Positions 1 through 64,000 of a DNA stretch of 64,000 nucleotides are shown here, in pieces. This DNA is from Thiocapsa marina 5811 (lineage in GTDB: Bacteria > Pseudomonadota > Gammaproteobacteria > Chromatiales > Chromatiaceae). The translations under genes were made by a program, and so were the position numbers. The notes under the pieces are model-generated. The model was not told the DNA's origin. It saw nothing but the letters and a program-made list of their open reading frames with translations, and made no database searches. Numbering within the stretch: the first letter of the stretch is position 1; every line of letters begins with the position of its first letter. Location of the stretch: NCBI RefSeq assembly GCF_000223985.1, contig NZ_AFWV01000001.1, positions 248,001 to 312,000 of the forward strand, given 5' to 3'.

Positions 1-56
1 CCGCGTTGAAGATCCGAAAAGGCCGCCTTCATCGAGATGCTCCGATCGTTTGACGT

Positions 57-112
57 TAGCTGTTAGCTGATGGCTGATAGCTGGAGGCTGGAGGCTGGTG
101 GCCGGCGGCTGA
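57..112. repeat. Degenerate short tandem repeat (GCTGRWR-like)
   Basis: A run of about 7-nt degenerate units (gctgttA, gctgatg, gctgata, gctggag, gctggag, gctggtg) lies just beyond the lexA 3' end. It has no coding character in the strand of the neighbouring gene. The first 56 bases of the window contain no recognisable gene. Confidence 0.55.
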
Positions 113-124
113 AAGCCCCCTCTC

Positions 125-763
125 TCAATCGAGATAACGCCGCACCTCGATCACCCGCCCCAGCACCTGGAGCGCATCCGGATCCGGCGTCATGACCTCG
201 TAATCGGGGTTTGCCGGATGCAGCTCGATCCGGTCGCCGCGCCGCCGCAGACGCTTGATCGTCGCCTCCTCGCCCACCAGGGCAACGACGATCGCGCCGT
301 CTTCGACACTGGGCAGACGCCACACGATGACGATGTCGCCGGGCAGGATGCCGGCGTCGCGCATGCTCTCGCCGCGCACACGCAGACCGAACAGCTCCTC
401 GTTCGCGCCGACGCGGTCCGACTGCACCGGGAGATAGCCTTCGAGGTCCTCGACCGCCAACCCGAAGGCGCCGGCCGCGACGCGCCCGAGTAAGGGGACC
501 AAGCGCGGCGGCGCGATCCGGTCTGCGCCGGAGAGGAGCACCGCTGCGTCCGCAAGCCGATAGCCCCGTGCCCGACCCGACTGCTTCTCGAGGCGCCCTT
601 CGGACACCAGCGCCTCGAGATGCGCGCGCGCGGTCTGCACGGAGCGAAAACCGAACGCCTCCTGAACTTCCCGAACGGTCGGCGGTTGGCCGGCCAGGAG
701 CCGTTCGCGCATGAGCTGGAACACCTGCTCGCGCGTCTGTCCGGTCGGTGTTCGCCCCATCAC
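125..763 (-). CDS. lexA: LexA repressor / autoprotease
   Basis: SOS-response repressor of 212 aa, near the usual 200-210. The N-terminal winged helix (residues 1-72) reads TVREVQEAFGFRS...TARAHLEAL as in LexA. The C-terminal S24 peptidase fold has the self-cleavage Ala97-Gly98 bond (VAAGAF), catalytic Ser133 (GESMRDAG) and Lys170 (EATIKR). All catalytic elements are present, so RecA-stimulated self-cleavage is expected. A 14-bp palindrome upstream (806-819) may be its own operator. The start could be either of two adjacent Met codons. No recA or other SOS gene is adjacent. A prophage repressor is less likely because the HTH is LexA-type and no phage genes are near. Confidence 0.93.
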   Translation of the reverse strand: MMGRTPTGQTREQVFQLMRERLLAGQPPTVREVQEAFGFRSVQTARAHLEALVSEGRLEKQSGRARGYRLADAAVLLSGADRIAPPRLVPLLGRVAAGAFGLAVEDLEGYLPVQSDRVGANEELFGLRVRGESMRDAGILPGDIVIVWRLPSVEDGAIVVALVGEEATIKRLRRRGDRIELHPANPDYEVMTPDPDALQVLGRVIEVRRYLD

Positions 764-798
764 ATCACCCTCGCTCGGCCGGGGAATCCCATGAACGC

Positions 799-819
799 GT
801 TATAGCATACATTTGTATG
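799..819 (-). promoter_or_regulatory. Putative lexA promoter and operator palindrome
   Basis: On the minus strand a TATAAC hexamer (799-804) follows the perfect palindrome CATACA-NN-TGTATG (806-819), 43 nt upstream of lexA. This overlap with the -35/-10 interval is the expected site for autorepression. The sequence differs from the E. coli SOS box CTGT-N8-ACAG. The upstream repeat module begins immediately at 820. The role is inferred from position and symmetry only. Confidence 0.45.
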
Positions 820-1010
820 TTAAACCGCGCCATCGCAGTATGCGATATTTTTGGATGGGATCGGCCCCGGCAGACTTGACGACCGCCGGAGTCGGCGCGG
901 TTTAAATTATTAAAAATATAAATAATTAAACCGCGTCCCCGCTAAGGGCCATGGATGCATCAAACGTCGAGCCTTCCCGAAAGTGAGCATCTCGCTCCGG
1001 ACGCGGTTTA
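820..1010 (+). repeat. Composite palindromic repeat, copy A (two modules)
   Basis: Module 1 (820-905) runs from TTAAACCGCGCC to GGCGCGGTTTAA. Module 2 (926-1010) runs from TTAAACCGCGTCC to GGACGCGGTTTA. An AT-only-like spacer of about 20 bp lies between them. The same two-module order recurs at 39165-39357 and 45286-45478. The last three bases of module 2 are the stop codon of cusA on the minus strand. The terminal inverted repeats would let each module fold into a long hairpin. Confidence 0.85.
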
Positions 1011-4000
1011 TGAGGATCGAAACGCCTGTCGGTGTCGGATGAGGAAGAGGGCCGGGATGACGAAGAGACTCAGCAAGGGTGCGGTGATCATGCCGCCGAC
1101 CATGGGTGCCGCGATGCGTCGCATCACCTCGGAACCCACACCGGTACCCAGGATGATCGGCAGCAGACCGGCGAAGATGGTCGCGACGGTCATCGCCTTG
1201 GGCCGAATCCGCATGACCGCGCCTTCGATGATCGCGTCGAGCAGGTCGGCTTCGTCCCGGAGCCGGCCCTCCTCGCGCCATTGCTTCACCGCATTGTCGA
1301 GATACACCAACATGATGACGCCGAACTCGGCAGCGACCCCGGCCAGCGCGATAAACCCGACGGCAACCGCCACCGACAGGTTGTAGCCGAGCAGATAGAT
1401 CAGCCAGAAGCCGCCGACCAGCGCAAAAGGCAGCGAGAGCATCACCAGCAGGGCCTCGGCGGTCGAGCGGAAGGTGAGATACAGCAGCAGAAAGATAAGT
1501 GCCAGGGCGACCGGCACCACCTGCGTGAGCTTGGCTTGCGCGCGCAGCATGTACTCGTACTGGCCGGACCAGGCGATCGAGTAGCCGGGCGGCAGCGCGA
1601 CCCGATCGCGCACCACGGCTTGTGCATCGGCGATATAGCGCCCGAGATCGCGCCCGCGGATATCCACGAAGACCCAGCCGTTGAGACGCGCATTCTCGCT
1701 GCGCAGCATGTCCGCCCCGTCCACGACGACCACCTCGGCGATCTGCCCGAGCGGGATCTGAGCACCGGTCGGTGTGACGATGGGCAGCTCGCGCAGCTTC
1801 TGCAGATCGTCGCGCTGCTCGCGCGGGAAACGCACGCTCACCGGATAGCGCTCCAGCCCCTCCACCGTCCGGGTCACGGTCGCGCCGCCCAAGCCGGCAG
1901 CGACGATCCGGTTGATGTCGCCGATGTTCAGACCGACGCGCGCGGCCGCCACCCGATCCGGTCGGATCTCGATGTAACGCCCTTGGGCTGCGCGCTCCGA
2001 ATAGGCCGAGGCGGTCCCCTCGATCTGCATCAGGGCCTGCTCGACCTCGCCCCCGATACGCTCGATCTCGGCCAGATCCGGACCCGAGATCTTCACGCCG
2101 AGCGGGGTCTTGATGCCGGTGGCCAACATGTCGATGCGCGTCTTGATGGGCATCACCCAGGCATTGGCGAGGCCCGGAATGTCGACCAGCGCGTCGAGCT
2201 CGGCGATCAGTCCATCCAGGGTCATCCCCTCGCGCCACTCCTCGCGCGGCTTGAACTGGATCAGGGTCTCGATCATGGTCAGCGGGGCCGGATCGGTCGC
2301 GGTCTCGGCCCGGCCGACCTTCCCGAAGACACGCTCGACCTCGGGAAGACTCGCGATCAGCCGATCGGTTTGCCGCAACAGCTCGCCGGCCTTGCCGATC
2401 GAGATCCCGGGCAGGGTCGTCGGCATGTACATCAGATCGCCCTCGTCGAGCTCGGGCATGAACTCCGATCCGAGCCCCAGATGCCACTCGCCCAGGACCG
2501 GCACGCCGCTGAAGGTCGCTTGCCAGGCGCTCGCAAGGTCCGCTTGCCAGCCCTCGATGCGCGCCTCCGCATCCCGATGGGGTCCTTGCTCGACGACGAG
2601 ACCGACCGCCTGGAGCGGCCATTTCAAGGGCGCCAGCAGACCGCCCACGCCGGCCAGCGGGATCAAGGTGCTGAAGAGGATCAGGACAGACAGGCTGACG
2701 ACGAGGTAAGGACTGCGCAGCACGCCGTTCAACAACGGCCGGTAGGCCCGGATCAGAAACCGGTTCAGCGGATTGGCATCCTCGCGCGGAATCCGTCCGC
2801 GGATCAGATACCCCATGAGCACCGGAACCAAGGTCACGGCGAGCCCCGCGGCGGCGGCCATGGCGTAGGTCTTGGTGAAGGCCAGGGGCGAGAAGAGACG
2901 GCCCTCCTGAGACTCGAGCGCAAAGACCGGCAGGAAGCTCACGGTCACGATCAGGAGCGAGAAGAAGAGCGCCGGACCCACCTCGGTCGCGGCCTCGCCG
3001 ATCACCTCCCAATGCCGCTCGAGGCTCAGATTCGGCCCGGCTCGCTCCAGGTGCTTGTGGGCGTTCTCGATCATGACGATGGCCGCATCCACCATGGTGC
3101 CGATCGCGATGGCGATACCGCCGAGCGACATGATGTTGGCGTTGATGCCCTGCGCATTCATGATGATGAAGGCGATCAGAATGCCCAGCGGCAGCGAGAC
3201 GATGGCCACGAAGGCCGAGCGCAGGTGGAACAGAAAGACCAGACAGACCAAGGCGACGACGATGAGCTCCTCGATCAGCTTGCTCTTGAGGTTGTCCACC
3301 GCGGCGAGGATCAGCTCGGAGCGATCGTAGGTCACGAGGATCTCCACGCCCTCGGGTAGCCCGGCCCGGAGGTCGTCGAGCTTCGTCTTGACGGCGGCGA
3401 TGGTGGCGAGCGCATTCTCGCCATAACGCATCACGATGATGCCGCCGGTGATCTCACCCTCCCCGTCCAGATCCGCGACCGCTCGGCGCATCTCGGGCCC
3501 GATCTGCACCCGCGCCAGGTCGCGCAGCAGCACCGGGGTTCCGGCCTCGGTCACATCGACCGGGATGGTCTCGATATCCTCCACGCCGGTGAGATAGCCG
3601 CGGGTGCGGATCATGTACTCCGCCTCGCCGCGCTCGATCACCGAGCCGCCGGCCTCCTGATTGGCATCGCGCACCGCATCGGAGACACGCGAGAGCGGGA
3701 TCCCGAAGGCGCGCAGCTTCTCCGGATCCACCACGATCTGATACTCGCGCACCATGCCGCCGACGGTCGCGACCTCGGCCACGCCGGGCACGCTCTGCAG
3801 CTCGAACTTGAGGAACCAGTCCTGCAGGCTGCGCAGTTGAGAGAGGTCGTGCCGGCCGCTGCGATCGACCAGCGCATAACTGAAGACCCAGCCCACCCCG
3901 GTCGCGTCCGGTCCGAGCCTCGGCTGCACACCCTCCGGCAGCGAGGCCGCGGCCTGATTGAGATATTCCAGGACACGCGAGCGCGCCCAATAGAGGTCCG

Positions 4001-4298
4001 TGCCGTCCTCGAAGAGGATGTAGACGAAGCTGTCCCCGAAGAAGCTGTAACCGCGCACGACCCGAGCCCCCGGCACGGCAAGCATGGTCGTCGTGATGGG
4101 ATAGGTGACCTGCTCCTCGACCACCTGCGGCGATTGCCCCGGGAAGGTCGTGCGCACGATCACCTGCACATCCGAGAGATCCGGGATGGCGTCCAACGGG
4201 GTCTGCTTCAGGGCCGCAATGCCCCATGCCGTGAGGAGCACGGCCGAGAGCAGTACGAGGAGACGATTGCGAAGCGACCAGAGGATAACCTGTTTCAT
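1008..4298 (-). CDS. cusA: CusA/CzcA-type heavy-metal efflux RND transporter
   Basis: Inner-membrane RND pump (HME family, 1096 aa, about the usual 1040-1100) that uses proton influx to drive metal efflux, most likely Cu(I)/Ag(I). The N-terminal helix begins at residue 8. [10 protein letters not shown] and [13 protein letters not shown] are CusA signatures, the latter carrying a Met of the periplasmic metal path. The proton-relay segment [16 protein letters not shown] lies near residue 400 with its Asp intact. A second block of membrane helices follows at about 880-1090. The gene lies 51 nt downstream of cusB, so the two are one operon. The stop codon is in the adjacent repeat. CusA is favoured over CzcA by the partner's Cys-Met-His metal-binding domain; substrate is inferred. 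Confidence 0.93.
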
Positions 4299-4349
4299 CG
4301 CGACGTCCTCCCGACGGCGGCCTTCGGGCGATCGAAACGAAAGCGAAGG

Positions 4350-5723
4350 CTAGTGGTTCGCATGTGCGCCTCCGGGCATCTCGGAGCCGTCCGTCCCCGA
4401 GGCGTCACCGGTCGGGAAGCGCATGAAGCTCGCCTGCAGGCTGGATTCGGAGTCGATGAGGAACTGACCGGAGAGGACGATCCGATCGCCCTCCTCGAGC
4501 CCCGAGAGGATCTCGACCTCGCCGGCACGCTCCATCCCCGCGACGACGTCGATCGGCTGGAAGCGCCCCTCCTCGACCACCTTGACCACGGTCGCGCGCT
4601 CGCCGGTGACGATCATGGCCTCGGCCGGGATCTTGAGCACGTCGCGCTTGGGTCCGCCGTAGATGATGACGTCGGCAAACATGTTGGGCTTGAGCGCCAG
4701 ATCCGGGTTGTCGAAGACCAACCGTACGCGCAGTGTGCGGGTTTCGGGATCGAGCTCGGGGTAGAGATAGTCGACCCGTCCATCCCAGACCTTTCCGGGG
4801 CGCGCCGGAACTCGGATCTCGGCGGTCAGCCCGGGCGCAAGCCAGTCGATCTGGGCCTCGAAGACGTCGACCATGACCCAAACCCGGCTGAGATCGGCAA
4901 TGGTGAACATCTCCGTCTCGGGCGTGACATACATGCCCTGGCGCGCCTTCAGCCCGGTGACGATGCCCTCGATCGGTGCGCGGATCGGGAGCCTGTTGCG
5001 GGGCTCGCGTTGCTTCTCGATCTCCCGGATCACATCCTCCGGGATATCCAGCAGACGCAGCAGATTGCGGGCCTTGTCCGCCTTGACCTGGGACACGCCG
5101 CGCGGCTGCGGCTCCAGTGCTTGAAGGAAATCCACCTGTGCGGAGAGCATCGCCGGGGCATAGATCTCGGCCAGGTCCTGACCCTTGGCGACACGCTCGC
5201 CCTCGGCGCGCAACGTCAGATCCTCGATCCAACCATCGGCACGCGGATGGATGTGTGCAAGACGCGTCTCGTCGAACTCCACCCGTCCGACCGTGCGGAT
5301 GTATTTCCAGAGTGTCCCGCGCTCCACCGTTCCGATGCGCATGCCTAGGTTCTGCATCACCGCCGGACGCAGCGCGACCTCCGGATACTTGCCGACCATG
5401 GGATCCATCATCTTCTTCACCAGGTCCATGCCGCAGATCGGGCAGCTCCCGGGCTCGTCCCGGACGATCTGGGGATGCATGGGGCACACGTACTTGGGGT
5501 CGAGATGCTTGAGCGCGTGCTCCATCGCGGACTCGCCCGAGGCGCCGGCGAGGCGTTCGCTCTCGGCCTGCGTTTCGTCTCCGGTCTCGCCGGAGGTCGG
5601 GGTCGGCGGCTGGGCCGCTTCGCAGCCGGCCAAAAGACCGGCGGTGATCAGTGCGGCAAGAAACCCGATCCGGAGCCGTTGCATACGGGCGGGGGATCGT
5701 TGTGCTCGATCGAAAATTGACAT
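4350..5723 (-). CDS. cusB: CusB-type periplasmic adaptor with N-terminal heavy-metal-binding domain
   Basis: Membrane-fusion subunit linking CusA to an outer-membrane channel (457 aa). Start chosen at the ATG preceded by GGAGG eight bases upstream; an in-frame upstream Met lacks such a site. The protein has a lipoprotein signal (LLAGCEA, lipobox Cys). A heavy-metal-binding domain with CPMHPQI and CPICGMDL follows near residues 80-105, then barrel-sandwich and beta-barrel domains ([19 protein letters not shown]) and the C-terminal membrane-proximal domain. The fused metal-binding domain suggests that metal capture and delivery occur in one chain. No cusC or tolC homologue lies next to it. Confidence 0.92.
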
Positions 5724-5837
5724 GTTCGTCGCCTCCGACGTCGAAATGACGGATGCCGCCCGGGAGGGGTATCGAACGGAAGACGGCCGCAAGGGGGTTG
5801 CGGTCGACGGAGGACTCGACTCCGGGTCGGCGGAAGA

Positions 5838-6206
5838 TCAGGCGAGGTGATGTCTGGGCGGACGGATGCGCCCTTCGGGGAAAAACCGGTAGAAGTGATC
5901 GTCCGATCCAAGCTCGGGAGCGGATAAGGACGGGGGCGGACTTGCGGGGTCAGAAGAGGGCGCGACCTGCAGGGCACCGAGGGCATAGGCCAAGGCGCAC
6001 TTGGCGCAATCGAAGAGAGAATCGCCGCCGTCTCCGGGCGTGGCTTGCGGATCGCCTTGCGAGAGGGATGTGCCGTGCATGGGACAGCTACCGCCGAGAT
6101 CGGCGATGTGCTCGCAGGGCAGCGCGACACGCGACCAGGTCTGCGTCTGGAATGCCAAGACGCAGAAGAGGATCAGGACGACGGTGGCGGGATGAGCGCG
6201 GCACAT
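5838..6206 (-). CDS. Small exported Cys/His-rich protein upstream of cusBA
   Basis: 122 aa with an N-terminal hydrophobic segment (VVLILFCVLAF). Cys/His pairs follow (LPCEH, SCPMHG, DCAKC), then a Pro/Arg tail ending FFPEGRIRPPRHH. The tail and layout resemble small DUF2946/CopL-like proteins that precede metal-efflux operons; that family link is from memory and only moderate. It lies 114 nt upstream of cusB on the same strand, so it is probably the first gene of the efflux unit and may bind or sense copper in the periplasm. No strong Shine-Dalgarno sequence supports the start. Confidence 0.6.
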   Translation of the reverse strand: MCRAHPATVVLILFCVLAFQTQTWSRVALPCEHIADLGGSCPMHGTSLSQGDPQATPGDGGDSLFDCAKCALAYALGALQVAPSSDPASPPPSLSAPELGSDDHFYRFFPEGRIRPPRHHLA

Positions 6207-6675
6207 AGTCTCAATATGGGCCCGTCACCAGGATCGCGCAAGCGAGATTGCGATCGCCGGTCACATCGCCGATCGGAGTCTTAGAGTAAACAACCCTCGG
6301 AGGAAAAACCGTAGGGTGGACAAGCGCAACGCAGTCCACCAGCGCCGACGTCGGACTCGGTGGACTTCGCTCTCGCTCGTCCACCCTACCCCCGCCTCCC
6401 GACCCCCGCCTCGAAGGGCCGGCGGAAGAGGACGACTGCAAGTCGTCGATCCCGGGATGTTGCCGCTTCGCGACAATCGGCGGCACCGCTTCCGGCCGAT
6501 CGTGTGAACAGGATCCGATCGCCTGAACCCGTCGGTTAGAAAAAACCTCGCCTCGGATGCCCGACGCCTGCTGCACTGCAACATTCTACGGTACAATAGT
6601 TGCTAAACTTCTAATGGACCTAATAGACCCCATGGTCACATCGATCTTTTCACGCACCCATCGGCAGCAACGCAT
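6207..6675. other. Intergenic region, 469 bp
   Basis: Divergent gap between the small metal-associated protein and the CMD-domain gene. It contains the REP-like hairpin at 6311-6389 and a short GACGACT/AGTCGTC hairpin near 6431-6447. Small open frames on the minus strand have no plausible start signal or family resemblance. I see no RNA gene. Confidence 0.5.
6311..6389. repeat. REP-like palindrome (GTAGGGTGGAC...GTCCACCCTAC)
   Basis: The ends GTAGGGTGGACAAGCGCAAC and the near-complement ending CTCGTCCACCCTAC pair over about 30 bp with a few mismatches. The element resembles a dispersed palindrome seen in many gammaproteobacterial genomes (from memory). It is unrelated in sequence to the TTAAACCGCG family in this window. 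Confidence 0.75.
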
Positions 6676-7248
6676 ATGAGCAGTATCGACACCTTCAAGC
6701 AGTCCCTGACCCGCGCCCGCGAGTACGGTCTCGAGGAGTTCCTCGAGATCATCAGCGAGATGTCTCAGGTCAGTACGCGCAAGGGCATCATCGATCGGAA
6801 AAACAAAGAGCTGATCACCTTGGGCATGGCCCTAACGAAGCAGTGCAGACGCTGCATCGACATCCACACGAAGGAGGCTATCCGGCTGCACGTCATGCCC
6901 GGCGAGCTCACGCAGGTCCGCAAGATCGCTCTCTTTCTCAAGGCGAGCCCGCGTGAAGGCGGCGAGATGTGGGACTCCTGGGAGGATTCCTGGCGTGAAT
7001 ACGTCCTCGGGCGCGGACCGATCCAGCATCATGTCCGGGAGCTGATCGCGCTGGGCATCGCGCTCGTGGAGCAGCGCCGCGATCATATCCACCTGCACGC
7101 ACGTGCCGCGCTCGATTTCGGTGCGCCGCCCGAGGAGATCTTCGAGGTCATGCCGATCGCCCTGCTCATGGACGGCGCACCGGCCTTGTCGCAAATCCCA
7201 CATCTCGTCGATGCCCTGGACGGCCCTCCGCTGGCGATGAGCGCCTAA
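6676..7248 (+). CDS. AhpD/carboxymuconolactone-decarboxylase-like protein, tandem domains
   Basis: 190 aa with two tandem CMD-like halves. The first (about 25-90) has the AhpD-type redox motif Cys57-x-x-Cys60 with His64 (KQCRRCIDIH), the arrangement used for peroxidatic disulfide chemistry. The second half (about 105-170) keeps the helical pattern and HIHLHARAA but has Gln-Arg-Arg-Asp in place of the CxxC, so only one half can be redox active. It is a single gene with no visible partner. Its TAA stop is the first three bases of repeat copy B. Substrate unknown; peroxidase or disulfide reductase activity is inferred from the motif. Confidence 0.8.
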   Translation: MSSIDTFKQSLTRAREYGLEEFLEIISEMSQVSTRKGIIDRKNKELITLGMALTKQCRRCIDIHTKEAIRLHVMPGELTQVRKIALFLKASPREGGEMWDSWEDSWREYVLGRGPIQHHVRELIALGIALVEQRRDHIHLHARAALDFGAPPEEIFEVMPIALLMDGAPALSQIPHLVDALDGPPLAMSA

Positions 7249-7435
7249 ACCGCGTCCGGGGCGACGTGCGCCGTTTTCATTGTGCGTTTGGTTTCGGAGA
7301 TATCCTCGATCCCAGCGACACGCGGTTTAGAATTTAATGTTTTTGATAGGTTACACCGCGCCGACTCCAAAAGTCGTCGGAGCCGGCGCGGCCATTCCAC
7401 TCCAACAAACAACGCATATCGCACCGGGCGCGGTT
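7246..7435 (-). repeat. Composite palindromic repeat, copy B (inverted orientation)
   Basis: Module 7246-7329 starts TAAACCGCGTCC and ends CGCGGTTTA. An AT-rich spacer follows, then module 7351-7435, which reads as the reverse complement of module 1 of copy A (CCGCGCCGACTCC ... GGGCGCGGTT). It fills the gap between the convergent CMD and antiporter genes. It forms the CMD stop codon and could act as a shared bidirectional terminator. Confidence 0.82.
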
Positions 7436-7479
7436 GCGCCGCTACCGCATCCGAATCCTCCGCTTTGCGTGAAGTGATC

Positions 7480-9105
7480 TCATCTCGCGTCATCCACGCC
7501 CGGCATTCGGGAGATTCGCTCCTCGACCTCGCGTCCGCGTCCGGTACAGACGTGCTGGGCGAAACCGGCACCGGCCTCGGCATACAGGTTGAAGACCTGG
7601 CTGACGCCGGCTGCGCGCAGGATCGCCTCGTCATCGGGAAACTTCGCGATGGCACCGATGGTGCCCGCGAAGCCTTCCTTGATCAGGTGCTCGGCGGCAA
7701 AGACGTTTTCCGACACCTGCGGCATCGCGAGCAGCACCAGCTTGATGTGACCGTCGTCCAGATGCAGACGGTGCCAGAAGTCGGCATCCGTGGCGCTGCC
7801 CTGGACGACATTGCGTCCCTTTGCTGCATGCTTCGCCACCGCGTCCGGGTCCGCATCGATACCGACCGGCTTGAGTCCCTTGTCCATCGTCAGCGTGTCG
7901 TAGGCGCCGGTGCCGACGCGCCCCATCCCGATGATCATGGCGTTGGCGTCCGCGGGATCGATCTCGCGCTCGACCTGGAGACGGACCCTACGCTCTTGGC
8001 GTCGCAGCCGGTCGCTGAACAACTCGTAGAGGTCGTGAGAACGCGCGTTGAGCCAGGAGGCGATCACCAAGGACAAGCCGACGGTGATGGCGATGATCGC
8101 GAGCCAGTCCGACGACAGCCAGCCGGACTCCTCGGCGATGGCGGCAACGATCAGACCGAACTCGCTGTAGCTCGCAAGCGACAGGCTCCCGAGCAAGGCG
8201 GTGCGGGCACGCAGCCGAAAGGCCAACAGGAGCTGCTCGAACAAAAAACCCTTCGCGATCAGAACCAACAGCAGCACCATCACCACAGGCGCCATGTCCA
8301 TACTCGGCGCCGCGGTCAAGCCGATGCTCAGGAAGAACCCGACCAGGAAGAGATCCTTGAGCCCGAGGAGTGTCTTCGCCAACTCGCCCGACTTGGCATG
8401 GGGCGCGATCAGCACCCCGAGCAGCAGGGCCCCCAGATCACCCTTGATATGCAGCAGCTCGAAGAGCTGGGCACCGCCAAGGCCGAAGGTGATCCCGAAC
8501 AGGAGCAGAAGCTCGCCATGTCCGGCGCGCTCCAGCACCCGGCCAATGACACCGCGCAAGGGGATAAAGGCCAGGAGCAGCAAGGACCAGAGCGTCGGCA
8601 CCTTGCCCATCGAGAAGGCCAAGAAGAGCACCGCGGCCAGGTCCTGCACGATCAGAATCCCGATCGCGATGGTGCCGTAGAGCGAGCCCATCTCGCCCTT
8701 CTCCTCGAGCACCTTGACCGCGAACACGGTGCTCGAGAAGCTCAGCGCAAAGGCCAGGACGATGGCCTCGCGGTGTCCGACCGCGTCCAGATGGGGCAAG
8801 CCGAGCGCGCCCAAGGACAGTAAAACGGGGACGACCAGGCCGACGAAGGCAATCATGTGGATTGCGGCGACGCCCCAGACCTGAGGCTCGGCCAGGCTCT
8901 TCAACTTCAACTTCAGACCGATGGTGAAGAGCAGAAGGGTCACACCCAGATCGGACAGGGTGTTGACCATCGGGGTCGACTCCGCACCGAAAGCGTGCAG
9001 TCCGAAGCCGGCCACCAGATAACCCACGAGCGGCGGCAAACCCATCTGCCGTGCCGCGAGACCGGCCCCGAAGGCGATGGCCAACCAACTGATCGTGTCA
9101 ATCAT
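7480..9105 (-). CDS. KefB/KefC-type cation:proton antiporter with TrkA-N domain
   Basis: Inner-membrane CPA2 antiporter, 541 aa. About twelve hydrophobic helices span residues 1-365, with family motifs VGYLVAGF, FALSFSSTVFAVKVLEEKGE and GILIVQDLAAV. A cytosolic Rossmann domain follows from about residue 388, with nucleotide motif GMGRVGTGAY and the acidic residue closing strand 2 (VGIDADPDAV). It likely exchanges K+ (or Na+) for H+ under nucleotide control. GGAG nine bases upstream supports the start. No KefF/KefG ancillary flavoprotein is adjacent, so glutathione gating cannot be claimed. Confidence 0.88.
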   Translation of the reverse strand: MIDTISWLAIAFGAGLAARQMGLPPLVGYLVAGFGLHAFGAESTPMVNTLSDLGVTLLLFTIGLKLKLKSLAEPQVWGVAAIHMIAFVGLVVPVLLSLGALGLPHLDAVGHREAIVLAFALSFSSTVFAVKVLEEKGEMGSLYGTIAIGILIVQDLAAVLFLAFSMGKVPTLWSLLLLAFIPLRGVIGRVLERAGHGELLLLFGITFGLGGAQLFELLHIKGDLGALLLGVLIAPHAKSGELAKTLLGLKDLFLVGFFLSIGLTAAPSMDMAPVVMVLLLVLIAKGFLFEQLLLAFRLRARTALLGSLSLASYSEFGLIVAAIAEESGWLSSDWLAIIAITVGLSLVIASWLNARSHDLYELFSDRLRRQERRVRLQVEREIDPADANAMIIGMGRVGTGAYDTLTMDKGLKPVGIDADPDAVAKHAAKGRNVVQGSATDADFWHRLHLDDGHIKLVLLAMPQVSENVFAAEHLIKEGFAGTIGAIAKFPDDEAILRAAGVSQVFNLYAEAGAGFAQHVCTGRGREVEERISRMPGVDDAR

Positions 9106-9248
9106 CCATCAAGGCTCCACTGAGACCACGGCTCCCGGACCGCCGAAAGGCCTACCATGGGGCAGAGTGGCGGTTGATGGCAACAGTCCACGCAAAACAC
9201 TTGCCGTCGCTTGCCCGCGGCCTGCCGCCGACCGAACGGCCCTCTCGA

Positions 9249-10214
9249 TCAGTCCACCACGGGCTCCCACCCGTCGCCCGGATCATAGGCATCGATCGAC
9301 GCGGCGACGCCTCCGGTGTCGTCCCCCAAGTCCCCCTCGTAGACGATGCCCCGTTGGTTGACCTGAAAGCTCATGATGCCGGAGTTTCCGTAGCTCGTCG
9401 GCCAAGCGACCAGACCGAATCCTCCGACGAGGCGTCCGTCCTCGAGATAGCTCCGCGCACCTCCGGGCGCAGCGGGTCCTTGGGCCGTCAGGATCCTAAA
9501 GTAGTAGCCGTGATAGGGACGCGGCCGCTGCCCTGCCTCGCCGGTCCGGTAGCCCTCGTCGACCGCCTCGCCCACCAGCGGACCCATGGGACTATCGGGC
9601 TCGCCCTCGCGCGTAGGCCAATAGAGTCCGTCCCGTTTGCCGTCGGTGCTCCACAAACGCGATGCGTAGACGCCGATGCCGTCGCCGTTCGGGTCGGCGG
9701 CGGCATACTCGCGCTGCGCATCGACGAAGGCACGGGCGGTCGCGACGGCGTGCAGCTCGTTGAGTCCGACGCGGCGGTCAAGCAACTCCTCCACACCCGC
9801 CCGGGTGTCGAAATACCAGCCTTCGTCGTCCTTGGCCAAGGGGATCGGGAACGGCCAGTCGTTCGGGCCGATCGAGAGGATGGCGCTGTCCTCCGTCTCG
9901 TCTTCCAGATCCGCCTCCTCGCGCGCCAATTCCACGAAGCTCCGGCGATCGGCGGCATCCGCGACCGGGTCGCCCGACACCAGTTCGTCGAGGTCGGAGC
10001 CGAGCACCGCGTAGAGGGCATCCCGACCCTCTGCTTCGGACGCGTCGATCAAGGCCATCACGGCGGCGTCCGGAGTCTCGAAATGCATCGGGGGTTGGAC
10101 AGGCACCTCGGCGTCCGACACCTCCGCCGGGGGCGGGGCATCCTCGGCGGCCGAGACGGCGACACACGGCAATGGGGCGATCAAGACGGCCAGCAGCAAA
10201 GTGATCTTCTTCAT
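9249..10214 (-). CDS. DUF2950 family exported protein
   Basis: 321 aa exported protein. Start chosen at MKKITLLLAVLIA, where GGAG lies five bases upstream and a Sec signal peptide begins (cleavage near AVSA-AE). DUF2950 features include FETPDAAVMALIDA near the N terminus, RAFVDAQREYAAADPNGDG in the middle, and PYHGYYFRILTAQGP followed by GLVAWPTSYGNSGIMSF in the C-terminal half. The function of the family is unknown. It lies downstream of the DUF3300 gene on the same strand, a pairing I recall from other proteobacteria, suggesting a shared envelope role. Confidence 0.85.
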   Translation of the reverse strand: MKKITLLLAVLIAPLPCVAVSAAEDAPPPAEVSDAEVPVQPPMHFETPDAAVMALIDASEAEGRDALYAVLGSDLDELVSGDPVADAADRRSFVELAREEADLEDETEDSAILSIGPNDWPFPIPLAKDDEGWYFDTRAGVEELLDRRVGLNELHAVATARAFVDAQREYAAADPNGDGIGVYASRLWSTDGKRDGLYWPTREGEPDSPMGPLVGEAVDEGYRTGEAGQRPRPYHGYYFRILTAQGPAAPGGARSYLEDGRLVGGFGLVAWPTSYGNSGIMSFQVNQRGIVYEGDLGDDTGGVAASIDAYDPGDGWEPVVD

Positions 10215-10321
10215 AATCTCCGTTCCGCATCGAGAGGCAAGATACGCTGATCGAGGGGTTCGCTCGTATCTCGCCGGCATGCATGACAACAAAGGTCCCG
10301 GCGCAATCAGGCGCACCGCCG

Positions 10322-11887
10322 TCAGCGCCTTTTGATCCCGCCGGACCGGGCACCGCCGCCTCGGTTGGCTGCCTTGGCCCGACTGGCCCCGCCGCGGTTG
10401 CTGGCCGCACGCGCCGCGGCCGGTTTGCCGGCCTTGAAGGCGCTCGCCTTGGGTTTGGAACCCCCTGTCGCGGGACGCTTTGCCAAGGGTTTGGACGCAA
10501 CTTGGGCCGGGCGCTTCGCCTGCGCGACCGCCGGACGCTTGACGTCGCGGTTGACGGGGCGCTTCTTGGCGGCCGCCGCCTGGACCTTGGGTTTGGTCTT
10601 GACCTTGGCCGCCGGCGCCTTCGCCTTGACCGCCGGGGCCTTGGCCTGCACCTTGGCACGCGCCTCGCTCGCGGCCGGGCGTTTATCCTTGAGCTCTGCC
10701 ACCTTGCCGCTCGCCGCCGCGTCGCGCTTGACTTGATCGAGACCGGGGGCCTTAAGCGGGCGCTCTGCGCCCTTCACGTGTCCGCGTGCCTGGTCCCGAC
10801 TCACGGGGCCCTCGGTACGTTTGGCGGCAAACCGCTTCTCGGTGGAGGAATCCCGGTAACGCACGCCGCCGCGCCGCTCGGGGTTGTGCTCCCACTTTTT
10901 GACCTCGTTGCCGACAATGCCGCGGTTGACGTTGATGTCGCCGCGCTCGACGTTGCGGTCGATATCGATGTTGCGAGTCCGGTCAATGTTAATGTTGGCC
11001 GGCTCGCGCCAGCCGTTGTTGTTCCAGTAGGCCGGCCGGCCCCAGTAGCTCGGAGCACCGTAATAGCCTGGACCACCGTAGTAGAGCCGGTCGTTCCAGT
11101 CGTCATCGTCGTCCCACATGATCGCGGCGGTGAGGAGACCGCCGGCGACGGCACCCAGGCCGAAATTGACCAAGCTCCCTGTGCCGGTATCGGCCGTGCT
11201 CGACGAAGAGGCCTCCGCGGCCTGACCCGCCGCGAAACCGGACTCGTAGCTGGCGGTCGCATCGGCGTAGGCGTCCGGGTAATACGACTGCGCCGGGGGG
11301 CTGCTCTCCCCGTAGACCTTCACCGGATCGTAGGTGGGCACGTAGACCACCTCCGGTTCCGCGGGCTGGATGATGATGGTGTCGCCGGCCTTCTCGACAC
11401 GCTGCTGCGCGTTGTCTTCGAGCGCACCTGCCTCGTCGGCCTCGCCCCGCAAGCGTTGGATGGTATCGGTCACCTCGCCCTGCTGGGCCAGTACCGCATC
11501 GCCCAAGTCTTGGGTCCAGTCGAGGTTGTCGCTCATGAACTCGAGCACGCTGGGGAAGAAGACCAGCGCTTTGACGCTGTCGTCCCATGGCTGGTCCTCG
11601 ACCGCCTGATCGAGGGCCTCGTTCTCGAGATCGTCCTGGTCATCGAGCCAACGCTTCGCCTGCACCACGTCCAGCGGATAGGTGCTGGCCATAAGGATTT
11701 GGGCGATCAGGGCATCGGGGTAAAGCGCGATGGGCGCGACGAGCTGCTCGATCTGCTCGGCGGGGAAAGTCTCGTCCGGGGGCGCGGTCGACTCCGCTCC
11801 GAGCGCAAACGGCACCGTGACGACGACGCAGACGGCGACAATGATTGGGGCCAGCGATCGGCCGAGACGGTACCCTAGGTTCCGCAT
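10322..11887 (-). CDS. DUF3300 family exported protein with long Lys/Ala-rich tail
   Basis: 521 aa. Start placed at MRNLGYRLGR, preceded by GAGGA, with a signal peptide; longer reading upstream would overlap the HAD gene. The DUF3300 domain covers residues 30-260 (QLVAPIALYPDALIAQILMA, VVYVPTYDPVKVYG). A hydrophobic Gly/Ala segment (LGAVAGGLLTAAIMW) and a Tyr/Trp/Asn-rich stretch (YYGGPGYYGAPSYWG) follow. The last 150 residues are a low-complexity basic tail of repeated AKAPAVKAKAP/KRPA units, probably disordered and able to bind acidic polymers. Function unknown; the gene sits between DUF2950 and the HAD phosphatase. Confidence 0.85.
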   Translation of the reverse strand: MRNLGYRLGRSLAPIIVAVCVVVTVPFALGAESTAPPDETFPAEQIEQLVAPIALYPDALIAQILMASTYPLDVVQAKRWLDDQDDLENEALDQAVEDQPWDDSVKALVFFPSVLEFMSDNLDWTQDLGDAVLAQQGEVTDTIQRLRGEADEAGALEDNAQQRVEKAGDTIIIQPAEPEVVYVPTYDPVKVYGESSPPAQSYYPDAYADATASYESGFAAGQAAEASSSSTADTGTGSLVNFGLGAVAGGLLTAAIMWDDDDDWNDRLYYGGPGYYGAPSYWGRPAYWNNNGWREPANINIDRTRNIDIDRNVERGDINVNRGIVGNEVKKWEHNPERRGGVRYRDSSTEKRFAAKRTEGPVSRDQARGHVKGAERPLKAPGLDQVKRDAAASGKVAELKDKRPAASEARAKVQAKAPAVKAKAPAAKVKTKPKVQAAAAKKRPVNRDVKRPAVAQAKRPAQVASKPLAKRPATGGSKPKASAFKAGKPAAARAASNRGGASRAKAANRGGGARSGGIKRR

Positions 11888-11949
11888 GGATGTCCTCGCG
11901 ATGGTATGCGCTCTCCCGGCGCTTGGTTTGAGATCAAGGCAACGAAAAC

Positions 11950-12942
11950 TCACTTCTCCGGTAACGACGACTCGTGCGCAGGCGCGAACACCTTCGACCA
12001 GGCGTCCTTCATGGAGACCAGCACCCAACCATTCCCGGGAGCCAACTCCAGTGCCGTGTCGAGCTTGCCGACATGGCTGTCTCGGTCGTACGCATACTCG
12101 CGCTCGGCATCGGTGTGATGGAGGATCAGACCAAGCCGCGGGCCGGGCGCGCCGGTTGTCCATTGCAGCATCTGGATGTCTCCGTCGGAGTTGCCGAAGG
12201 CGAGGATCGGACGGCGCCCGATGTGGCGTTGGATGCCCACCGGCTTGCCTGCCTTGTCGTCGACGAAGGCCACCTCGGGCTCGCGCACGATCACCGGCAC
12301 GCCCTCGCGCAGCTCGAAGCGGCGGGCGATCTCGGAGCCGATCACCTGCTCCGGCGGTATCCCGTAGACACCCTCGGCCCAGGGACGCATGAAGTCCGCA
12401 CCGCCGCCGGAAACGATGAAGGTCTTGAAACCGCTCGCGCGCAGATAGGTCAGCAGCTCGAGCATGGGCTCGTAGACCAGCTCGGTGTAGGGCCGATCGA
12501 ACCTCGGGTGGCGCGCGGCGCCGATCCAGTCCGCCGCGATCATCTCGAACTCATCGGTGGTCATCCCGGCGTGTGTCGCCATGAGCAACTGCATCAGGCC
12601 ATCCATGCCGGCCTCGCCCAGGGTTTTCATGTCCCCTTCGAGCGCGGCCTTGAAGGGTTGCTCGGTCTTCCACTCCGGGTGCGCCGGGGCCAGCGTCCGG
12701 AGCCGGTCCAGGACGAACGCAAACTGGGTGTACATGGGCTGCTCGACCCAGAGGGTGCCGTCGTTGTCGAATACCGCGATACGGCGGGCGGGCGGCACAA
12801 ACTCCGGCCCCGACGCATCGGTCACGTCGGACACGAATGCGGTAATCGCCTGCTTGGCCGGACCCTCGTTCCAGGAGGGCAGCGGATCGGCGCTGGCCGA
12901 TGCGACCACGAGCATTGACGCGATCAGTGTATGCAAGCGCAT
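11950..12942 (-). CDS. Periplasmic HAD-superfamily phosphatase
   Basis: 330 aa. The ATG at 12942 has GAGG seven bases upstream and opens a clean signal peptide (LHTLIASMLVVASASA); an in-frame ATG 15 bases earlier lacks a site. HAD motif I is FDNDGTLW (about residue 59), motif II is FIVSGGGADF, a Lys lies in the FVDDKAGK region, and the acidic motif IV is GNSDGDIQML. The catalytic set is complete, so it should be a Mg-dependent phosphohydrolase of unknown substrate acting outside the cytoplasm. It lies between arylsulfatase and DUF3300 genes on one strand. Confidence 0.85.
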   Translation of the reverse strand: MRLHTLIASMLVVASASADPLPSWNEGPAKQAITAFVSDVTDASGPEFVPPARRIAVFDNDGTLWVEQPMYTQFAFVLDRLRTLAPAHPEWKTEQPFKAALEGDMKTLGEAGMDGLMQLLMATHAGMTTDEFEMIAADWIGAARHPRFDRPYTELVYEPMLELLTYLRASGFKTFIVSGGGADFMRPWAEGVYGIPPEQVIGSEIARRFELREGVPVIVREPEVAFVDDKAGKPVGIQRHIGRRPILAFGNSDGDIQMLQWTTGAPGPRLGLILHHTDAEREYAYDRDSHVGKLDTALELAPGNGWVLVSMKDAWSKVFAPAHESSLPEK

Positions 12943-13166
12943 GGAGGGCCTCGTCATGGTTTCGGATCAGTCCCGCGGTCAAGAAGGCGCCGCGGTATTG
13001 GCCGCTTGGCCGGCCGGCTGGGCGGCTTATCCCTTGGCGGCGCGCCGTTTGACGCGCAGACGATCGAAGTCATCGAATCTGAACTGCGTCCAGAGCGAAA
13101 TCCGTCAACGACGATCGGCGACACCTTGTGGAGCATCGCCGTTCGTCGAGAGCGCTCTGCCGAGCC

Positions 13167-14759
13167 TCAACCGCCGTCGGGGGTCAACGTCTTGAGGACC
13201 TTATCCAGGCTGAAGCTCGCGGCCTCTTGGCGTGGCGGAAACGCCTGGAAGGTCTCCAGGAATCGACCGACGTAGGCCTGGGCCGGGACCAGCAGATAGG
13301 CGCGCTCGAGCACCCAGTCGTAGTAGGTGTTGGAGGTGATCTCGGCACGCTCGTAGGGATCGCGCCGCAGATTCTCGACCAGCGGCACGCGCAGCGGGAT
13401 GAAGGGATCCATCCAGACCCTGAGGGTACCCGGCGTTTTCTGTTCCATGAAGAGGATCTTCCAGTCGTCGTACCTGAGTGCCGTCAGATCGCCGTCGTCG
13501 GAGAAATAGAAGATCTCGTGGCGGGGGCTCTTGTCCGTCTCGCCCTCGAGCATCGGCAGGATGTCGTAACCATCGAGATGGACCTTGTAGTCGCGCCCGT
13601 TCGCCTGATAACCGGTCAACAGCTTGTCCTTGATGTCCGGCGCGCCCGCGATCGCGAGGAAGGTCGGCAGCCAATCCATGTGATGGACGATCTGGTTGTT
13701 CCACTGACCTGGCTCGATGCGGCCCGGCCAGCGCACCATGGCGGGTACGCGCCAGCCTCCTTCCCAGTTGGTGTTCTTCTCGCCGCGGAAAGGAGTCGCT
13801 GCGGCGTCCGGCCAGGTGTTGTAGTGGGGACCGTTGTCCGTCGAGTAGAAGACGATGGTGTTGTCGGCAATGCCGAGGTCGTCGAGTTTTTGGAGGAATT
13901 TGCCGATGTGCCGGTCATGCTCGACCATGCCGTCGGCATATTCGTCCTGACCGGAGATGCCGCGCAATTCGTCCTTCACATGGGTGCGAAAGTGCATCCG
14001 GGTGCCGTTCCACCAGACGAACCAAGGCTTGCCGGCCTTGGTCTGCTCCTCGATGTAGGCGAGCGCTCGGTCGGACGTCTCGTCGTCGATCGTCTCCATG
14101 CGCTTCTTGGTGAGCGGGCCGGTGTCCTCGATCTTCTGCGTGCCGTCGGGCATGGCCCAGGAATGAATGACCCCGCGCGGACCGAATTTTTTCCTGAATT
14201 CGGGATCCTTCGGGTAGTCCTCGTTTTCCGGTTCTTCCTCGGCATTGAGGTGATAGAGGTTGCCGAGGAACTCGTCGAAGCCATGGTTGGTCGGCAAGTG
14301 CTCGTCGCGGTCGCCGAGATGGTTCTTGCCGAACTGCCCGGTCGCGTAGCCTTGCGCCTTGAGCAGACCGGCGATGGTCGGATCCTTCTCGCTCATCCCT
14401 TCCTTGGCGCCGGGCAGCCCGACCTTCGACAGACCGGTGCGGAAGACGCTTTGACCGGTGATGAAGGAAGACCGGCCCGCGGTGCAGGATTGCTCGCCGT
14501 AATAGTCCGTGAAGGTCACGCCCTCGTCGGCAATGCGGTCGATGTTCGGGGTCCGATACCCGACCAGACCATGGGTGTAGGCACTGATGTTGGATTGGCC
14601 GATGTCGTCGCCCCAGACGACCAGGATGTTGGGTTTGTCGGCAGCGGGTGATGCCGACGGGGGCGCAGCTGGAGACTGCGCATGCAGGGGCGCCGCCAGC
14701 GCCAACGCGAGTAGAGCCGGGACCGCGGTCGCGGCGCATCGGGTCGGTCTCGAAGTCAT
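13167..14759 (-). CDS. Type I arylsulfatase, exported
   Basis: 530 aa alkaline-phosphatase-superfamily sulfatase hydrolysing sulfate esters in the periplasm. Start at MTSRPTRCAA (GGAGGAG upstream) gives a signal peptide ending LHA-QSP. Metal-binding Asp pair is in VVWGDDIGQ. The formylglycine motif is CTAGR (Cys about residue 92), the C-x-A-x-R variant of C-x-P/A-x-R. FGKNHLGD supplies the Lys/His pair, and the distal Asp-Asn is in YSTDNGPHYN. Activity needs a formylglycine-generating enzyme, which is not in this window. The gene starts an apparent leftward run into the HAD phosphatase. Confidence 0.92.
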   Translation of the reverse strand: MTSRPTRCAATAVPALLALALAAPLHAQSPAAPPSASPAADKPNILVVWGDDIGQSNISAYTHGLVGYRTPNIDRIADEGVTFTDYYGEQSCTAGRSSFITGQSVFRTGLSKVGLPGAKEGMSEKDPTIAGLLKAQGYATGQFGKNHLGDRDEHLPTNHGFDEFLGNLYHLNAEEEPENEDYPKDPEFRKKFGPRGVIHSWAMPDGTQKIEDTGPLTKKRMETIDDETSDRALAYIEEQTKAGKPWFVWWNGTRMHFRTHVKDELRGISGQDEYADGMVEHDRHIGKFLQKLDDLGIADNTIVFYSTDNGPHYNTWPDAAATPFRGEKNTNWEGGWRVPAMVRWPGRIEPGQWNNQIVHHMDWLPTFLAIAGAPDIKDKLLTGYQANGRDYKVHLDGYDILPMLEGETDKSPRHEIFYFSDDGDLTALRYDDWKILFMEQKTPGTLRVWMDPFIPLRVPLVENLRRDPYERAEITSNTYYDWVLERAYLLVPAQAYVGRFLETFQAFPPRQEAASFSLDKVLKTLTPDGG

Positions 14760-14923
14760 ACGGGATGCTCCTCCAGCGTGGTGGTTATATGTCGTGAAGT
14801 CATGCCGATGAATCCACGGGATCCGATGACCGATCGCCGCGGTTTGCACACAATCGCATAAAAAGCATTGCGATTCATCATTGCATCGAATCGGCGCGAC
14901 GGTGTTTGTGGCGCAGACGCCGC

Positions 14924-17335
14924 TCAGCCGGCGGTCGGTGTCCCGCCGTCCCGGCGCGCCCTGATCTGCTCCTTCAGCTGCATCAGGATCGGGTCGTCCG
15001 GAGCTTGGACGCCGAGTCTCTCGAGCCAGCGCTCGGCGGCATCCGCGCGGTCGAGCTTGACGTTGTATTGGACCAAGGCGATCAGGATGTCGCGATCAGT
15101 CGGGGCTTTCCCGTGGGCGGCTTCCAGGACGGAAAGCGCCTCCGAGGTCCGATCGGCACTGTCGAGCGCAACGGCATAGACGTAGGCATAGCGACTGTTC
15201 TGCGGGGACAGCTCGGCGGCACGCGCAAGCTCTTCGACGGCCGCATCGAGCCGCTGCGAGCGGACCTGCGCGAGGCCCAGCGCGAAATGCAGGTCTGCGC
15301 GCTCGGACATGGTGACGGGCTCGGCGGCGAGCCCGGCCGTCAGCTCCGCCGCGGCCTCGGACTCTCGGCCCAGCGCCCGATAGAGATCGGCCAGATTCAC
15401 CCGCGCCGGAGTAAACCGCCGATCCAGACTCAGAGCGGTGCGATACGCCTGCTCGGCCACGTGGGTCTCGCCGGCCTCGAACGCCAGCAAGCCGAGATTC
15501 AGGTGTGCCTCGGGTCGGTCGGCATTCACCATCTCCGCGATTGCGTACGCCTCCAAGGCGGCACTCAGACGCTCCGCCAGCTCGCCCCCGATCCCTTGCG
15601 TCATGACCGGCGCCAGCACGCGCGCGGCCTCCAGTCGCACCGTGAGCGCCGGATCGGACAGCAATGGCCAGGCCAGCTCGACCCGGGTCTGCAGGTCCGC
15701 AAGGTCCAGGACGCGCACCGCTTGCGCGCGTACCTGCGCCTGCGGGTCGGCGAGCAGACGTTGCACGGTCATGAGTGCACTCGGATCCGGGTGGTCGCGG
15801 AGCCGTTCCAATGCACTGGCGCGGGCAATGGCCGGCTGGTTCGGGTCTGCCGCGAGAGCGAGCAAACGCATGGTCGCATCCGGGGCATCGGTGTCGGCGG
15901 CGTGCAGCGCCTCGCCGAAGTGGGGCCCCCGATACGCCGAGTCCGGATACCAGGTCTCCACGGCGGTCGCCGCCCAGGCGGCATCCTTGTCCTGATGACA
16001 TGCATTGCAGGCATTGGGGGTGCCGAGCTTCAGGGACAGATCCGGCCGCGGCACGCGCAGGCTGTGATCGGCGCGCTCGTCCACGACCATGTAATAGCGC
16101 TGGGGCATATGACAGGCCACGCACGCGGCACCGGTCGAGCCGGTTTGGTGGTGATGATGCTCGGGTGAATCATAACGGGCTGGCGTATGGCAGCGGGCAC
16201 AGACGGCGTTGCCCTCGGCGTGCAGGTCGAGGCTATGGGGCTCGTGGCAGTCGCCGCACACGACCCCCTGATGGTACATCCGGCTCTGGATGAAGGAGCC
16301 ATAGACGAAGACCTCGTCCTTGATCTGTCCGTCCGGGAAGTAGAGCGCGGGGTCCAGCAAGGCGAGCCGAAAACCCTGGTGCAGGGGGTCTCCGGGGGTC
16401 AGCTCATCCTGGATACGCCCGCGCCTGGAGTGACAGCGGGCGCACGTCTCGGTCTGGACATGGGGGCCACCTTGAGGCGATCGGGTCACGGATCGCGCCG
16501 GCTTGCCCGTCTCGGGATCGATCTGCCAGACACCGCCGTCGCGATCTTTGAGATCGACCAGTAGACCGCGGCCGGCGGCATCGGTCGCCGCAGCCGTCTC
16601 GGCGTTCTCTCCGGCGGCCTTCGCCCTGGCCCATTCGACGTGGCGGGCGCCTGGTCCGTGACAGGCCTCGCAGGCGACGTTGATCTCGGCATAGCGCGTG
16701 TCATAGACATGCTGCTCGGCGTCGTAGCGCTTCTGAAGATCCGTCGAATGGCAGTCCGCGCATTGATAGTTCCAGGTCTGGTCCGCGGCGGTCCAATGCA
16801 GCGGGTTGTTGTGGTCCATCGGCGCATCGGGGTCGGCGTCGGGATAGAGATGGAACCAGCGCTGGCCGCCCTGCTCCGGCGAGCGCGTGTCCCAGGCCAG
16901 GCCGAGCGCTTGGAGCCGGCCGCCCGGAAACTCGATCAGATATTGCTGCAGAGGGGACCAACCGAAGGTGTAGCGGATCGGATAGTCCCGAAGCTCCCCG
17001 TCGGGTCCGTCGGTCTGCACGAAGTAGCCGCTATCCCGACGGAAGAAGCGGGACTTGACTCCGTGGGCCTCGATCTCCGCGTCGTCGAAATCCCCGAGCA
17101 CGGTGTCCGGTGTTGCCTCCGTCATGGCATGGTCGTGGTCGGAACCCTTCCAGAGGTCAAACTCCGCTTGGTGGCACTCCGCGCAGACCGCGGCGCCCAT
17201 GTAGCCCCGCTGTTCCCGCTCCGGGTCCAGATGCGGATCTGATTCCGTCGTTCGGGATGCAGACTCGACGGGCACATCCGCAGCCTGCGCCGCGGGCATC
17301 AGCAATAGGGCGAGACAGAGGGCGCGCAGATCCAT
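14924..17335 (-). CDS. Octahaem c-type cytochrome with HEAT and TPR C-terminal region
   Basis: 803 aa exported multihaem cytochrome. The signal peptide is ALCLALLLMPAAQAAD. Eight CxxCH motifs (CAECH at residue 51, CADCH, CEACH, CARCH, CGDCH, CARCH, CVACH, CNACH) occupy roughly residues 50-370. HEAT-like repeats (RLRDHPDPSALMTVQRLLAD, PQAQVRAQAVRVLD) follow at about 420-530, and TPR-like repeats run to the end. The N-terminal layout resembles the cytochrome c-554 group. Electron transfer on a protein-binding scaffold is inferred; the redox partner is unknown. The chosen start has no strong Shine-Dalgarno sequence, but the signal peptide makes it the best choice. Confidence 0.85.
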   Translation of the reverse strand: MDLRALCLALLLMPAAQAADVPVESASRTTESDPHLDPEREQRGYMGAAVCAECHQAEFDLWKGSDHDHAMTEATPDTVLGDFDDAEIEAHGVKSRFFRRDSGYFVQTDGPDGELRDYPIRYTFGWSPLQQYLIEFPGGRLQALGLAWDTRSPEQGGQRWFHLYPDADPDAPMDHNNPLHWTAADQTWNYQCADCHSTDLQKRYDAEQHVYDTRYAEINVACEACHGPGARHVEWARAKAAGENAETAAATDAAGRGLLVDLKDRDGGVWQIDPETGKPARSVTRSPQGGPHVQTETCARCHSRRGRIQDELTPGDPLHQGFRLALLDPALYFPDGQIKDEVFVYGSFIQSRMYHQGVVCGDCHEPHSLDLHAEGNAVCARCHTPARYDSPEHHHHQTGSTGAACVACHMPQRYYMVVDERADHSLRVPRPDLSLKLGTPNACNACHQDKDAAWAATAVETWYPDSAYRGPHFGEALHAADTDAPDATMRLLALAADPNQPAIARASALERLRDHPDPSALMTVQRLLADPQAQVRAQAVRVLDLADLQTRVELAWPLLSDPALTVRLEAARVLAPVMTQGIGGELAERLSAALEAYAIAEMVNADRPEAHLNLGLLAFEAGETHVAEQAYRTALSLDRRFTPARVNLADLYRALGRESEAAAELTAGLAAEPVTMSERADLHFALGLAQVRSQRLDAAVEELARAAELSPQNSRYAYVYAVALDSADRTSEALSVLEAAHGKAPTDRDILIALVQYNVKLDRADAAERWLERLGVQAPDDPILMQLKEQIRARRDGGTPTAG

Positions 17336-17683
17336 GAGGGGAGCTTCTCGGGAGGAAAGAGGATCTGCCGATGGTATACCGACTGCGTTCGAGTTTTCTC
17401 CGGGCAAGGCGCGAAATCCCCGTCGAATCGCTCTGCTGACGTCCATTGAGACGTCCGCGGCATGCTCCGCAATTTCCCGTAGCTCAAACGGACGCCTCCA
17501 AAAAAGCGTCCAAAAACGTGCGCCTAGCGCATTTGCCGAGCGCGAGCCACCCTTGCATCAGCGACACCGGGTCGCGTCCGGAAAGCCGGCGCCCTTGTCG
17601 ATCCCCTTGTCGATCGAGATACGGGGGGTCCGCTTCCGAAGGATTCCTGAACATCCGAGAAACCTCGATGAGGAGGCAGCGCC
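17336..17683. other. Divergent intergenic region before the accessory locus
   Basis: 348 bp between the leftward cytochrome gene and the rightward accessory locus. It should hold promoters for both. I see no convincing -35/-10 pair, no member of the palindromic repeat family and no RNA gene. A strong GAGGAGG ribosome-binding site ends it, eight bases before the first gene of the locus. Confidence 0.5.
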
Positions 17684-18664
17684 ATGGGTGCATTCGAAGA
17701 CGATCTCTACGACGACTTCGCAGCCGCAGAGGCTGAAGGGGCCGCATTGATGGGCGACGAGCTCGAAGACCTCGGTATGGACGACTTCGAGGACGACTTC
17801 GAGGATGACTTTGCCGAGGGCATGGAGGCGGAGGCCTACGACGACGAGTCCTACTTCGACCTCGAGGCGATGGACGACTTCGAGGCGTACGACGAATTCG
17901 ACGATGGATTCGACGGCTACGAAGACGACTACGAGGACGCCGAGAATGCGCTCGAGGACGTCATGGCCTACGCGCTGGGCGCTGAGGATGCCGACGAATT
18001 CTTTGGACGTTTAATCAAAGGGCTGAAGAAGGTCGGCGGGCGCGTGTTCAAGGCCGTGCGCCGTGCGGCCCCCATGGTCGGTAACATCGCCCGCGGCGTG
18101 TCCCAAGTGGCCAGCCTGATCCCGCACCCCTACGCCCAGGCCGTCGGTGGCGTTGCCGGTCTGGTTGGCCAAGGCGCCAACCTGGTGCAGCGTCTCCGGG
18201 CCGAGGGTGCCAGCGAGGAAGAGGCACTCGACGCCTTCGCCGAATTGGCCGCACGGGATCCGCGAGCCCTGCCGATCGTCGCCGGCCTGACCGCACGCAC
18301 GGTGCTCAAGTCCAAGGCCGCCCGACTCTCGCCGTCGGCCCGCAAACAGGTCGTTAAACAGATGACCCGTGCCGCGAAGAGCCTCACCAACACACGCGGA
18401 CCGGCCGCTGTTCGGGCGATGCCAAAGATCGCCAAGAGCGTGAAGCGAACCGCCGCGGCCAAGGCGGCATCTCCGGCAACCGCGGTGAAGGCGGTGCGGC
18501 GCACCGCAGCCAAGGTCGCGCGCAGCCCGGCCATGACCCGAAAGCTCGCCCGGCCTTCCCCGGTCGCGCGGCAGCGGATCTCGACCGTGGTGCGTAAGCG
18601 AACCGTCCGCCCGCGCACCTACGTCATCCAAGGTCCGGCCCGCATCACCATCAGCGCCGCCTGA
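17684..18664 (+). CDS. Acidic-to-basic Gly/Ala-rich protein (accessory locus gene 1)
   Basis: 326 aa with no known domain that I recognise. Residues 1-105 are extremely acidic and aromatic (DDFEDDFEDDFAEG, DDGFDGYEDDYEDAE). A hinge near residue 105 leads to an amphipathic basic segment (GRLIKGLKKVGGRVFKAVRRAAP) and a Gly/Ala/Val segment with PHPYAQAVGGVAGLVGQ. An EEEALDAF patch precedes a strongly basic tail (residues 210-326, many KRTAAAK-like units). There is no signal peptide. The layout matches the next gene, so the two are probably paralogues. The charge split suggests self-association or a pro-region that masks a membrane-active or nucleic-acid-binding tail; that is inference. Confidence 0.8.
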   Translation: MGAFEDDLYDDFAAAEAEGAALMGDELEDLGMDDFEDDFEDDFAEGMEAEAYDDESYFDLEAMDDFEAYDEFDDGFDGYEDDYEDAENALEDVMAYALGAEDADEFFGRLIKGLKKVGGRVFKAVRRAAPMVGNIARGVSQVASLIPHPYAQAVGGVAGLVGQGANLVQRLRAEGASEEEALDAFAELAARDPRALPIVAGLTARTVLKSKAARLSPSARKQVVKQMTRAAKSLTNTRGPAAVRAMPKIAKSVKRTAAAKAASPATAVKAVRRTAAKVARSPAMTRKLARPSPVARQRISTVVRKRTVRPRTYVIQGPARITISAA

Positions 18665-18691
18665 GCCGCTCGAACCGGCAGGAGAACCGCC

Positions 18692-19423
18692 ATGTACGAT
18701 GCTTACGACCTGCTCGAAGCCGATGCCTTCGACGACTGGGATGCCGGTTTGGACTTCGACGTGTTCGACGAGGACGACCTCTTCGAGGATGACGAATTCC
18801 TCGGTAGCGCTTGGGGCTGGTTGACCCGACCGGGCTCCGTGCAGCGGCGCGTCGCCCTGAATGCCGCACGCGGTGCGATCCAGGGCACCGGAACGGCAGC
18901 CGGAACTGCCATTGGCCTGGGTCTCGGCGGTCCCGGGGGCGCCTTGGCCGGTGGAATTCTCGGCAACACCGTCGGCGGCGGACTATCGGGGCTCCTCCCT
19001 GATCAGATGGATCAGTTCGCGGCCCTCGCCGCAGAGGCCGAAGACGAGGCCGAGGCCGAGGCATTCTTGGGCGCACTCGTGCCCTTGGCCGCCCGCCTGA
19101 TCCCCCAAGCCGGTCAGGCCATCATGCGGGTGGCGCCGCAACTCATCCGGGGACTCGCGGGAACCGCGCAAGCCGTCCATGCCAACCCGGCGGCTCGGCA
19201 GCTGCTGCGCACGGCCGGCACGGTGGTACGTAAGACAGGGGCGGATATCGCGCGGCAAGTGGCGCAAGGTCGGCCCGTGACCGGTCAAACCGCGGTCCGG
19301 CAACTCGCGCGCAACACCTATCGCACCATGGCCGATCCACGGCAAGTACGACGCGCGGCCGCGCGCGCGGCTCGGCCGACGCGCGGGATGCGTCGCCGTT
19401 GCGTGCGTTGGGCTTACCAATAG
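18692..19423 (+). CDS. Acidic-to-basic Gly/Ala-rich protein (accessory locus gene 2)
   Basis: 243 aa and similar in design to its upstream neighbour. An acidic N terminus (DFDVFDEDDLFEDDEF, residues 1-40) is followed by a Gly-rich hydrophobic core (GTAAGTAIGLGLGGPGGALA, about 62-100) that looks like a glycine-zipper. An EDEAEAEAFLGALVP patch comes next, then a basic Arg-rich tail (RQVRRAAARAARPTRGMRRR). GGAG precedes the start, 27 nt after the previous stop. I recall loosely similar acidic proteins with APxLxRxL tails in other bacterial accessory loci, but no function is established to my knowledge. Confidence 0.8.
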   Translation: MYDAYDLLEADAFDDWDAGLDFDVFDEDDLFEDDEFLGSAWGWLTRPGSVQRRVALNAARGAIQGTGTAAGTAIGLGLGGPGGALAGGILGNTVGGGLSGLLPDQMDQFAALAAEAEDEAEAEAFLGALVPLAARLIPQAGQAIMRVAPQLIRGLAGTAQAVHANPAARQLLRTAGTVVRKTGADIARQVAQGRPVTGQTAVRQLARNTYRTMADPRQVRRAAARAARPTRGMRRRCVRWAYQ

Positions 19424-19462
19424 GGACGCCAGCAACCCGGCCGCTCGAGCGGAGACACGACG

Positions 19463-20755
19463 ATGACCATGCCCGCAACGGTACGACCCTTCCTGCAGGA
19501 CAAGGTCCGCACGCTGATCGCGAGGGCGCGTCGTCTGTCGAACCTCACGCCCGAGCGGGTCGGGTTACGGGCGCAGGATCGACCCTACGCCCCCTCGGCA
19601 GCGCATTTCGCGGCTGCCAATCGGCGGCTGCGCGAGATCGACCGGCAGGTCGCGGCACGCGCGGCGTTCCTGAAACAGCACTGGCGTGCATCCTCGCCTC
19701 ATCGGGTGCTGGTCTATCTGGCCCTGGTGGAACGCGAGATCGACCGCGCACGGCGTGCATTCGGCATGTTTTTCGAGGTCTTCAGCCAACGCGGATCGGC
19801 CTTTGCACCGGCGCTGGCGGCTCATGACGCCATCGCCATGGACTGCTACGCCGCCGTGCGCCGTGCCGCGCCCCTGGTCTTTCGCGGACCCCTGCTGAAA
19901 CCTCTGACCTATATGGAGCACGGCTACTCGCCCGCGACCACGCGCCGCGGCATCGCACTGTCTCGGCTGCTCGGCGAGCCCAACCCCTTTCCGTTGATCC
20001 GCATCCCGTGGGATCGAGACAACCCCTGGCAGGCGGTCTTCCTCCATGAGGTCGCGCACAACCTGCAGGCCGACCTGGGGCTCTGGCAGGAGAACCAGGA
20101 TGCCGTCGTCCGACGCCTGGCGCGGACCAACGCGCCCGCCCTGGTCGGGAGCATCTACCGGCGCTGGCACAAGGAGATCTTCGCGGACTTGGCCGCCCTC
20201 CTCCTCGGCGGACCGGCTGCGGCCTGGGGCATGCTGGACTTCCTCGCCCATCCTGTTCAACGGACGGTGACCTACCAGCCGGGCGGCGCGCATCCGACCG
20301 GGTATCTGCGCGCGCTGATCCTTGCCGAGATGTTGGCGCGGATGGGATTCGACGCCGAGGCCGGTCGGGTGCGCGAGGTCTGGAAGACCCTGTATCGGCT
20401 CCCGCGCGGCCACCGCATCCCCTCGGCCCTGCTCTCGAGCGCGGACGGCGTGATCCCCGCCGTGGTCGACGAGGTCGCCTTCCAAACCCGGCGCGGGCTG
20501 GCGCAGCGGGCGCTGGCGGACGTCATCCTCTTCCGCAGGGAGGACGAGCGCGCCATCCGCGACGGCGCCAAGGCGCTGGCGAACAATCGGATTCCGGCCG
20601 ATCTGCCGCCGCGTTTCCTGGTCAGCGCCAGCCGCTACGCACTGGGGATGGGCGCCTCGGCCGGCCCGCTCTCCGACCTCGTCATCCGACATCTATCTAG
20701 ACCGGCCAAGGCCCCGAGCGCCGTCGCACACGACCCACTGCCAATCGCCGCTTGA
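19463..20755 (+). CDS. Putative zinc metallopeptidase (HExxH), accessory locus gene 3
   Basis: 430 aa. It has a HExxH zincin motif, His195-Glu196-x-x-His199 (FLHEVAHNLQ), preceded by a hydrophobic helix. A downstream acidic helix HKEIFADLAALLLGG (Glu238) is a plausible third zinc ligand. This combination is typical of gluzincin-like peptidases, although I cannot name a family. The first 100 residues are rich in Arg/Lys and helix forming. No signal peptide or membrane segment is evident, so it should act in the cytoplasm unless exported another way. It ends 16 nt before the next gene. A substrate among the two upstream acidic proteins is an attractive inference only. Confidence 0.75.
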   Translation: MTMPATVRPFLQDKVRTLIARARRLSNLTPERVGLRAQDRPYAPSAAHFAAANRRLREIDRQVAARAAFLKQHWRASSPHRVLVYLALVEREIDRARRAFGMFFEVFSQRGSAFAPALAAHDAIAMDCYAAVRRAAPLVFRGPLLKPLTYMEHGYSPATTRRGIALSRLLGEPNPFPLIRIPWDRDNPWQAVFLHEVAHNLQADLGLWQENQDAVVRRLARTNAPALVGSIYRRWHKEIFADLAALLLGGPAAAWGMLDFLAHPVQRTVTYQPGGAHPTGYLRALILAEMLARMGFDAEAGRVREVWKTLYRLPRGHRIPSALLSSADGVIPAVVDEVAFQTRRGLAQRALADVILFRREDERAIRDGAKALANNRIPADLPPRFLVSASRYALGMGASAGPLSDLVIRHLSRPAKAPSAVAHDPLPIAA

Positions 20756-20771
20756 GCATCGAGGTGAGACC

Positions 20772-23081
20772 ATGAGCCAACAGACCAACACCAGTGCGCT
20801 CCCCGCCGAGCGCTCGCAGGCGGCCGTCGCCTTGGACAACCTGATCCGCCGACACCTGCGCGTCAGCGACCCGCGTGACCCGGAGGCCATCTCCAACGCA
20901 CTGCGCGAGCGGTATGTGGACGAGCAGGCCGCGCTGGATCAAGAAGCGGCCGGGCTGCCGTTCTTCAAGGTGACGCGGATCGAGACCCGCGCTCCGGTCG
21001 AAACCTCGACCTCCGTAGAATTGAAGCAGGCCCGGGACGATGTCTCGCGTGACCTCGACGCCTTGGTCGGTCACGCCCTGCTGAAGAATGTCCACCCGGA
21101 GCTGCGCGGCTGGGCTCAACACATCCGCCAGTCGGTTGCGGAAGGCGTCAACGCTGCCCGCTTCGCCCTCGATCCCTGGCAGCGTGATCAGGCGATGGCG
21201 ACACGTCGGCTGTTGGGTGACTACGCCCGGATGGCCCGATTCGTCGGCGCTCTGACCCCGGGAATGGGCCACCAGTATCGCAGTCTTGCCAAGAGCCTCG
21301 ACGAGGTCGCCAGCGTCATCCTTGTCACGATCGGCGAGACCATTGCCCAAGCGGGTTTCGGTGGCGGTCGTTTTCTGCTCCAGGCCCCGGCGAGCGAATT
21401 ACAGGCTCGCCGCGACGCCGTCATCAACAGCTTGCGCAACCTCATCGGCAGCCGGCACGCCGTCCTGGAGCAGGACGAGTGGGCCTATGGTCAGCATGCC
21501 TTGCGTCAGGTGATGGAATATCTCGACGGCAGCGGGCTCACCGAGCTGCGCCCCTTGTTCCAAGAGAACCATGTCGCGCGCGTGCTGGACGAGCTCGTGC
21601 ATTGGGCCACGCGCGGCAGCGCCGAGGATCTGCGCGCACTCGGGGCGACAGCCCAGCTGACCTTGGGCCGTTTCCGCCGGCTGATCATGATCACCAAGAA
21701 TATTCCCGACCCGCCCGCACCGCCCTTCTCGGCCTATCTGGACGCCATCCGTTCCTTTTTGGACGCCTTCAGCAGCGGCGCCGGCTATCGCCTGCTCTAT
21801 ATCGCACGACCCGCGATCGCCCACTACGGGCTCTACGGCATCGGTGGCCCGGACGCGCCGTCGCAACGCATGCTCAAGTTGACCGCGTTGCGGGGACAGC
21901 TCGCACAGGCACTCGACTGCTATCTGGGCTGCGAGTGCGGATCCGACCCTGTCCGTTGCCAAGTCTTGCTCGATAAGGTCCTGTACGACGTCGACCGCGC
22001 CATCGATCTCTATGTGATGGGAACCGATCCGAAAGGAAAGGGAACGGCGGAACAGCGTGCCGCGTCGTTCGGTTTCGTAATTGACCAGCTCTTGAAGGAC
22101 ACGACTGAATTCGGAAGCATTCATCTACAAGAACAGTCGTATTTCGACTACAACAGCAACGAAGACCAAAAGACCTGTGTTCAACTGAGATGTGTACCGC
22201 CGAAATCGGATCTATACAAGGACCTTGCGAATATTCGCAATTGTCTCTGGTGGCACTGCTCGCCAACCGAAGAGAATACGCAGCCAACACCATTCAAAGC
22301 ATCCGCGCTTCAACTTATGCGCGAAGAGCTGTGTTTACAGCGTGATGCCGAGGCGCAGTGGGAGAACCTGCTGCATACCATGGCCCCGACTTGTTTCAAC
22401 TGGGGCACCAAGCTAGATAAGTGCACGGTGTCGCCGAGCAACAGCGCGAAGGGTGACATCGAAGATCCCCGCGGACTCTTGGTCCCGACGCAGGACTTAG
22501 TTGAGGCGGCAATCTGCGCGATCGAGCAATCGCTCGGCGAATCGCCACCGGTACACTGCGGCGATCTAGAATTTGGATTCCCCGAAACGGTTGCTCACGC
22601 GATTGGTGAACTGTCCGGCGCACGCCGCCCCGACGCGACCCGTTACGGAGAGACCTTTGCCGAGCCGGCCGCCAAATATCTGAGAGAAGGTCTTAGATTG
22701 ACGAAGCGCCAGGTAGGCGCGCAGATCATCCTCGCGATGCCAGACAATATCACCGCCGACGACGAGAATCTGTTAATTGGGAGATTGAAAGCGTTGTTTG
22801 GCTTTTCAACTCAGGCCACTAAAGTTCCGGCGCAGCGGTATACGATAGTCGCCGACAATCTTCAACTGCAGAAGGCTCAGGAAATCGTCGAGCAAGCAAA
22901 TCTCGATATGAAACAAAAGCTCTTCTTTGTTAGCCGAATCCTTGATCGCGAGTCCGATAGTTGTTGCGCCCCGGTCAAGAGTGAGAACCCAGAACAGCAG
23001 AAGAAGCCAAGGGCGAGCCAAAGATCGTCGCAACCGTCGTCTGCGTCTCCTGGATCTCCAAAGCAGCAAAACGAGAAATAA
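20772..23081 (+). CDS. Large helical protein with compositionally distinct C-terminal third (accessory locus gene 4)
   Basis: 769 aa, no recognised domain. GAGGTGA lies before the start. Residues 1-415 are helical and use the GC-rich codons of the neighbours. From about 22020 (residue 416) onward GC falls sharply: two 60-base lines at 22081 and 22861 count 45% and 43%. The encoded part becomes Cys-rich (CVQLRCVPP, NCLWWHCSP, CCAPV) and ends in a Lys/Ser/Pro/Gln tail (KKPRASQRSSQPSSASP). The change within one gene suggests the 3' portion was acquired or exchanged separately. No signal peptide or membrane helix is clear. It may be the structural or effector component of the locus; this is speculation. 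Confidence 0.75.
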   Translation: MSQQTNTSALPAERSQAAVALDNLIRRHLRVSDPRDPEAISNALRERYVDEQAALDQEAAGLPFFKVTRIETRAPVETSTSVELKQARDDVSRDLDALVGHALLKNVHPELRGWAQHIRQSVAEGVNAARFALDPWQRDQAMATRRLLGDYARMARFVGALTPGMGHQYRSLAKSLDEVASVILVTIGETIAQAGFGGGRFLLQAPASELQARRDAVINSLRNLIGSRHAVLEQDEWAYGQHALRQVMEYLDGSGLTELRPLFQENHVARVLDELVHWATRGSAEDLRALGATAQLTLGRFRRLIMITKNIPDPPAPPFSAYLDAIRSFLDAFSSGAGYRLLYIARPAIAHYGLYGIGGPDAPSQRMLKLTALRGQLAQALDCYLGCECGSDPVRCQVLLDKVLYDVDRAIDLYVMGTDPKGKGTAEQRAASFGFVIDQLLKDTTEFGSIHLQEQSYFDYNSNEDQKTCVQLRCVPPKSDLYKDLANIRNCLWWHCSPTEENTQPTPFKASALQLMREELCLQRDAEAQWENLLHTMAPTCFNWGTKLDKCTVSPSNSAKGDIEDPRGLLVPTQDLVEAAICAIEQSLGESPPVHCGDLEFGFPETVAHAIGELSGARRPDATRYGETFAEPAAKYLREGLRLTKRQVGAQIILAMPDNITADDENLLIGRLKALFGFSTQATKVPAQRYTIVADNLQLQKAQEIVEQANLDMKQKLFFVSRILDRESDSCCAPVKSENPEQQKKPRASQRSSQPSSASPGSPKQQNEK

Positions 23082-23158
23082 CTTTGAGAGCGCGCCCTCG
23101 CATCCGAGCCTTGCCGCACCATCACGCAGCGGTCCGCAGCCTTAAGAGGTAGGAGACC

Positions 23159-24262
23159 ATGGCCTACGAAAACTACGAAACCATCACCCGCCTCTGGCAG
23201 CGCTTCCTGCGTGAGCAGCTCGAGCAGTTGCCGCCGGAGGAACGCAAGAACCTCGAAGGCGAGTTCGAGAAACGCTTCGGCGAGCTCCAGAAAGGGGCGT
23301 CCGGCGATTCCAGTCTCGGCTTCGCCGACCTGATCGGCTTCGGTGCGAAGGGTGTTCTTCCCTTCGGGGAACTGCCCTACGCGCATCTGGTGCCGGATTT
23401 CGACGAGTCGGTGATCCCGAGCCAGCTCCACGCCGCCGCCGAGCTGTATTTCATCTATCAGCACGAGCGTATGAAGGCATTTCAGGTGGCCGACGTGCTG
23501 CGCCAGCTCTTTCAGCTCGGGCGGATGCGGGTGCAGCGCGGGCCGGGTGCGCGGGCGCTCTACATCCTGGAGAAATGGAAGCCGCTGCGCTATGCGTTGC
23601 GCGATCGCATGATCGCCTATCGGCGGGTGTTCAACTACGGCAGCGCACCGGCGCCGGCCGGGGCGGTGGTCAACCAGGGCTTCCACCGGCAGCTCGTCGC
23701 CTTCATGGCGGCGATGGCTCAGTATTTCCGGGATATGACCGTCGGCGAGGTGATCCGTGGCTCGCAGGACATCGACGACCGACCCTTCGGCAATCTGGCC
23801 AGCATTCAGCGGCTCGGCACCGACCTGCGTTTCGCGTTGGACCGCGCGAGCTACGGCAACATCCTGGCGCTGACCCACGAGACGGGCCACTACCTGAGCA
23901 CCCTGCTCGACCTCTTCGATCAGCCCGACATCAAGAAGGCGTTCGACGCCAACACCAAGTGGGACGTGATCGAGGTCGTCTCGAACCGTCATCTCGGCGG
24001 TATGGCGGAGCTCTCGCAGCGCGCCAAGATGGCCGAGAGCGGCCGGCGCATCCTGCAGTGGATCGCGGATCAGGACTTCGAGACGACCGCCGACCCGCTT
24101 GTCTTCCGCTCCGAAGCGCGGCCCTTCGGCGCGCACGCCGAGGCCTGGATCGCCGCTTACCGGATGACCGCCGAGGGCCGCGCCTTCCCGGGTGTCGGCA
24201 GCGCCATGCGCTCGACCCTGGGGCTGAAGACGCGCAAGCCCTCCCTGGCGCTCGCCTCCTAA
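23159..24262 (+). CDS. Putative HExxH-motif protein (accessory locus gene 5)
   Basis: 367 aa, family not recognised. It begins with a charged helical region (RFLREQLEQLPPEERKNLEG). A second HExxH motif occurs at His240-Glu241-x-x-His244 in ILALTHETGHYLSTLL, a hydrophobic helix context expected of a zincin active site; Glu272 (WDVIEVV) is one possible third ligand. RGFH-like and GAHAEAW segments follow. GGAG precedes the start. GC content returns to the level of the flanks. Metallopeptidase activity is inferred from one motif, so it is less certain than for gene 3. Confidence 0.7.
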   Translation: MAYENYETITRLWQRFLREQLEQLPPEERKNLEGEFEKRFGELQKGASGDSSLGFADLIGFGAKGVLPFGELPYAHLVPDFDESVIPSQLHAAAELYFIYQHERMKAFQVADVLRQLFQLGRMRVQRGPGARALYILEKWKPLRYALRDRMIAYRRVFNYGSAPAPAGAVVNQGFHRQLVAFMAAMAQYFRDMTVGEVIRGSQDIDDRPFGNLASIQRLGTDLRFALDRASYGNILALTHETGHYLSTLLDLFDQPDIKKAFDANTKWDVIEVVSNRHLGGMAELSQRAKMAESGRRILQWIADQDFETTADPLVFRSEARPFGAHAEAWIAAYRMTAEGRAFPGVGSAMRSTLGLKTRKPSLALAS

Positions 24263-24285
24263 GTGCCTGACACCGGAGCTGCGCC

Positions 24286-25128
24286 ATGGGTCCGCTCCCG
24301 CCGTTTCAGGTCACGGTCGACACCAAGGGCTGGCTGTGCGTCCTGGATTTGCGGCTTGCCTTGGCGCGCCACGGACCCATGCTGGCGTTGCGCCTCGCCG
24401 AGGAGTTGCGGGTCTGTCTGGTCCCCCGGCTGTGGTCGATCCTCGACAACACCACGCACTATCGGCTGCAGCCCCGGGATCTGCTGGCAGACCCCTTCGC
24501 GGATGCGCGCACGCCGATGCCGGATCCGGCCTCGCTGGACCAATGGGAGCGGGCACGGCTGGATCTCGGTCTCCCTGTCTTGAGACTCTACTGGGCGGGG
24601 GAGCGAATCGACGAGTCCTTCATGCCGAAGGAGGTCGATTCGCAGGTGATCCAACGCTTCGAGCGCTTCGGACTGGATCTGGAGCAGCGTCTGCTCGGGA
24701 CCGCGCCGGATCTCGAGCCGGCCGTGCCGCTGTTGGGCGGCGCGCTGGATGCGACCGCGCTGGCGGCGGCCATGAGCCGCTACCGCCCATTGATCCTGAC
24801 CTTGGCCGAGCCGAGCGACGAGGCCCCGGCGCTCTGCCGCTTGCTCGCCGCCTGCGGGATCGACTGCCGCAAGGTCGACTCCGAGCAGTCCCGCCCGCTG
24901 CGCCGGCAGTTGACGCCATTGCTCGCGCGCAGCGGTGCTCTGGAGCTCTGCTGGAGCGGTCTCGACCTCGCCGTCGTGCATCTCGTGGCCCCGCGCGCCT
25001 TCCTGAGCGAAGCGCTCGACGCGGCGGATCCCGACCTGGAGACCGACCTGGGGTCGTCCTCCGGCGAGGGCGACCGGTTCGACGATGTTTGGCAGGACGC
25101 CAGCGCCTTCTGGTATCGACTGCCATGA
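24286..25128 (+). CDS. Uncharacterised protein (accessory locus gene 6)
   Basis: 280 aa without a family I recognise. It has an alpha/beta pattern: FQVTVDTKGWLCVLDL and LELCWSGLDLAVVHLVAP look like beta strands, and the middle carries RPLILTLAEPSDEAPALCRL followed by AACGIDCRKVDSEQ. This resembles a Rossmann-like half, but no catalytic motif stands out. The acidic C terminus ends DLGSSSGEGDRFDDVWQD. It lies 23 nt after gene 5 and overlaps the next gene (ATGA), so it is translationally coupled to the DUF4438 protein. Confidence 0.72.
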   Translation: MGPLPPFQVTVDTKGWLCVLDLRLALARHGPMLALRLAEELRVCLVPRLWSILDNTTHYRLQPRDLLADPFADARTPMPDPASLDQWERARLDLGLPVLRLYWAGERIDESFMPKEVDSQVIQRFERFGLDLEQRLLGTAPDLEPAVPLLGGALDATALAAAMSRYRPLILTLAEPSDEAPALCRLLAACGIDCRKVDSEQSRPLRRQLTPLLARSGALELCWSGLDLAVVHLVAPRAFLSEALDAADPDLETDLGSSSGEGDRFDDVWQDASAFWYRLP

Positions 25129-26150
25129 AACACCCCCCACTTGCACCGCCGTTGCCCTCGACCCGCCGCCGGGCCGGCACGCCGTCGATGAATCTTAAGG
25201 AACTGGTCATGGTCGCGGTCGCCGGCGAGATCGTCCCGCCGACCCAGGGCAGCAGCCCCTACCGGATCGGCCGCGACGGGGTGCCGCGCGTGGTGCCGGG
25301 GCCGGGCGGGATCGTGATCAGCCACCGCGTCGGGGATCCGTGCGTCGGCCTCGCGGCCGATCACCTCGAGCCGGGCGTCGCGGTCGAGAGCCGCCAGCGC
25401 GCCCTCAAGGGGAAGCCGAATGCAGCCAATCTGGCGCTGAACACCTACGCCTGTGTGGGCAACGCGGCGCGCGTGCTGACCGGCCCCTGCACGGATCAGA
25501 AGGGCACGGTGACGGGCAAGCACGGCGGCATCGACCACGTCCTGGTCGACTTTCCGGATTCGGTCCTGCGGCGTCTGCGCATCGGCGACCGGATTCAAAT
25601 CTACTCGCACGGTCTGGGGCTGCGGCTGCCGGAGCATCCCGAGTTGACGCTCTACAACTGCTCCCCGCTGCTGATCCGCCGCTGGGGATTGCGCTCGGCG
25701 CCGGACCGGTTGAGGGTGCCGGTCACGCATCTGCTGCCCGCCGGGATCATCGGTTCCGGGATCGGTCGCGACAATAGCTGTCGCGGCGACGGAGACATTC
25801 AATTGTCCGATCCGCAGGTGCGCCGACGCTTTCGACTCGATCGCCTTCGCTTCGGCGACCTGGTGGCGATCCGGGGTGCCGACCATCGCTACGGGCGCAC
25901 CTTGCGGCCCGGCTATACGACGATCGGCGTGGTCGTGCACGGCGACAGTCTCAAGAGCGGGCATGGACCCGGGGTGGTCAGCCTCATCACCGGACCGGCG
26001 CGCTCGCTCGAGCCGGTGCACGAGGCGAACGCCAATCTGGCGAGGATTCTCGATCTGCGCAAGGAGGGGCAGATCGGGCGTCGACCGGAGCCGGGGCGCA
26101 CGATCGGCGCATCGGATCGGCTGGACCGGCTCGCCTCGGCATTGATGTGA
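25125..26150 (+). CDS. DUF4438 family protein (accessory locus gene 7)
   Basis: 341 aa. Start set at the ATG overlapping the upstream stop. Motifs that I associate with DUF4438 (structurally known from Thermotoga TM1086) are VAVAGEIVPP near residue 30, GGIVISHRVGDPCVGL with HLEPGVAV, and GNAARVLTGPCTDQKGTVTG. HGGIDHVLVDFPD and DRIQIYSHGLGLRLP follow, then LPAGIIGSGIGRDNSCRGDGDI and GYTTIGVVVHGDSLKSGHGP. Such proteins are free-standing all-beta enzymes of unknown reaction. The charged residues in these Gly-rich loops suggest an active site. Its presence in a protease-rich locus is unusual in my experience. Confidence 0.8.
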   Translation: MKHPPLAPPLPSTRRRAGTPSMNLKELVMVAVAGEIVPPTQGSSPYRIGRDGVPRVVPGPGGIVISHRVGDPCVGLAADHLEPGVAVESRQRALKGKPNAANLALNTYACVGNAARVLTGPCTDQKGTVTGKHGGIDHVLVDFPDSVLRRLRIGDRIQIYSHGLGLRLPEHPELTLYNCSPLLIRRWGLRSAPDRLRVPVTHLLPAGIIGSGIGRDNSCRGDGDIQLSDPQVRRRFRLDRLRFGDLVAIRGADHRYGRTLRPGYTTIGVVVHGDSLKSGHGPGVVSLITGPARSLEPVHEANANLARILDLRKEGQIGRRPEPGRTIGASDRLDRLASALM

Positions 26151-26363
26151 ACGCTGCTCCGGACGCAACCTGGCCGGACGCCCTTGCCAATCAGGCAGCG
26201 GGCGGCTCCACGCGGACCTGTGCTGAATTCGGTCGACCGGAGCCCGCTGGCCCGGGGGCCGATTGAAACCGGCGAACCCACAGACCGGTGCGCCGACTTG
26301 CGTCGTCCCCCGGGTACGCCGACTTCAGTCGGCTCTTCGTTCGACCGATCATTGGAGGCAACC

Positions 26364-26942
26364 ATGACACAGAGTCAAGGCACGCAGGCACGACCCGCCG
26401 CCCGCAACCAGCGAGAACAGGATTGCGTCGATCTCGACGCCTTGGTGCTTGCCGAGATCGAATCCCTGATCGCTCGCCGCAAGGCCGCCCGCGAGCAGCC
26501 GCGGACGCACACGCCCCCGGCGCAAACACCCGCGCCCCGGGCTCGTGACACAACCGCACGGCGCGGCGGGAGGGTCGCCCCGCTTCGCACCCCGTCCGAA
26601 CCCACATCCGAATGGACCGGAGAGTCTTTCGACGAGGACCCGGAAGCACTGTTCGCGGAGCCGCCACCGAATCCGGAGCAGGAACCCCAGGAGTCTCACC
26701 CAAGCCTCTTGAGCCCGGAGGAGGAGGCCTTCATCACCCGGGCGGTCGGCTTCCTGTCCCAGCGTGCGGAGGCCGACATCATCCTGAATCGCATCTGGGA
26801 GCAATTGACCGAGTTGGATCCCGAGGGCTACTACGAAGCCCCGCACGAGGGTTCGGATCCGCGACCCGGCGAGGCCCTCGCGAGGTCGGCGGGGAGCGGC
26901 GAAGTCGACACCGCCGCGACCGACGGCGCCCCCGAGGACTAA
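26364..26942 (+). CDS. Disordered acidic protein (accessory locus gene 8)
   Basis: 192 aa, start at the ATG with TTGGAGGC upstream. The N-terminal helix (LDALVLAEIESLIARRKAAR) is followed by a Pro/Thr/Arg-rich linker (HTPPAQTPAPRARDT), an acidic region, and a short predicted helical domain (LSPEEEAFITRAVGFLSQRA, residues 120-160). The tail is acidic. It ends four bases before the serine protease gene, so the two are probably coupled and this protein may be a partner, inhibitor or substrate. The 213-bp gap ahead of it could contain an internal promoter. No known family. Confidence 0.7.
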   Translation: MTQSQGTQARPAARNQREQDCVDLDALVLAEIESLIARRKAAREQPRTHTPPAQTPAPRARDTTARRGGRVAPLRTPSEPTSEWTGESFDEDPEALFAEPPPNPEQEPQESHPSLLSPEEEAFITRAVGFLSQRAEADIILNRIWEQLTELDPEGYYEAPHEGSDPRPGEALARSAGSGEVDTAATDGAPED

Positions 26943-26946
26943 GGGC

Positions 26947-27783
26947 ATGCTCGCGGAGCTGGATGCCTTCACGGCATTGGCCGAATCGGGCGAGCGCGAC
27001 TATGCGCTGGTCGGCCCCGACGACAACCGGGTTCACGAGACCCGCACGCGGCGCTTTCCCTACAACACCATCTGCCATCTCGGGCGCGACTTCGGCGACG
27101 GCCTGTGGCGCGGGTGCAGCGGCGCGTTGATCGGACCGCGCCACGTCCTGACCGCGGCGCACTGCCTCTACAGCCTGAAGCTGCAGCGCCCGCCCGTGCG
27201 TGTGCGCGTCGCTCCGGGGCGAGCCGATCGCGACCGGTTCCCGTTCGGCACCCAACTGGCGATCGAGGGCTATGTGCCGCGAGGCTTCATCCAGGCACGC
27301 TCGACCTCTGCCCGTCGACCCTACGACTATGGCCTCGTGGTGTTGCCCCGGCCCTTCCCCGGGATCACGCGCTTCCTTCCGTTGCGGGTCTTGACCGATG
27401 CACAGTTGAAACGGCTCGAATCGGGTGCGCCCCTGACGGTCGCCGGCTACCCGGCCGATCGCCCGATCGGCAGCCTCTGGTGGCACAGCGAGCGGCTGCG
27501 TCGCTTCACCCCGCAGCGCCTGCTCTACACGGTGGATACCTGTCCGGGTCACAGCGGCAGCCCGATTTGGGCAACCCTCGCCGGCGTGCCCGCGGTCGTC
27601 GGGATTCATACCTCGGGGATCCTCGACGAGCGTGGTCGCTCCTATGGTTGCGCGAAGGGCACCATCCTGGCGCCGCCCGGTAGATTGAACAGCGGCGTGC
27701 GCGTCACCGCGGAGGTCGCCGCGAACCTACGCGATCCCCGGCGAGCCCCGGCGGGCCGATCGCCGATGATCCGGGTGCTCTGA
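26947..27783 (+). CDS. Trypsin-fold serine protease without signal peptide (accessory locus gene 9)
   Basis: 278 aa S1-family protease. The triad is visible as His72 (LTAAHC), Asp127 (YDYGLVVL) and Ser203 (CPGHSGSPIW). GHSGSP in place of GDSGGP is typical of the V8/glutamyl-endopeptidase-like S1B branch. The N terminus (MLAELDAFTALAESG) is not a signal peptide and starts only four bases after gene 8, so the enzyme probably folds in the cytoplasm or leaves by a non-Sec route. Cys pairs (Cys57/Cys73; Cys199 and a later Cys) could form disulfides if exported. The substrate may be among the locus proteins. Confidence 0.85.
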   Translation: MLAELDAFTALAESGERDYALVGPDDNRVHETRTRRFPYNTICHLGRDFGDGLWRGCSGALIGPRHVLTAAHCLYSLKLQRPPVRVRVAPGRADRDRFPFGTQLAIEGYVPRGFIQARSTSARRPYDYGLVVLPRPFPGITRFLPLRVLTDAQLKRLESGAPLTVAGYPADRPIGSLWWHSERLRRFTPQRLLYTVDTCPGHSGSPIWATLAGVPAVVGIHTSGILDERGRSYGCAKGTILAPPGRLNSGVRVTAEVAANLRDPRRAPAGRSPMIRVL

Positions 27784-27811
27784 CCTCGGGTGCCCGGCTG
27801 GATCGTGCGCC

Positions 27812-28663
27812 ATGATTCGCGACCTCGATGCCCCGCGGGGGCCGAACGCCCGCACAATCGCGCACCATCGCATCCCGCCGTATGCGAGCTTGGCGGCCGA
27901 TTACGACGCGCTCGTCGGGGACGCGCTGTTCCCGGTCATACGCAGGAGCTTCGATGCCTGTGTCCGCCGACTGGGCTTGCGTTTCCGGAGCATCGCCGAC
28001 ATCGGCTGCGGAACCGGGCGCTTTTTGGGCGACCTGCTGCGCCGCTACGACGTGCCCATGATCGGGGTCGACCGCTCACCGCAGATGCTCGAGGTCGCCG
28101 CGAGGCGATTGCGGGGCCCGGGGGTGGTGCTCTTGCGGCAGGACATGCGCCGCCTATGTCTACCGTATCCGGTCGACCTCATGACCTGCAACGGCGACAC
28201 CTTGAATTATTTGGTGACGATGGACGATCTTGTCGCGGCCTTGCGGGCCTGCCGCGAGAACCTCACACCCGGTGGATATCTGCTCGGGGATCTCCTGAGC
28301 GGCCGCCCGGCGGCGGAGGCGCACGGATCGGAGGATGTGCTGCTGGCGCCATCCGGTCTGACCAGCCGTTGGCGCGCAACCTGCGGCGGGCCGCCGGGAA
28401 CGACACGAGTCGAGATTCGTTTCGGTCGGCGCGGGGAGGCACGCGAGGTCCATTTACAGCGGTGGCACAGCCTCGCCGACATCGAGGCGGCAGCTCATCG
28501 GGCCGGGCTGCGCCTCGTCTCGGCGGAACCGCTTCTGATGGAGGCAGGCCATCGAAAGCGCGCAGCTTGGCTGAAGATCGCGATCCGTCGGGCCGGTGCG
28601 CCGCGACGATTGGACCGCGGCGCGACGACCGCACCGACACGACACTATGGGGGACGTCTCTGA
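27812..28663 (+). CDS. SAM-dependent class I methyltransferase (accessory locus gene 10)
   Basis: 283 aa. SAM-binding motif I is IADIGCGTGRFLGDLL (residues 61-76). Acidic residue Asp at the end of strand 2 is in MIGVDRSPQML, motif II/III region is VVLLRQDMRRL and DLMTCNGDTLNYL, and the post-motif PGGYLLGDLLS follows. It resembles small-molecule or protein methyltransferases of the Methyltransf_25 type; the acceptor cannot be read from sequence. It lies 28 nt after the protease on the same strand, so it is likely the last structural gene of the run. Confidence 0.82.
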   Translation: MIRDLDAPRGPNARTIAHHRIPPYASLAADYDALVGDALFPVIRRSFDACVRRLGLRFRSIADIGCGTGRFLGDLLRRYDVPMIGVDRSPQMLEVAARRLRGPGVVLLRQDMRRLCLPYPVDLMTCNGDTLNYLVTMDDLVAALRACRENLTPGGYLLGDLLSGRPAAEAHGSEDVLLAPSGLTSRWRATCGGPPGTTRVEIRFGRRGEAREVHLQRWHSLADIEAAAHRAGLRLVSAEPLLMEAGHRKRAAWLKIAIRRAGAPRRLDRGATTAPTRHYGGRL

Positions 28664-28727
28664 GAGCCCCTCGGGCAGACACTCGGCAACGGCCGTTAGT
28701 CGGGACGCGGGCCAGCCAAGCCGGGTT

Positions 28728-28755
28728 TTGGGACATGCGTCGGCCGCCCTATGCT
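28728..28755 (+). promoter_or_regulatory. Possible promoter for the LuxR-type regulator
   Basis: TTGGGA (28728-28733) and TATGCT (28750-28755) are separated by 16 bp, about 100 nt upstream of the regulator gene, and lie in the only sizeable gap at this end of the locus. This is a weak match to a sigma-70 promoter and is positional inference. Confidence 0.3.
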
Positions 28756-28851
28756 ATTTTCTGCGTACGCTCGAATGCACGATAAGAAGATCTCGTCCCC
28801 GGGACGCATGGCGACGTTCAACCTGATCCACGTCAGGACGGAACCCATGTT

Positions 28852-29265
28852 ATGAAGGCAATCGACGAGTTCACCATCGCGGACACCCGATGCCGGGTGG
28901 TCCCTGCGGTCGGCACGGACGACGAGGAAGGCGGCGAGCTCCGCGCCCGGGCCTGCTGTGGAACGGAGGCCGCGCAGATCATCGGGAAATGCTCGCTGAA
29001 TGGCCGCCGCTATCTCATCCTGATCGACGCGCGCGCGTCTCCGCCGGAACCGAAGGACAGGGTCGGGATCCTCGAACGCTTGACCCAGCGCGAGCTTCAG
29101 GTCGCCATGCTGGTCAGCAAAGGCTTGGTGAACAAACAGATCGCCGATCGGCTGCACCTGCGCGAGTGTACCGTTTCATCCTACATGCGCCGCATCTTCT
29201 TGAAGTTGGGCGTGCGCACGCGCGCGGCGATGGTCGCGCGGGTGATCGCGGAATTGGGGGAATGA
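28852..29265 (+). CDS. LuxR-type HTH transcriptional regulator (accessory locus gene 11)
   Basis: 137 aa. The C-terminal half (77-137) is a LuxR/GerE helix-turn-helix: LTQRELQVAMLVSKGLVNKQIADRLHLRECTVSSYMRRI. The first 70 residues contain two Cys (RACCGTE) and a short beta-rich stretch (NGRRYLILIDA), too short for a receiver or autoinducer domain. It has no phosphorylatable Asp context. It is a single-domain regulator that sits at the end of the protease locus, same strand, and is a reasonable candidate for its control. No binding site can be assigned. Confidence 0.82.
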   Translation: MKAIDEFTIADTRCRVVPAVGTDDEEGGELRARACCGTEAAQIIGKCSLNGRRYLILIDARASPPEPKDRVGILERLTQRELQVAMLVSKGLVNKQIADRLHLRECTVSSYMRRIFLKLGVRTRAAMVARVIAELGE

Positions 29266-29693
29266 CCCGTAACGATGCTTGCGCCGCGCCTGCGATGCCG
29301 CGAGTCCGCACCAAGTCAGCGCACGACCGACCCGACAAGACCCCGCTCGGCATCAATATCAGGCCATTTCGCCTGCCCTTCGAGCCCGACTGAAGGACCG
29401 CACCGCGTCCGAGCCCCGACGATCGCCGGCCAGCGCGGCGCAGCCGGGGGCCAAGGTCAACCCATAGCACAAGACAGCGCCGACGTTTTGTGGGATCGTT
29501 GGCACCTGAATCGAACCCGTCGGTCACACTCAGGAACGATGTTTGCTTTCCGGCTACCAGGATGCGCCGCCCGACGGCAGGACACCCACGCCCCGATCCA
29601 TATTTCGTCTTCCGACCGAGCCTCGCGAGCGCAAGCGCCGCAGGGCGATCGTCCACTTCGAACCCCGACACTTCAGTTAGGAACCCAGCCCCG
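29266..29693. other. Intergenic region, 428 bp
   Basis: Gap between the LuxR-type regulator and the transglutaminase gene. Frames read through it in several phases but have no start signal and no resemblance to known proteins. A TTGGCACCTGAATCGA segment near 29500 looks like half of a sigma-54 site but lacks the TTGC element. No RNA gene or repeat family member was seen. Confidence 0.45.
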
Positions 29694-32600
29694 ATGTCGA
29701 TCCTCGTCGCCATTAACCATAAGACCGAATACCGCTTCGACCGCTCGGTGAACCTTGCACCGCATGTCGTTCGCCTGCGCCCGGCACCGCACTGCCGCAC
29801 GCCGATCCGTTCCTATTCGCTGAAGGTCGAACCCGCCGAGCATTTCATCAACTGGCAGCAGGACGCCTTCGGCAACTACCTGGCACGGCTGGTCTTTCCC
29901 GAGAAGGCCAAGACGCTGACGGTCGAGGTCGACGTGATCGCCGAGATGATCACGATCAACCCGTTCGACTTCTTTCTCGAAGACTACGCCTTCTATTATC
30001 CCTTCGAGTACGAGCCCGACCTGCGCAAGGAGCTGGCGCCCTACCTTGAAGTGACGGAGAGCGGACCGCTGCTGACCGAATGGCTCTCGGCCGTGGACCG
30101 GACCAAGCGCGAGACGGTCTACTTCCTCGTCGATCTGAACCAGCGTCTCCAGCAGGACATCAACTATGTCATCCGCATGGAGGTCGGGGTGCAGACCTGC
30201 GAAGAGACCCTGACCCGGCGTCTGGGCTCCTGCCGCGATACGGCCTGGCTGCTGGTGCAGATCCTGCGCCACCTGGGTCTGGCCGCGCGTTTCGTCTCCG
30301 GTTATCTGGTGCAGTTGACGGCGGACGTGAAATCGCTCGACGGACCGTCCGGTCCGGAGGCCGACTTCACCGACCTGCACGCCTGGGCCGAGGTCTATGT
30401 GCCGGGTGCCGGCTGGATCGGGCTCGACCCGACCTCCGGTTTATTTGCCGGCGAAGGTCACATCCCGCTCGCCTGCTCCCCGGCACCGCGCAGCGCCGCA
30501 CCCATCACGGGCGCGACGGACAAGTGCGAGGTCGAGCTCTATTTCCACAACGAGATCACGCGCATCCACGAGGACCCGCGCGTCACCAAGCCCTACACCG
30601 ACGAGCAGTGGGCCGCGATCGAGTCGCTCGGCCATCAGGTCGATGCCGAGCTCAAGGCCAACGACGTGCGCCTGACCATGGGGGGCGAGCCGACCTTCGT
30701 CTCGATCGACGACATGGACGGTGCGGAGTGGAACATCGCCGCTCTCGGCCCGACCAAGAAGATCCTGGCCGAGGACCTGATGCTGCGCCTCAAGCGCCAC
30801 TTCGCGCCCGGCGGGCTTCTGCACATCGGACAGGGCAAGTGGTACCCGGGCGAGCAGCTGCCGCGCTGGGCGTTGTCCTGTTTCTGGCGCAAGGACGGAC
30901 AACCGGTCTGGCGCAACCCGGAGCTGTTCGGCCTGGAGAACACACAATACGGCCACGGACCTGCCGAGGCCGAGATCTTCGTGCGCACGCTCGCCCGTCA
31001 CCTGGGGGTGGATCCGAGCTTCGCGTCGGAGGCCCATGAAGACGTCTTCTATTACCTCTGGAAAGAGGCGCGTCTGCCGGCGAACGTCGACCCGCTCGAC
31101 AACAAGCTCAAGGATCCCAACGAGCGCAAGCGTCTAACGCGGCTCTTCCAACAGGGTCTGAACCGCGTCGCGGGCTATGTGCTGCCGCTGCGCTGGTGGG
31201 GATTCGGTGCCGAGGGGCGCTGGAAGAGCGGGCGCTGGACCTTCCGCGACGGCAACCTCTTCCTGATCCCGGGCGACTCGCCGATGGGCTTCCGCCTGCC
31301 CCTGGATGCCCTGCCCTACATCCCCGAGGGCGAGCTGGATACGGTCCCCGAGCGCAACCCCTTCGAGGCGGTCACCCCGCTGCGATCGCCCTTCGACGAG
31401 GTGGCGCGCCGTTACAGCCGCGTGGTCGAGCCGGCCCAAGCGCCGCAGACCATCCGTGAGCAGGGCCACCGGCCGCAGGATCTCGCCGCCCGCTACGGGC
31501 GCGTGGCGCCGCTGGACGAGTCGCATCAGTCGGTTCACCCGCAGGTCGCGCTCCCGGATGACCTGCATCCGGACCTGATCCGCACCGCGCTCTGCATCGA
31601 GCCGCGCGAAGGTCGGCTGTACTGCTTCATGCCGCCGCTGACCCATCTCGAGCATTGGCTGGATCTGGTGCTCTGTCTCGAGGACACGGCCGCCGAGCTC
31701 GGGATGCCCATCATCATCGAGGGCTATGAGCCGCCGCGCGACCATCGGCTTCAGAAGCTGGCGGTCACGCCCGATCCCGGCGTCATCGAGGTCAATATCC
31801 ATCCGTCCGAGAACTGGGACGACATGGTCCGCGACACCCAGATCCTCTACGAAGAGGCACGCCAAGCCCGGCTCGGCACCGAGAAGTTCATGCTCGACGG
31901 GCGCCACACGGGCACCGGCGGCGGCAACCACGTCACCCTCGGCGGCCCGACCCCGGCGGACAGCCCGCTCCTGCGCAAACCCGATCTGGTGCAGAGCCTG
32001 ATCGGCTATTGGCAGCATCACCCGAGCCTGTCCTATCTCTTCTCGGGGATGTTCATCGGCCCGACCAGTCAGGCCCCGCGGGTCGACGAGGCACGCGACG
32101 ACCGGCTCTACGAGCTCGACATCGCCTTCCAGCAGATGCCGCCCGGCGAGGTGCCGCAGCCTTGGGTTGTCGATCGGGTGCTGCGCAACCTGCTGACCGA
32201 CGTCACCGGCAACACCCACCGCACCGAGTTCTGCATCGACAAGCTCTACTCGCCCGACAGCGCCTCCGGGCGTCAGGGCTTGGTCGAGTTCCGTGCCTTC
32301 GAGATGCCGCCGCACGCCCGCATGAGCCTCGCCCAGATGCTCCTGCTGCGCACCCTGGTCGCGCGCTTCTGGAAGGAACCCTACCGTCGCAAGCCCGTAC
32401 GCTGGGGCACCGAGCTGCATGATCGTTTCCTGCTGCCCCATTTCGTGCGACAGGACTTCAACGACGTCATCTGCGATCTGCAACGTGCCGGCTATCCCTT
32501 CGATCCGGCCTGGTTCGATCCCTTCTTCGAGTTCCGTTTCCCGCACTACGGGGATCTCGTCACCGAGAACGGGATCGACATGGAGCTGCGCGCGGCCATC

Positions 32601-33089
32601 GAGCCTTGGCATGTCCTGGGCGAGGAGGTTACGGCGCAGGGCACGGCCCGCTTCGTCGACAGCTCGGTGGAGCGGATGCAGGTGAAGGTCAACGGCATGG
32701 TCGGCGACCGTCATGTGCTCGTGTGCAACGGCCGGCGTGTCCCGCTTCGCCCGACCGGACGCAAGGCCGAGTTCGTCGCCGGGATCCGCTTCAAGGCATG
32801 GAGCCCGCCGTCCGGTCTACACCCGACGATCCCCTCTCACAGCCCGCTGCTGTTCGAGATCGTCGACCTGTGGAACCGCGCAAGCCTGGGTGGCTGCACC
32901 TACTATGTCGCCCATCCGGGCGGTCGCAGCGAGAGCAACTTCCCGGTCAACAGCTACGAGGCGGAGAGTCGGCGTATCGCCCGCTTCCGGCTGATGGGAC
33001 ACACGCCAGGGCCGATCGACCCGCCGCCGCACGAGCCGGCGGGGGAGCATCCCTATACGCTGGATCTGCGTTACACGCCGGGGTGTTGA
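29694..33089 (+). CDS. Transglutaminase-like / DUF2126 (putative amidoligase) protein
   Basis: 1131 aa. Start taken at MSILVAINHKTEYRF, the conserved beginning of the bacterial transglutaminase-like N-terminal domain; upstream in-frame sequence lacks that character. The catalytic Cys is in RRLGSCRDTAWLLVQ (about residue 180), His in TDLHAWAEVYVPG (about 229) and Asp in GWIGLDPTSG (about 244). DUF2126 fills about residues 330-1130, with MGGEPTFVSIDDMDGAEWN, RHTGTGGGNHVTLGG and SGMFIGPTSQAPRVDEARDD. In other genomes such genes accompany shorter transglutaminase and alpha-E genes; those are absent here. The substrate is unknown; peptide or amide-bond chemistry is inferred. Repeat copy C begins two bases after the stop. 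Confidence 0.9.
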   Translation: MSILVAINHKTEYRFDRSVNLAPHVVRLRPAPHCRTPIRSYSLKVEPAEHFINWQQDAFGNYLARLVFPEKAKTLTVEVDVIAEMITINPFDFFLEDYAFYYPFEYEPDLRKELAPYLEVTESGPLLTEWLSAVDRTKRETVYFLVDLNQRLQQDINYVIRMEVGVQTCEETLTRRLGSCRDTAWLLVQILRHLGLAARFVSGYLVQLTADVKSLDGPSGPEADFTDLHAWAEVYVPGAGWIGLDPTSGLFAGEGHIPLACSPAPRSAAPITGATDKCEVELYFHNEITRIHEDPRVTKPYTDEQWAAIESLGHQVDAELKANDVRLTMGGEPTFVSIDDMDGAEWNIAALGPTKKILAEDLMLRLKRHFAPGGLLHIGQGKWYPGEQLPRWALSCFWRKDGQPVWRNPELFGLENTQYGHGPAEAEIFVRTLARHLGVDPSFASEAHEDVFYYLWKEARLPANVDPLDNKLKDPNERKRLTRLFQQGLNRVAGYVLPLRWWGFGAEGRWKSGRWTFRDGNLFLIPGDSPMGFRLPLDALPYIPEGELDTVPERNPFEAVTPLRSPFDEVARRYSRVVEPAQAPQTIREQGHRPQDLAARYGRVAPLDESHQSVHPQVALPDDLHPDLIRTALCIEPREGRLYCFMPPLTHLEHWLDLVLCLEDTAAELGMPIIIEGYEPPRDHRLQKLAVTPDPGVIEVNIHPSENWDDMVRDTQILYEEARQARLGTEKFMLDGRHTGTGGGNHVTLGGPTPADSPLLRKPDLVQSLIGYWQHHPSLSYLFSGMFIGPTSQAPRVDEARDDRLYELDIAFQQMPPGEVPQPWVVDRVLRNLLTDVTGNTHRTEFCIDKLYSPDSASGRQGLVEFRAFEMPPHARMSLAQMLLLRTLVARFWKEPYRRKPVRWGTELHDRFLLPHFVRQDFNDVICDLQRAGYPFDPAWFDPFFEFRFPHYGDLVTENGIDMELRAAIEPWHVLGEEVTAQGTARFVDSSVERMQVKVNGMVGDRHVLVCNGRRVPLRPTGRKAEFVAGIRFKAWSPPSGLHPTIPSHSPLLFEIVDLWNRASLGGCTYYVAHPGGRSESNFPVNSYEAESRRIARFRLMGHTPGPIDPPPHEPAGEHPYTLDLRYTPGC

Positions 33090-33091
33090 GC

Positions 33092-33176
33092 TAAACCGCG
33101 TCCGGAGTGGACAACAGGGCTGCGTTGAAAGACGCAGCCCTGTGCATGACGAGGGATCCGCGCTGGACGCGGTTTA
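33092..33176. repeat. Palindromic repeat, copy C (single module)
   Basis: A single 85-bp module with ends TAAACCGCGTCC and GGACGCGGTTTA. It carries an internal perfect hairpin, CAGGGCTGCGT (33115-33125) pairing with ACGCAGCCCTG (33132-33142) over a 6-nt loop. It sits directly after the transglutaminase gene and before the convergent pilin remnant and higA. The combined outer and inner stems would make a strong RNA structure. Confidence 0.8.
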
Positions 33177-33189
33177 GAGGTTGTGAGGA

Positions 33190-33245
33190 TCACCAAGTCG
33201 TAAAGTCATCGGCACCGCTGTTCCGGCACACGGCAGGCACAATCA
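33190..33245 (-). pseudogene. 3' remnant of a second type IV pilin gene
   Basis: Read on the minus strand the segment encodes IVPAVCRNSGADDFTTW then TGA. The intact pilin gene ends [17 protein letters not shown] then TGA at 33932-33985. The two stretches match at most positions, including an uninterrupted run of more than 20 bases. Homology stops exactly at the higA stop codon (33243-33245). The fragment therefore looks like the tail of a tandem pilin gene whose body was replaced by the higBA module. Confidence 0.72.
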
Positions 33246-33533
33246 GCCAACGCGCGCGATTCGGTTCATCTCGTCGCTCAGTGCATCGCTTGCCTGTTCA
33301 AGATCGTATTTGCTCTGCAAAGACATCCAGAATGCCGGGGTCGTGCCGAAGTAGCGACCAAGCCGCAATGCCATATCGGCGCTGATTCCTTGAGCACCGG
33401 CGAGAACAGCGTCAAGGCGCCTAGCCGGGATGCGCAGGTCCGCTGCCGCGCGTTCAGGATCGATGCCAAGCTCGTTCAGGAACTCCGACAGGTGCTCGCC
33501 GGGGTGAACAGGTGCGATGTCGCGTATGGGCAT
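33243..33533 (-). CDS. higA: HigA antitoxin (XRE-type HTH)
   Basis: 96 aa. The start at MPIRDIAPVHPGEHL gives the usual HigA beginning; HPGEHLSEFL and the helix-turn-helix (ERAAADLRIPARRLDAVLAGAQGISADMALRLGRYFG) are intact, as is TPAFWMSLQSKYDLE. It neutralises HigB and represses the operon. It lies 13 nt after higB. The stop codon overlaps the pilin remnant. Confidence 0.93.
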   Translation of the reverse strand: MPIRDIAPVHPGEHLSEFLNELGIDPERAAADLRIPARRLDAVLAGAQGISADMALRLGRYFGTTPAFWMSLQSKYDLEQASDALSDEMNRIARVG

Positions 33534-33546
33534 GGTGGTAAAGGCC

Positions 33547-33828
33547 TCAGTGATAATCCGTGATCTCGACCTCGACGGCATCGCCGTCGCGCCAGACAAA
33601 ACAAATCCTCCACTGGTCGTTGATGCGGATGCTCCACTGCCCGGCGCGGTTTCCGACCAACGCCTCGAGACGGTGAGACGGCGGCAGGCGCAGATCGTCC
33701 AATGCCGATGCCGCATCGATGCGGTCGAGTCGCATCTTGGCGCGACGCTGGATCTCCGGCGGGAACCGCCGCGAGCGCCGGCCTTGGGCGATCAACTCGG
33801 TTTCTTTGCAGCGGAACTCCTTGATCAT
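33547..33828 (-). CDS. higB: HigB toxin (RelE/ParE-superfamily mRNA interferase)
   Basis: 93 aa from MIKEFRCKETELI; an upstream ATG 15 bases earlier is possible. Typical HigB features are RRFPPEIQRRAKMRLDRIDAA, LEALVGNRAGQWSIRINDQWRICFVWRDGDA and VEITDYH. It is expected to cleave mRNA on the ribosome when HigA is degraded. Toxin-first gene order is the norm for higBA. The length and key basic/aromatic residues look complete, so it is likely functional. Confidence 0.93.
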   Translation of the reverse strand: MIKEFRCKETELIAQGRRSRRFPPEIQRRAKMRLDRIDAASALDDLRLPPSHRLEALVGNRAGQWSIRINDQWRICFVWRDGDAVEVEITDYH

Positions 33829-33931
33829 GCCACGGATTCTCATGCGTCCCCGTGGGCGGCGTCAACTCGGAACCGTCCACGCGAATGACCATACCGTCAG
33901 TCTGGATGACGCGGGTTAGATGGCTTAAAGA

Positions 33932-34516
33932 TCACCAACTCGCAAATTCAGTGGATTCGCCGTTCCGGCACACGGCAGGCACAAAGGGATACCGCGCAGG
34001 GTCTTCGTTGACGACGCAGCGAAAACGAACACCGCCGTCAGTGCCCTTTGCCTGGAGGTGAAGGCCGATGTCGACACCGCCGGTAAGCTTAGAATCTATG
34101 GTGCGCAAGACTAGGTTTCCGCAGCGATTAGGGAGGCAGGGCTTGACCTGCCACTCGATGTCGCTCCACAGGTCACTCTCGAACCCGAAGACATTCTCGA
34201 AATCCGCACCGTCTCCATACTGATCGGCGCCGCCTTCATTGCTCCATCCAAAGTCAGCCAACACCGCCGGCATCGAGCCTGTCGACGTATAGTGTTCCAC
34301 GATTACAGGCTTGGCACCGGACAGCAGCCCAAGGCCCTCCGCAACCCGCGCCCGGACCACATAGTTCTGATACGCCGGCACGGCGAGTGACGCCAAGATC
34401 CCGATGATGGCCACGACGATCATCAGCTCGACGAGCGAGAATCCGCCCGCTCGATCATATTCGAGGCGACGCAAACCCTTCCGCTCAGGCCGATGCAAGC
34501 GCGACAAAACCTCCAT
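33932..34516 (-). CDS. pilA: Type IV pilin (PilA-like)
   Basis: 194 aa prepilin. Start at [15 protein letters not shown] (CGGAG upstream) gives a 25-residue leader that is longer than the common 6-15. PilD cleavage is expected at [10 protein letters not shown], followed by the conserved Glu5 of the mature protein and the hydrophobic helix [20 protein letters not shown]. The C-terminal half has Cys pairs (PCLPNRC; RCVV...PAVC), the second typical of the disulfide-bonded D-region. It is the major-pilin type subunit of twitching/adhesion pili. A likely sigma-54 promoter lies upstream. The gene is divergent from queF. No other pil gene is nearby. Confidence 0.88.
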
Positions 34517-34930
34517 GCTCCGCTGCAGTTCGCGCGGGGGCAAACCGAGGGCTACGAGGGCGCTGACCCGGCATCGGGAAGCCATCTTGAATCTCCATAG
34601 TTCCGAAGGACTCGGGCACGATGTACGACGTTCGACACTCGAAATGCAATTCCGGGACCACGCGCAAACACCAACGATGAGCTGGGATGACGCATGTCGA
34701 GATCGAACGCGCAGCGCCCTTAAGTAACGCTTTCGGGTGTTGTATCGCAGTTCGGATCGAGAATAGTGTCTCGCCCGCGCCCACGAGGAAGCGCTCGAAT
34801 CGGCACCTGCGGCGTGACCCGCAGCGCGCCGCACCCGTGCGGCATGGTAATCTTTAGCGGTCACTTTACACCTGAGCGATCGCCCTCGGCGGCGATCATC
34901 AGGCGACCTGTTTATCGGAGACCAAGCACC
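34517..34930. other. Divergent pilA-queF regulatory region
   Basis: 414 bp shared by leftward pilA and rightward queF. It contains the sigma-54-like site described separately. No gene-sized frame with a start signal was found. No riboswitch fold that I can recognise precedes queF. Confidence 0.5.
34645..34660 (-). promoter_or_regulatory. Putative sigma-54 (-24/-12) promoter of pilA
   Basis: On the minus strand the 16-mer TGGTCCCGGAATTGCA fits the TGG-N8-TTGCA spacing of RpoN promoters, with the -24 GG and -12 GC exactly placed. It lies about 130 nt upstream of the pilA start. Sigma-54 with PilR control is common for major pilin genes, which supports the call. Confidence 0.6.
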
Positions 34931-35320
34931 ATGTCCACCGCCCCGAGCCGTGCGCTCGAGACCTTTCCCAACCCCCAGCCCGAGCGTGACTACAGCATCC
35001 GGATCCAGATCCCGGAGTTCACCTGCCTGTGTCCCAAGACCGGCCAGCCCGACTTTGCCGAGCTGACCTTGGAGTATGTCCCGGAGGCGCGTTGCGTGGA
35101 GCTCAAGGCCCTGAAGCTGTACGTCTGGACCTATCGTGACCAAGGTGCCTTTCACGAGGCAGTCACCAACGAGATCCTCGGCGACCTGGTCGCTGCGACC
35201 GAGCCGCGCTTCATGCGCCTGACCGCCGCCTTCAATGTCCGCGGAGGCATCTACACGACGGTCGTCGCGGAACATCGCGCCGCCGGTTGGCGTCCCGCGG
35301 ATCCCGTCCAACTCCCCTGA
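34931..35320 (+). CDS. queF: NADPH-dependent 7-cyano-7-deazaguanine reductase QueF
   Basis: 129 aa, short (unimodular) QueF rather than the 280-aa bimodular form. It reduces preQ0 to preQ1 in queuosine synthesis. The nucleophile Cys and proton-relay Asp are in [16 protein letters not shown]. The NADPH/substrate residues are in [29 protein letters not shown], and the C-terminal [12 protein letters not shown] is conserved. Start chosen at [14 protein letters not shown]. No other queuosine gene is adjacent; the kinase gene follows after 35 nt. Confidence 0.93.
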
Positions 35321-35355
35321 CCTCGGTCGATCTCCGGCGGGCAATTCAAGCCGCG

Positions 35356-36663
35356 ATGAACCCGATCACACGCCCGACATCCGATCGGATTTGGGTCGGC
35401 ATCGATCTCGGCACGTCCGGGTGTCGCGCGGTGGTGATCGATGAAGCCGGCAGGGAGCTGGCTTCGGCACGTACCCCGCTTGCCGCGCCGCTGAACCCTG
35501 CTCCCGGTCAGTACGAGCAGGATCCCGAGCTCTGGTGGAAAGCTGTGCTCGCCGCCCTGACGGAGCTCGCAACCGCACTGCCGGGGCGGGCGCCGGTTTC
35601 CATCTGTGTCGATGCGACCTCCGCGACACTTCTGCTGGCAAGAGCGGACGGCAAACCCTGCGGCCCGGCCCTCATGTACAACGACCGCCGCGCCGTAACG
35701 GAAGCCGACCTGATCGACCGGGCGGCCCCGACCGAGAGCCCGGCACGCGGCCCGAGCGCGAGCCTCGCCAAGCTCGTCCATCTCAGCGGACGATACCCGC
35801 GTGACAGCGCCGCTCTGGCGCTGCACCAAGCGGACTGGATCATCGGGCGCCTGACCGGGCACCCTGGTGTGACCGACTGGAACAACGCCTTGAAGCTGGG
35901 TTACGACGCCGAGCGTCTACGCTGGCCGGATTGGGTGTCGGCGATCATCCCGGACGGGATCCGACTGCCGAAGGTCGTCGCGCCCGGTGATCCGATCGGG
36001 TCCCTCGACGCAGGGCTCGCGAATCGGCTCGGCTGGCCATCGAGCGTTCAGGTTCTTGCCGGGACTACGGACAGCACGGCCGCAGTGATCGCCGCCGGGG
36101 CGCAGGAGCCCGGCGATGCGGTCACCAGCCTCGGGAGCACGCTGGTGCTGAAGATCCTCTCGGAGCGTCCCGTGACGGCATCGGCCTACGGGATCTACAG
36201 CCATCGCTTCGGCGACGCATGGCTGGTCGGAGGCGCCTCAAACAGCGGCGGCGCGGTCCTGCGCAGGTCTTTCAGCGACGCCGAGATCGTCTCGCTCAGC
36301 CTCGACATCGATCCCGAGCGCCCATCCGGCCTCGACTATTACCCGCTCCTCGGACCCGGCGAGCGCTTCCCGAGGAACGACCCCGACCTGACACCCCGTC
36401 TCTCGCCGCGACCGAGCGAGCCGCGGGACTTCCTGCATGGTCTACTGGAAGGCATCGCCCGCATCGAGGCGGAGGGCTACGGCCGGCTTGCCGAGCTGGG
36501 CGCACCGCCGCCGCGACGGATCGCAAGCATCGGAGGAGGCGCGATCAATCCGACCTGGACCGCCATGCGCTCGCGTCTGCTGGGCATCCCGGTGACGAGC
36601 GCCGCGCATCAGGATGCCGCTTACGGCGCTGCCTTGCTGGCACTGCATCGAAGAGAGCAATGA
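35356..36663 (+). CDS. FGGY-family carbohydrate kinase
   Basis: 435 aa. N-terminal ATPase phosphate loop [21 protein letters not shown], catalytic-region segment [13 protein letters not shown], substrate loop PALMYNDRR, and the C-terminal nucleotide-binding [13 protein letters not shown] and [22 protein letters not shown] are all present. The protein resembles xylulose kinase and the D-ribulose kinase group found in phototrophs, and is shorter than typical XylB (about 480-500). Substrate cannot be fixed. It probably shares a transcript with queF. Confidence 0.85.
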
Positions 36664-36672
36664 CCGGATCCT

Positions 36673-38745
36673 TCAGCTCGGATCCGAGGGGGGCCCGAAG
36701 AGATACCCTGAGCCCCACTCGACACCCAGCTCGACGAGCCGCTGCAAGGTGTCCTCGTCCTCCACTTGCTTGGCGATAGTCGTGATGCCGAGGTCCTGCG
36801 CGGAGTGCTGAATCGTGGCCAGGATGGAGCGCGCGCGCGCGGATTCGCTGGCCAACCGAACGAGATTCGCATCGAGCTGAATAAAACTGACCGGCAGATG
36901 GATCAAAAAGCGAAACGACGAGGCCTCTCCCCCGTAGTCGCTCACCGCGATCTTGCATCCCAAATCCAGCAAGGGCGCGAGCGCACGCGCGACCTGCTCC
37001 ATCTCGGCCGTAATCTGCCGCTCGCTGAGGGTCAGGACGACAGACGGCGCACCGTTCGACGAAGAGGATATGCCGTCGAGCTCGCGCGCCAAGGTCTTCA
37101 GGATGTCCGGATGGCGGACGAGGTCTCCCGACAGGTGCACGAAGTCGAACAGGGGCTTTGAAGCCGTGTCGCCGGAGACCTTCAACCGGGCCGCAGTCGC
37201 ACTCAGGAGCATGCTGTCGATCCGATGCAGCAGGCCCAGTTGCCCGGCGATATCGATGAACGAGGATGCGGCGAGGACCCGACCGTCCGCGGCGACGATG
37301 CGGGCCAAAGACTCTTCGGCGACGACACGGCGATCATGCAGATCCACAATCGGCTGAAACGCCGGGAGGATGCGTGCTGTCTGCAGCGCGGACTGCACCA
37401 AGACGGCCATCGAGACCGCGTAGACGCCGCTGTCGTGACCGTCGTAACAGATCCGGTTTCGCCCCCCGTTCTTGGCACGATACAGGGCCATATCCGCTCG
37501 CGCCAAGACGTCTCTCGGGTCGCCTTCGTCGGAATGACAGGTCGCGAAGCCAATGCTCAGGGTCACGCGAATCTCTTGGCCTTTGATCTCGAGCGGTTGC
37601 GCAGCCACACTTTCGCGGATGCGCTCGAGCGCGGTTCGTGCCTGCACCTCGTTCGTTTCGGGCAGCGCGATCACGAATTCTTCGCCACCCCAACGTCCCA
37701 GACAGTCGGCTTGCCGCACCTCCCGACGCAGTATCTCCGAAACCCACTTCAACACCTCGTCGCCGACACCGTGACCATAGGCGTCGTTGACGAGCTTGAA
37801 GTGATCGAGATCCAAGATCGCCAGACAACAGGGCCGACCCGAACGCAAGCCCTGCACGTGAACCCGCCGAACAGTCTGCCAGACCCCGCGTCGATTCAGC
37901 AGGCCCGTCAGCTCGTCGTGATCGACGAGATACTCGAGCTTCAGCTCCGCGACCTTGCGACGCGTCACATCCGTGTGGGTGCCGGCGATCCGCAACGCCC
38001 GACCGTCCGAGTCCCGCTCGTAGACGCGCGCCCGGTCCTGGATCCAGACCCAGTGCCCGTCGCGATGGCGCATTCGGTATTCCGCCTCGAAACGATCGCT
38101 GTCGCCATGCGTGGCGCGCTCGTACAGACCCTGGACCCGATCCCGGTCATCCGGATGCACCATGTCGATCCACGTCTGCGGATCGACGTCGAGCTCACCC
38201 TCCGCATAACCGAGCGTGGACAGATAGCGTGCATCGACCGACATCTGTACCGGCGACAGGGAGGCCGCATACAGACCGATTTCGCCGCCCTCCACGGCAA
38301 GCTCGAACTGCCGTGTCGCTGCCGCCAATGCGGCCTCGGCCTCTTTGCGCTCGGTCACGTCCCGACCGACACCGATGATCGCCGAGACCTGTCCGTCGGG
38401 ATCCAGGACCGCGGTATCGGACCACGCCAGCCACCGCCAGCCGTCAACGGTCAGGGCCCGTTGCTCGATCGTGCAGGTATGCGGGGGCTCCCGAAGTTTC
38501 GCCATCGCCTCCGCGGTTGCCGCTCGGTCGTCCTCATGCACCAGCGGCATGAAGGCATGTCCGATCAACTCTTTCTTGGTTCTGCCGAAGGTACGGCAGT
38601 AACTCGGGCTGACGAACAGGAAACGACCATCCGGAGCGACCTTGACCACGAGGTCGGTCTGATTCTCGATCAGCAGGCGATAGTCTTCCTCGGGCGTCTC
38701 GTCCACGCCCTGCATCAATGTCTGCTCGGCCTTGTCTTGGGTCAT
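36673..38745 (-). CDS. PAS-PAS-GGDEF diguanylate cyclase with degenerate EAL domain
   Basis: 690 aa from MTQDKAEQTL; the longer upstream frame has no support. Two PAS/PAC domains (about 15-135 and 140-270; HEDD and HPDDRDR motifs) sense a signal. The GGDEF domain (about 275-440) has the active motif GGEEF near residue 353 and an RxxD inhibitory site (RQAD) five residues before it. The EAL-like domain (about 455-690) has lost the catalytic set: EAL is ESL, the Asn of NLS is His, DDFG is SDYG, the Lys before LD is Gln, and the EGVE Glu is Lys. It should make, not degrade, c-di-GMP. The 3' end converges on the kinase gene with a 9-nt gap. Confidence 0.9.
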   Translation of the reverse strand: MTQDKAEQTLMQGVDETPEEDYRLLIENQTDLVVKVAPDGRFLFVSPSYCRTFGRTKKELIGHAFMPLVHEDDRAATAEAMAKLREPPHTCTIEQRALTVDGWRWLAWSDTAVLDPDGQVSAIIGVGRDVTERKEAEAALAAATRQFELAVEGGEIGLYAASLSPVQMSVDARYLSTLGYAEGELDVDPQTWIDMVHPDDRDRVQGLYERATHGDSDRFEAEYRMRHRDGHWVWIQDRARVYERDSDGRALRIAGTHTDVTRRKVAELKLEYLVDHDELTGLLNRRGVWQTVRRVHVQGLRSGRPCCLAILDLDHFKLVNDAYGHGVGDEVLKWVSEILRREVRQADCLGRWGGEEFVIALPETNEVQARTALERIRESVAAQPLEIKGQEIRVTLSIGFATCHSDEGDPRDVLARADMALYRAKNGGRNRICYDGHDSGVYAVSMAVLVQSALQTARILPAFQPIVDLHDRRVVAEESLARIVAADGRVLAASSFIDIAGQLGLLHRIDSMLLSATAARLKVSGDTASKPLFDFVHLSGDLVRHPDILKTLARELDGISSSSNGAPSVVLTLSERQITAEMEQVARALAPLLDLGCKIAVSDYGGEASSFRFLIHLPVSFIQLDANLVRLASESARARSILATIQHSAQDLGITTIAKQVEDEDTLQRLVELGVEWGSGYLFGPPSDPS

Positions 38746-38975
38746 GGACCGGATCGCATTGGGATAGGCTCGGGGGCGCGCGTCGGGTGATCGGGCCGCG
38801 ATCGACCGGAGACGTCCCGCTGCGTGTCGTGTGTGAGCCCGCCGGACGTTTCGAAGGCGATCGCGTCCGGCTCCAGCCAAACGCGAACCGCGCCCGGCAC
38901 CGAGGCGGGATAACTGAAACGGGAGGTTAGCGCGACGCCGCCGCCAGGTCGAGCCCGAGCATCGGGCAGGCGCCC

Positions 38976-39167
38976 TAAACCGCGTCCAGAGCGACCTGCG
39001 TGATATTCATGTCGTGTCGGGCTCGAGGATGTTCCCGATTTTTTTCGAGACGTAGGTTAAAGTTTAATTTTTTTAATACGTTAAACCGCACCGGCTCCGA
39101 CGCTCGCCGGAGCCGGCGCGGCCAAGCCACTCCAACAAACGACGCATAGGGTCCCGTGCGCGGCTTA
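38976..39167 (-). repeat. Composite palindromic repeat, copy D (inverted orientation)
   Basis: Module 38976-39060 begins TAAACCGCGTCCAGAGCGAC, matching the reverse complement of the start of module 2 in copy E for about 25 bases before diverging. Spacer 39061-39080 is a T-rich run. Module 39081-39167 is the reverse complement type of module 1, with CTCCAACAAACGACGCATAG shared almost exactly with copy B. It lies in the gap between the GGDEF gene and tyrA. Confidence 0.8.
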
Positions 39168-39357
39168 AACCGCGCCCAGCGCGGTATGTGATGTTTTTGA
39201 ATGATATCGGCCCCGGCGGACTTGACGACCGTCGGAGTCGGCGCGGTTTAAGATATTAAAAAATATTATATTTTAAACCGCGTCCACGCTAAGGGTCGTG
39301 GATGCACCAAACGTCGAGTTCACTCGAAAATGCGCATGTCGCTCTGGACGCGGTTTA
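39165..39357 (+). repeat. Composite palindromic repeat, copy E (abuts copy D)
   Basis: Modules 39165-39251 and 39273-39357 repeat the order and much of the sequence of copy A (CTTGACGACCGTCGGAGTCG; CGCTAAGGGTCGTGGATGCA). It shares the TTAA at 39165-39168 with copy D, so D and E form a head-to-head pair of about 380 bp. It ends 111 bp downstream of the tyrA stop codon. Confidence 0.85.
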
Positions 39358-39468
39358 GGCTCGACGTGAATATTCACACACCCCTACGGCGATCGGCCAA
39401 AGTCGGACCCGTCGGGTTCGTTGCGACTCAGCCATGGCATCGAGGGCGGCGGACGCGCGGACTCGGCA

Positions 39469-40341
39469 TCAATCGCGCGGGGCAGCATCCACATAGCGAT
39501 CGCGGGCCGCCTTGGCGCGCTCGAAGATGGCCAGCAGGCGTTCGCCGTCGGCGCTGCGAATACTCTCGGCGAGATCGGTCATCTCGATCCCGAAGCGCGC
39601 CAGCATCGCGCTCAGGGCCTCGCGATTGGCAAGACAGATGTCGCGCCACATCACGGGATTGCTGGAAGCAATCCGGGTGAAGTCCCGGAAACCTCCTGCC
39701 GCATAGCGGAAGATCTCGTCGTTCTCGCGCATGCGTGCCAGCGCGTCGACCAGCCCGAAAGCAAGCATATGGGGCAGATGGCTGGTGGCGGCGAGGACCT
39801 CGTCGTGATGGGCGACCGACATGCAGGTGACCTCGGCGCCGCAGGTCTCCCACATTGCGGTGACACGTGCGAGTGCATCGCTTTCGGTTTCCGGCAATGG
39901 GGTCAGGATCACGCGGCGCTGACGGTAGAGATCGGCAAAGGATGCCTCCACGCCGCTATGCTCCGTACCGGCGATCGGATGACCGGGGACCAGTCGCGGC
40001 GGCACCATGCCGAAGACGCCGCTCGCATCCGCAACCACGCTGCCCTTCACGCTACCGCCGTCGGTCACCACTGCATCGGGATCGAGCCGGCCTCGGATTG
40101 CCTCGAAAACGCCCCGCATGGCGCCGAGCGGAACCGAGACAAACACCATGTCCGCTCCCGTGACCGCCTCGGCGGGATCCTGCGTGAGCAGGTCCACGAC
40201 ACCGAGATCGCGCGCGCGCTCGAGGTTGGCAAGCCCGCGTCCGCAGCCGATGACCTGCCGCACGGCCCCGGCTTCACGCAGGGCTCGCGCGAGGGATCCG
40301 CCGATAAGCCCGACCCCGATGATCGCGAGCCGCTCGATCAT
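39469..40341 (-). CDS. tyrA: Prephenate/arogenate dehydrogenase TyrA
   Basis: 290 aa NAD(P)-dependent dehydrogenase of tyrosine synthesis. Dinucleotide-binding motif LAIIGVGLIGGSLARAL begins at residue 5. The active-site segment VPGHPIAGTEHSGVEA carries the essential His residues, and VAHHDEVLAATSHLPHMLAFGL matches the helical dimerisation domain. No chorismate mutase or ACT domain is fused. The start overlaps the hisC stop (ATGA), so it is translationally coupled to it. Confidence 0.93.
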   Translation of the reverse strand: MIERLAIIGVGLIGGSLARALREAGAVRQVIGCGRGLANLERARDLGVVDLLTQDPAEAVTGADMVFVSVPLGAMRGVFEAIRGRLDPDAVVTDGGSVKGSVVADASGVFGMVPPRLVPGHPIAGTEHSGVEASFADLYRQRRVILTPLPETESDALARVTAMWETCGAEVTCMSVAHHDEVLAATSHLPHMLAFGLVDALARMRENDEIFRYAAGGFRDFTRIASSNPVMWRDICLANREALSAMLARFGIEMTDLAESIRSADGERLLAIFERAKAARDRYVDAAPRD

Positions 40342-41450
40342 GACGCGAGGACGTCCTCGAGTGCGGCGATGCAGCGTGCGTTTTCGGCCTCCAGACCGAT
40401 GCTGATCCGCAAGTGATCGGGCAAACCGTAGTTGCCGACCGGACGCACGATGACCCCGCGCTTCAACAGCTCGTGATTCACCGGACCGGCCGGGCGGCCG
40501 AGGTCGACCGTAATGAAGTTGCCGACCGACGGGATGTACTCGAGCCCCAAACGTTTGAAGGCATCGAGGTACTGCCGCATCCCCGCTCGGTTGAACTCGA
40601 CCGACGCGCGAACATGCTCGAGATCGCCGATCGCCGCGGCCGCGGCGGCCTGAGCGAAGGCGTTGACGTTGAAAGGCTGACGTACCCGATTGAGCAGATC
40701 CGCCACCCGCGGATCGCTGAGTCCGTAACCGACGCGCAGCGCGGCCAGCCCATGGGCCTTGGCGAAGGTCCGGGTCACGATCAGATTCGGAAACTGCTCG
40801 AGCCAGTGCGTGGCATCCGGAAAGTCGGGCTCGCCGACGTAATCCGTGTACGCCTCGTCGACCACGACGATGCAGGTCCGCGGCATGGACTCGATGAACG
40901 ATTTCAGCGGCGCAGCCGCCAACCAGGTCCCGGTCGGATTGTTCGGGTTGGCGATCCAGACGACCCGGGTCTTGTCCGTGACGAGACGGGCCATCGCGTC
41001 GAGGTCATTGCCGTAATCGCGCGCCTTGGCGACCCGAGCGGCAGCGCCGACCGCCTGCGTCGAGATGGGATAGACCGCGAAGGCATGTTCGGAAAAGACC
41101 GACTCCACACCCGGATACAGGAAGGTCCGGGCGATCAGGTCGAGCACGTCGTTCGATCCGTTCCCGATGGTCACGGCGGTCTGCGGAACACCGTGGTACT
41201 CGGCGAGCACGCGCCGCAGCTCGAATCCACCGCCATCGGGATACCGACCGATCTCGCCCATCAGCGCGGCGATCGCCTCGCGCGCACGCGGACCGGGGCC
41301 CAACGGATTCTCGTTCGAGGCCAGCTTCACCGAGTCGCGAATACCGAGCTCGCGCTCGAGCTCCGAGACCGGTTTGCCCGGGACGTACGGGGTAAGGCCG
41401 GCGATCCCCGGGGCCGTGAGAGGAAGGAAGGGATTGTCTTGGACAGTCAT
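40338..41450 (-). CDS. hisC: Histidinol-phosphate / aromatic aminotransferase (HisC-type)
   Basis: 370 aa PLP-dependent fold-type I aminotransferase. Start at MTVQDNPFLPLTAPG. Features: LASNENPLGPGP near residue 50, nucleotide-like IGNGSNDVLDLIARTFL, cofactor Asn/Asp in WIANPNNPTGT and VVDEAYTDYVG, Schiff-base Lys in TRTFAKAHGLAALRVGYG, and an Arg clamp near LRISIGLE. Location between pheA and tyrA suggests it transaminates phenylpyruvate/hydroxyphenylpyruvate or prephenate as well as, or instead of, imidazoleacetol phosphate. A second hisC within a his operon elsewhere is likely. Confidence 0.9.
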   Translation of the reverse strand: MTVQDNPFLPLTAPGIAGLTPYVPGKPVSELERELGIRDSVKLASNENPLGPGPRAREAIAALMGEIGRYPDGGGFELRRVLAEYHGVPQTAVTIGNGSNDVLDLIARTFLYPGVESVFSEHAFAVYPISTQAVGAAARVAKARDYGNDLDAMARLVTDKTRVVWIANPNNPTGTWLAAAPLKSFIESMPRTCIVVVDEAYTDYVGEPDFPDATHWLEQFPNLIVTRTFAKAHGLAALRVGYGLSDPRVADLLNRVRQPFNVNAFAQAAAAAAIGDLEHVRASVEFNRAGMRQYLDAFKRLGLEYIPSVGNFITVDLGRPAGPVNHELLKRGVIVRPVGNYGLPDHLRISIGLEAENARCIAALEDVLAS

Positions 41451-41586
41451 GAGTGGCGATTCAGCTTCAGAGGTTTGATAGTTGGCGTTCCTCGGTCGAC
41501 GGGTCAACCGAAGGCTCGACGTAGGACGCGGTGTCGATCGACTCCGTGATCGAGACGCCCGTCATACCGATCCGGGATCGACGGCC

Positions 41587-41710
41587 TTAAACCTAGATCC
41601 GGCAGTTGACCGCTTCGCGCTTCATGAAAGGTCCTGACGGCCTTGATGATCACGCTCATCTGACGGCTCACCGGCTGGGTTAAGGGCGCTACGGCCGGAT
41701 CTAGGTTAAA
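41587..41710. repeat. 124-bp inverted-repeat element between hisC and pheA
   Basis: The ends TTAAACCTAGATCCGGC (41587-41603) and GCCGGATCTAGGTTAAA (41694-41710) are inverted copies matching at all but one or two terminal bases. The interior has no long self-complementarity. The right end includes the TAA stop codon of pheA (41706-41708). It resembles a miniature inverted-repeat element and differs from the TTAAACCGCG family except for the TTAAACC tip. Confidence 0.75.
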
Positions 41711-42812
41711 GCACCGCCAGCGGATAAGATCCGAGCACCTTGAACAAGAGCGATGCCTGCCGGAGGTTCTCCAGCGCAAGCGCAACCTTCGGGTCGTCCC
41801 TGTGACCCATGATGTCGATGAAGAAGACATAATCCCAGATGCCGCGGCGGGATGGGCGCGACTCGATGCGGGTCATGCTGATGCCGTGGGCGGCCAGAGG
41901 TGTCAGCAGGGTGTGGAGGCCGCCGGCCTGATTGCGGCAGGACAGCAGCAGACTGGTCTTGTCCTGGCCTTGGCCGCTCGGGCGCGAGTCCTGCGGACCG
42001 ATGACGAGAAAACGGGTGGTATTGCCGGGCTCGTCTTCGATGCGCTCGGCGAGCACCGCGAGTCGGTAGATCTCGGCGGCTTGGAGACCCGCGACGGCCG
42101 CGGCATCCTCTTCGGTCGCGGCGGTACGGGCGGCCTCGGCGTTGCTGCCCACGGCGACGCGATCGGCGTTCGGGAGATGTCGATCCAGCCATCCGCGGCA
42201 CTGCGCCAGAGATTGCTGGTGAGAATAGACGGTGCGGATCGCGCAAAGATCCTCGGTCACGCTCATGAGGTGATGGTGGATCCGCAGACTCACCTCCCCG
42301 GTGATCATCAGCGGCGAGGTCATGAACATGTCCAGGGTGTGGCTGACCACGCCCTCGGTCGAGTTCTCGACCGGTACGACGCCGAAATCGCAGGAGCCGG
42401 CCTCCACCTCGCGGAAGATCTCGCCGATGGTGGCCAGCGCGAAGGTCTTCACCGAGTGGCCGAAGTGCTTGATGGCCGCGGCTTGCGTGAAGGTCCCGGC
42501 CGGACCGAGAAAGGCGACGTTGAGCGGGCGCTCGAGGGCCAGACAGGCGGACATGATCTCGCGAAAGAGTCGCGCGACCTCTTCGCCGTCGAGCGGCCCG
42601 GGGTTAGCCGCCTTGATGCGACGCAGGACCGCAACCTCGCGCTCGGGCCGATAGAACTGCACTTGACCGCCGTCGGCCGCCGTCTTGATGTGGGCGACCT
42701 GTTGGGCGCAACGGGCGCGCTCGCTGATCAGACCCAGCAGCTCCAGATCGATCGCGTCGATCCGATTCCGCACGTCATCCAAGGCGTCGCCCTTTGCGCT
42801 CTTGTCCTCCAT
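41706..42812 (-). CDS. pheA: Bifunctional chorismate mutase / prephenate dehydratase PheA
   Basis: 368 aa P-protein of phenylalanine synthesis. Chorismate mutase AroQ domain occupies residues 1-95 (RNRIDAIDLELLGLISERA, YRPEREVAVLRRI). Prephenate dehydratase follows (VAFLGPAGTFTQAAAIKHFG; GVVPVENSTEGVVSHTLD with the catalytic Thr-like region NTTRFLVIG). A C-terminal ACT domain (KTSLLLSCRNQAGGLHTLL, ITRIESRPSRRG-like) should bind Phe for feedback inhibition. The start overlaps the serA stop (TGATG). Confidence 0.94.
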   Translation of the reverse strand: MEDKSAKGDALDDVRNRIDAIDLELLGLISERARCAQQVAHIKTAADGGQVQFYRPEREVAVLRRIKAANPGPLDGEEVARLFREIMSACLALERPLNVAFLGPAGTFTQAAAIKHFGHSVKTFALATIGEIFREVEAGSCDFGVVPVENSTEGVVSHTLDMFMTSPLMITGEVSLRIHHHLMSVTEDLCAIRTVYSHQQSLAQCRGWLDRHLPNADRVAVGSNAEAARTAATEEDAAAVAGLQAAEIYRLAVLAERIEDEPGNTTRFLVIGPQDSRPSGQGQDKTSLLLSCRNQAGGLHTLLTPLAAHGISMTRIESRPSRRGIWDYVFFIDIMGHRDDPKVALALENLRQASLLFKVLGSYPLAVL

Positions 42813-43996
42813 CAGTCGATCCGTTCCCGAGCCCCGAGACAACGCACCGAGAGGACACCGCCGATGCCGCGTAATTGCTTCGCCGTGTCTTCCGGGCACC
42901 GCTGATCGATATCGATCAGTGTCACCGCAACGTTGCCGCGCGAACGATTGAGCATATCGAGGATATTCAGCCCCGCTGCGGCCAGATCGGTCGAGATCTG
43001 CCCGACCATGTTGGGCACATTACTGTTGACGATCGCGATTCGGTAGCCGCCGTTGCGCGGGAGATTGATCTCCGGAAAATTCACCGAGTTGGTCACGTTG
43101 CCGTCCTCGAGATAGTCGCGGATCTCGTCGGCGACCATCACCGCGCAGTTCTCCTCCGCCTCTTTGGTCGAGGCGCCGAGATGCGGCAACGTGATCACCC
43201 GCGGATGGTCCTTCAACAGGTTGCTCGGGAAATCGCAGCAGTAGGCATAGAGGTGGCCCTGATCCAGCGCCGTGACGACCGCGTCGTCGTCGATGATCCC
43301 GTCGCGCGAAAAATTCAGCAGGACAGCGCCCTTGCGCAGTGTGCGCAGCCGCTCGGCGTTGATCATGTGCCGAGTATCGGCCGTCAGCGGGACGTGGAAG
43401 GTGACGAAATCCGAGCGCGAGAGCAGATCGTCGATGCTCAGCGCCGGCTGCACGTCGCTCTCGAGCTGCCAGGCGCGCTGGACCGTGATGGTCGGGTCAT
43501 AACCGACGACGCGCATCCCGAGTGAACGTGCCGCGTTGGCGACCTTCACCCCGATCGCGCCGAGTCCGATGACACCCAGCGTACGCCCCGGCAGCTCGAA
43601 GCCGACGAACTGCTTCTTCCCCGCCTCGACCGCCTGGTGGATGGACGTATCGTCGCCCTCGAGCTCACGCGCGAAGCGCCAGGCCTGGCCGATATTGCGC
43701 GCCGCGATCAACATGCCCGCGATCACCAGCTCCTTGACGGCGTTCGCATTGGCACCGGGTGCATTGAAGACCGCCACGCCGCGCTCGGTCATTGCCTGAA
43801 CCGGAACATTGTTGGTCCCGGCGCCGGCGCGCCCGATCGCCTGCACGCTCGACGGGATGTCGGCCGCATCCATCTTGGCCGATCGCACCAGGATGGCATC
43901 CGGATGGGCGATCTCCGAAGCGACCTCGTAGCGGTCTCGCGGCAACCGGTCGAGCCCGGCGACGGCGATATTATTGAGCGTTTGAATCTTAAACAC
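42812..43996 (-). CDS. serA: D-3-phosphoglycerate dehydrogenase SerA
   Basis: 394 aa enzyme of the first step of serine synthesis. Substrate-binding RSAKMDAADI, NAD motif LGVIGLGAIGVKVANAARSLGMRVVGYDP, catalytic Arg/Glu/His (LNFSRDGIID; LPHLGAS) and a C-terminal ACT domain (residues about 318-394, YRIAIVNSNVPNMVGQISTDL) are present; the long intervening domain of some SerA is absent. It starts with GTG; the only Shine-Dalgarno match, AGGA nine bases upstream, lies in the end of repeat copy G. Insertion of serA between serC and pheA departs from the enterobacterial serC-aroA order. Confidence 0.93.
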   Translation of the reverse strand: MFKIQTLNNIAVAGLDRLPRDRYEVASEIAHPDAILVRSAKMDAADIPSSVQAIGRAGAGTNNVPVQAMTERGVAVFNAPGANANAVKELVIAGMLIAARNIGQAWRFARELEGDDTSIHQAVEAGKKQFVGFELPGRTLGVIGLGAIGVKVANAARSLGMRVVGYDPTITVQRAWQLESDVQPALSIDDLLSRSDFVTFHVPLTADTRHMINAERLRTLRKGAVLLNFSRDGIIDDDAVVTALDQGHLYAYCCDFPSNLLKDHPRVITLPHLGASTKEAEENCAVMVADEIRDYLEDGNVTNSVNFPEINLPRNGGYRIAIVNSNVPNMVGQISTDLAAAGLNILDMLNRSRGNVAVTLIDIDQRCPEDTAKQLRGIGGVLSVRCLGARERID

Positions 43997-44193
43997 TGAA
44001 TCGCGTCCTGAGTAATAAACGGATGTAGAGTGGATGCACGAGCGTCGAGCACGTCAACTGGCCTTTCAGCCGACGCGATTCAGAAAAAAGAAAAAAAGAT
44101 CATCCTGAACCGCGTCCGCGCCGAGGGCCGAGGTGACATGCAGCGCAAAACCAAAACCCGGACCGCGCATGTCACGCCGATGACGCGGTTCAG
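43996..44193 (+). repeat. Composite palindromic repeat, copy G (divergent, CTGAAYCGCG ends)
   Basis: Module 43996-44083 has ends CTGAATCGCGTCC and GACGCGATTCAG. Module 44105-44193 has ends CTGAACCGCGTCC and GACGCGGTTCAG, with a GTGACATGC/GCATGTCAC internal stem. An A-rich spacer separates them. The ends have C/T changes on both arms that keep pairing (compensatory), so the stem appears maintained. It forms the serC stop codon at one end and the serA start region at the other. Confidence 0.8.
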
Positions 44194-45272
44194 CCGTGCT
44201 TGCGCTCGAACTCCTGCATGAAACCGACCAGCGCCTCGACCCCGTCCTGCGGCATTGCATTGTAGATGCTGGCGCGCATGCCGCCGACCGAGCGATGGCC
44301 CTTGAGCGTCGTCAGGTTGGCGGCCTTGGCCTCCTTGATGAAGGTGTCGTCAAGCTCGGGATTCGCGAGCGTGAAGGGGACGTTCATCCAGGAGCGCGAT
44401 GCCGGCTCGACCGGGTTCTTGAAGAAGCCCGAGTCATCGATCGTCTTGTAGAGCAGCTCGGCCTTGCGGGCGTTGATCTTGCCCATCGCCTCCAGCCCGC
44501 CGATACCCTTCAACCAGTCGAATACCAGCCCGGCGAGATACCAGGCATAGGTCGGCGGGGTGTTGTACATGGAGTCGTTGTCAGCCTGAACCTTATAGTC
44601 GAGCATGGTCGGTGTTCCGGAGAGGGTCTGGCCGAGCAGATCCTCGCGGACGATGACGATGGTGAGCCCCGCCGGGCCGATGTTCTTCTGGGCACCGGCG
44701 TAGATGAGTCCAAAGCGCGAGACATCGATCGGGCGCGACAGAATGGTCGAGGACATGTCCGCAACCAGGGGCTTGTCGCCGACATCCGGGACGTAAGGAA
44801 ACTCGACGCCCTCGATCGTCTCGTTGGGGGTGTAATGGACATAGGCGGCATCGTCGCTCAAGGTCAGCTCGTCCTGACGCGGGGCCCGGGTGAAGCGCTC
44901 GGCCTCGGTAGTGGCGGCGACGTGGACTTGACCATAGCGGCGCGCCTCGGCAATCGCCTTCTTGGACCAGGAACCGGTGTTCAGATAGTCCGCACTGGCC
45001 GCACCGCGCAGCAGATTCATCGGGATCGCAGCAAACTGGGTGGATGCGCCACCCTGAAGGAACAGGACCTTGTAGTTGGTCGGGACCGCCAGAAGCTCGC
45101 GCAGATCCGCCTCGGCTTGAGCCGCGATCGACATGAACTCCTTGCCGCGATGGCTCATCTCGGCGACACACATGCCGCTGCCGCGCCACTCGAGCATCTC
45201 GTCGCGCGCCCTGCTCAGGACAGGCTCAGGAAGCATTGCGGGGCCTGCGCTGAAGTTGTAAACCCGAGCCAT
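44190..45272 (-). CDS. serC: Phosphoserine aminotransferase SerC
   Basis: 360 aa PLP enzyme of serine and pyridoxine synthesis. Start at [19 protein letters not shown] (CGGAG upstream). Signature FNFSAGPA-type start, [20 protein letters not shown], and the cofactor Lys in [26 protein letters not shown] are present, with the conserved C-terminal [19 protein letters not shown]. The TGA stop lies in repeat copy G, and repeat copy F begins directly upstream of its ribosome-binding site. Confidence 0.95.
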
Positions 45273-45285
45273 TCTGTGATCTCCG

Positions 45286-45478
45286 TTAAACCGCGCCCGG
45301 CGCGGCATGCGATGTTTTTGGATGGGAGCGGCCCCGCCAGCCTTGACGAGCGTTGGAGCCGGCACGACTTAAGCGATTAAAACATATATCGATTTAAACC
45401 ACGCCCCCGCTCAGGGTCGTGGATGCGCCGAAAGGCGAGCTCACTCGAAAATCAGCATCTCGTGCCGGACGCGGTTGA
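45286..45478 (+). repeat. Composite palindromic repeat, copy F
   Basis: Module 45286-45372 (TTAAACCGCGCCC...CGACTTAA) and module 45394-45478 (TTAAACCACGCCC...GGACGCGGTTGA) repeat the order of copies A and E, with more divergence at the right ends. It lies between gyrA and serC; its left end abuts the serC Shine-Dalgarno sequence (CGGAG). The remaining 190 bp up to the gyrA stop hold no recognisable gene. Confidence 0.82.
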
Positions 45479-45669
45479 GTCTCGACAGAACGTTCGAGAT
45501 TCAAACCGCGAAGGTGGAACGGGCGCGACGCGATGCAAGTTCCGATCTGTTGCGCCATCATGCCGATGGATCGCGCGGTTGTCGATTTCCCGGGGTCGTG
45601 CGTCGGCAGGCGTGGCCGACGGTACGACTCCGTGCCCTTGCGCAAACCGCACGCCGACAACAAGGGCTG

Positions 45670-48324
<2,655 letters not shown>

Positions 48325-48470
48325 GGGCGTGGTGAACCGACGTTGAGGCGTGCCGCGCGGAGCACCGGTGCGGGCCGCGTTAGTGCTGTTTGGTTAGCCG
48401 ATGAAGTTTACCACGCGGGGACACCCCTTCCCCATCCAAGAAGGCGCATATTTGGTGTATCGTGGCGCCC

Positions 48471-49859
48471 ATGAACAGGAACTTTGCTGATTTTTTGTTT
48501 CCGGACGCGCTTATGCGCGGACTGGAGAAAGAGGGTTTCGCGACCCCGACCCAGGTCCAAGCCCAGGTCATCCCGGCCGCGATGGAGGGTCTCGATCTCC
48601 TGGTTTCGGCCGCGACGGGCTCCGGGAAAACCGCCGCCTTTCTGCTGCCGATCATGGAGCGCTTGGTCGGCGCGCCACGCCCCGACAGCGGGACGCGCGC
48701 CTTGGTGTTGGTGCCGACTCGCGAGCTGGCCCGCCAGATCCATGTGCACTTCACGCGTCTCGGCAGCTACACGCGCCTGAACAACGGCGTGATCACGGGC
48801 GGCGATTCAAAGGCGCATCAGATCGCGACCTTGCGCAAGAACCCGGAGATCCTGGTGGCGACGCCGGGGCGCTTGCTGGAGCTTCTGGAAACCGGCGAGG
48901 CCGACCTGAGCGACCTGGAAATCCTGGTTCTCGACGAGGCCGACCGGATGCTCGACATGGGCTTCGTCGACGATGTCCTGACGATCATCGCTCGGACCAA
49001 CCCGGCGCGCCAGTCGATGTTGTTCTCGGCGACCCTGCACCATCGGGGTCTGAGCCGCATCACAGAACGTATGCTCCGCGAGCCGCGCGTGGTGACCGTC
49101 AACCCGGTCCGCGAGCAGCATCCGAACATCACGAATCAGGTCCTCCTCAGCGATGGACCGGAGCACAAGCAGCAACAGCTTCTTTGGCTGCTCCGCAACG
49201 AGAACTACGAGAAGGCACTGGTCTTCAGCAATACCCGCGACGGGGCAACGGCGCTCGGGAATTATCTGATCGGCGAGGGTCAACGCGCCGCCGTGCTGCA
49301 CGGAGAGCTGGAGCAACGCGAACGCAATCGCGTCGTCGGGCTCCTGCATAGCGGGCGCGTCAACGTCCTGATCGCCACCGATGTCGCGGCCCGTGGCCTC
49401 GACATCCCGGGTGTGGAGCGGGTCATCAATTTCGACCTGCCGCGCAGCGGTGACGACTACCTGCATCGCACCGGACGGACCGGCCGAGCCGGCGAGCAGG
49501 GCGTGGCCATCTCGCTGGTCGGGGCCTCCGAATGGAATCGGCTCGAGAGCATCGAGCGGTATCTGAATCTCGGCCTCGAGCGTCGCAGCATCGACGGGCT
49601 CAAGGCGTCCTTCAAGGGGCCGACCAAACGCTCGGGGGGGAAGAAGGGGGCGAAGAAGACAGCGACCAAGACCCTCGGCGCGAAGGCCGCCACGCCCAAG
49701 CCCAAGGATCGTCTACGCGACCGCAAGAACATCGGCAAACGGCGTCGGCCCAAGGCAGCCTCGGGAAGCGAGGTCGGGGTCGAGGCCGGTCACGCGCCGC
49801 TCGGGAAGAGACGGATCGCTCGCACGGAGCCCGAACAAGGCAGCGGGACCAAGTACTGA
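48471..49859 (+). CDS. DEAD-box ATP-dependent RNA helicase (RhlE/SrmB-like)
   Basis: 462 aa. A GTG nine bases upstream is an alternative start. Motifs: Q motif FATPTQVQAQVIP, Walker A ATGSGKTAAF, PTRELARQI, GGDSKAHQ, TPGRLLELL, DEAD box VLDEADRMLD, SAT, then helicase-C ALVFSNTRDGA, VLIATDVAARGLDIPGVERVINFDLP and HRTGRTGRAG. The last 80 residues are a basic Lys/Arg tail (KKGAKKTATKT), as in RNA-remodelling helicases for ribosome assembly or cold adaptation. The specific subfamily is not certain. It is divergent from gyrA. Confidence 0.92.
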   Translation: MNRNFADFLFPDALMRGLEKEGFATPTQVQAQVIPAAMEGLDLLVSAATGSGKTAAFLLPIMERLVGAPRPDSGTRALVLVPTRELARQIHVHFTRLGSYTRLNNGVITGGDSKAHQIATLRKNPEILVATPGRLLELLETGEADLSDLEILVLDEADRMLDMGFVDDVLTIIARTNPARQSMLFSATLHHRGLSRITERMLREPRVVTVNPVREQHPNITNQVLLSDGPEHKQQQLLWLLRNENYEKALVFSNTRDGATALGNYLIGEGQRAAVLHGELEQRERNRVVGLLHSGRVNVLIATDVAARGLDIPGVERVINFDLPRSGDDYLHRTGRTGRAGEQGVAISLVGASEWNRLESIERYLNLGLERRSIDGLKASFKGPTKRSGGKKGAKKTATKTLGAKAATPKPKDRLRDRKNIGKRRRPKAASGSEVGVEAGHAPLGKRRIARTEPEQGSGTKY

Positions 49860-49919
49860 CCCTCGAGAGTGAGTCGGTCTCGGACGCGGGCATCAAACGT
49901 CTCCGGCCTCGGAGACCCG

Positions 49920-49957
49920 CAACGGCACGAGAACTGATCCGAGGTTTCGTGCCGTTG
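49920..49957. terminator. Hairpin between convergent helicase and DUF533 genes
   Basis: CAACGGCACGA (49920-49930) pairs perfectly with TCGTGCCGTTG (49947-49957) over a 16-nt loop. There is no T-run on either side, so it may act as a processing barrier or weak bidirectional terminator rather than a standard intrinsic terminator. Confidence 0.5.
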
Positions 49958-49992
49958 CCTGTATGCCCGCGGCGAGATCCGATTCGCCGACC

Positions 49993-50784
49993 TCAGGCGG
50001 CAACGCCCATCGATTGGTGGATGTGTTTTACAACCAACGGATGCAGCCCGGTCTTCTCGGCGAACCGGCGCAGATAGTCCTGCTCTTGCGGGGTGTCGAG
50101 CTCGACCGCAAGCAGTGAGGCCGCATAGACCTCGGCAGCGACCTCGGGGCTCGGAATCTCGGCCACGAAGGCGTCTAGATTCAGCGGCTCACGCAACTCC
50201 GTCATCAACCACTCTTGTGCGCCTGCACCCATGCCGGCGGCCTCGACCTTCCCGACGATACGCTGAATCTCCTCGACGCTCACCTGGCCATCCGATTTGG
50301 CGATATTGATCATGCCCTTGATGACCAACTGTGCAGTATTCTCCATCGCCTGCTCCTCCGCTGCGGTCCGGGGCGCCCTGAGGCCCAGCGGCAACTCCGC
50401 GGACTCGCTCGCGGCAGATGCTCCGGAGGACTGGGCCGCCTGACCCGATTCGGTGAACGCCTTGTAGGCGATCCCGGCCAGCATCGCCAGCGCACCGCCG
50501 GTCATCGCGCCTTTCACGGAATCGCCGCCGCCGCCCAAGACCGAGCCCAGCACGGCCCCGAGACCGCCGGCCTGCATCGGATTTTGGGAGGCATTCCCGA
50601 TCGTTCCCTTGGCCATCTCGAGAAGCTTACCGAGCATATCGCCCCCGCCCCCGCCACCCTGCGCACCGATCGTCCGACCGAGATTCGCCTGCAGGTCTTG
50701 AAGCGCAGTCCCCATCCGTCCCGAGCCGGACTGGGTCATGGTGCTCTGAATGAAGCCGCCGAGTAGATCGCCGAAGTTCGCCAT
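49993..50784 (-). CDS. DUF533 / YebE-like TerB-fold protein
   Basis: 263 aa. The N-terminal half is Gly/Met/Ala rich (MLGKLLEMAKGTIGN, GGLGAVLGSVLGGGGDSVKGA, ALAMLAGIAYKAF), with one possible membrane segment. The C-terminal half (about 140-260) matches DUF533, a TerB-like helical fold (LVIKGMINIAKSDGQVSVEEIQRIVG, AAEVYAASLLAVELDTPQEQDYL). Members are of unknown function, sometimes envelope-stress linked. GGAG precedes the start. Confidence 0.85.
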   Translation of the reverse strand: MANFGDLLGGFIQSTMTQSGSGRMGTALQDLQANLGRTIGAQGGGGGGDMLGKLLEMAKGTIGNASQNPMQAGGLGAVLGSVLGGGGDSVKGAMTGGALAMLAGIAYKAFTESGQAAQSSGASAASESAELPLGLRAPRTAAEEQAMENTAQLVIKGMINIAKSDGQVSVEEIQRIVGKVEAAGMGAGAQEWLMTELREPLNLDAFVAEIPSPEVAAEVYAASLLAVELDTPQEQDYLRRFAEKTGLHPLVVKHIHQSMGVAA

Positions 50785-51157
50785 ATCGTTCTCCGATGCA
50801 GATGGATCGAAAGATGGTCCTCGCGCGGGGCGTGCTTCGGGGGTCCAAACGCTCTCGACCGAGTGGTAGCTCGTCGGAAGAGCGCCATCTCCATGGTCCG
50901 CGAAGCCCCGAAATGAAGCACGAAGCGGTGGGCTGCAGAACCTCGGACGAGAAGTCCCGAGCGGCTGGACGCTGCCGTGCGGCCTCTCCCGTACACTTCG
51001 CTCTCTACCCCCGGCAAGCGGAATCTAGTGCCTCGACGCCACAAAAACCAGAGCTGTCGGCGACGACGCGTCTACTTCTGCACAATTCAAGCAGAACACG
51101 GCCGTCGAGCGACGCTTGGAGTCCGCCGCGCGTAGGACGCGATGCCGGGCGCTCCGC
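50785..51157. other. Intergenic region, 373 bp
   Basis: Gap between the SAM hydrolase 3' end and the DUF533 start. Short frames exist but lack start signals. No repeat family member, hairpin terminator or RNA gene was seen. Confidence 0.45.
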
Positions 51158-51910
51158 TCAGTTCGGACGCGTGAACGGTCCGACGGCGTCACCGGGCGAC
51201 AGGGCGAGCAGTCGATCCGCGCGGCCTTGATTCACCGCGATTTCCACGAGGCCGAAGGCGTTCTCGTACCAGAACGCCTCGCCCGGCATCACCTCGCAGA
51301 AGGTTCTCGCATGAGGTAGTGCACGGTTGCCGACACGTAGTAATTGCGTAGAGCAATGATTCGCCGCATGCAGTCCCGTCATCAGATTGCCGAAACGATC
51401 GACATAGACCACTGCGGCCCGTTCGCTCGGCCAGTCGGACCCAACCATCTCGGAAGGGTCGAGCGGCGTCGCCTGAAGGTCTTTTCCGGCAGACAGCCTG
51501 GCCGCGGCGGGGGCGAACCAATCACGTCCGTGAAAACTCGCCGACAGCGCGGCTGGGTACCACCCGATGCGCTGTACGGACGCACCCTCCGTGCAGCGCA
51601 CAAGCGGGGCCAAGAGTCCGTTGTCGGGCGCAATAAACCAGCAGTCCCGAGCCCTTGCCAGAAGCCCGCCGCGCGGACCGCCGACGCCCGGATCCACAAC
51701 ACAAACATAGATTGCGCCGCCGGGCATGTCGCGAATCAACGCCGGCAAGAGATAGGCAGCCAGATCGACCCGGAACGCAGGAAGGTCATGAACGAGATCC
51801 ACGACCGGAGCCCCGGGCAGGAGACTGCCGAGCCGAGCCCGCATCTGCCCGACATAGATGCCTTCGCCGAAATCCGTGACGAGCACGATGGGTTGGATCG
51901 GCCTCGTCAT
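51158..51910 (-). CDS. SAM hydrolase / hydroxide adenosyltransferase (DUF62)
   Basis: 250 aa. DUF62 signatures are ILVTDFGEGIYVGQMR near the N terminus, VVDLVHDLPAF, YVCVVDPGVGG, and FIAPDNGLLAPL; the conserved Asp and Arg/His region of the family is retained. Characterised members hydrolyse S-adenosylmethionine to adenosine and methionine, and are related to fluorinases and chlorinases. It lies just past the rplQ terminator and may have its own promoter. Physiological purpose unknown. Confidence 0.88.
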   Translation of the reverse strand: MTRPIQPIVLVTDFGEGIYVGQMRARLGSLLPGAPVVDLVHDLPAFRVDLAAYLLPALIRDMPGGAIYVCVVDPGVGGPRGGLLARARDCWFIAPDNGLLAPLVRCTEGASVQRIGWYPAALSASFHGRDWFAPAAARLSAGKDLQATPLDPSEMVGSDWPSERAAVVYVDRFGNLMTGLHAANHCSTQLLRVGNRALPHARTFCEVMPGEAFWYENAFGLVEIAVNQGRADRLLALSPGDAVGPFTRPN

Positions 51911-51918
51911 GATTCAAC

Positions 51919-51943
51919 AAAAAAACCGGGCGCAGGCCCGGTT
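51919..51943 (-). terminator. Rho-independent terminator of the ribosomal operon
   Basis: On the minus strand AACCGGGC-CTGC-GCCCGGTT is followed by a run of seven T. The stem of eight pairs with a 4-nt loop and T-tract is a textbook intrinsic terminator, about 30 nt after the rplQ stop codon. It ends the alpha-operon transcript before the SAM hydrolase gene. Confidence 0.88.
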
Positions 51944-51971
51944 CTGTTTCACAAAGACATCAAGAGGCAAA

Positions 51972-52364
51972 TCAATCCTCGTCGTCTTCCACTGCCACCG
52001 CATTCGCCGGGCGATCGACCAGCTCGACGTACGCCATCGGCGCCGCATCACCGGCTCGAAAGCCACACTTGAGGATACGCAGATAGCCGCCGGGCCGCGC
52101 CTGATAGCGCGGACCAAGCTCGACGAACAGCTTGCCGACCGCTTCCTTGTCGCGCAGCCGCGCGAACGCGAGGCGCCGGGTATGTACGGAATCGCTCTTT
52201 GCCAGCGTGATCAGCGGCTCGGCGACGCGGCGCAGCTCCTTGGCCTTCGGCAGCGTGGTCTTGATCAGCTCATGACGGAACAACGAGGCAGCCATGTTGC
52301 GAAACATGGCCTCGCGATGCGAGCCGGTGCGATTGAGGTGCCTTCCGGCATTGCGATGACGCAT
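51972..52364 (-). CDS. rplQ: 50S ribosomal protein L17
   Basis: 130 aa. [20 protein letters not shown] and the conserved [26 protein letters not shown] are standard. The acidic tail (VAVEDDED) is typical of gammaproteobacteria. Last gene of the alpha operon, followed by an intrinsic terminator. Confidence 0.97.
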
Positions 52365-52400
52365 GGTCCTAATCCCGAATAGTTCTTGAGTCGAATAGCG

Positions 52401-53411
52401 TTAGCGAATGCCGAGCTCGGCGATATTGTCCGGCGGCCAGTTCTCGAGACGCATCCCGAGCGAAAGCCCACGCGTTGCAAGCACGTCCTTGATCTCGGTC
52501 AGCGACTTCTTACCGAGGTTGGGCGTCTTGAGAAGCTCCACCTCGGTACGTTGAATCAAATCGCCGATCAAGTAGATGTTCTCTGCCTTCAAACAGTTCG
52601 CCGAGCGAACGGTCAGCTCGAGATCGTCGACCGGGCGAAGGAGAATCGGATCGTACGGCGACTCGTCGCGGGCCTCCAGCACCTGCGTATCGGACGGGCC
52701 GGAGCCTTCCAGGGCTACGAAGCTCGACAACTGATCCCGCAAAATCGTCGCAGCGCGTTGGATGGCCTCGCGCGGATCGATTGTGCCGTTGGTCTCCAGG
52801 TCGATCACCAGCCGATCCAAATCGGTACGTTGCTCGACACGGGCGGACTGGACCTCGATCGCAACGCGCCGAACGGGGCTGTAGGATGCGTCGAGCGGCA
52901 GCTTGCCGATCGGTCGATCCTCCCCCTCTTCGACCTCGCGTTGCGTCGCAGGCTCGTAGCCTCGGCCGCGACGAATCGTCATCGACATGCTCAACTCGCC
53001 CTCGGTCATATTCGCGATGACCAGATGGGGGTTGGCAATCTCCGCCGTGTGATCGATCGCGATGTCCGCAGCCGTCACAACACCCGGGCCGGACTTACTG
53101 ACCGTAAAGGTCGCCTCGTCCTTACCCTTGAGAGAGATGGCAAGCTGCTTGAGGTTGAGCAGGATCTCTAGAACGTCTTCCTGTACGCCGGGGATCGTGG
53201 TGTACTCGTGCAAGACGCCCTGGATTTCGACCTCCGTCACCGCCCAGCCATCCATCGAAGACAAGAGAATACGGCGCAGCGCGTTGCCGAGGGTGTGCCC
53301 GAAGCCACGCTCGAGCGGCTCCAGGGAGACCCTGGCATGCGTCGTGCTGCCGTCCACCGCCTCGACACGTACGATTCGCGGCTTAAGAAATTCGCCAATA
53401 GCGTCAGTCAT
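52401..53411 (-). CDS. rpoA: RNA polymerase alpha subunit
   Basis: 336 aa. The N-terminal dimerisation domain starts [12 protein letters not shown] and includes [17 protein letters not shown]. The C-terminal domain (about 250-325, [16 protein letters not shown]) contains the Arg and Asn used for UP-element and activator contacts. Placed between rpsD and rplQ as expected. Confidence 0.97.
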
Positions 53412-53433
53412 TCAGTGCCCCTCACGAAGCTCC

Positions 53434-54054
53434 TTACTTGGAGTACAACTCGACGATCAGCGATTCGTTGATGTCGGCCGGCAGATCCGAACGATCCGGA
53501 ATGCGCTTGAAGACGCCCTTTAAGCCTTTGGTATCGACATCGACCCAGTCCGGGAAGCCGTATTGCTCGGCAAGTGCCAACGCGTTTTGCACGCGCACCT
53601 GCTTCTTCGCGGCCTCTCGGACCTCGACGTGGTCATCGGCGCCAACTTGGTAGGAAGCGATGTTGACGACTCGGCCGTTGACCAAGATCGCCTTGTGGCT
53701 GACCAACTGACGTGCCTCGGAGCGCGTAGCACCGAAACCCATCCGGTACACGACATTGTCGAGCCGCCGCTCGAGGAGCTGCAGCAGATTCTCGCCGGTC
53801 GCACCCTTCGCTTGGGCAGCCTTCTTGTAATAATTGCGGAACTGACGCTCCATCAGCCCGTAGATCCGGCGAACTTTCTGCTTCTCGCGAAGCTGGACGC
53901 CGTAGTCGGAGAGCCGACGCCGACGGTCCGTCGTCTGACCGGGCTGTTTTTCGAGGTTGCACTTCGTGTCCAGCGAACGCGCGCGGCTCTTCAGGGCGAG
54001 ATCGGTCCCCTCGCGCCGAGCGAGTTTGCAGGTTGGGCCTGTATAACGTGCCAT
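53434..54054 (-). CDS. rpsD: 30S ribosomal protein S4
   Basis: 206 aa. S4 RNA-binding domain is visible as [34 protein letters not shown]. In E. coli S4 is also the translational repressor of the alpha operon; whether that holds here is unknown. The N-terminal Cys residues do not form the four-Cys zinc knuckle of some S4. Confidence 0.97.
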
Positions 54055-54073
54055 GTCTCTACCTGTTCCTGTA

Positions 54074-54463
54074 TCAGACGCGCCGCTTCTTGGGCGGGCG
54101 GCAGCCGTTGTGCGGGATCGGTGTCACGTCGGTAATGCTCGTGATCTTGAATCCGGCGTTGTTGAGTGCACGCACCGCCGATTCACGACCCGGACCGGGC
54201 CCCTTCACGTTGACGTCGAGATTGCGCAGCCCGTAATCCTTGACCGCTTGGCCGGCCTTGTCGGCCGCGACCTGTGCGGCGAAGGGCGTGCTTTTGCGCG
54301 ATCCCCGGAACCCGGAGCCGCCTGCGGTCGCCCAAGACAAGACGTTGCCTTGGCGGTCCGTAATGGTGATGATGGTGTTGTTGAAGGAGGCGTGGACGTG
54401 AGCAATCCCATCCGCAACCTGCTTCTTGATCTTTTTCTTGATCGTACGAGTCGGTTTAGCCAT
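54074..54463 (-). CDS. rpsK: 30S ribosomal protein S11
   Basis: 129 aa. Motifs [20 protein letters not shown] and [18 protein letters not shown], ending [11 protein letters not shown] as in all S11. It follows rpsM after 38 nt. Confidence 0.97.
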
Positions 54464-54501
54464 TCGAGGTTATCCAGCCCTTTCGCTGCGCCCAAGCGCC
54501 C

Positions 54502-54858
54502 TTATCGTTTGATGGGACGACGCGGACCCTTGCGGGTACGTGCGTTCGTGCGGGTCCGCTGGCCGCGCAACGGCAAGCCTCGACGGTGGCGGATACCGCG
54601 GTTGCAGCCGAGATCCATCAAGCGCTTGATGTTCATCGACACTTCGCGGCGCAAGTCACCTTCGACGGAGAACTTGCCGACCTCGTTGCGCAGTTTGTCG
54701 ACCTCTTCTTCCGTGAGGTTCTGAACCTTGGCATCGCGCGGAACACCGGCGGCGTCGCAGATCACAGCGGCACGCACGCGGCCGATGCCATAAATCGAAG
54801 TCAACGCGATTACTGCGTGCTTCTTGTCCGGGATGTTGACGCCGGCGATACGGGCCAT
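54502..54858 (-). CDS. rpsM: 30S ribosomal protein S13
   Basis: 118 aa. Begins [20 protein letters not shown] and ends with the rRNA/tRNA-contacting [18 protein letters not shown] tail. First gene of the alpha segment, 85 nt after rpmJ. Confidence 0.97.
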
Positions 54859-54943
54859 AGCTTAGAAACCCCTGAAATCCAAATTGCCAAGCGGGTAAAC
54901 CGCGTAGTATATCAAACTGTAGCCTTCAATCAAGCCGGAGATC

Positions 54944-55057
54944 CTAACCCTGGCGTTGCTTGTGGCGCGGGTCCTTGCAGATGACCCGGACAGTACCGTT
55001 GCGACGGATAATCTTGCAGTTCCGGCACAACTTCTTAACGGATGCTCTTACTTTCAT
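54944..55057 (-). CDS. rpmJ: 50S ribosomal protein L36
   Basis: 37 aa, encoded between secY and rpsM. It begins [19 protein letters not shown] and ends [10 protein letters not shown]. The zinc ribbon is intact (Cys11, Cys14, Cys27, His32), so this is the zinc-binding C+ form. Found by reading the gap on the minus strand. Confidence 0.96.
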
Positions 55058-55086
55058 TTGTTCTCTCCTTCAGACTCGAGCGCCAC

Positions 55087-56439
55087 TCAGCGCAGCATGC
55101 CGGCGCCCGGCGACTTTAGGTTTGCCTTCCGCATCAAGCCTTCATACTGATGTGACATCAAGTGGGCTTGAACCTGGGCCATGAAATCCATTACCACCAC
55201 CACGACGATCAGCAAGGAGGTGCCGCCGAAGTAGAAAGGCACGTTATAGCCGACGATGAGAAACTCGGGCAGCAGGCACACCGCGGTGATGTAGATCGCA
55301 CCGGCGGCCGTCAACCGCGTCATCACCGTGTCGATGTACCGTGCCGTCTGCTCGCCGGGTCTGATCCCCGGAATGAAAGCCCCGGAGCGCTTCAGATTGT
55401 CGGCCGTATCCTTGGCGTTGAAGACCAAGGCGGTATAGAAAAAGCAAAAGAAGATGATCGCGGCTGCATAAAGCAGCACGTAGATCGGCTCCCCGGGCGA
55501 CAGCTTCGATGTGATATCCGCCAACCAGCGCATATCCTCGCTGCTCCCGAACCACTGACCCAGGGTTCCGGGGAACAGAATGATGCTCGACGCGAAGATC
55601 GGAGGAATCACGCCGGCCATATTCAGCTTCAGAGGCAGATGCGTGCTCTGCGCCTGCATCATCTTTCGCCCTTGCTGGCGCCGCGCATAGTTCACCGTGA
55701 TCCGCCGCTGGCCTCTCTCGACGAAGACCACGAAGGCCGTCACCGCGAGCGCCATGGCAAACAAGGCCAGGACCGCCAGCGAATTCATCTCGCCTGTCCG
55801 CGCCAGCTCGAGCGTCCCGCCCAACGCGGCGGGCAGCCCGGCAACGATTCCGGCAAAGATGATCAACGAGATCCCGTTGCCGATGCCGCGCTCGGTGATC
55901 TGCTCGCCGAGCCACATGAGGAACATGGTCCCGGTGACCAGAGACACCGTCGCCGTGAAAACGAAGCCCATCCCCGCGTGACTGACCAACGCCGAACCGC
56001 CGGCGGTCTGTCCCTGCAGCGCCATCGAAATCCCGACCGCTTGAAAGGTCGCCAAGACGACGGTGCCGTAGCGCGTGTACTGGGTAATCTTCCGACGCCC
56101 GGATTCACCTTCCTTCTTCAACTGCTCGAGCTTCGGAACCACGGAGGTCATCAACTGCATGATGATCGACGCCGAGATGTAAGGCATGATCCCCAGTGCA
56201 AAGAGACTCGCACGCTCCAAAGCCCCGCCCGAGAACATGTTGAACATGTCCAGGATCGAGCCTTGATTTTGGTCGAACAGGATGGCCAACGCCTCCGGGT
56301 TCACACCCGGAACGGGGATGAAGGTCCCGATGCGATAGACCAGGAGGGCACCGACTACGAACAGCAATCGCGCCCGCAGCTCGGTCAGTCGCCCCATCCC
56401 GCCGAGCGACTGCCCCATCGATCCGACATTCTTAGCCAT
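55087..56439 (-). CDS. secY: Protein translocase subunit SecY
   Basis: 450 aa channel of the Sec machinery with ten predicted membrane helices. The plug-region [12 protein letters not shown], the basic cytoplasmic loops used by SecA/ribosomes ([20 protein letters not shown]), and [20 protein letters not shown] match SecY. Last gene before rpmJ. Confidence 0.97.
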
Positions 56440-56457
56440 CCGATTCGTGCCTTTAAG

Positions 56458-56892
56458 CTAGTCTTCGATCTTGCCGCCGGCTGCTTCGATCGCGGCACGG
56501 GCACCCTTGGTCACGCCCACGCCACGAACCGCGAAGGCCCGTCCGACCTCACCCGAAGCAATAATCTTCGCACTCTTAATCGACTGACTCAGGACACGCG
56601 CCTGAACCAGCGAGAGCAGATCGACCGTGTCGCCCTCGACGCGCGACAGCTCGCTCAGGCGAACCTCGGCACGGGTCGCCGCTGTACGCGAGCGGAAACC
56701 GACCTTCGGAAGGCGACGCTGCAACGGCATCTGGCCGCCTTCGAAGCCGACCTTGTGGAAACCGCCTTTACGGGATTTCTGTCCCTTGTGACCACGTCCG
56801 CAGGTCTTGCCGAGGCCGCTGCCGATACCGCGACCGACCCGCTTCGCGGTGGGACGGCTACCCGGATCGGGCTTGAGATCATTGAGCCGCAT
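56458..56892 (-). CDS. rplO: 50S ribosomal protein L15
   Basis: 144 aa from [20 protein letters not shown]. The Gly-rich [22 protein letters not shown] segment and [15 protein letters not shown] are typical. The start overlaps the rpmD 3' end by 14 nt. Confidence 0.96.
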
Positions 56893-57085
56893 CGCGAGAC
56901 TCCTCCACGATCGAAACCATGTACGACACGGTGTTGACCATGCCGCGTGTGCAGGGAGTGTCCTCGACCTCGACCACATGATTCATGCGACGCAGCCCGA
57001 GTCCACGCACGCATGCCTTGTGGTTGGCGAGACGGCCGTGCACGCTCCGCACCAACTTGACCTTCATCATCTTTTTGTCGGCCAT
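56879..57085 (-). CDS. rpmD: 50S ribosomal protein L30
   Basis: 68 aa, slightly longer than the usual 58-61; MMKVKLVRS seven residues in is an alternative start closer to family length. [24 protein letters not shown] and [14 protein letters not shown] are conserved. It begins three bases after the rpsE stop. Confidence 0.95.
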
Positions 57086-57088
57086 CGT

Positions 57089-57595
57089 CTACCCCAGGAT
57101 CTCGGCGACCGTCTTGCCGCGCTTTGCGGCAATGGTCTCGGGATCGTTCATGGTCCGCAGTCCCTGAACGGTTGCGCGCACCACGTTGATCGGGTTGTTG
57201 GTTCCGATGCACTTAGCCAACACGTTCTGAACGCCGAGGACCTCGAAGACCGCGCGCATGGCGCCGCCGGCGATGATCCCCGTGCCTTCGGATGCCGGCT
57301 TCATGAAGACCTTCGCCGCGCCGTGCCGCCCGTTCAGCGGATACTGCAGGGTGTTGCCGTTGAGCTTCACCTCGATCATGTTCTTGCGCGCGTTTTCCAT
57401 CGCCTTCTGAATCGCGACCGGCACCTCGCGGGCCTTGCCGCGACCGAACCCGACACGCCCTTTACCGTCTCCGACAACCGTCAACGCGGCAAAACCGAAT
57501 TGACGTCCGCCCTTGACGACCTTGGCGACCCGGTTGACTGCGATCAGCTTCTCGAGGAGATCGTCACCCTCGTTCTTCGGATTGAAGTTCGCCAT
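57089..57595 (-). CDS. rpsE: 30S ribosomal protein S5
   Basis: 168 aa. The dsRBD-like N-terminal half has [25 protein letters not shown], and the C-terminal half has [24 protein letters not shown]. Spectinomycin-loop residues look unchanged from the susceptible form. Confidence 0.97.
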
Positions 57596-57605
57596 GCTCG
57601 TACCC

Positions 57606-57962
57606 CTAGAATTTCAGACCGTTCTCACGCGCGGCATCCGCCAGCGCCTTGAGACGGCCGTGATAGCGAAACCCGGAGCGATCGAAGGCTACGGTCTCGA
57701 CGCCGGCGGTGAGTGCACGCTCGGCGATCGCCTTGCCGACAGTCGCAGCCGCACCGACGTTGCCCTTGTGACCCGGAATGGCCTCGCGCAACGTCGGCTC
57801 CACCGTCGAGGCGCTGGCCACGACACGGTTGCCTTCCGGCGCGATGATTTGGGCGTAGATGTGGCGCGGGGTACGGTGTACGCACAAGCGAAACACACCC
57901 AGCTCGCGAATCTTCGCCCGTGCCCGCGTCGCACGACGCAGGCGAGCTTGTTTCTTGTCCAT
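57606..57962 (-). CDS. rplR: 50S ribosomal protein L18
   Basis: 118 aa. The 5S rRNA-binding region [22 protein letters not shown] and the C-terminal [24 protein letters not shown] are standard. [20 protein letters not shown] starts it. Confidence 0.97.
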
Positions 57963-57976
57963 TGTTTCTGAGACCC

Positions 57977-58510
57977 CTATTTCTTCTTGGCTTCCTTACG
58001 CAGAACGTCTTCGTCCGCGTAGCGCACGCCTTTGCCCTTGTAGGGCTCCGGCGGCCGGAATCCTCGGATCTCCGAGGCAACCTGACCGACACGTTGTTTG
58101 TCGGCACCCATGACGACGACCTCGGTCTGAGTCGGGGTCTCGATCGTGATTCCCGCAGGGATCGGATAGTCGATCGGATGGGAGAAGCCAAGGCTCAGAT
58201 TGAGCACATCGCCCTTCGCCTGCGCGCGATAACCGACGCCCACCAGCGAGAGCTTGCGCACGAAACCCGTGCTGCAGCCCACCACCATGTTGTTCAGGAG
58301 GGCGCGTGTCGTCCCCGCCATGGCCCAGGCATTCTCATGCCCGCCCGCAGGAGCGAACCGCAGCTCCCCATCGACCTGAGTAATGGTCACCGCAGGGTGG
58401 ACGGTCCACGCCATGGTGCCCTTTGAGCCCTTGACCGTGACGTCCTGGCCCGATACTTCGACCGTCACACCTTTCGGTACGACAATCGGCGCCTTTGCGA
58501 CTCGTGACAT
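57977..58510 (-). CDS. rplF: 50S ribosomal protein L6
   Basis: 177 aa. Duplicated L6 domains begin [19 protein letters not shown], and the C-terminal [22 protein letters not shown] is conserved. Confidence 0.97.
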
Positions 58511-58522
58511 GATCGGATCCTC

Positions 58523-58918
58523 TTAAGCGACGTAGGCGATGATCTCGCCACCGTGCCCCGCCTCGCGGGCGGCACGGTCGGTCATCAGGCCTTTGGACGT
58601 GGAGACGATCGCGATCCCGAGCCCGGCCCATACCTTGGGCAGGTCGTCCTTGCCGCGGTAGATCCGCAGGCCGGGACGCGAGACACGGGTGAGTTGCTCG
58701 ATCACGGGTTTGCCCCGGAAATACTTGAGCTTGACCACCAACTCGGGTTTGTTGCCATTCGCCTCGACGGTCGCGTCGGCGATATACCCTTCGGCTTTCA
58801 GGAGGTTCGCAATCGCGACCTTCTGCTTGGACGAAGGCATCGCGATCGTGATCTTGCCGCGCTGCTGGCCGTTGCGGATACGCGTCAGCATATCCGCAAT
58901 CGGATCCGACATACTCAT
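58523..58918 (-). CDS. rpsH: 30S ribosomal protein S8
   Basis: 131 aa. [20 protein letters not shown] start (a second Met two residues in is equally possible) and C-terminal [22 protein letters not shown]. In E. coli S8 represses the spc operon; not tested here. A 103-nt gap separates it from rpsN. Confidence 0.97.
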
Positions 58919-59021
58919 GAGCTTCTCCGGGGGTCAGACCACCTCGTCGGTGCGATACCCATCAGGTTTCAAATAACCGGTACGGCCTGGTTGACCGTAT
59001 CGGTAGGGATCGAACGGTATT

Positions 59022-59327
59022 CTACCAACTGGCCTTGACGACACCCGGCGCATCGCCGCGCATCACGGCCTCTCGGATCTTGTTGCGCGAGAGCCCGAAT
59101 TTGCGATAGACGGCATGCGGCCGCCCGCTGATGCGGCAGCGACGCTGCTGACGTGTCGGACTGGCGTCGCGCGGGAGCTGCTGTAGCTTGGCGAGCGCCT
59201 CTTCGATCTGCTCGCCGCTTGCGCTGCGGTCATCGATCACCGCCTTCAACGCGGCCCGTTTCGTCGCAAACCGAGCAGCGACCAAGGTGCGCTTGCGATC
59301 TCGCGCGATCATGCTTTTCTTCGCCAT
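59022..59327 (-). CDS. rpsN: 30S ribosomal protein S14 (zinc-independent form)
   Basis: 101 aa from [13 protein letters not shown]. It is the long form without the CxxC pairs of zinc-binding S14. [20 protein letters not shown] and [23 protein letters not shown] are typical. Upstream in-frame codons belong to the spacer. Confidence 0.96.
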
Positions 59328-59337
59328 CGTTTCGGCC

Positions 59338-59877
59338 TCAGGTGCGGAATGGAAAGTTGAACGCCTCGAGCAGCGCACGCCCTTCCTCGTCCGTCCGCGC
59401 CGTCGTCGTGATGGTGATATCCAGACCCCGCAGCGTATCGATCTTGTCGTAATCGATCTCCGGGAAGATGATCTGCTCGCGCACGCCCATCGAATAGTTG
59501 CCGCGACCGTCGAACGCCTTTGCGCTCAGTCCACGGAAGTCCCGGATACGCGGGATGGCGACGCTGACCAGACGATCCAGAAACTCGTACATCCGTTCCC
59601 GACGCAGCGTCACCTTACAACCGATCGGCCAGCCCTCGCGGATCTTGAAGCCGGCAACGGACTTGCGCGCGAAGGTCACGATCGGCTGCTGGCCGGCGAT
59701 GAGCCGCAGATCGGCCAAGGCATTGTCCATGACCTTCTTGTCCGCGATCGCCTCGCCCACACCCATGTTGAGGGTGATTTTCTCGATCCGCGGAACCTGC
59801 ATCACGCTCTTGAAGCCGAAGCGTTCGCGCAGCTGTTCGACGACGCGCTCCTGATACTCTTTCTGTAGTCTGGTCAT
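59338..59877 (-). CDS. rplE: 50S ribosomal protein L5
   Basis: 179 aa. [16 protein letters not shown] and [23 protein letters not shown], with the end [11 protein letters not shown]. It binds 5S rRNA together with L18. Confidence 0.97.
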
Positions 59878-59891
59878 CTCGTTTCCTTCGG

Positions 59892-60209
59892 TCAGACGTC
59901 GACGACTTCGCCGTCCGACTTGAATACGCGAACCTTTCGGCCGTCTTCGAGAATCTTGAAACCGACTCGATCCGGACCGCCTTTCTGCGGGTTGTAAAGC
60001 GCAACGTTCGACACCTGGATCGGCATCACCTTATCGACGATGCCGCCCGGCTCGCCGGCCTGCGGATTCGCCTTCTGGTGCTTCCGGGCGATGTTGATGT
60101 TCTCGACGATCACATGATCCTTGTCGAGCACCTTCAGCACCGTGCCTCGTTTGCCCTTGTCTTTACCGGTGATGACCATGACGTCGTCACCTTTCTTGAT
60201 CTTCTGCAT
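59892..60209 (-). CDS. rplX: 50S ribosomal protein L24
   Basis: 105 aa KOW protein. [20 protein letters not shown] at the N terminus and [20 protein letters not shown]-like core. Initiator of large-subunit assembly. Confidence 0.97.
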
Positions 60210-60223
60210 CTCTCCCGTCCCCT

Positions 60224-60592
60224 CTACAGAACTTCAGGCGCGAGCGAGATGATCTTCATGAACCGCTCGCCGCGGAGCTCGCGCGTCACGGGCCCGAAGA
60301 TGCGAGTCCCGATCGGTTGGAGCTGATTGTTCAAGAGAACGGCTGCGTTGCCGTCGAAACGCACGGTCGAGCCGTCCGGACGACGCACGCCCTTGCGGGT
60401 ACGCACCACGACCGCGTTGTAGACGTCGCCTTTTTTGACCTTGCCGCGCGGAATAGCGTCTTTGACGGTGACCTTGATCACATCTCCGATGCCTGCGTAA
60501 CGCCGATGCGATCCGCCGAGCACCTTGATGCACTGCACCCGCCGCGCGCCGCTGTTGTCGGCGACACTGAGATCGGTCTGCATCTGAATCAT
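60224..60592 (-). CDS. rplN: 50S ribosomal protein L14
   Basis: 122 aa. [20 protein letters not shown] and [20 protein letters not shown]; complete. A 93-nt gap before it on the coding strand is where the spc promoter sits in E. coli, but no clear promoter could be read. Confidence 0.97.
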
Positions 60593-60685
60593 TGTTGTTT
60601 ACCTGAACCTGTTGTGCTGCCCGGATGACCTGCTTTCTCGGCGTCTATCGCTGCGATGTCTGAAGCGAGACGACGAAGAGGGATC

Positions 60686-60958
60686 TCAACGGGCCTTTTC
60701 GATGATCTCGATCAAGCGCCATGTCTTGGTCTTGGACAACGGACGACACTGCTCCACACGAACCAAATCACCCGCAGAGCACGCGTTCTCCTCGTCGTGG
60801 GCATGAATCTTGGTCGAACGGCGCATGAACTTGCCGTACAAGGGATGCTTGACCTTGCGCTCGATGAGCACCGTGACGGTCTTGTCCATCGCACTGCTGG
60901 TGACGCGCCCGTCGAGTGTCCGATTGTTGATCGGATTGCTGATCGTCTCTTCGGTCAT
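60686..60958 (-). CDS. rpsQ: 30S ribosomal protein S17
   Basis: 90 aa. [27 protein letters not shown] and [15 protein letters not shown] are conserved. Its start overlaps the rpmC stop by four bases. Confidence 0.97.
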
Positions 60959-61158
60959 GACATGGCCCTCGCCTTTTGCTCGCCCATAATCGTCTTTACG
61001 CGGGCGATCTCCCGACGCACGGCCTTCATTTGCGAGGGCTTCGACAACTGTCCGGTGCCCCTCTGCATCCGCAGGTTGAACTGCTCGCGCAACAGGTTCA
61101 TCAGCTCTTTCTCGAGCTCTTCGGGGCTGCGTGTTCTTAGCTCGTTCGCCTTCATCAC
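60955..61158 (-). CDS. rpmC: 50S ribosomal protein L29
   Basis: 67 aa. [20 protein letters not shown] and [20 protein letters not shown] are standard. Overlaps rplP and rpsQ by four bases each (ATGA), giving tight coupling. Confidence 0.97.
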
Positions 61159-61568
61159 AAGATCATCCGTCTCTCAAAGGTAGTCTGCACGGGGAGCTTG
61201 GCCGCGGCCAGCTCGAACGCCTCCCGAGCCAGCTCTTCGGTCACGCCCTCGATCTCGTAGAGGACCCGACCCGGCTGAATGAGAGCCACCCAGTACTCGA
61301 CGTTGCCTTTACCTTTACCCATGCGCACTTCGAGCGGTTTCTTCGAGACCGGCTTGTCCGGGAACACACGGATCCAGAGTTTTCCGCCGCGTTTGACCTT
61401 TCTCGTGATCGCCCGCCGCGCGGCTTCGATCTGGCGCGCCGTCAGCCGACCCCGACCGACCGCCTTCAAGCCAAAGTCGCCGAAGCTCACCTTGTTGCCG
61501 CTTTGCGCGAGACCGCGATTGCGGCCTTTGTGCTGTTTGCGGAATTTCGTACGTTTCGGTTGCAGCAT
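61155..61568 (-). CDS. rplP: 50S ribosomal protein L16
   Basis: 137 aa. [19 protein letters not shown], with [20 protein letters not shown] and [24 protein letters not shown]. Full length. Confidence 0.97.
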
Positions 61569-61571
61569 GAC

Positions 61572-62249
61572 CTATCCCCTTCTTGCAGACGCCTTCGGCG
61601 CCGGTTCCTCGGGGATCTGATCACCGAACACCTCGCCTTTGAAGATCCAAACCTTCACGCCGATCACGCCGTAGGTGGTACGGGCCTCGGCGAAGCCATA
61701 GTCGATGTCGGCACGCAGCGTATGCAGCGGGACTCGGCCCTCGCGCGCCCATTCCGTGCGCGCAATCTCGGCCCCGTTCAAGCGGCCGGCGACGTTGACG
61801 CGCACGCCCTCCGCCCCGAGTCGCATGGTGTTTTGAATCGCACGCTTCATGGCGCGGCGAAACATGATGCGGCGCTCGAGCTGTTGGGCGATGCCTTCGG
61901 CAACCAGCTGCGCATCCAGCTCGGGCTTGCGGATCTCCTCGATGCTGATGTGGACCGGGATCCCCATCATCTTCGAGACACGGGCGCGCAGCTTATCGAT
62001 ATCTTCGCCCTTCTTGCCGATCACCACGCCCGGACGCGCCGTGTGGATGGTGATATGCGCATTCTTCGCGGGGCGGTCGATCTGAATCCGACTCACCGAT
62101 GCCTTGGCCAATTCCTTGCGAAGGAAGGAGCGCACCTCGATGTCGGTATTGAGGAAATTCGCATAGTCCTTCGACGTTGCGTACCACTTCGAGGTCCAGT
62201 CCTTGACGATGCCAAGGCGGATGCCGGTCGGATGAACTTTCTGTCCCAT
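61572..62249 (-). CDS. rpsC: 30S ribosomal protein S3
   Basis: 225 aa. [22 protein letters not shown] domain ([20 protein letters not shown]) and the C-terminal domain ending with a short basic/Pro tail ([12 protein letters not shown]). Confidence 0.97.
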
Positions 62250-62259
62250 ACTGGTCCCC

Positions 62260-62598
62260 TTAGCCTTCCGCGACGGTCAGCCGGATGTGGCTGGTGCGTT
62301 TCATGATTCGATTCGCACGACCCTTGGCACGGGGGCGAATCCGCTTCATGGTCGGCCCCTCGTCCACCTGGATCGACGCGACCTTCAGCTCGTCGATGTC
62401 GGCACCTTCGTTGTGCTCGGCATTGGCAACCGCCGACTCCAGAACCTTCTTGATGATCTGCGCACTTTTTTGGGTGCTGAAGGTCAAGGTGTTCAGGGCC
62501 TCTTCGACGTCGCGCCCGCGGATCATGTCCGCGATCAGCCGGGCCTTTTGGGCCGAGACCCGTGCATATTTCAATGTTGCTTCGGCTCGCATCCCCAT
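62260..62598 (-). CDS. rplV: 50S ribosomal protein L22
   Basis: 112 aa. [19 protein letters not shown] and the exit-tunnel loop [20 protein letters not shown] are intact, with no change seen in the macrolide-relevant loop. Confidence 0.97.
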
Positions 62599-62604
62599 CT
62601 CCGG

Positions 62605-62883
62605 CTAGCGCTTCTTCGCCTTACGGTCGGCGGCATGTCCCCGGTAGGTCCGGGTCAATGCAAACTCGCCGAGCTTGTGGCCGATCATGTTTTCGTTGAC
62701 GAGCACCGGCACGTGCAGACGCCCGTTGTGGACCGCAATGGTCAACCCAACCATCTCGGGCAGCACCATGGAACGGCGCGACCAAGTCTTGATGGGGCGT
62801 TTGCTGTTTTGCGCGACCGCCTCCTCGACCTTCTTGATCAGATGGTGGTCGACAAAGGGTCCTTTTCGAATCGAACGTGGCAC
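62605..62883 (-). CDS. rpsS: 30S ribosomal protein S19
   Basis: 92 aa. [20 protein letters not shown] and [22 protein letters not shown], complete through [20 protein letters not shown]. Confidence 0.97.
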
Positions 62884-62902
62884 TTGCTCAACCTCGCCTT
62901 GT

Positions 62903-63730
62903 TTACTTGCGTCCGCGACGTCGGACGATCATCGCGTCGGTCCGCTTGTTCTTACGCGTCTTGTGACCCTTGGTCGGTACGCCCCAAGGTGTCACCGGGT
63001 GGCGCCCGCCGGAGGTCCGGCCCTCGCCGCCGCCGTGCGGATGATCAACCGGGTTCATGACCACCCCGCGGACGGTCGGCCGTACACCCCGCCAGCGCGA
63101 CGCACCGGCTTTACCGAGCTTGCGCAGAGAGTTTTCGCTGTTGCCGACCTCGCCGATCACCGCGCGACAGTCGACGTGGATCTTGCGCATCTCCCCGGAG
63201 CGCAGGCGCAGCGTCGCGCTCTTGCCGTCGCGCGCCACCAACTGGGCCGAGCTCCCCGCAGCACGTGCGATCTGAGCACCCTTCCCGGGACGCATCTCGA
63301 TGCAATGCACCTGCGTGCCCACCGGGATATTGCGCAGCGGCATGCAGTTGCCGGCGCTGATCGGTGCGCCTTCGCCGGCCTCCACACGCCCGCCGACCAC
63401 AAGACCCTTCGGCGCGATGATGTAGGCGCGCTCGCCATCGGCATACTTCAAAAGGGCCAAATGTGCGGTCCGGTTCGGATCGTACTCGAGCCGCTCGACA
63501 ACCGCCGGAACGCCTTCCTTATTGCGCTTGAAGTCGACAAGGCGATAGTGCTGCTTGTGTCCGCCTCCCTGGTGGCGCACGGTGATGCGCCCGAGGTTGT
63601 TGCGTCCGCCATGCTTGGCCTTCTTCTCGAGGAGCGGCGCGTAGGGCGCACCCTTATGCAGCTCGGGGGACTGCACCTTGACGACGAAACGCCGCCCGGC
63701 CGAAGTCGGTTTGGTCTTTACGATTGCCAT
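62903..63730 (-). CDS. rplB: 50S ribosomal protein L2
   Basis: 275 aa. The peptidyl-transferase-proximal motif [14 protein letters not shown] and KVSPGR-like [13 protein letters not shown] segments are present, as is [19 protein letters not shown]. Immediately downstream of rplW. Confidence 0.97.
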
Positions 63731-63762
63731 CTTGGTCTATCCGCTGCTGTGGGCCGGCCCGC

Positions 63763-64000
63763 TCAGGCGCCGCCGCCGAAGTCGATATCCTGGCCGGCTT
63801 CGAGACGCACATACGCCTTGCGCCAGTCGTTGCGCTTGCCGAGGCGCTGGCCGTGCCGCTTGTTTTTTCCTTTGACGTTAAGGACTTGGACCGCGTCCAC
63901 CTTGACGTCGAACAGGAGCTCGACGGCGCGCGCGATCTCTCGCTTGGTGGCATCGGTCGCAACACGGAAACCGTATTGACCGGCCAGGTCGGCGGCCCGG
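63763..64000 (-). CDS. rplW: 50S ribosomal protein L23 (5' end cut by window edge)
   Basis: The last 78 or so codons are visible: [40 protein letters not shown] and [18 protein letters not shown] before TGA. The start lies beyond the right edge. Position ahead of rplB fits the S10 operon order. Confidence 0.95.

What the first reader, a model, noticed from the sequence alone, without database searches (positions are those of the whole stretch)
17684..29265. Eleven-gene protease-rich accessory locus of unknown function
Eleven same-strand genes, mostly with short gaps or overlaps and similar GGAG ribosome-binding sites, are bounded by ordinary metabolic genes. They encode two acidic-to-basic glycine-rich proteins, two HExxH proteins, a 769-aa mosaic protein, an unknown alpha/beta protein, a DUF4438 protein, a disordered protein, a trypsin-fold protease without signal peptide, a methyltransferase and a LuxR-type regulator. 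I know of no described system with this set. A working idea is a protein-processing system in which the proteases mature or release the charged proteins. That is speculation; the gene set and arrangement are what is seen.
Basis: partly seen in the sequence, partly recalled or inferred. Interest (0 to 1): 0.85.

Follow-up and report, generated by a model that had tools for sequence, protein, structure and literature searches.

The report
Mobile acidic-protein and protease gene cassette
A block of eleven genes in a purple sulfur bacterium turns out to be a movable cassette that recurs, in the same order, in distantly related bacteria and is a distant cousin of undescribed cassettes that carry cell-wall-cutting enzymes, so it is a good candidate for a new self-processing weapon or export system.

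Summary
The eleven genes are real and form a 12-kb accessory insertion: in 8 of 11 genus genomes (own included) both flanks share a contig; 3 are filled, 5 empty. Most of the set recurs in the same order in genomes outside the class, so it is a conserved unit. It is the divergent branch of an undescribed cassette family built round one HExxH...ExxxD protein and acidic-headed glycine-rich proteins (80 distinct loci fetched in one species-genome scan). In the sister branch a downstream slot carries varied peptidoglycan hydrolases and proteases with an aromatic-acidic N-terminal tag. Corrections: the second 'HExxH protein' does not conserve the motif; the 'trypsin' is a V8-type glutamyl endopeptidase by sequence. 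The acidic proteins hold Glu only in head and linker; their cationic remainder is Glu-free. My best mechanism: the metallopeptidase frees the endopeptidase's N-terminus; it then strips the acidic parts and releases cationic, membrane-active pieces, probably against other bacteria. Order, conservation and specificity residues are shown; processing, export and killing are inferred. Genes 1-6 match nothing in Pfam, NCBIfam, PADLOC or PHROGs, and my paper searches showed no description.

The parts
17684..18664 (+). acidic protein 1 (326 aa): acidic aromatic head 1-105, Glu-free cationic segment 106-173, acidic linker 174-187, Glu-free basic tail 188-326
   Evidence: longest Glu-free run 139 aa, 0 of 2000 shuffles reach it; relatives in L008, L009, L106, L130, L132
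18692..19423 (+). acidic protein 2 (243 aa): acidic head 1-35, GxxxG zipper 67-95, acidic linker 115-123, Glu-free tail 124-243
   Evidence: Glu-free tail 42 and 47 of 2000 shuffles; relatives in L008, L009, L017 and L132 (blastp 2.8e-8)
19463..20755 (+). HExxH1 putative metallopeptidase (430 aa), H195 E196 H199, E238, D242; anchor gene of the cassette family
   Evidence: these residues invariant in 48 aligned rows; AF2 model all-helical, pLDDT 66
20772..23081 (+). gene 4 (769 aa), unknown family; about 150 extra C-terminal residues and low G+C 3' part compared with 576-601 aa orthologues
   Evidence: orthologues in L008, L009, L106, L130, L132; G+C; no match in four libraries
23159..24262 (+). 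gene 5 (367 aa), conserved cassette protein; its HETGH motif is not conserved
   Evidence: 61% in L106, 63% in L130, 53% in L132, 33-36% in L017, L107, L131; motif lost
24286..25128 (+). gene 6 (280 aa), unknown family
   Evidence: 28-30% identical relatives in L106, L130, L132
25125..26150 (+). DUF4438 protein (341 aa, or 320 aa from 25188); relative of Thermotoga TM1086
   Evidence: Pfam 4.9e-48 and 1.5e-41; PDB 3dcl, 3n99 E about 6e-60; 54% in L106 and L130, none in L017, L107, L131, L132
26364..26942 (+). disordered protein (192 aa)
   Evidence: similar proteins only in L008 and L009; L106, L130 (118 aa) and L132 (86 aa) have a protein in this place without detectable similarity
26947..27783 (+). 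glutamyl endopeptidase-like protease (278 aa): H72, D127, S203, T198, H221, G224; about 20 residues precede the aligned mature N-terminus
   Evidence: best PDB match 1p3c E 2.8e-16; H72, D127, S203, T198, H221 invariant in 10 of 10 aligned cassette proteases
27812..28663 (+). class I methyltransferase (283 aa)
   Evidence: Pfam 1.5e-17; among 8 window-branch loci only in L008 and L009
28852..29265 (+). LuxR-type (GerE) regulator (137 aa)
   Evidence: Pfam 3.5e-15; relatives in 8 of 8 window-branch loci
17400..29460 (.). approximate extent of the accessory insertion between two conserved divergent flanks
   Evidence: empty sites in 5 genomes: homology ends at window 17380-17542 and resumes at 29445-29470

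Best explanation
The locus is a horizontally moving, self-contained cassette of an undescribed family. Its product is a pair of charge-segregated proproteins: an aromatic-acidic head, a Glu-free cationic or glycine-zipper segment, a short acidic linker and a Glu-free basic tail. A metallopeptidase (HExxH1) removes the short N-terminal extension of a V8-type glutamyl endopeptidase; the new N-terminus completes the Glu-recognising pocket, as in the V8 and B. intermedius enzymes. The endopeptidase then cuts after Glu in heads and linkers, which frees the cationic pieces (68 and 139 residues in acidic protein 1). These pieces insert in or coat membranes, most likely of competing bacteria; genes 4-6, DUF4438, the disordered protein and the methyltransferase serve assembly, immunity or modification, and the LuxR protein switches the unit on. 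Shown: gene order and its conservation, insertion, specificity residues, charge design. Inferred: the cascade, release, export route and target.
For: Gene order kept in L008, L009, L106, L130, L132. Insertion with empty sites. Protease closest to glutamyl endopeptidases; T198, H221 and G224 lie 5 before, 18 and 21 after S203, the spacing of Thr190, His213 and residue 216 from Ser195. The review PMC5508998 (passages read) names His213 and Thr/Ser190 as key pocket residues, puts the free N-terminal amino group of V8 and BIGEP in the place of a side chain at 216, and calls these enzymes heterocatalytically processed; PMC4874363 (passages) says S. aureus SspA is activated by the metalloprotease aureolysin. 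Glu confined to head and linker: acidic protein 1 and its relatives in L008, L106, L130, L132, all with the endopeptidase, 0 of 2000 shuffles each; L107 and L131, without it, 629 and 655 of 2000. In the sister branch the downstream slot holds peptidoglycan hydrolases and proteases.
Against: L017 has no endopeptidase in its 18.8 kb yet its acidic protein shows the Glu-free design (0 of 2000), as do 67 of 71 sister-branch acidic proteins, while only 8 of 89 sister-branch loci carry the endopeptidase (L011 and L090 are one contig); so the design is not tied to this enzyme, and basic segments lack Glu partly by definition. L107 and L131 are one genus. Acidic protein 2 is weaker (42 and 47 of 2000). 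The review says the determinants of Glu specificity remain unclear and speaks of Glu/Gln binding for the same residues. No transporter, signal peptide (crude test) or recognised immunity gene is seen. HExxH1 gave no fold match (model pLDDT only 66).
Confidence: 0.35

Rival explanations
1. The acidic glycine-rich proteins are not pro-toxins but a scaffold (membrane-bound or condensate-like). The aromatic-acidic N-terminal tag is a docking or export signal; enzymes that carry it, including the glutamyl endopeptidase, are cargo carried out of the cell without Sec signals, and the protease trims tags at release.
For: In the sister branch 48 of 65 cargo proteins have at least 3 aromatic-acidic neighbours in the first 60 residues, against 56 of 653 other called proteins of the loci; crude signal peptides 1 of 65 against 115 of 653. 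Cargo domains vary at one slot. C-terminal motif in 69 of 71 chosen acidic proteins and in 0 of 1070 proteins outside their cluster. Protease heads in L043, L092 and L132 look like the tag.
Against: The window protease has a weak tag (score 2), and HExxH1, gene 4, gene 6, DUF4438 and the disordered protein none (score 0). No translocator was recognised.
Confidence: 0.33
2. An intracellular defence or stress-suicide unit: infection or damage activates the metallopeptidase and the glutamyl endopeptidase, which free membrane-active pieces that kill the producer.
For: The window proteins lack signal peptides by a crude test; a distant HExxH1 relative on a Bradyrhizobium plasmid lies among patatin, phospholipase D-like and CHAT genes.
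Against: No PADLOC match for the 9 window proteins scanned beyond a weak LmuA hit of 15.8 bits; the cell-wall-hydrolase cargo of the sister branch does not fit; no sensor domain seen.
Confidence: 0.12
3. A RiPP-like cluster: the acidic proteins are long precursors whose conserved C-terminal end is modified and cut off.
For: Conserved C-terminal motif in the sister branch; sister operons have a BioF/serine-palmitoyltransferase-like enzyme and an amidohydrolase; a methyltransferase here.
Against: Precursors of about 180-350 aa conserved at both ends; no NCBIfam model matches the acidic proteins; no PLP enzyme or amidohydrolase among the window's genes, and the methyltransferase is in only L008 and L009 of 8 window-branch loci.
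Confidence: 0.06
4. An accidental cluster of unrelated genes.
For: Gaps of 213 and 188 nt; methyltransferase, DUF4438 and acidic protein 2 come and go.
Against: Same order outside the class.
Confidence: 0.03

Closest known systems
Cdz contact-dependent glycine-zipper bacteriocins of Caulobacter (PMC5380434; abstract and passages read)
   Same: Two co-encoded glycine-rich proteins that may assemble at the cell surface and act on membranes
   Different: [quoted passage not shown] here 326 and 243 aa, acidic heads, proteases, and no transporter or recognised immunity gene
Staphylococcal aureolysin - SspA (V8) zymogen cascade (PMC4874363 passages; PMC5508998 passages)
   Same: A metalloprotease beside a V8-type glutamyl endopeptidase with an N-terminal extension
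   Different: Those are secreted enzymes (recalled: with signal peptides, not clustered with acidic glycine-rich substrates); HExxH1 here matches no known peptidase family and its activity is untested
Polymorphic toxin systems (recalled; PMC7159879 seen only in a search listing)
   Same: Sister branch: shared N-terminal tag followed by varied lytic domains at one slot
   Different: No known trafficking domain, no recognised immunity genes, and different core proteins
TM1086 / DUF4438 (PDB 3dcl, 3n99)
   Same: The DUF4438 gene is a full-length relative (E about 6e-60)
   Different: No function is known to me; no paper in the library holds the term DUF4438. Seven papers hold the string TM1086 (listing; titles mostly unrelated, none read)

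Membership tests
Glutamyl endopeptidase (V8/BIGEP group) | Catalytic His, Asp, Ser | tested here: met
   H72, D127, S203, invariant in 10 of 10 aligned cassette proteases
Glutamyl endopeptidase (V8/BIGEP group) | S1 residues Thr/Ser190 and His213; no side chain at 216 | tested here: met
   T198, H221, G224 by spacing from S203 and alignment with 1p3c; rule from PMC5508998, which calls the determinants not fully clear
Glutamyl endopeptidase (V8/BIGEP group) | Pro-part ahead of the mature N-terminus | tested here: met
   Residue 24 aligns with residue 4 of the 1p3c chain, leaving about 20 residues
Glutamyl endopeptidase (V8/BIGEP group) | Cleavage after Glu | not testable with these tools
   needs an enzyme assay
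Glutamyl endopeptidase (V8/BIGEP group) | Signal peptide (recalled for the secreted members) | tested here: not met
   crude test negative; so a member by its domain, not a typical secreted one
HExxH...E metallopeptidase (HExxH1) | HExxH plus downstream Glu, conserved | tested here: met
   H195, E196, H199, E238, D242 invariant in 48 of 48 aligned rows
HExxH...E metallopeptidase (HExxH1) | Zincin fold | tested here: inconclusive
   all-helical model, pLDDT 66, no PDB match at E <= 0.001
   HETGH in the window, L008 and L009; RETGQ in L106, SEVMV in L107
Cdz system | Type I secretion genes beside two glycine-zipper proteins | tested here: not met
   no transporter domain in the eleven window genes; none recognised in the gene lists of L008, L009, L106, L107, L130-L132 between the acidic and the LuxR gene, where not every extra gene was scanned
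Cdz system | Glycine zipper (extended GxxxG) | tested here: inconclusive
   acidic protein 2 yes, acidic protein 1 no
Known anti-phage defence system | PADLOC model match | tested here: not met
   9 of 11 window proteins scanned; only LmuA at 15.8 bits
Sister-branch acidic protein family | C-terminal motif G.W.R.G..I.L and profile match | tested here: not met
   window ends YVIQGPARITISAA, a similar but differently spaced strand; the profile reaches L107 at 4.5e-5 and L009 at 0.006, the window proteins not at all

The most novel reading that the evidence does not exclude
A previously undescribed protein export or assembly system, spread over several phyla: acidic glycine-rich proteins form a carrier, an aromatic-acidic N-terminal tag recruits varied lytic enzymes that lack Sec signals, and proteases, in the window branch a metallopeptidase and glutamyl endopeptidase pair, trim tags and heads to arm the cargo and the carrier against other bacteria.
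Probability: 0.3. Interest if true: 0.92.

Novelty: categorically new. Interest (0 to 1): 0.73.

Why it matters
If right, scores of species at least carry an unrecognised way to move and arm lytic enzymes and cationic glycine-rich proteins, built from core proteins that the family libraries do not hold. The window branch offers a compact test case: two predicted proteases and their two predicted substrates side by side. It also gives DUF4438, a family with solved structures and no function that I could find, a genetic context.

Tried and rejected
Second metalloprotease (gene 5): rejected, the motif is lost in orthologues. Gene 5 as a form of the sister-branch BIG protein: hhalign E 0.014 with 3 rows but 0.11-0.12 with 5 rows, and a best BIG hit of 0.014 by HMM; suggestive only, not claimed. 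Gene 4 as BIG: no similarity. Phage origin: no match of the sister-branch HExxH1 in phages and none of the window-branch profile in viral contigs. Known defence. Sulfur-globule proteins, thought of because the host is probably a purple sulfur bacterium: put aside from recall (they have signal peptides), and the cassette also occurs outside that class. Fold search of HExxH1: 0 matches at E <= 0.001. BIG model (pLDDT 73.5): N-terminal pilin/CnaB-like sandwich only. Promoter scan: 0 sigma-70-like sites; 11 terminator-like sites against 7.0 expected, uninformative. Nuclease cargo: 2 GIY-YIG and 1 weak HNH among 65; I did not find which two carry GIY-YIG, so no weight is put on them. Paper searches whose listings showed no description of this gene set; most listed papers were not opened. 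Odds: after rechecking, L017 (design without the endopeptidase) had been left out of my draft; for that I lowered the best explanation from 0.38 to 0.35 and raised the carrier rival from 0.32 to 0.33.
Full report
What is there. The eleven ORFs of the finding are real. They lie between an 803-aa multihaem/TPR protein and a transglutaminase/DUF2126 protein. The genome is G000, 5.59 Mb, and the window lies on its contig C62. Its genus is probably Thiocapsa: congener G003 has a contig of the same length (62565) carrying the same HExxH1 as NZ_JAABRP010000001.1, 'Thiocapsa sp. isolate S07.Bin152'. That is inference.

It is an insertion. I placed both flanking genes in the 11 genomes of the genus search, own included. 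In 8 of 11 both lie on one contig: the gap between them is 12.4-12.8 kb in G000, G004 and G008, and 0.5-1.3 kb in G001, G002, G003, G007 and G010. In G005, G006 and G009 they are on different contigs. No integrase or transposase was recognised among its genes.

It is a unit. HExxH1 was found in 6 of 56 genomes (G000, G004, G008 and three distant forms), in 3 of 274 of the class and in 6 of 398 of the phylum, own genome included each time. A tblastn check of all eleven proteins against the 8 window-branch loci gives: HExxH1, gene 5 and LuxR in 8 of 8; acidic protein 1, gene 4, gene 6 and the endopeptidase in 5 of 8 (L008, L009, L106, L130, L132); DUF4438 in 4 (L008, L009, L106, L130); acidic protein 2 in 3 (L008, L009, L017; a fourth, in L132, only by blastp); methyltransferase and disordered protein in 2 (L008, L009). 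L107 and L131 have an acidic protein that matches acidic protein 1 by blastp. L106 (G465) and L130 (G698), outside the class, keep the window's order for acidic protein 1, HExxH1 (61-62%), gene 4 (39-43%), gene 5 (61-63%), gene 6 (28-29%), DUF4438 (54%), the protease (44-46%) and LuxR (36-37%), with an extra gene of about 230 aa after DUF4438 and, in L106, a 234-aa gene between genes 4 and 5. L132 (G798) keeps the order without DUF4438. L107 (G394), L131 (G788) and L017 (a Paraburkholderia plasmid) hold short forms. In relatives of G465 it occurs in 2 of 81 and in relatives of G394 in 3 of 80 genomes, the centres included, so it is sporadic. DUF4438 occurs in 69 of 299 sampled genomes of the phylum, nearly all of one family (f198); outside f195, f198, f218 and f231 only G000, G465 and G477 have it, and the first two carry it inside the cassette.

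A wider family. One scan of the species genomes with the distant HExxH1 group gave 222 relative-encoding stretches; the best 80, on 80 distinct loci, were kept, so 222 need not mean as many loci. Labels include Thiocapsa, Nitrosomonas, Methylococcales, Janthinobacterium, Massilia, Variovorax, Bradyrhizobium, and assemblies labelled Nitrospira, Acidobacteria, Planctomycetia, Verrucomicrobia, Chloroflexi and Methylomirabilis. I called genes in these 80 and 9 further loci (89, of which L011 and L090 are one contig) and clustered them with the window block. Acidic proteins were called in 79 loci (204 members), HExxH1 in 75 of 89 (all have it by six-frame profile), a BIG protein of about 700 aa in 71, a sigma-54 activator in 58, a PLP enzyme in 56 and an amidohydrolase in 48; many loci are cut by contig ends. 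The usual order is ACID-ACID-HExxH-BIG-PLP-cargo-amidohydrolase, with the sigma-54 activator facing it; domain names are. The branches are linked by HExxH1: 17-27% identical, E 1.5e-6 to 1.9e-8 for single sequences and 1.5e-95 for L106 against a profile that included the window's own protein, with H195, E196, H199, E238 and D242 invariant in 48 rows. The acidic proteins of the two branches are linked only weakly: the sister-branch profile reaches L107 at 4.5e-5 and L009 at 0.006, and not the window.

Cargo in the sister branch. Of 112 candidate proteins of the slot I scanned 65, leaving out mainly near copies, M20-peptidase-like genes and further acidic proteins: PG_binding_1 in 32, PG_binding_3 in 13, Amidase_2 in 7, trypsin in 5, M74 in 3, OmpA in 3, glucosaminidase, DUF2272 and GIY-YIG in 2 each, VanY, M23, papain and a weak HNH in 1 each. 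The N-terminal 60 residues of 48 of 65 have three or more aromatic-acidic neighbours, against 56 of 653 other called proteins of the loci (rough control). Crude signal peptides: 1 of 65 against 115 of 653. The motif G.W.R.G..I.L near the C-terminus, written after seeing such ends, is in 69 of 71 acidic proteins (chosen by length and start from the 204), in 47 of the other 133 of that cluster and in 0 of 1070 proteins outside it; a 501-aa (L046) and a 335-aa (L050) cargo protein end in it as well.

The protease. The window's 'trypsin' matches glutamyl endopeptidases best (1p3c, 2.8e-16). Aligned with nine other cassette proteases (its cluster without the near copy L008, plus L106), His72, Asp127, Ser203, Thr198 and His221 are invariant in 10 of 10. 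Counting from Ser203 as Ser195, Thr198 and His221 fall on 190 and 213 and Gly224 on 216. PMC5508998 (passages) names His213 and Thr/Ser190 as key, though it calls the determinants of specificity still unclear and speaks of Glu/Gln binding; it says that in V8 and BIGEP the N-terminal amino group makes up for the missing side chain at 216 and that these enzymes are heterocatalytically processed. PMC4874363 (passage) says SspA of S. aureus is activated by the metalloprotease aureolysin. The window protein has about 20 residues before the aligned mature N-terminus. Hence the proposed pair: HExxH1 activates the endopeptidase. This is inference; neither enzyme has been assayed. By profile on six-frame ORFs the endopeptidase occurs in 13 of 98 loci: 5 of 8 window-branch loci and 8 of 89 sister-branch loci, not in L133.

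The substrates. Acidic protein 1 has all 25 Glu in residues 1-187; 106-173 (net +11) and 188-326 (net +33) are Glu-free, and 0 of 2000 shuffles give so long a Glu-free run. The same holds for L008, L106, L130 and L132 (0 of 2000 each), all with the endopeptidase; acidic protein 2 is weaker (42 and 47 of 2000 in two runs; L008 41, L009 29). L107 and L131, without the endopeptidase, show no such run (629 and 655 of 2000), but they are one genus, and L017, also without it, does show one (0 of 2000). So do 67 of 71 sister-branch acidic proteins. Charge segregation is thus a family trait, and its match with a Glu-specific protease is suggestive, not a proof of partnership.

What is corrected. Gene 5 is a conserved cassette protein but not a recognisable metalloprotease. 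Gene 4 carries about 150 extra C-terminal residues and a 3' part of 47-59% G+C against 64-68% before it; in L008 and L009 a 179-aa gene, a CBS-domain protein by Pfam in L009, stands between genes 4 and 5 and is missing in the window.

How likely. That this is a conserved, mobile, undescribed cassette I hold at about 0.9. The two-protease maturation model with antagonism as purpose is about 0.35; the carrier model 0.33; they overlap. I choose 'categorically new' because genes 1-6 matched nothing in four libraries, the sister core proteins matched nothing above cut-off in Pfam or NCBIfam, none of the systems tested fits, and six paper searches showed no description in their listings. Subscription papers and preprints were not searchable, so a description may exist.

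Noticed in passing
window 33243-33828 (-): A HigB-like toxin gene (33547-33828, Pfam 7.5e-17) beside a 96-aa gene without a Pfam match at 1e-5 that looks by eye like a HigA partner: a toxin-antitoxin pair just beyond the right flank.
   Followed up: no
window 21972-23081: The 3' half of the 769-aa gene has 47-59% G+C against 64-68% before it and a C-terminal extension lacking in orthologues; a CBS-domain gene found in L008 and L009 is gone here.
   Followed up: partly
L133 5076-13148: A distant HExxH1 relative on a Bradyrhizobium quebecense plasmid lies in a run of patatin, DUF2252, phospholipase D-like and two CHAT genes, a third context for this family.
   Followed up: partly
L090 7337-8425 and its cluster in 56 loci: The PLP enzyme of sister operons resembles BioF, serine palmitoyltransferase and autoinducer synthases (all below cut-off), so these operons might make their own lipid or signal.
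   Followed up: no
L027 10332-12479 and relatives: BIG proteins have no Pfam match and many invariant residues in the C-terminal helical part; the model of the L021 member has an N-terminal pilin/CnaB-like sandwich.
   Followed up: partly
window 26947-27783: The endopeptidase also matches an uncharacterised phage protein family, phrog_13651, at 8.5e-11.
   Followed up: no
L011 1-564: A protein made of near-perfect repeats of about 14 residues (AEAEVQARLEATAR) runs off the contig end beside a sister operon.
   Followed up: no
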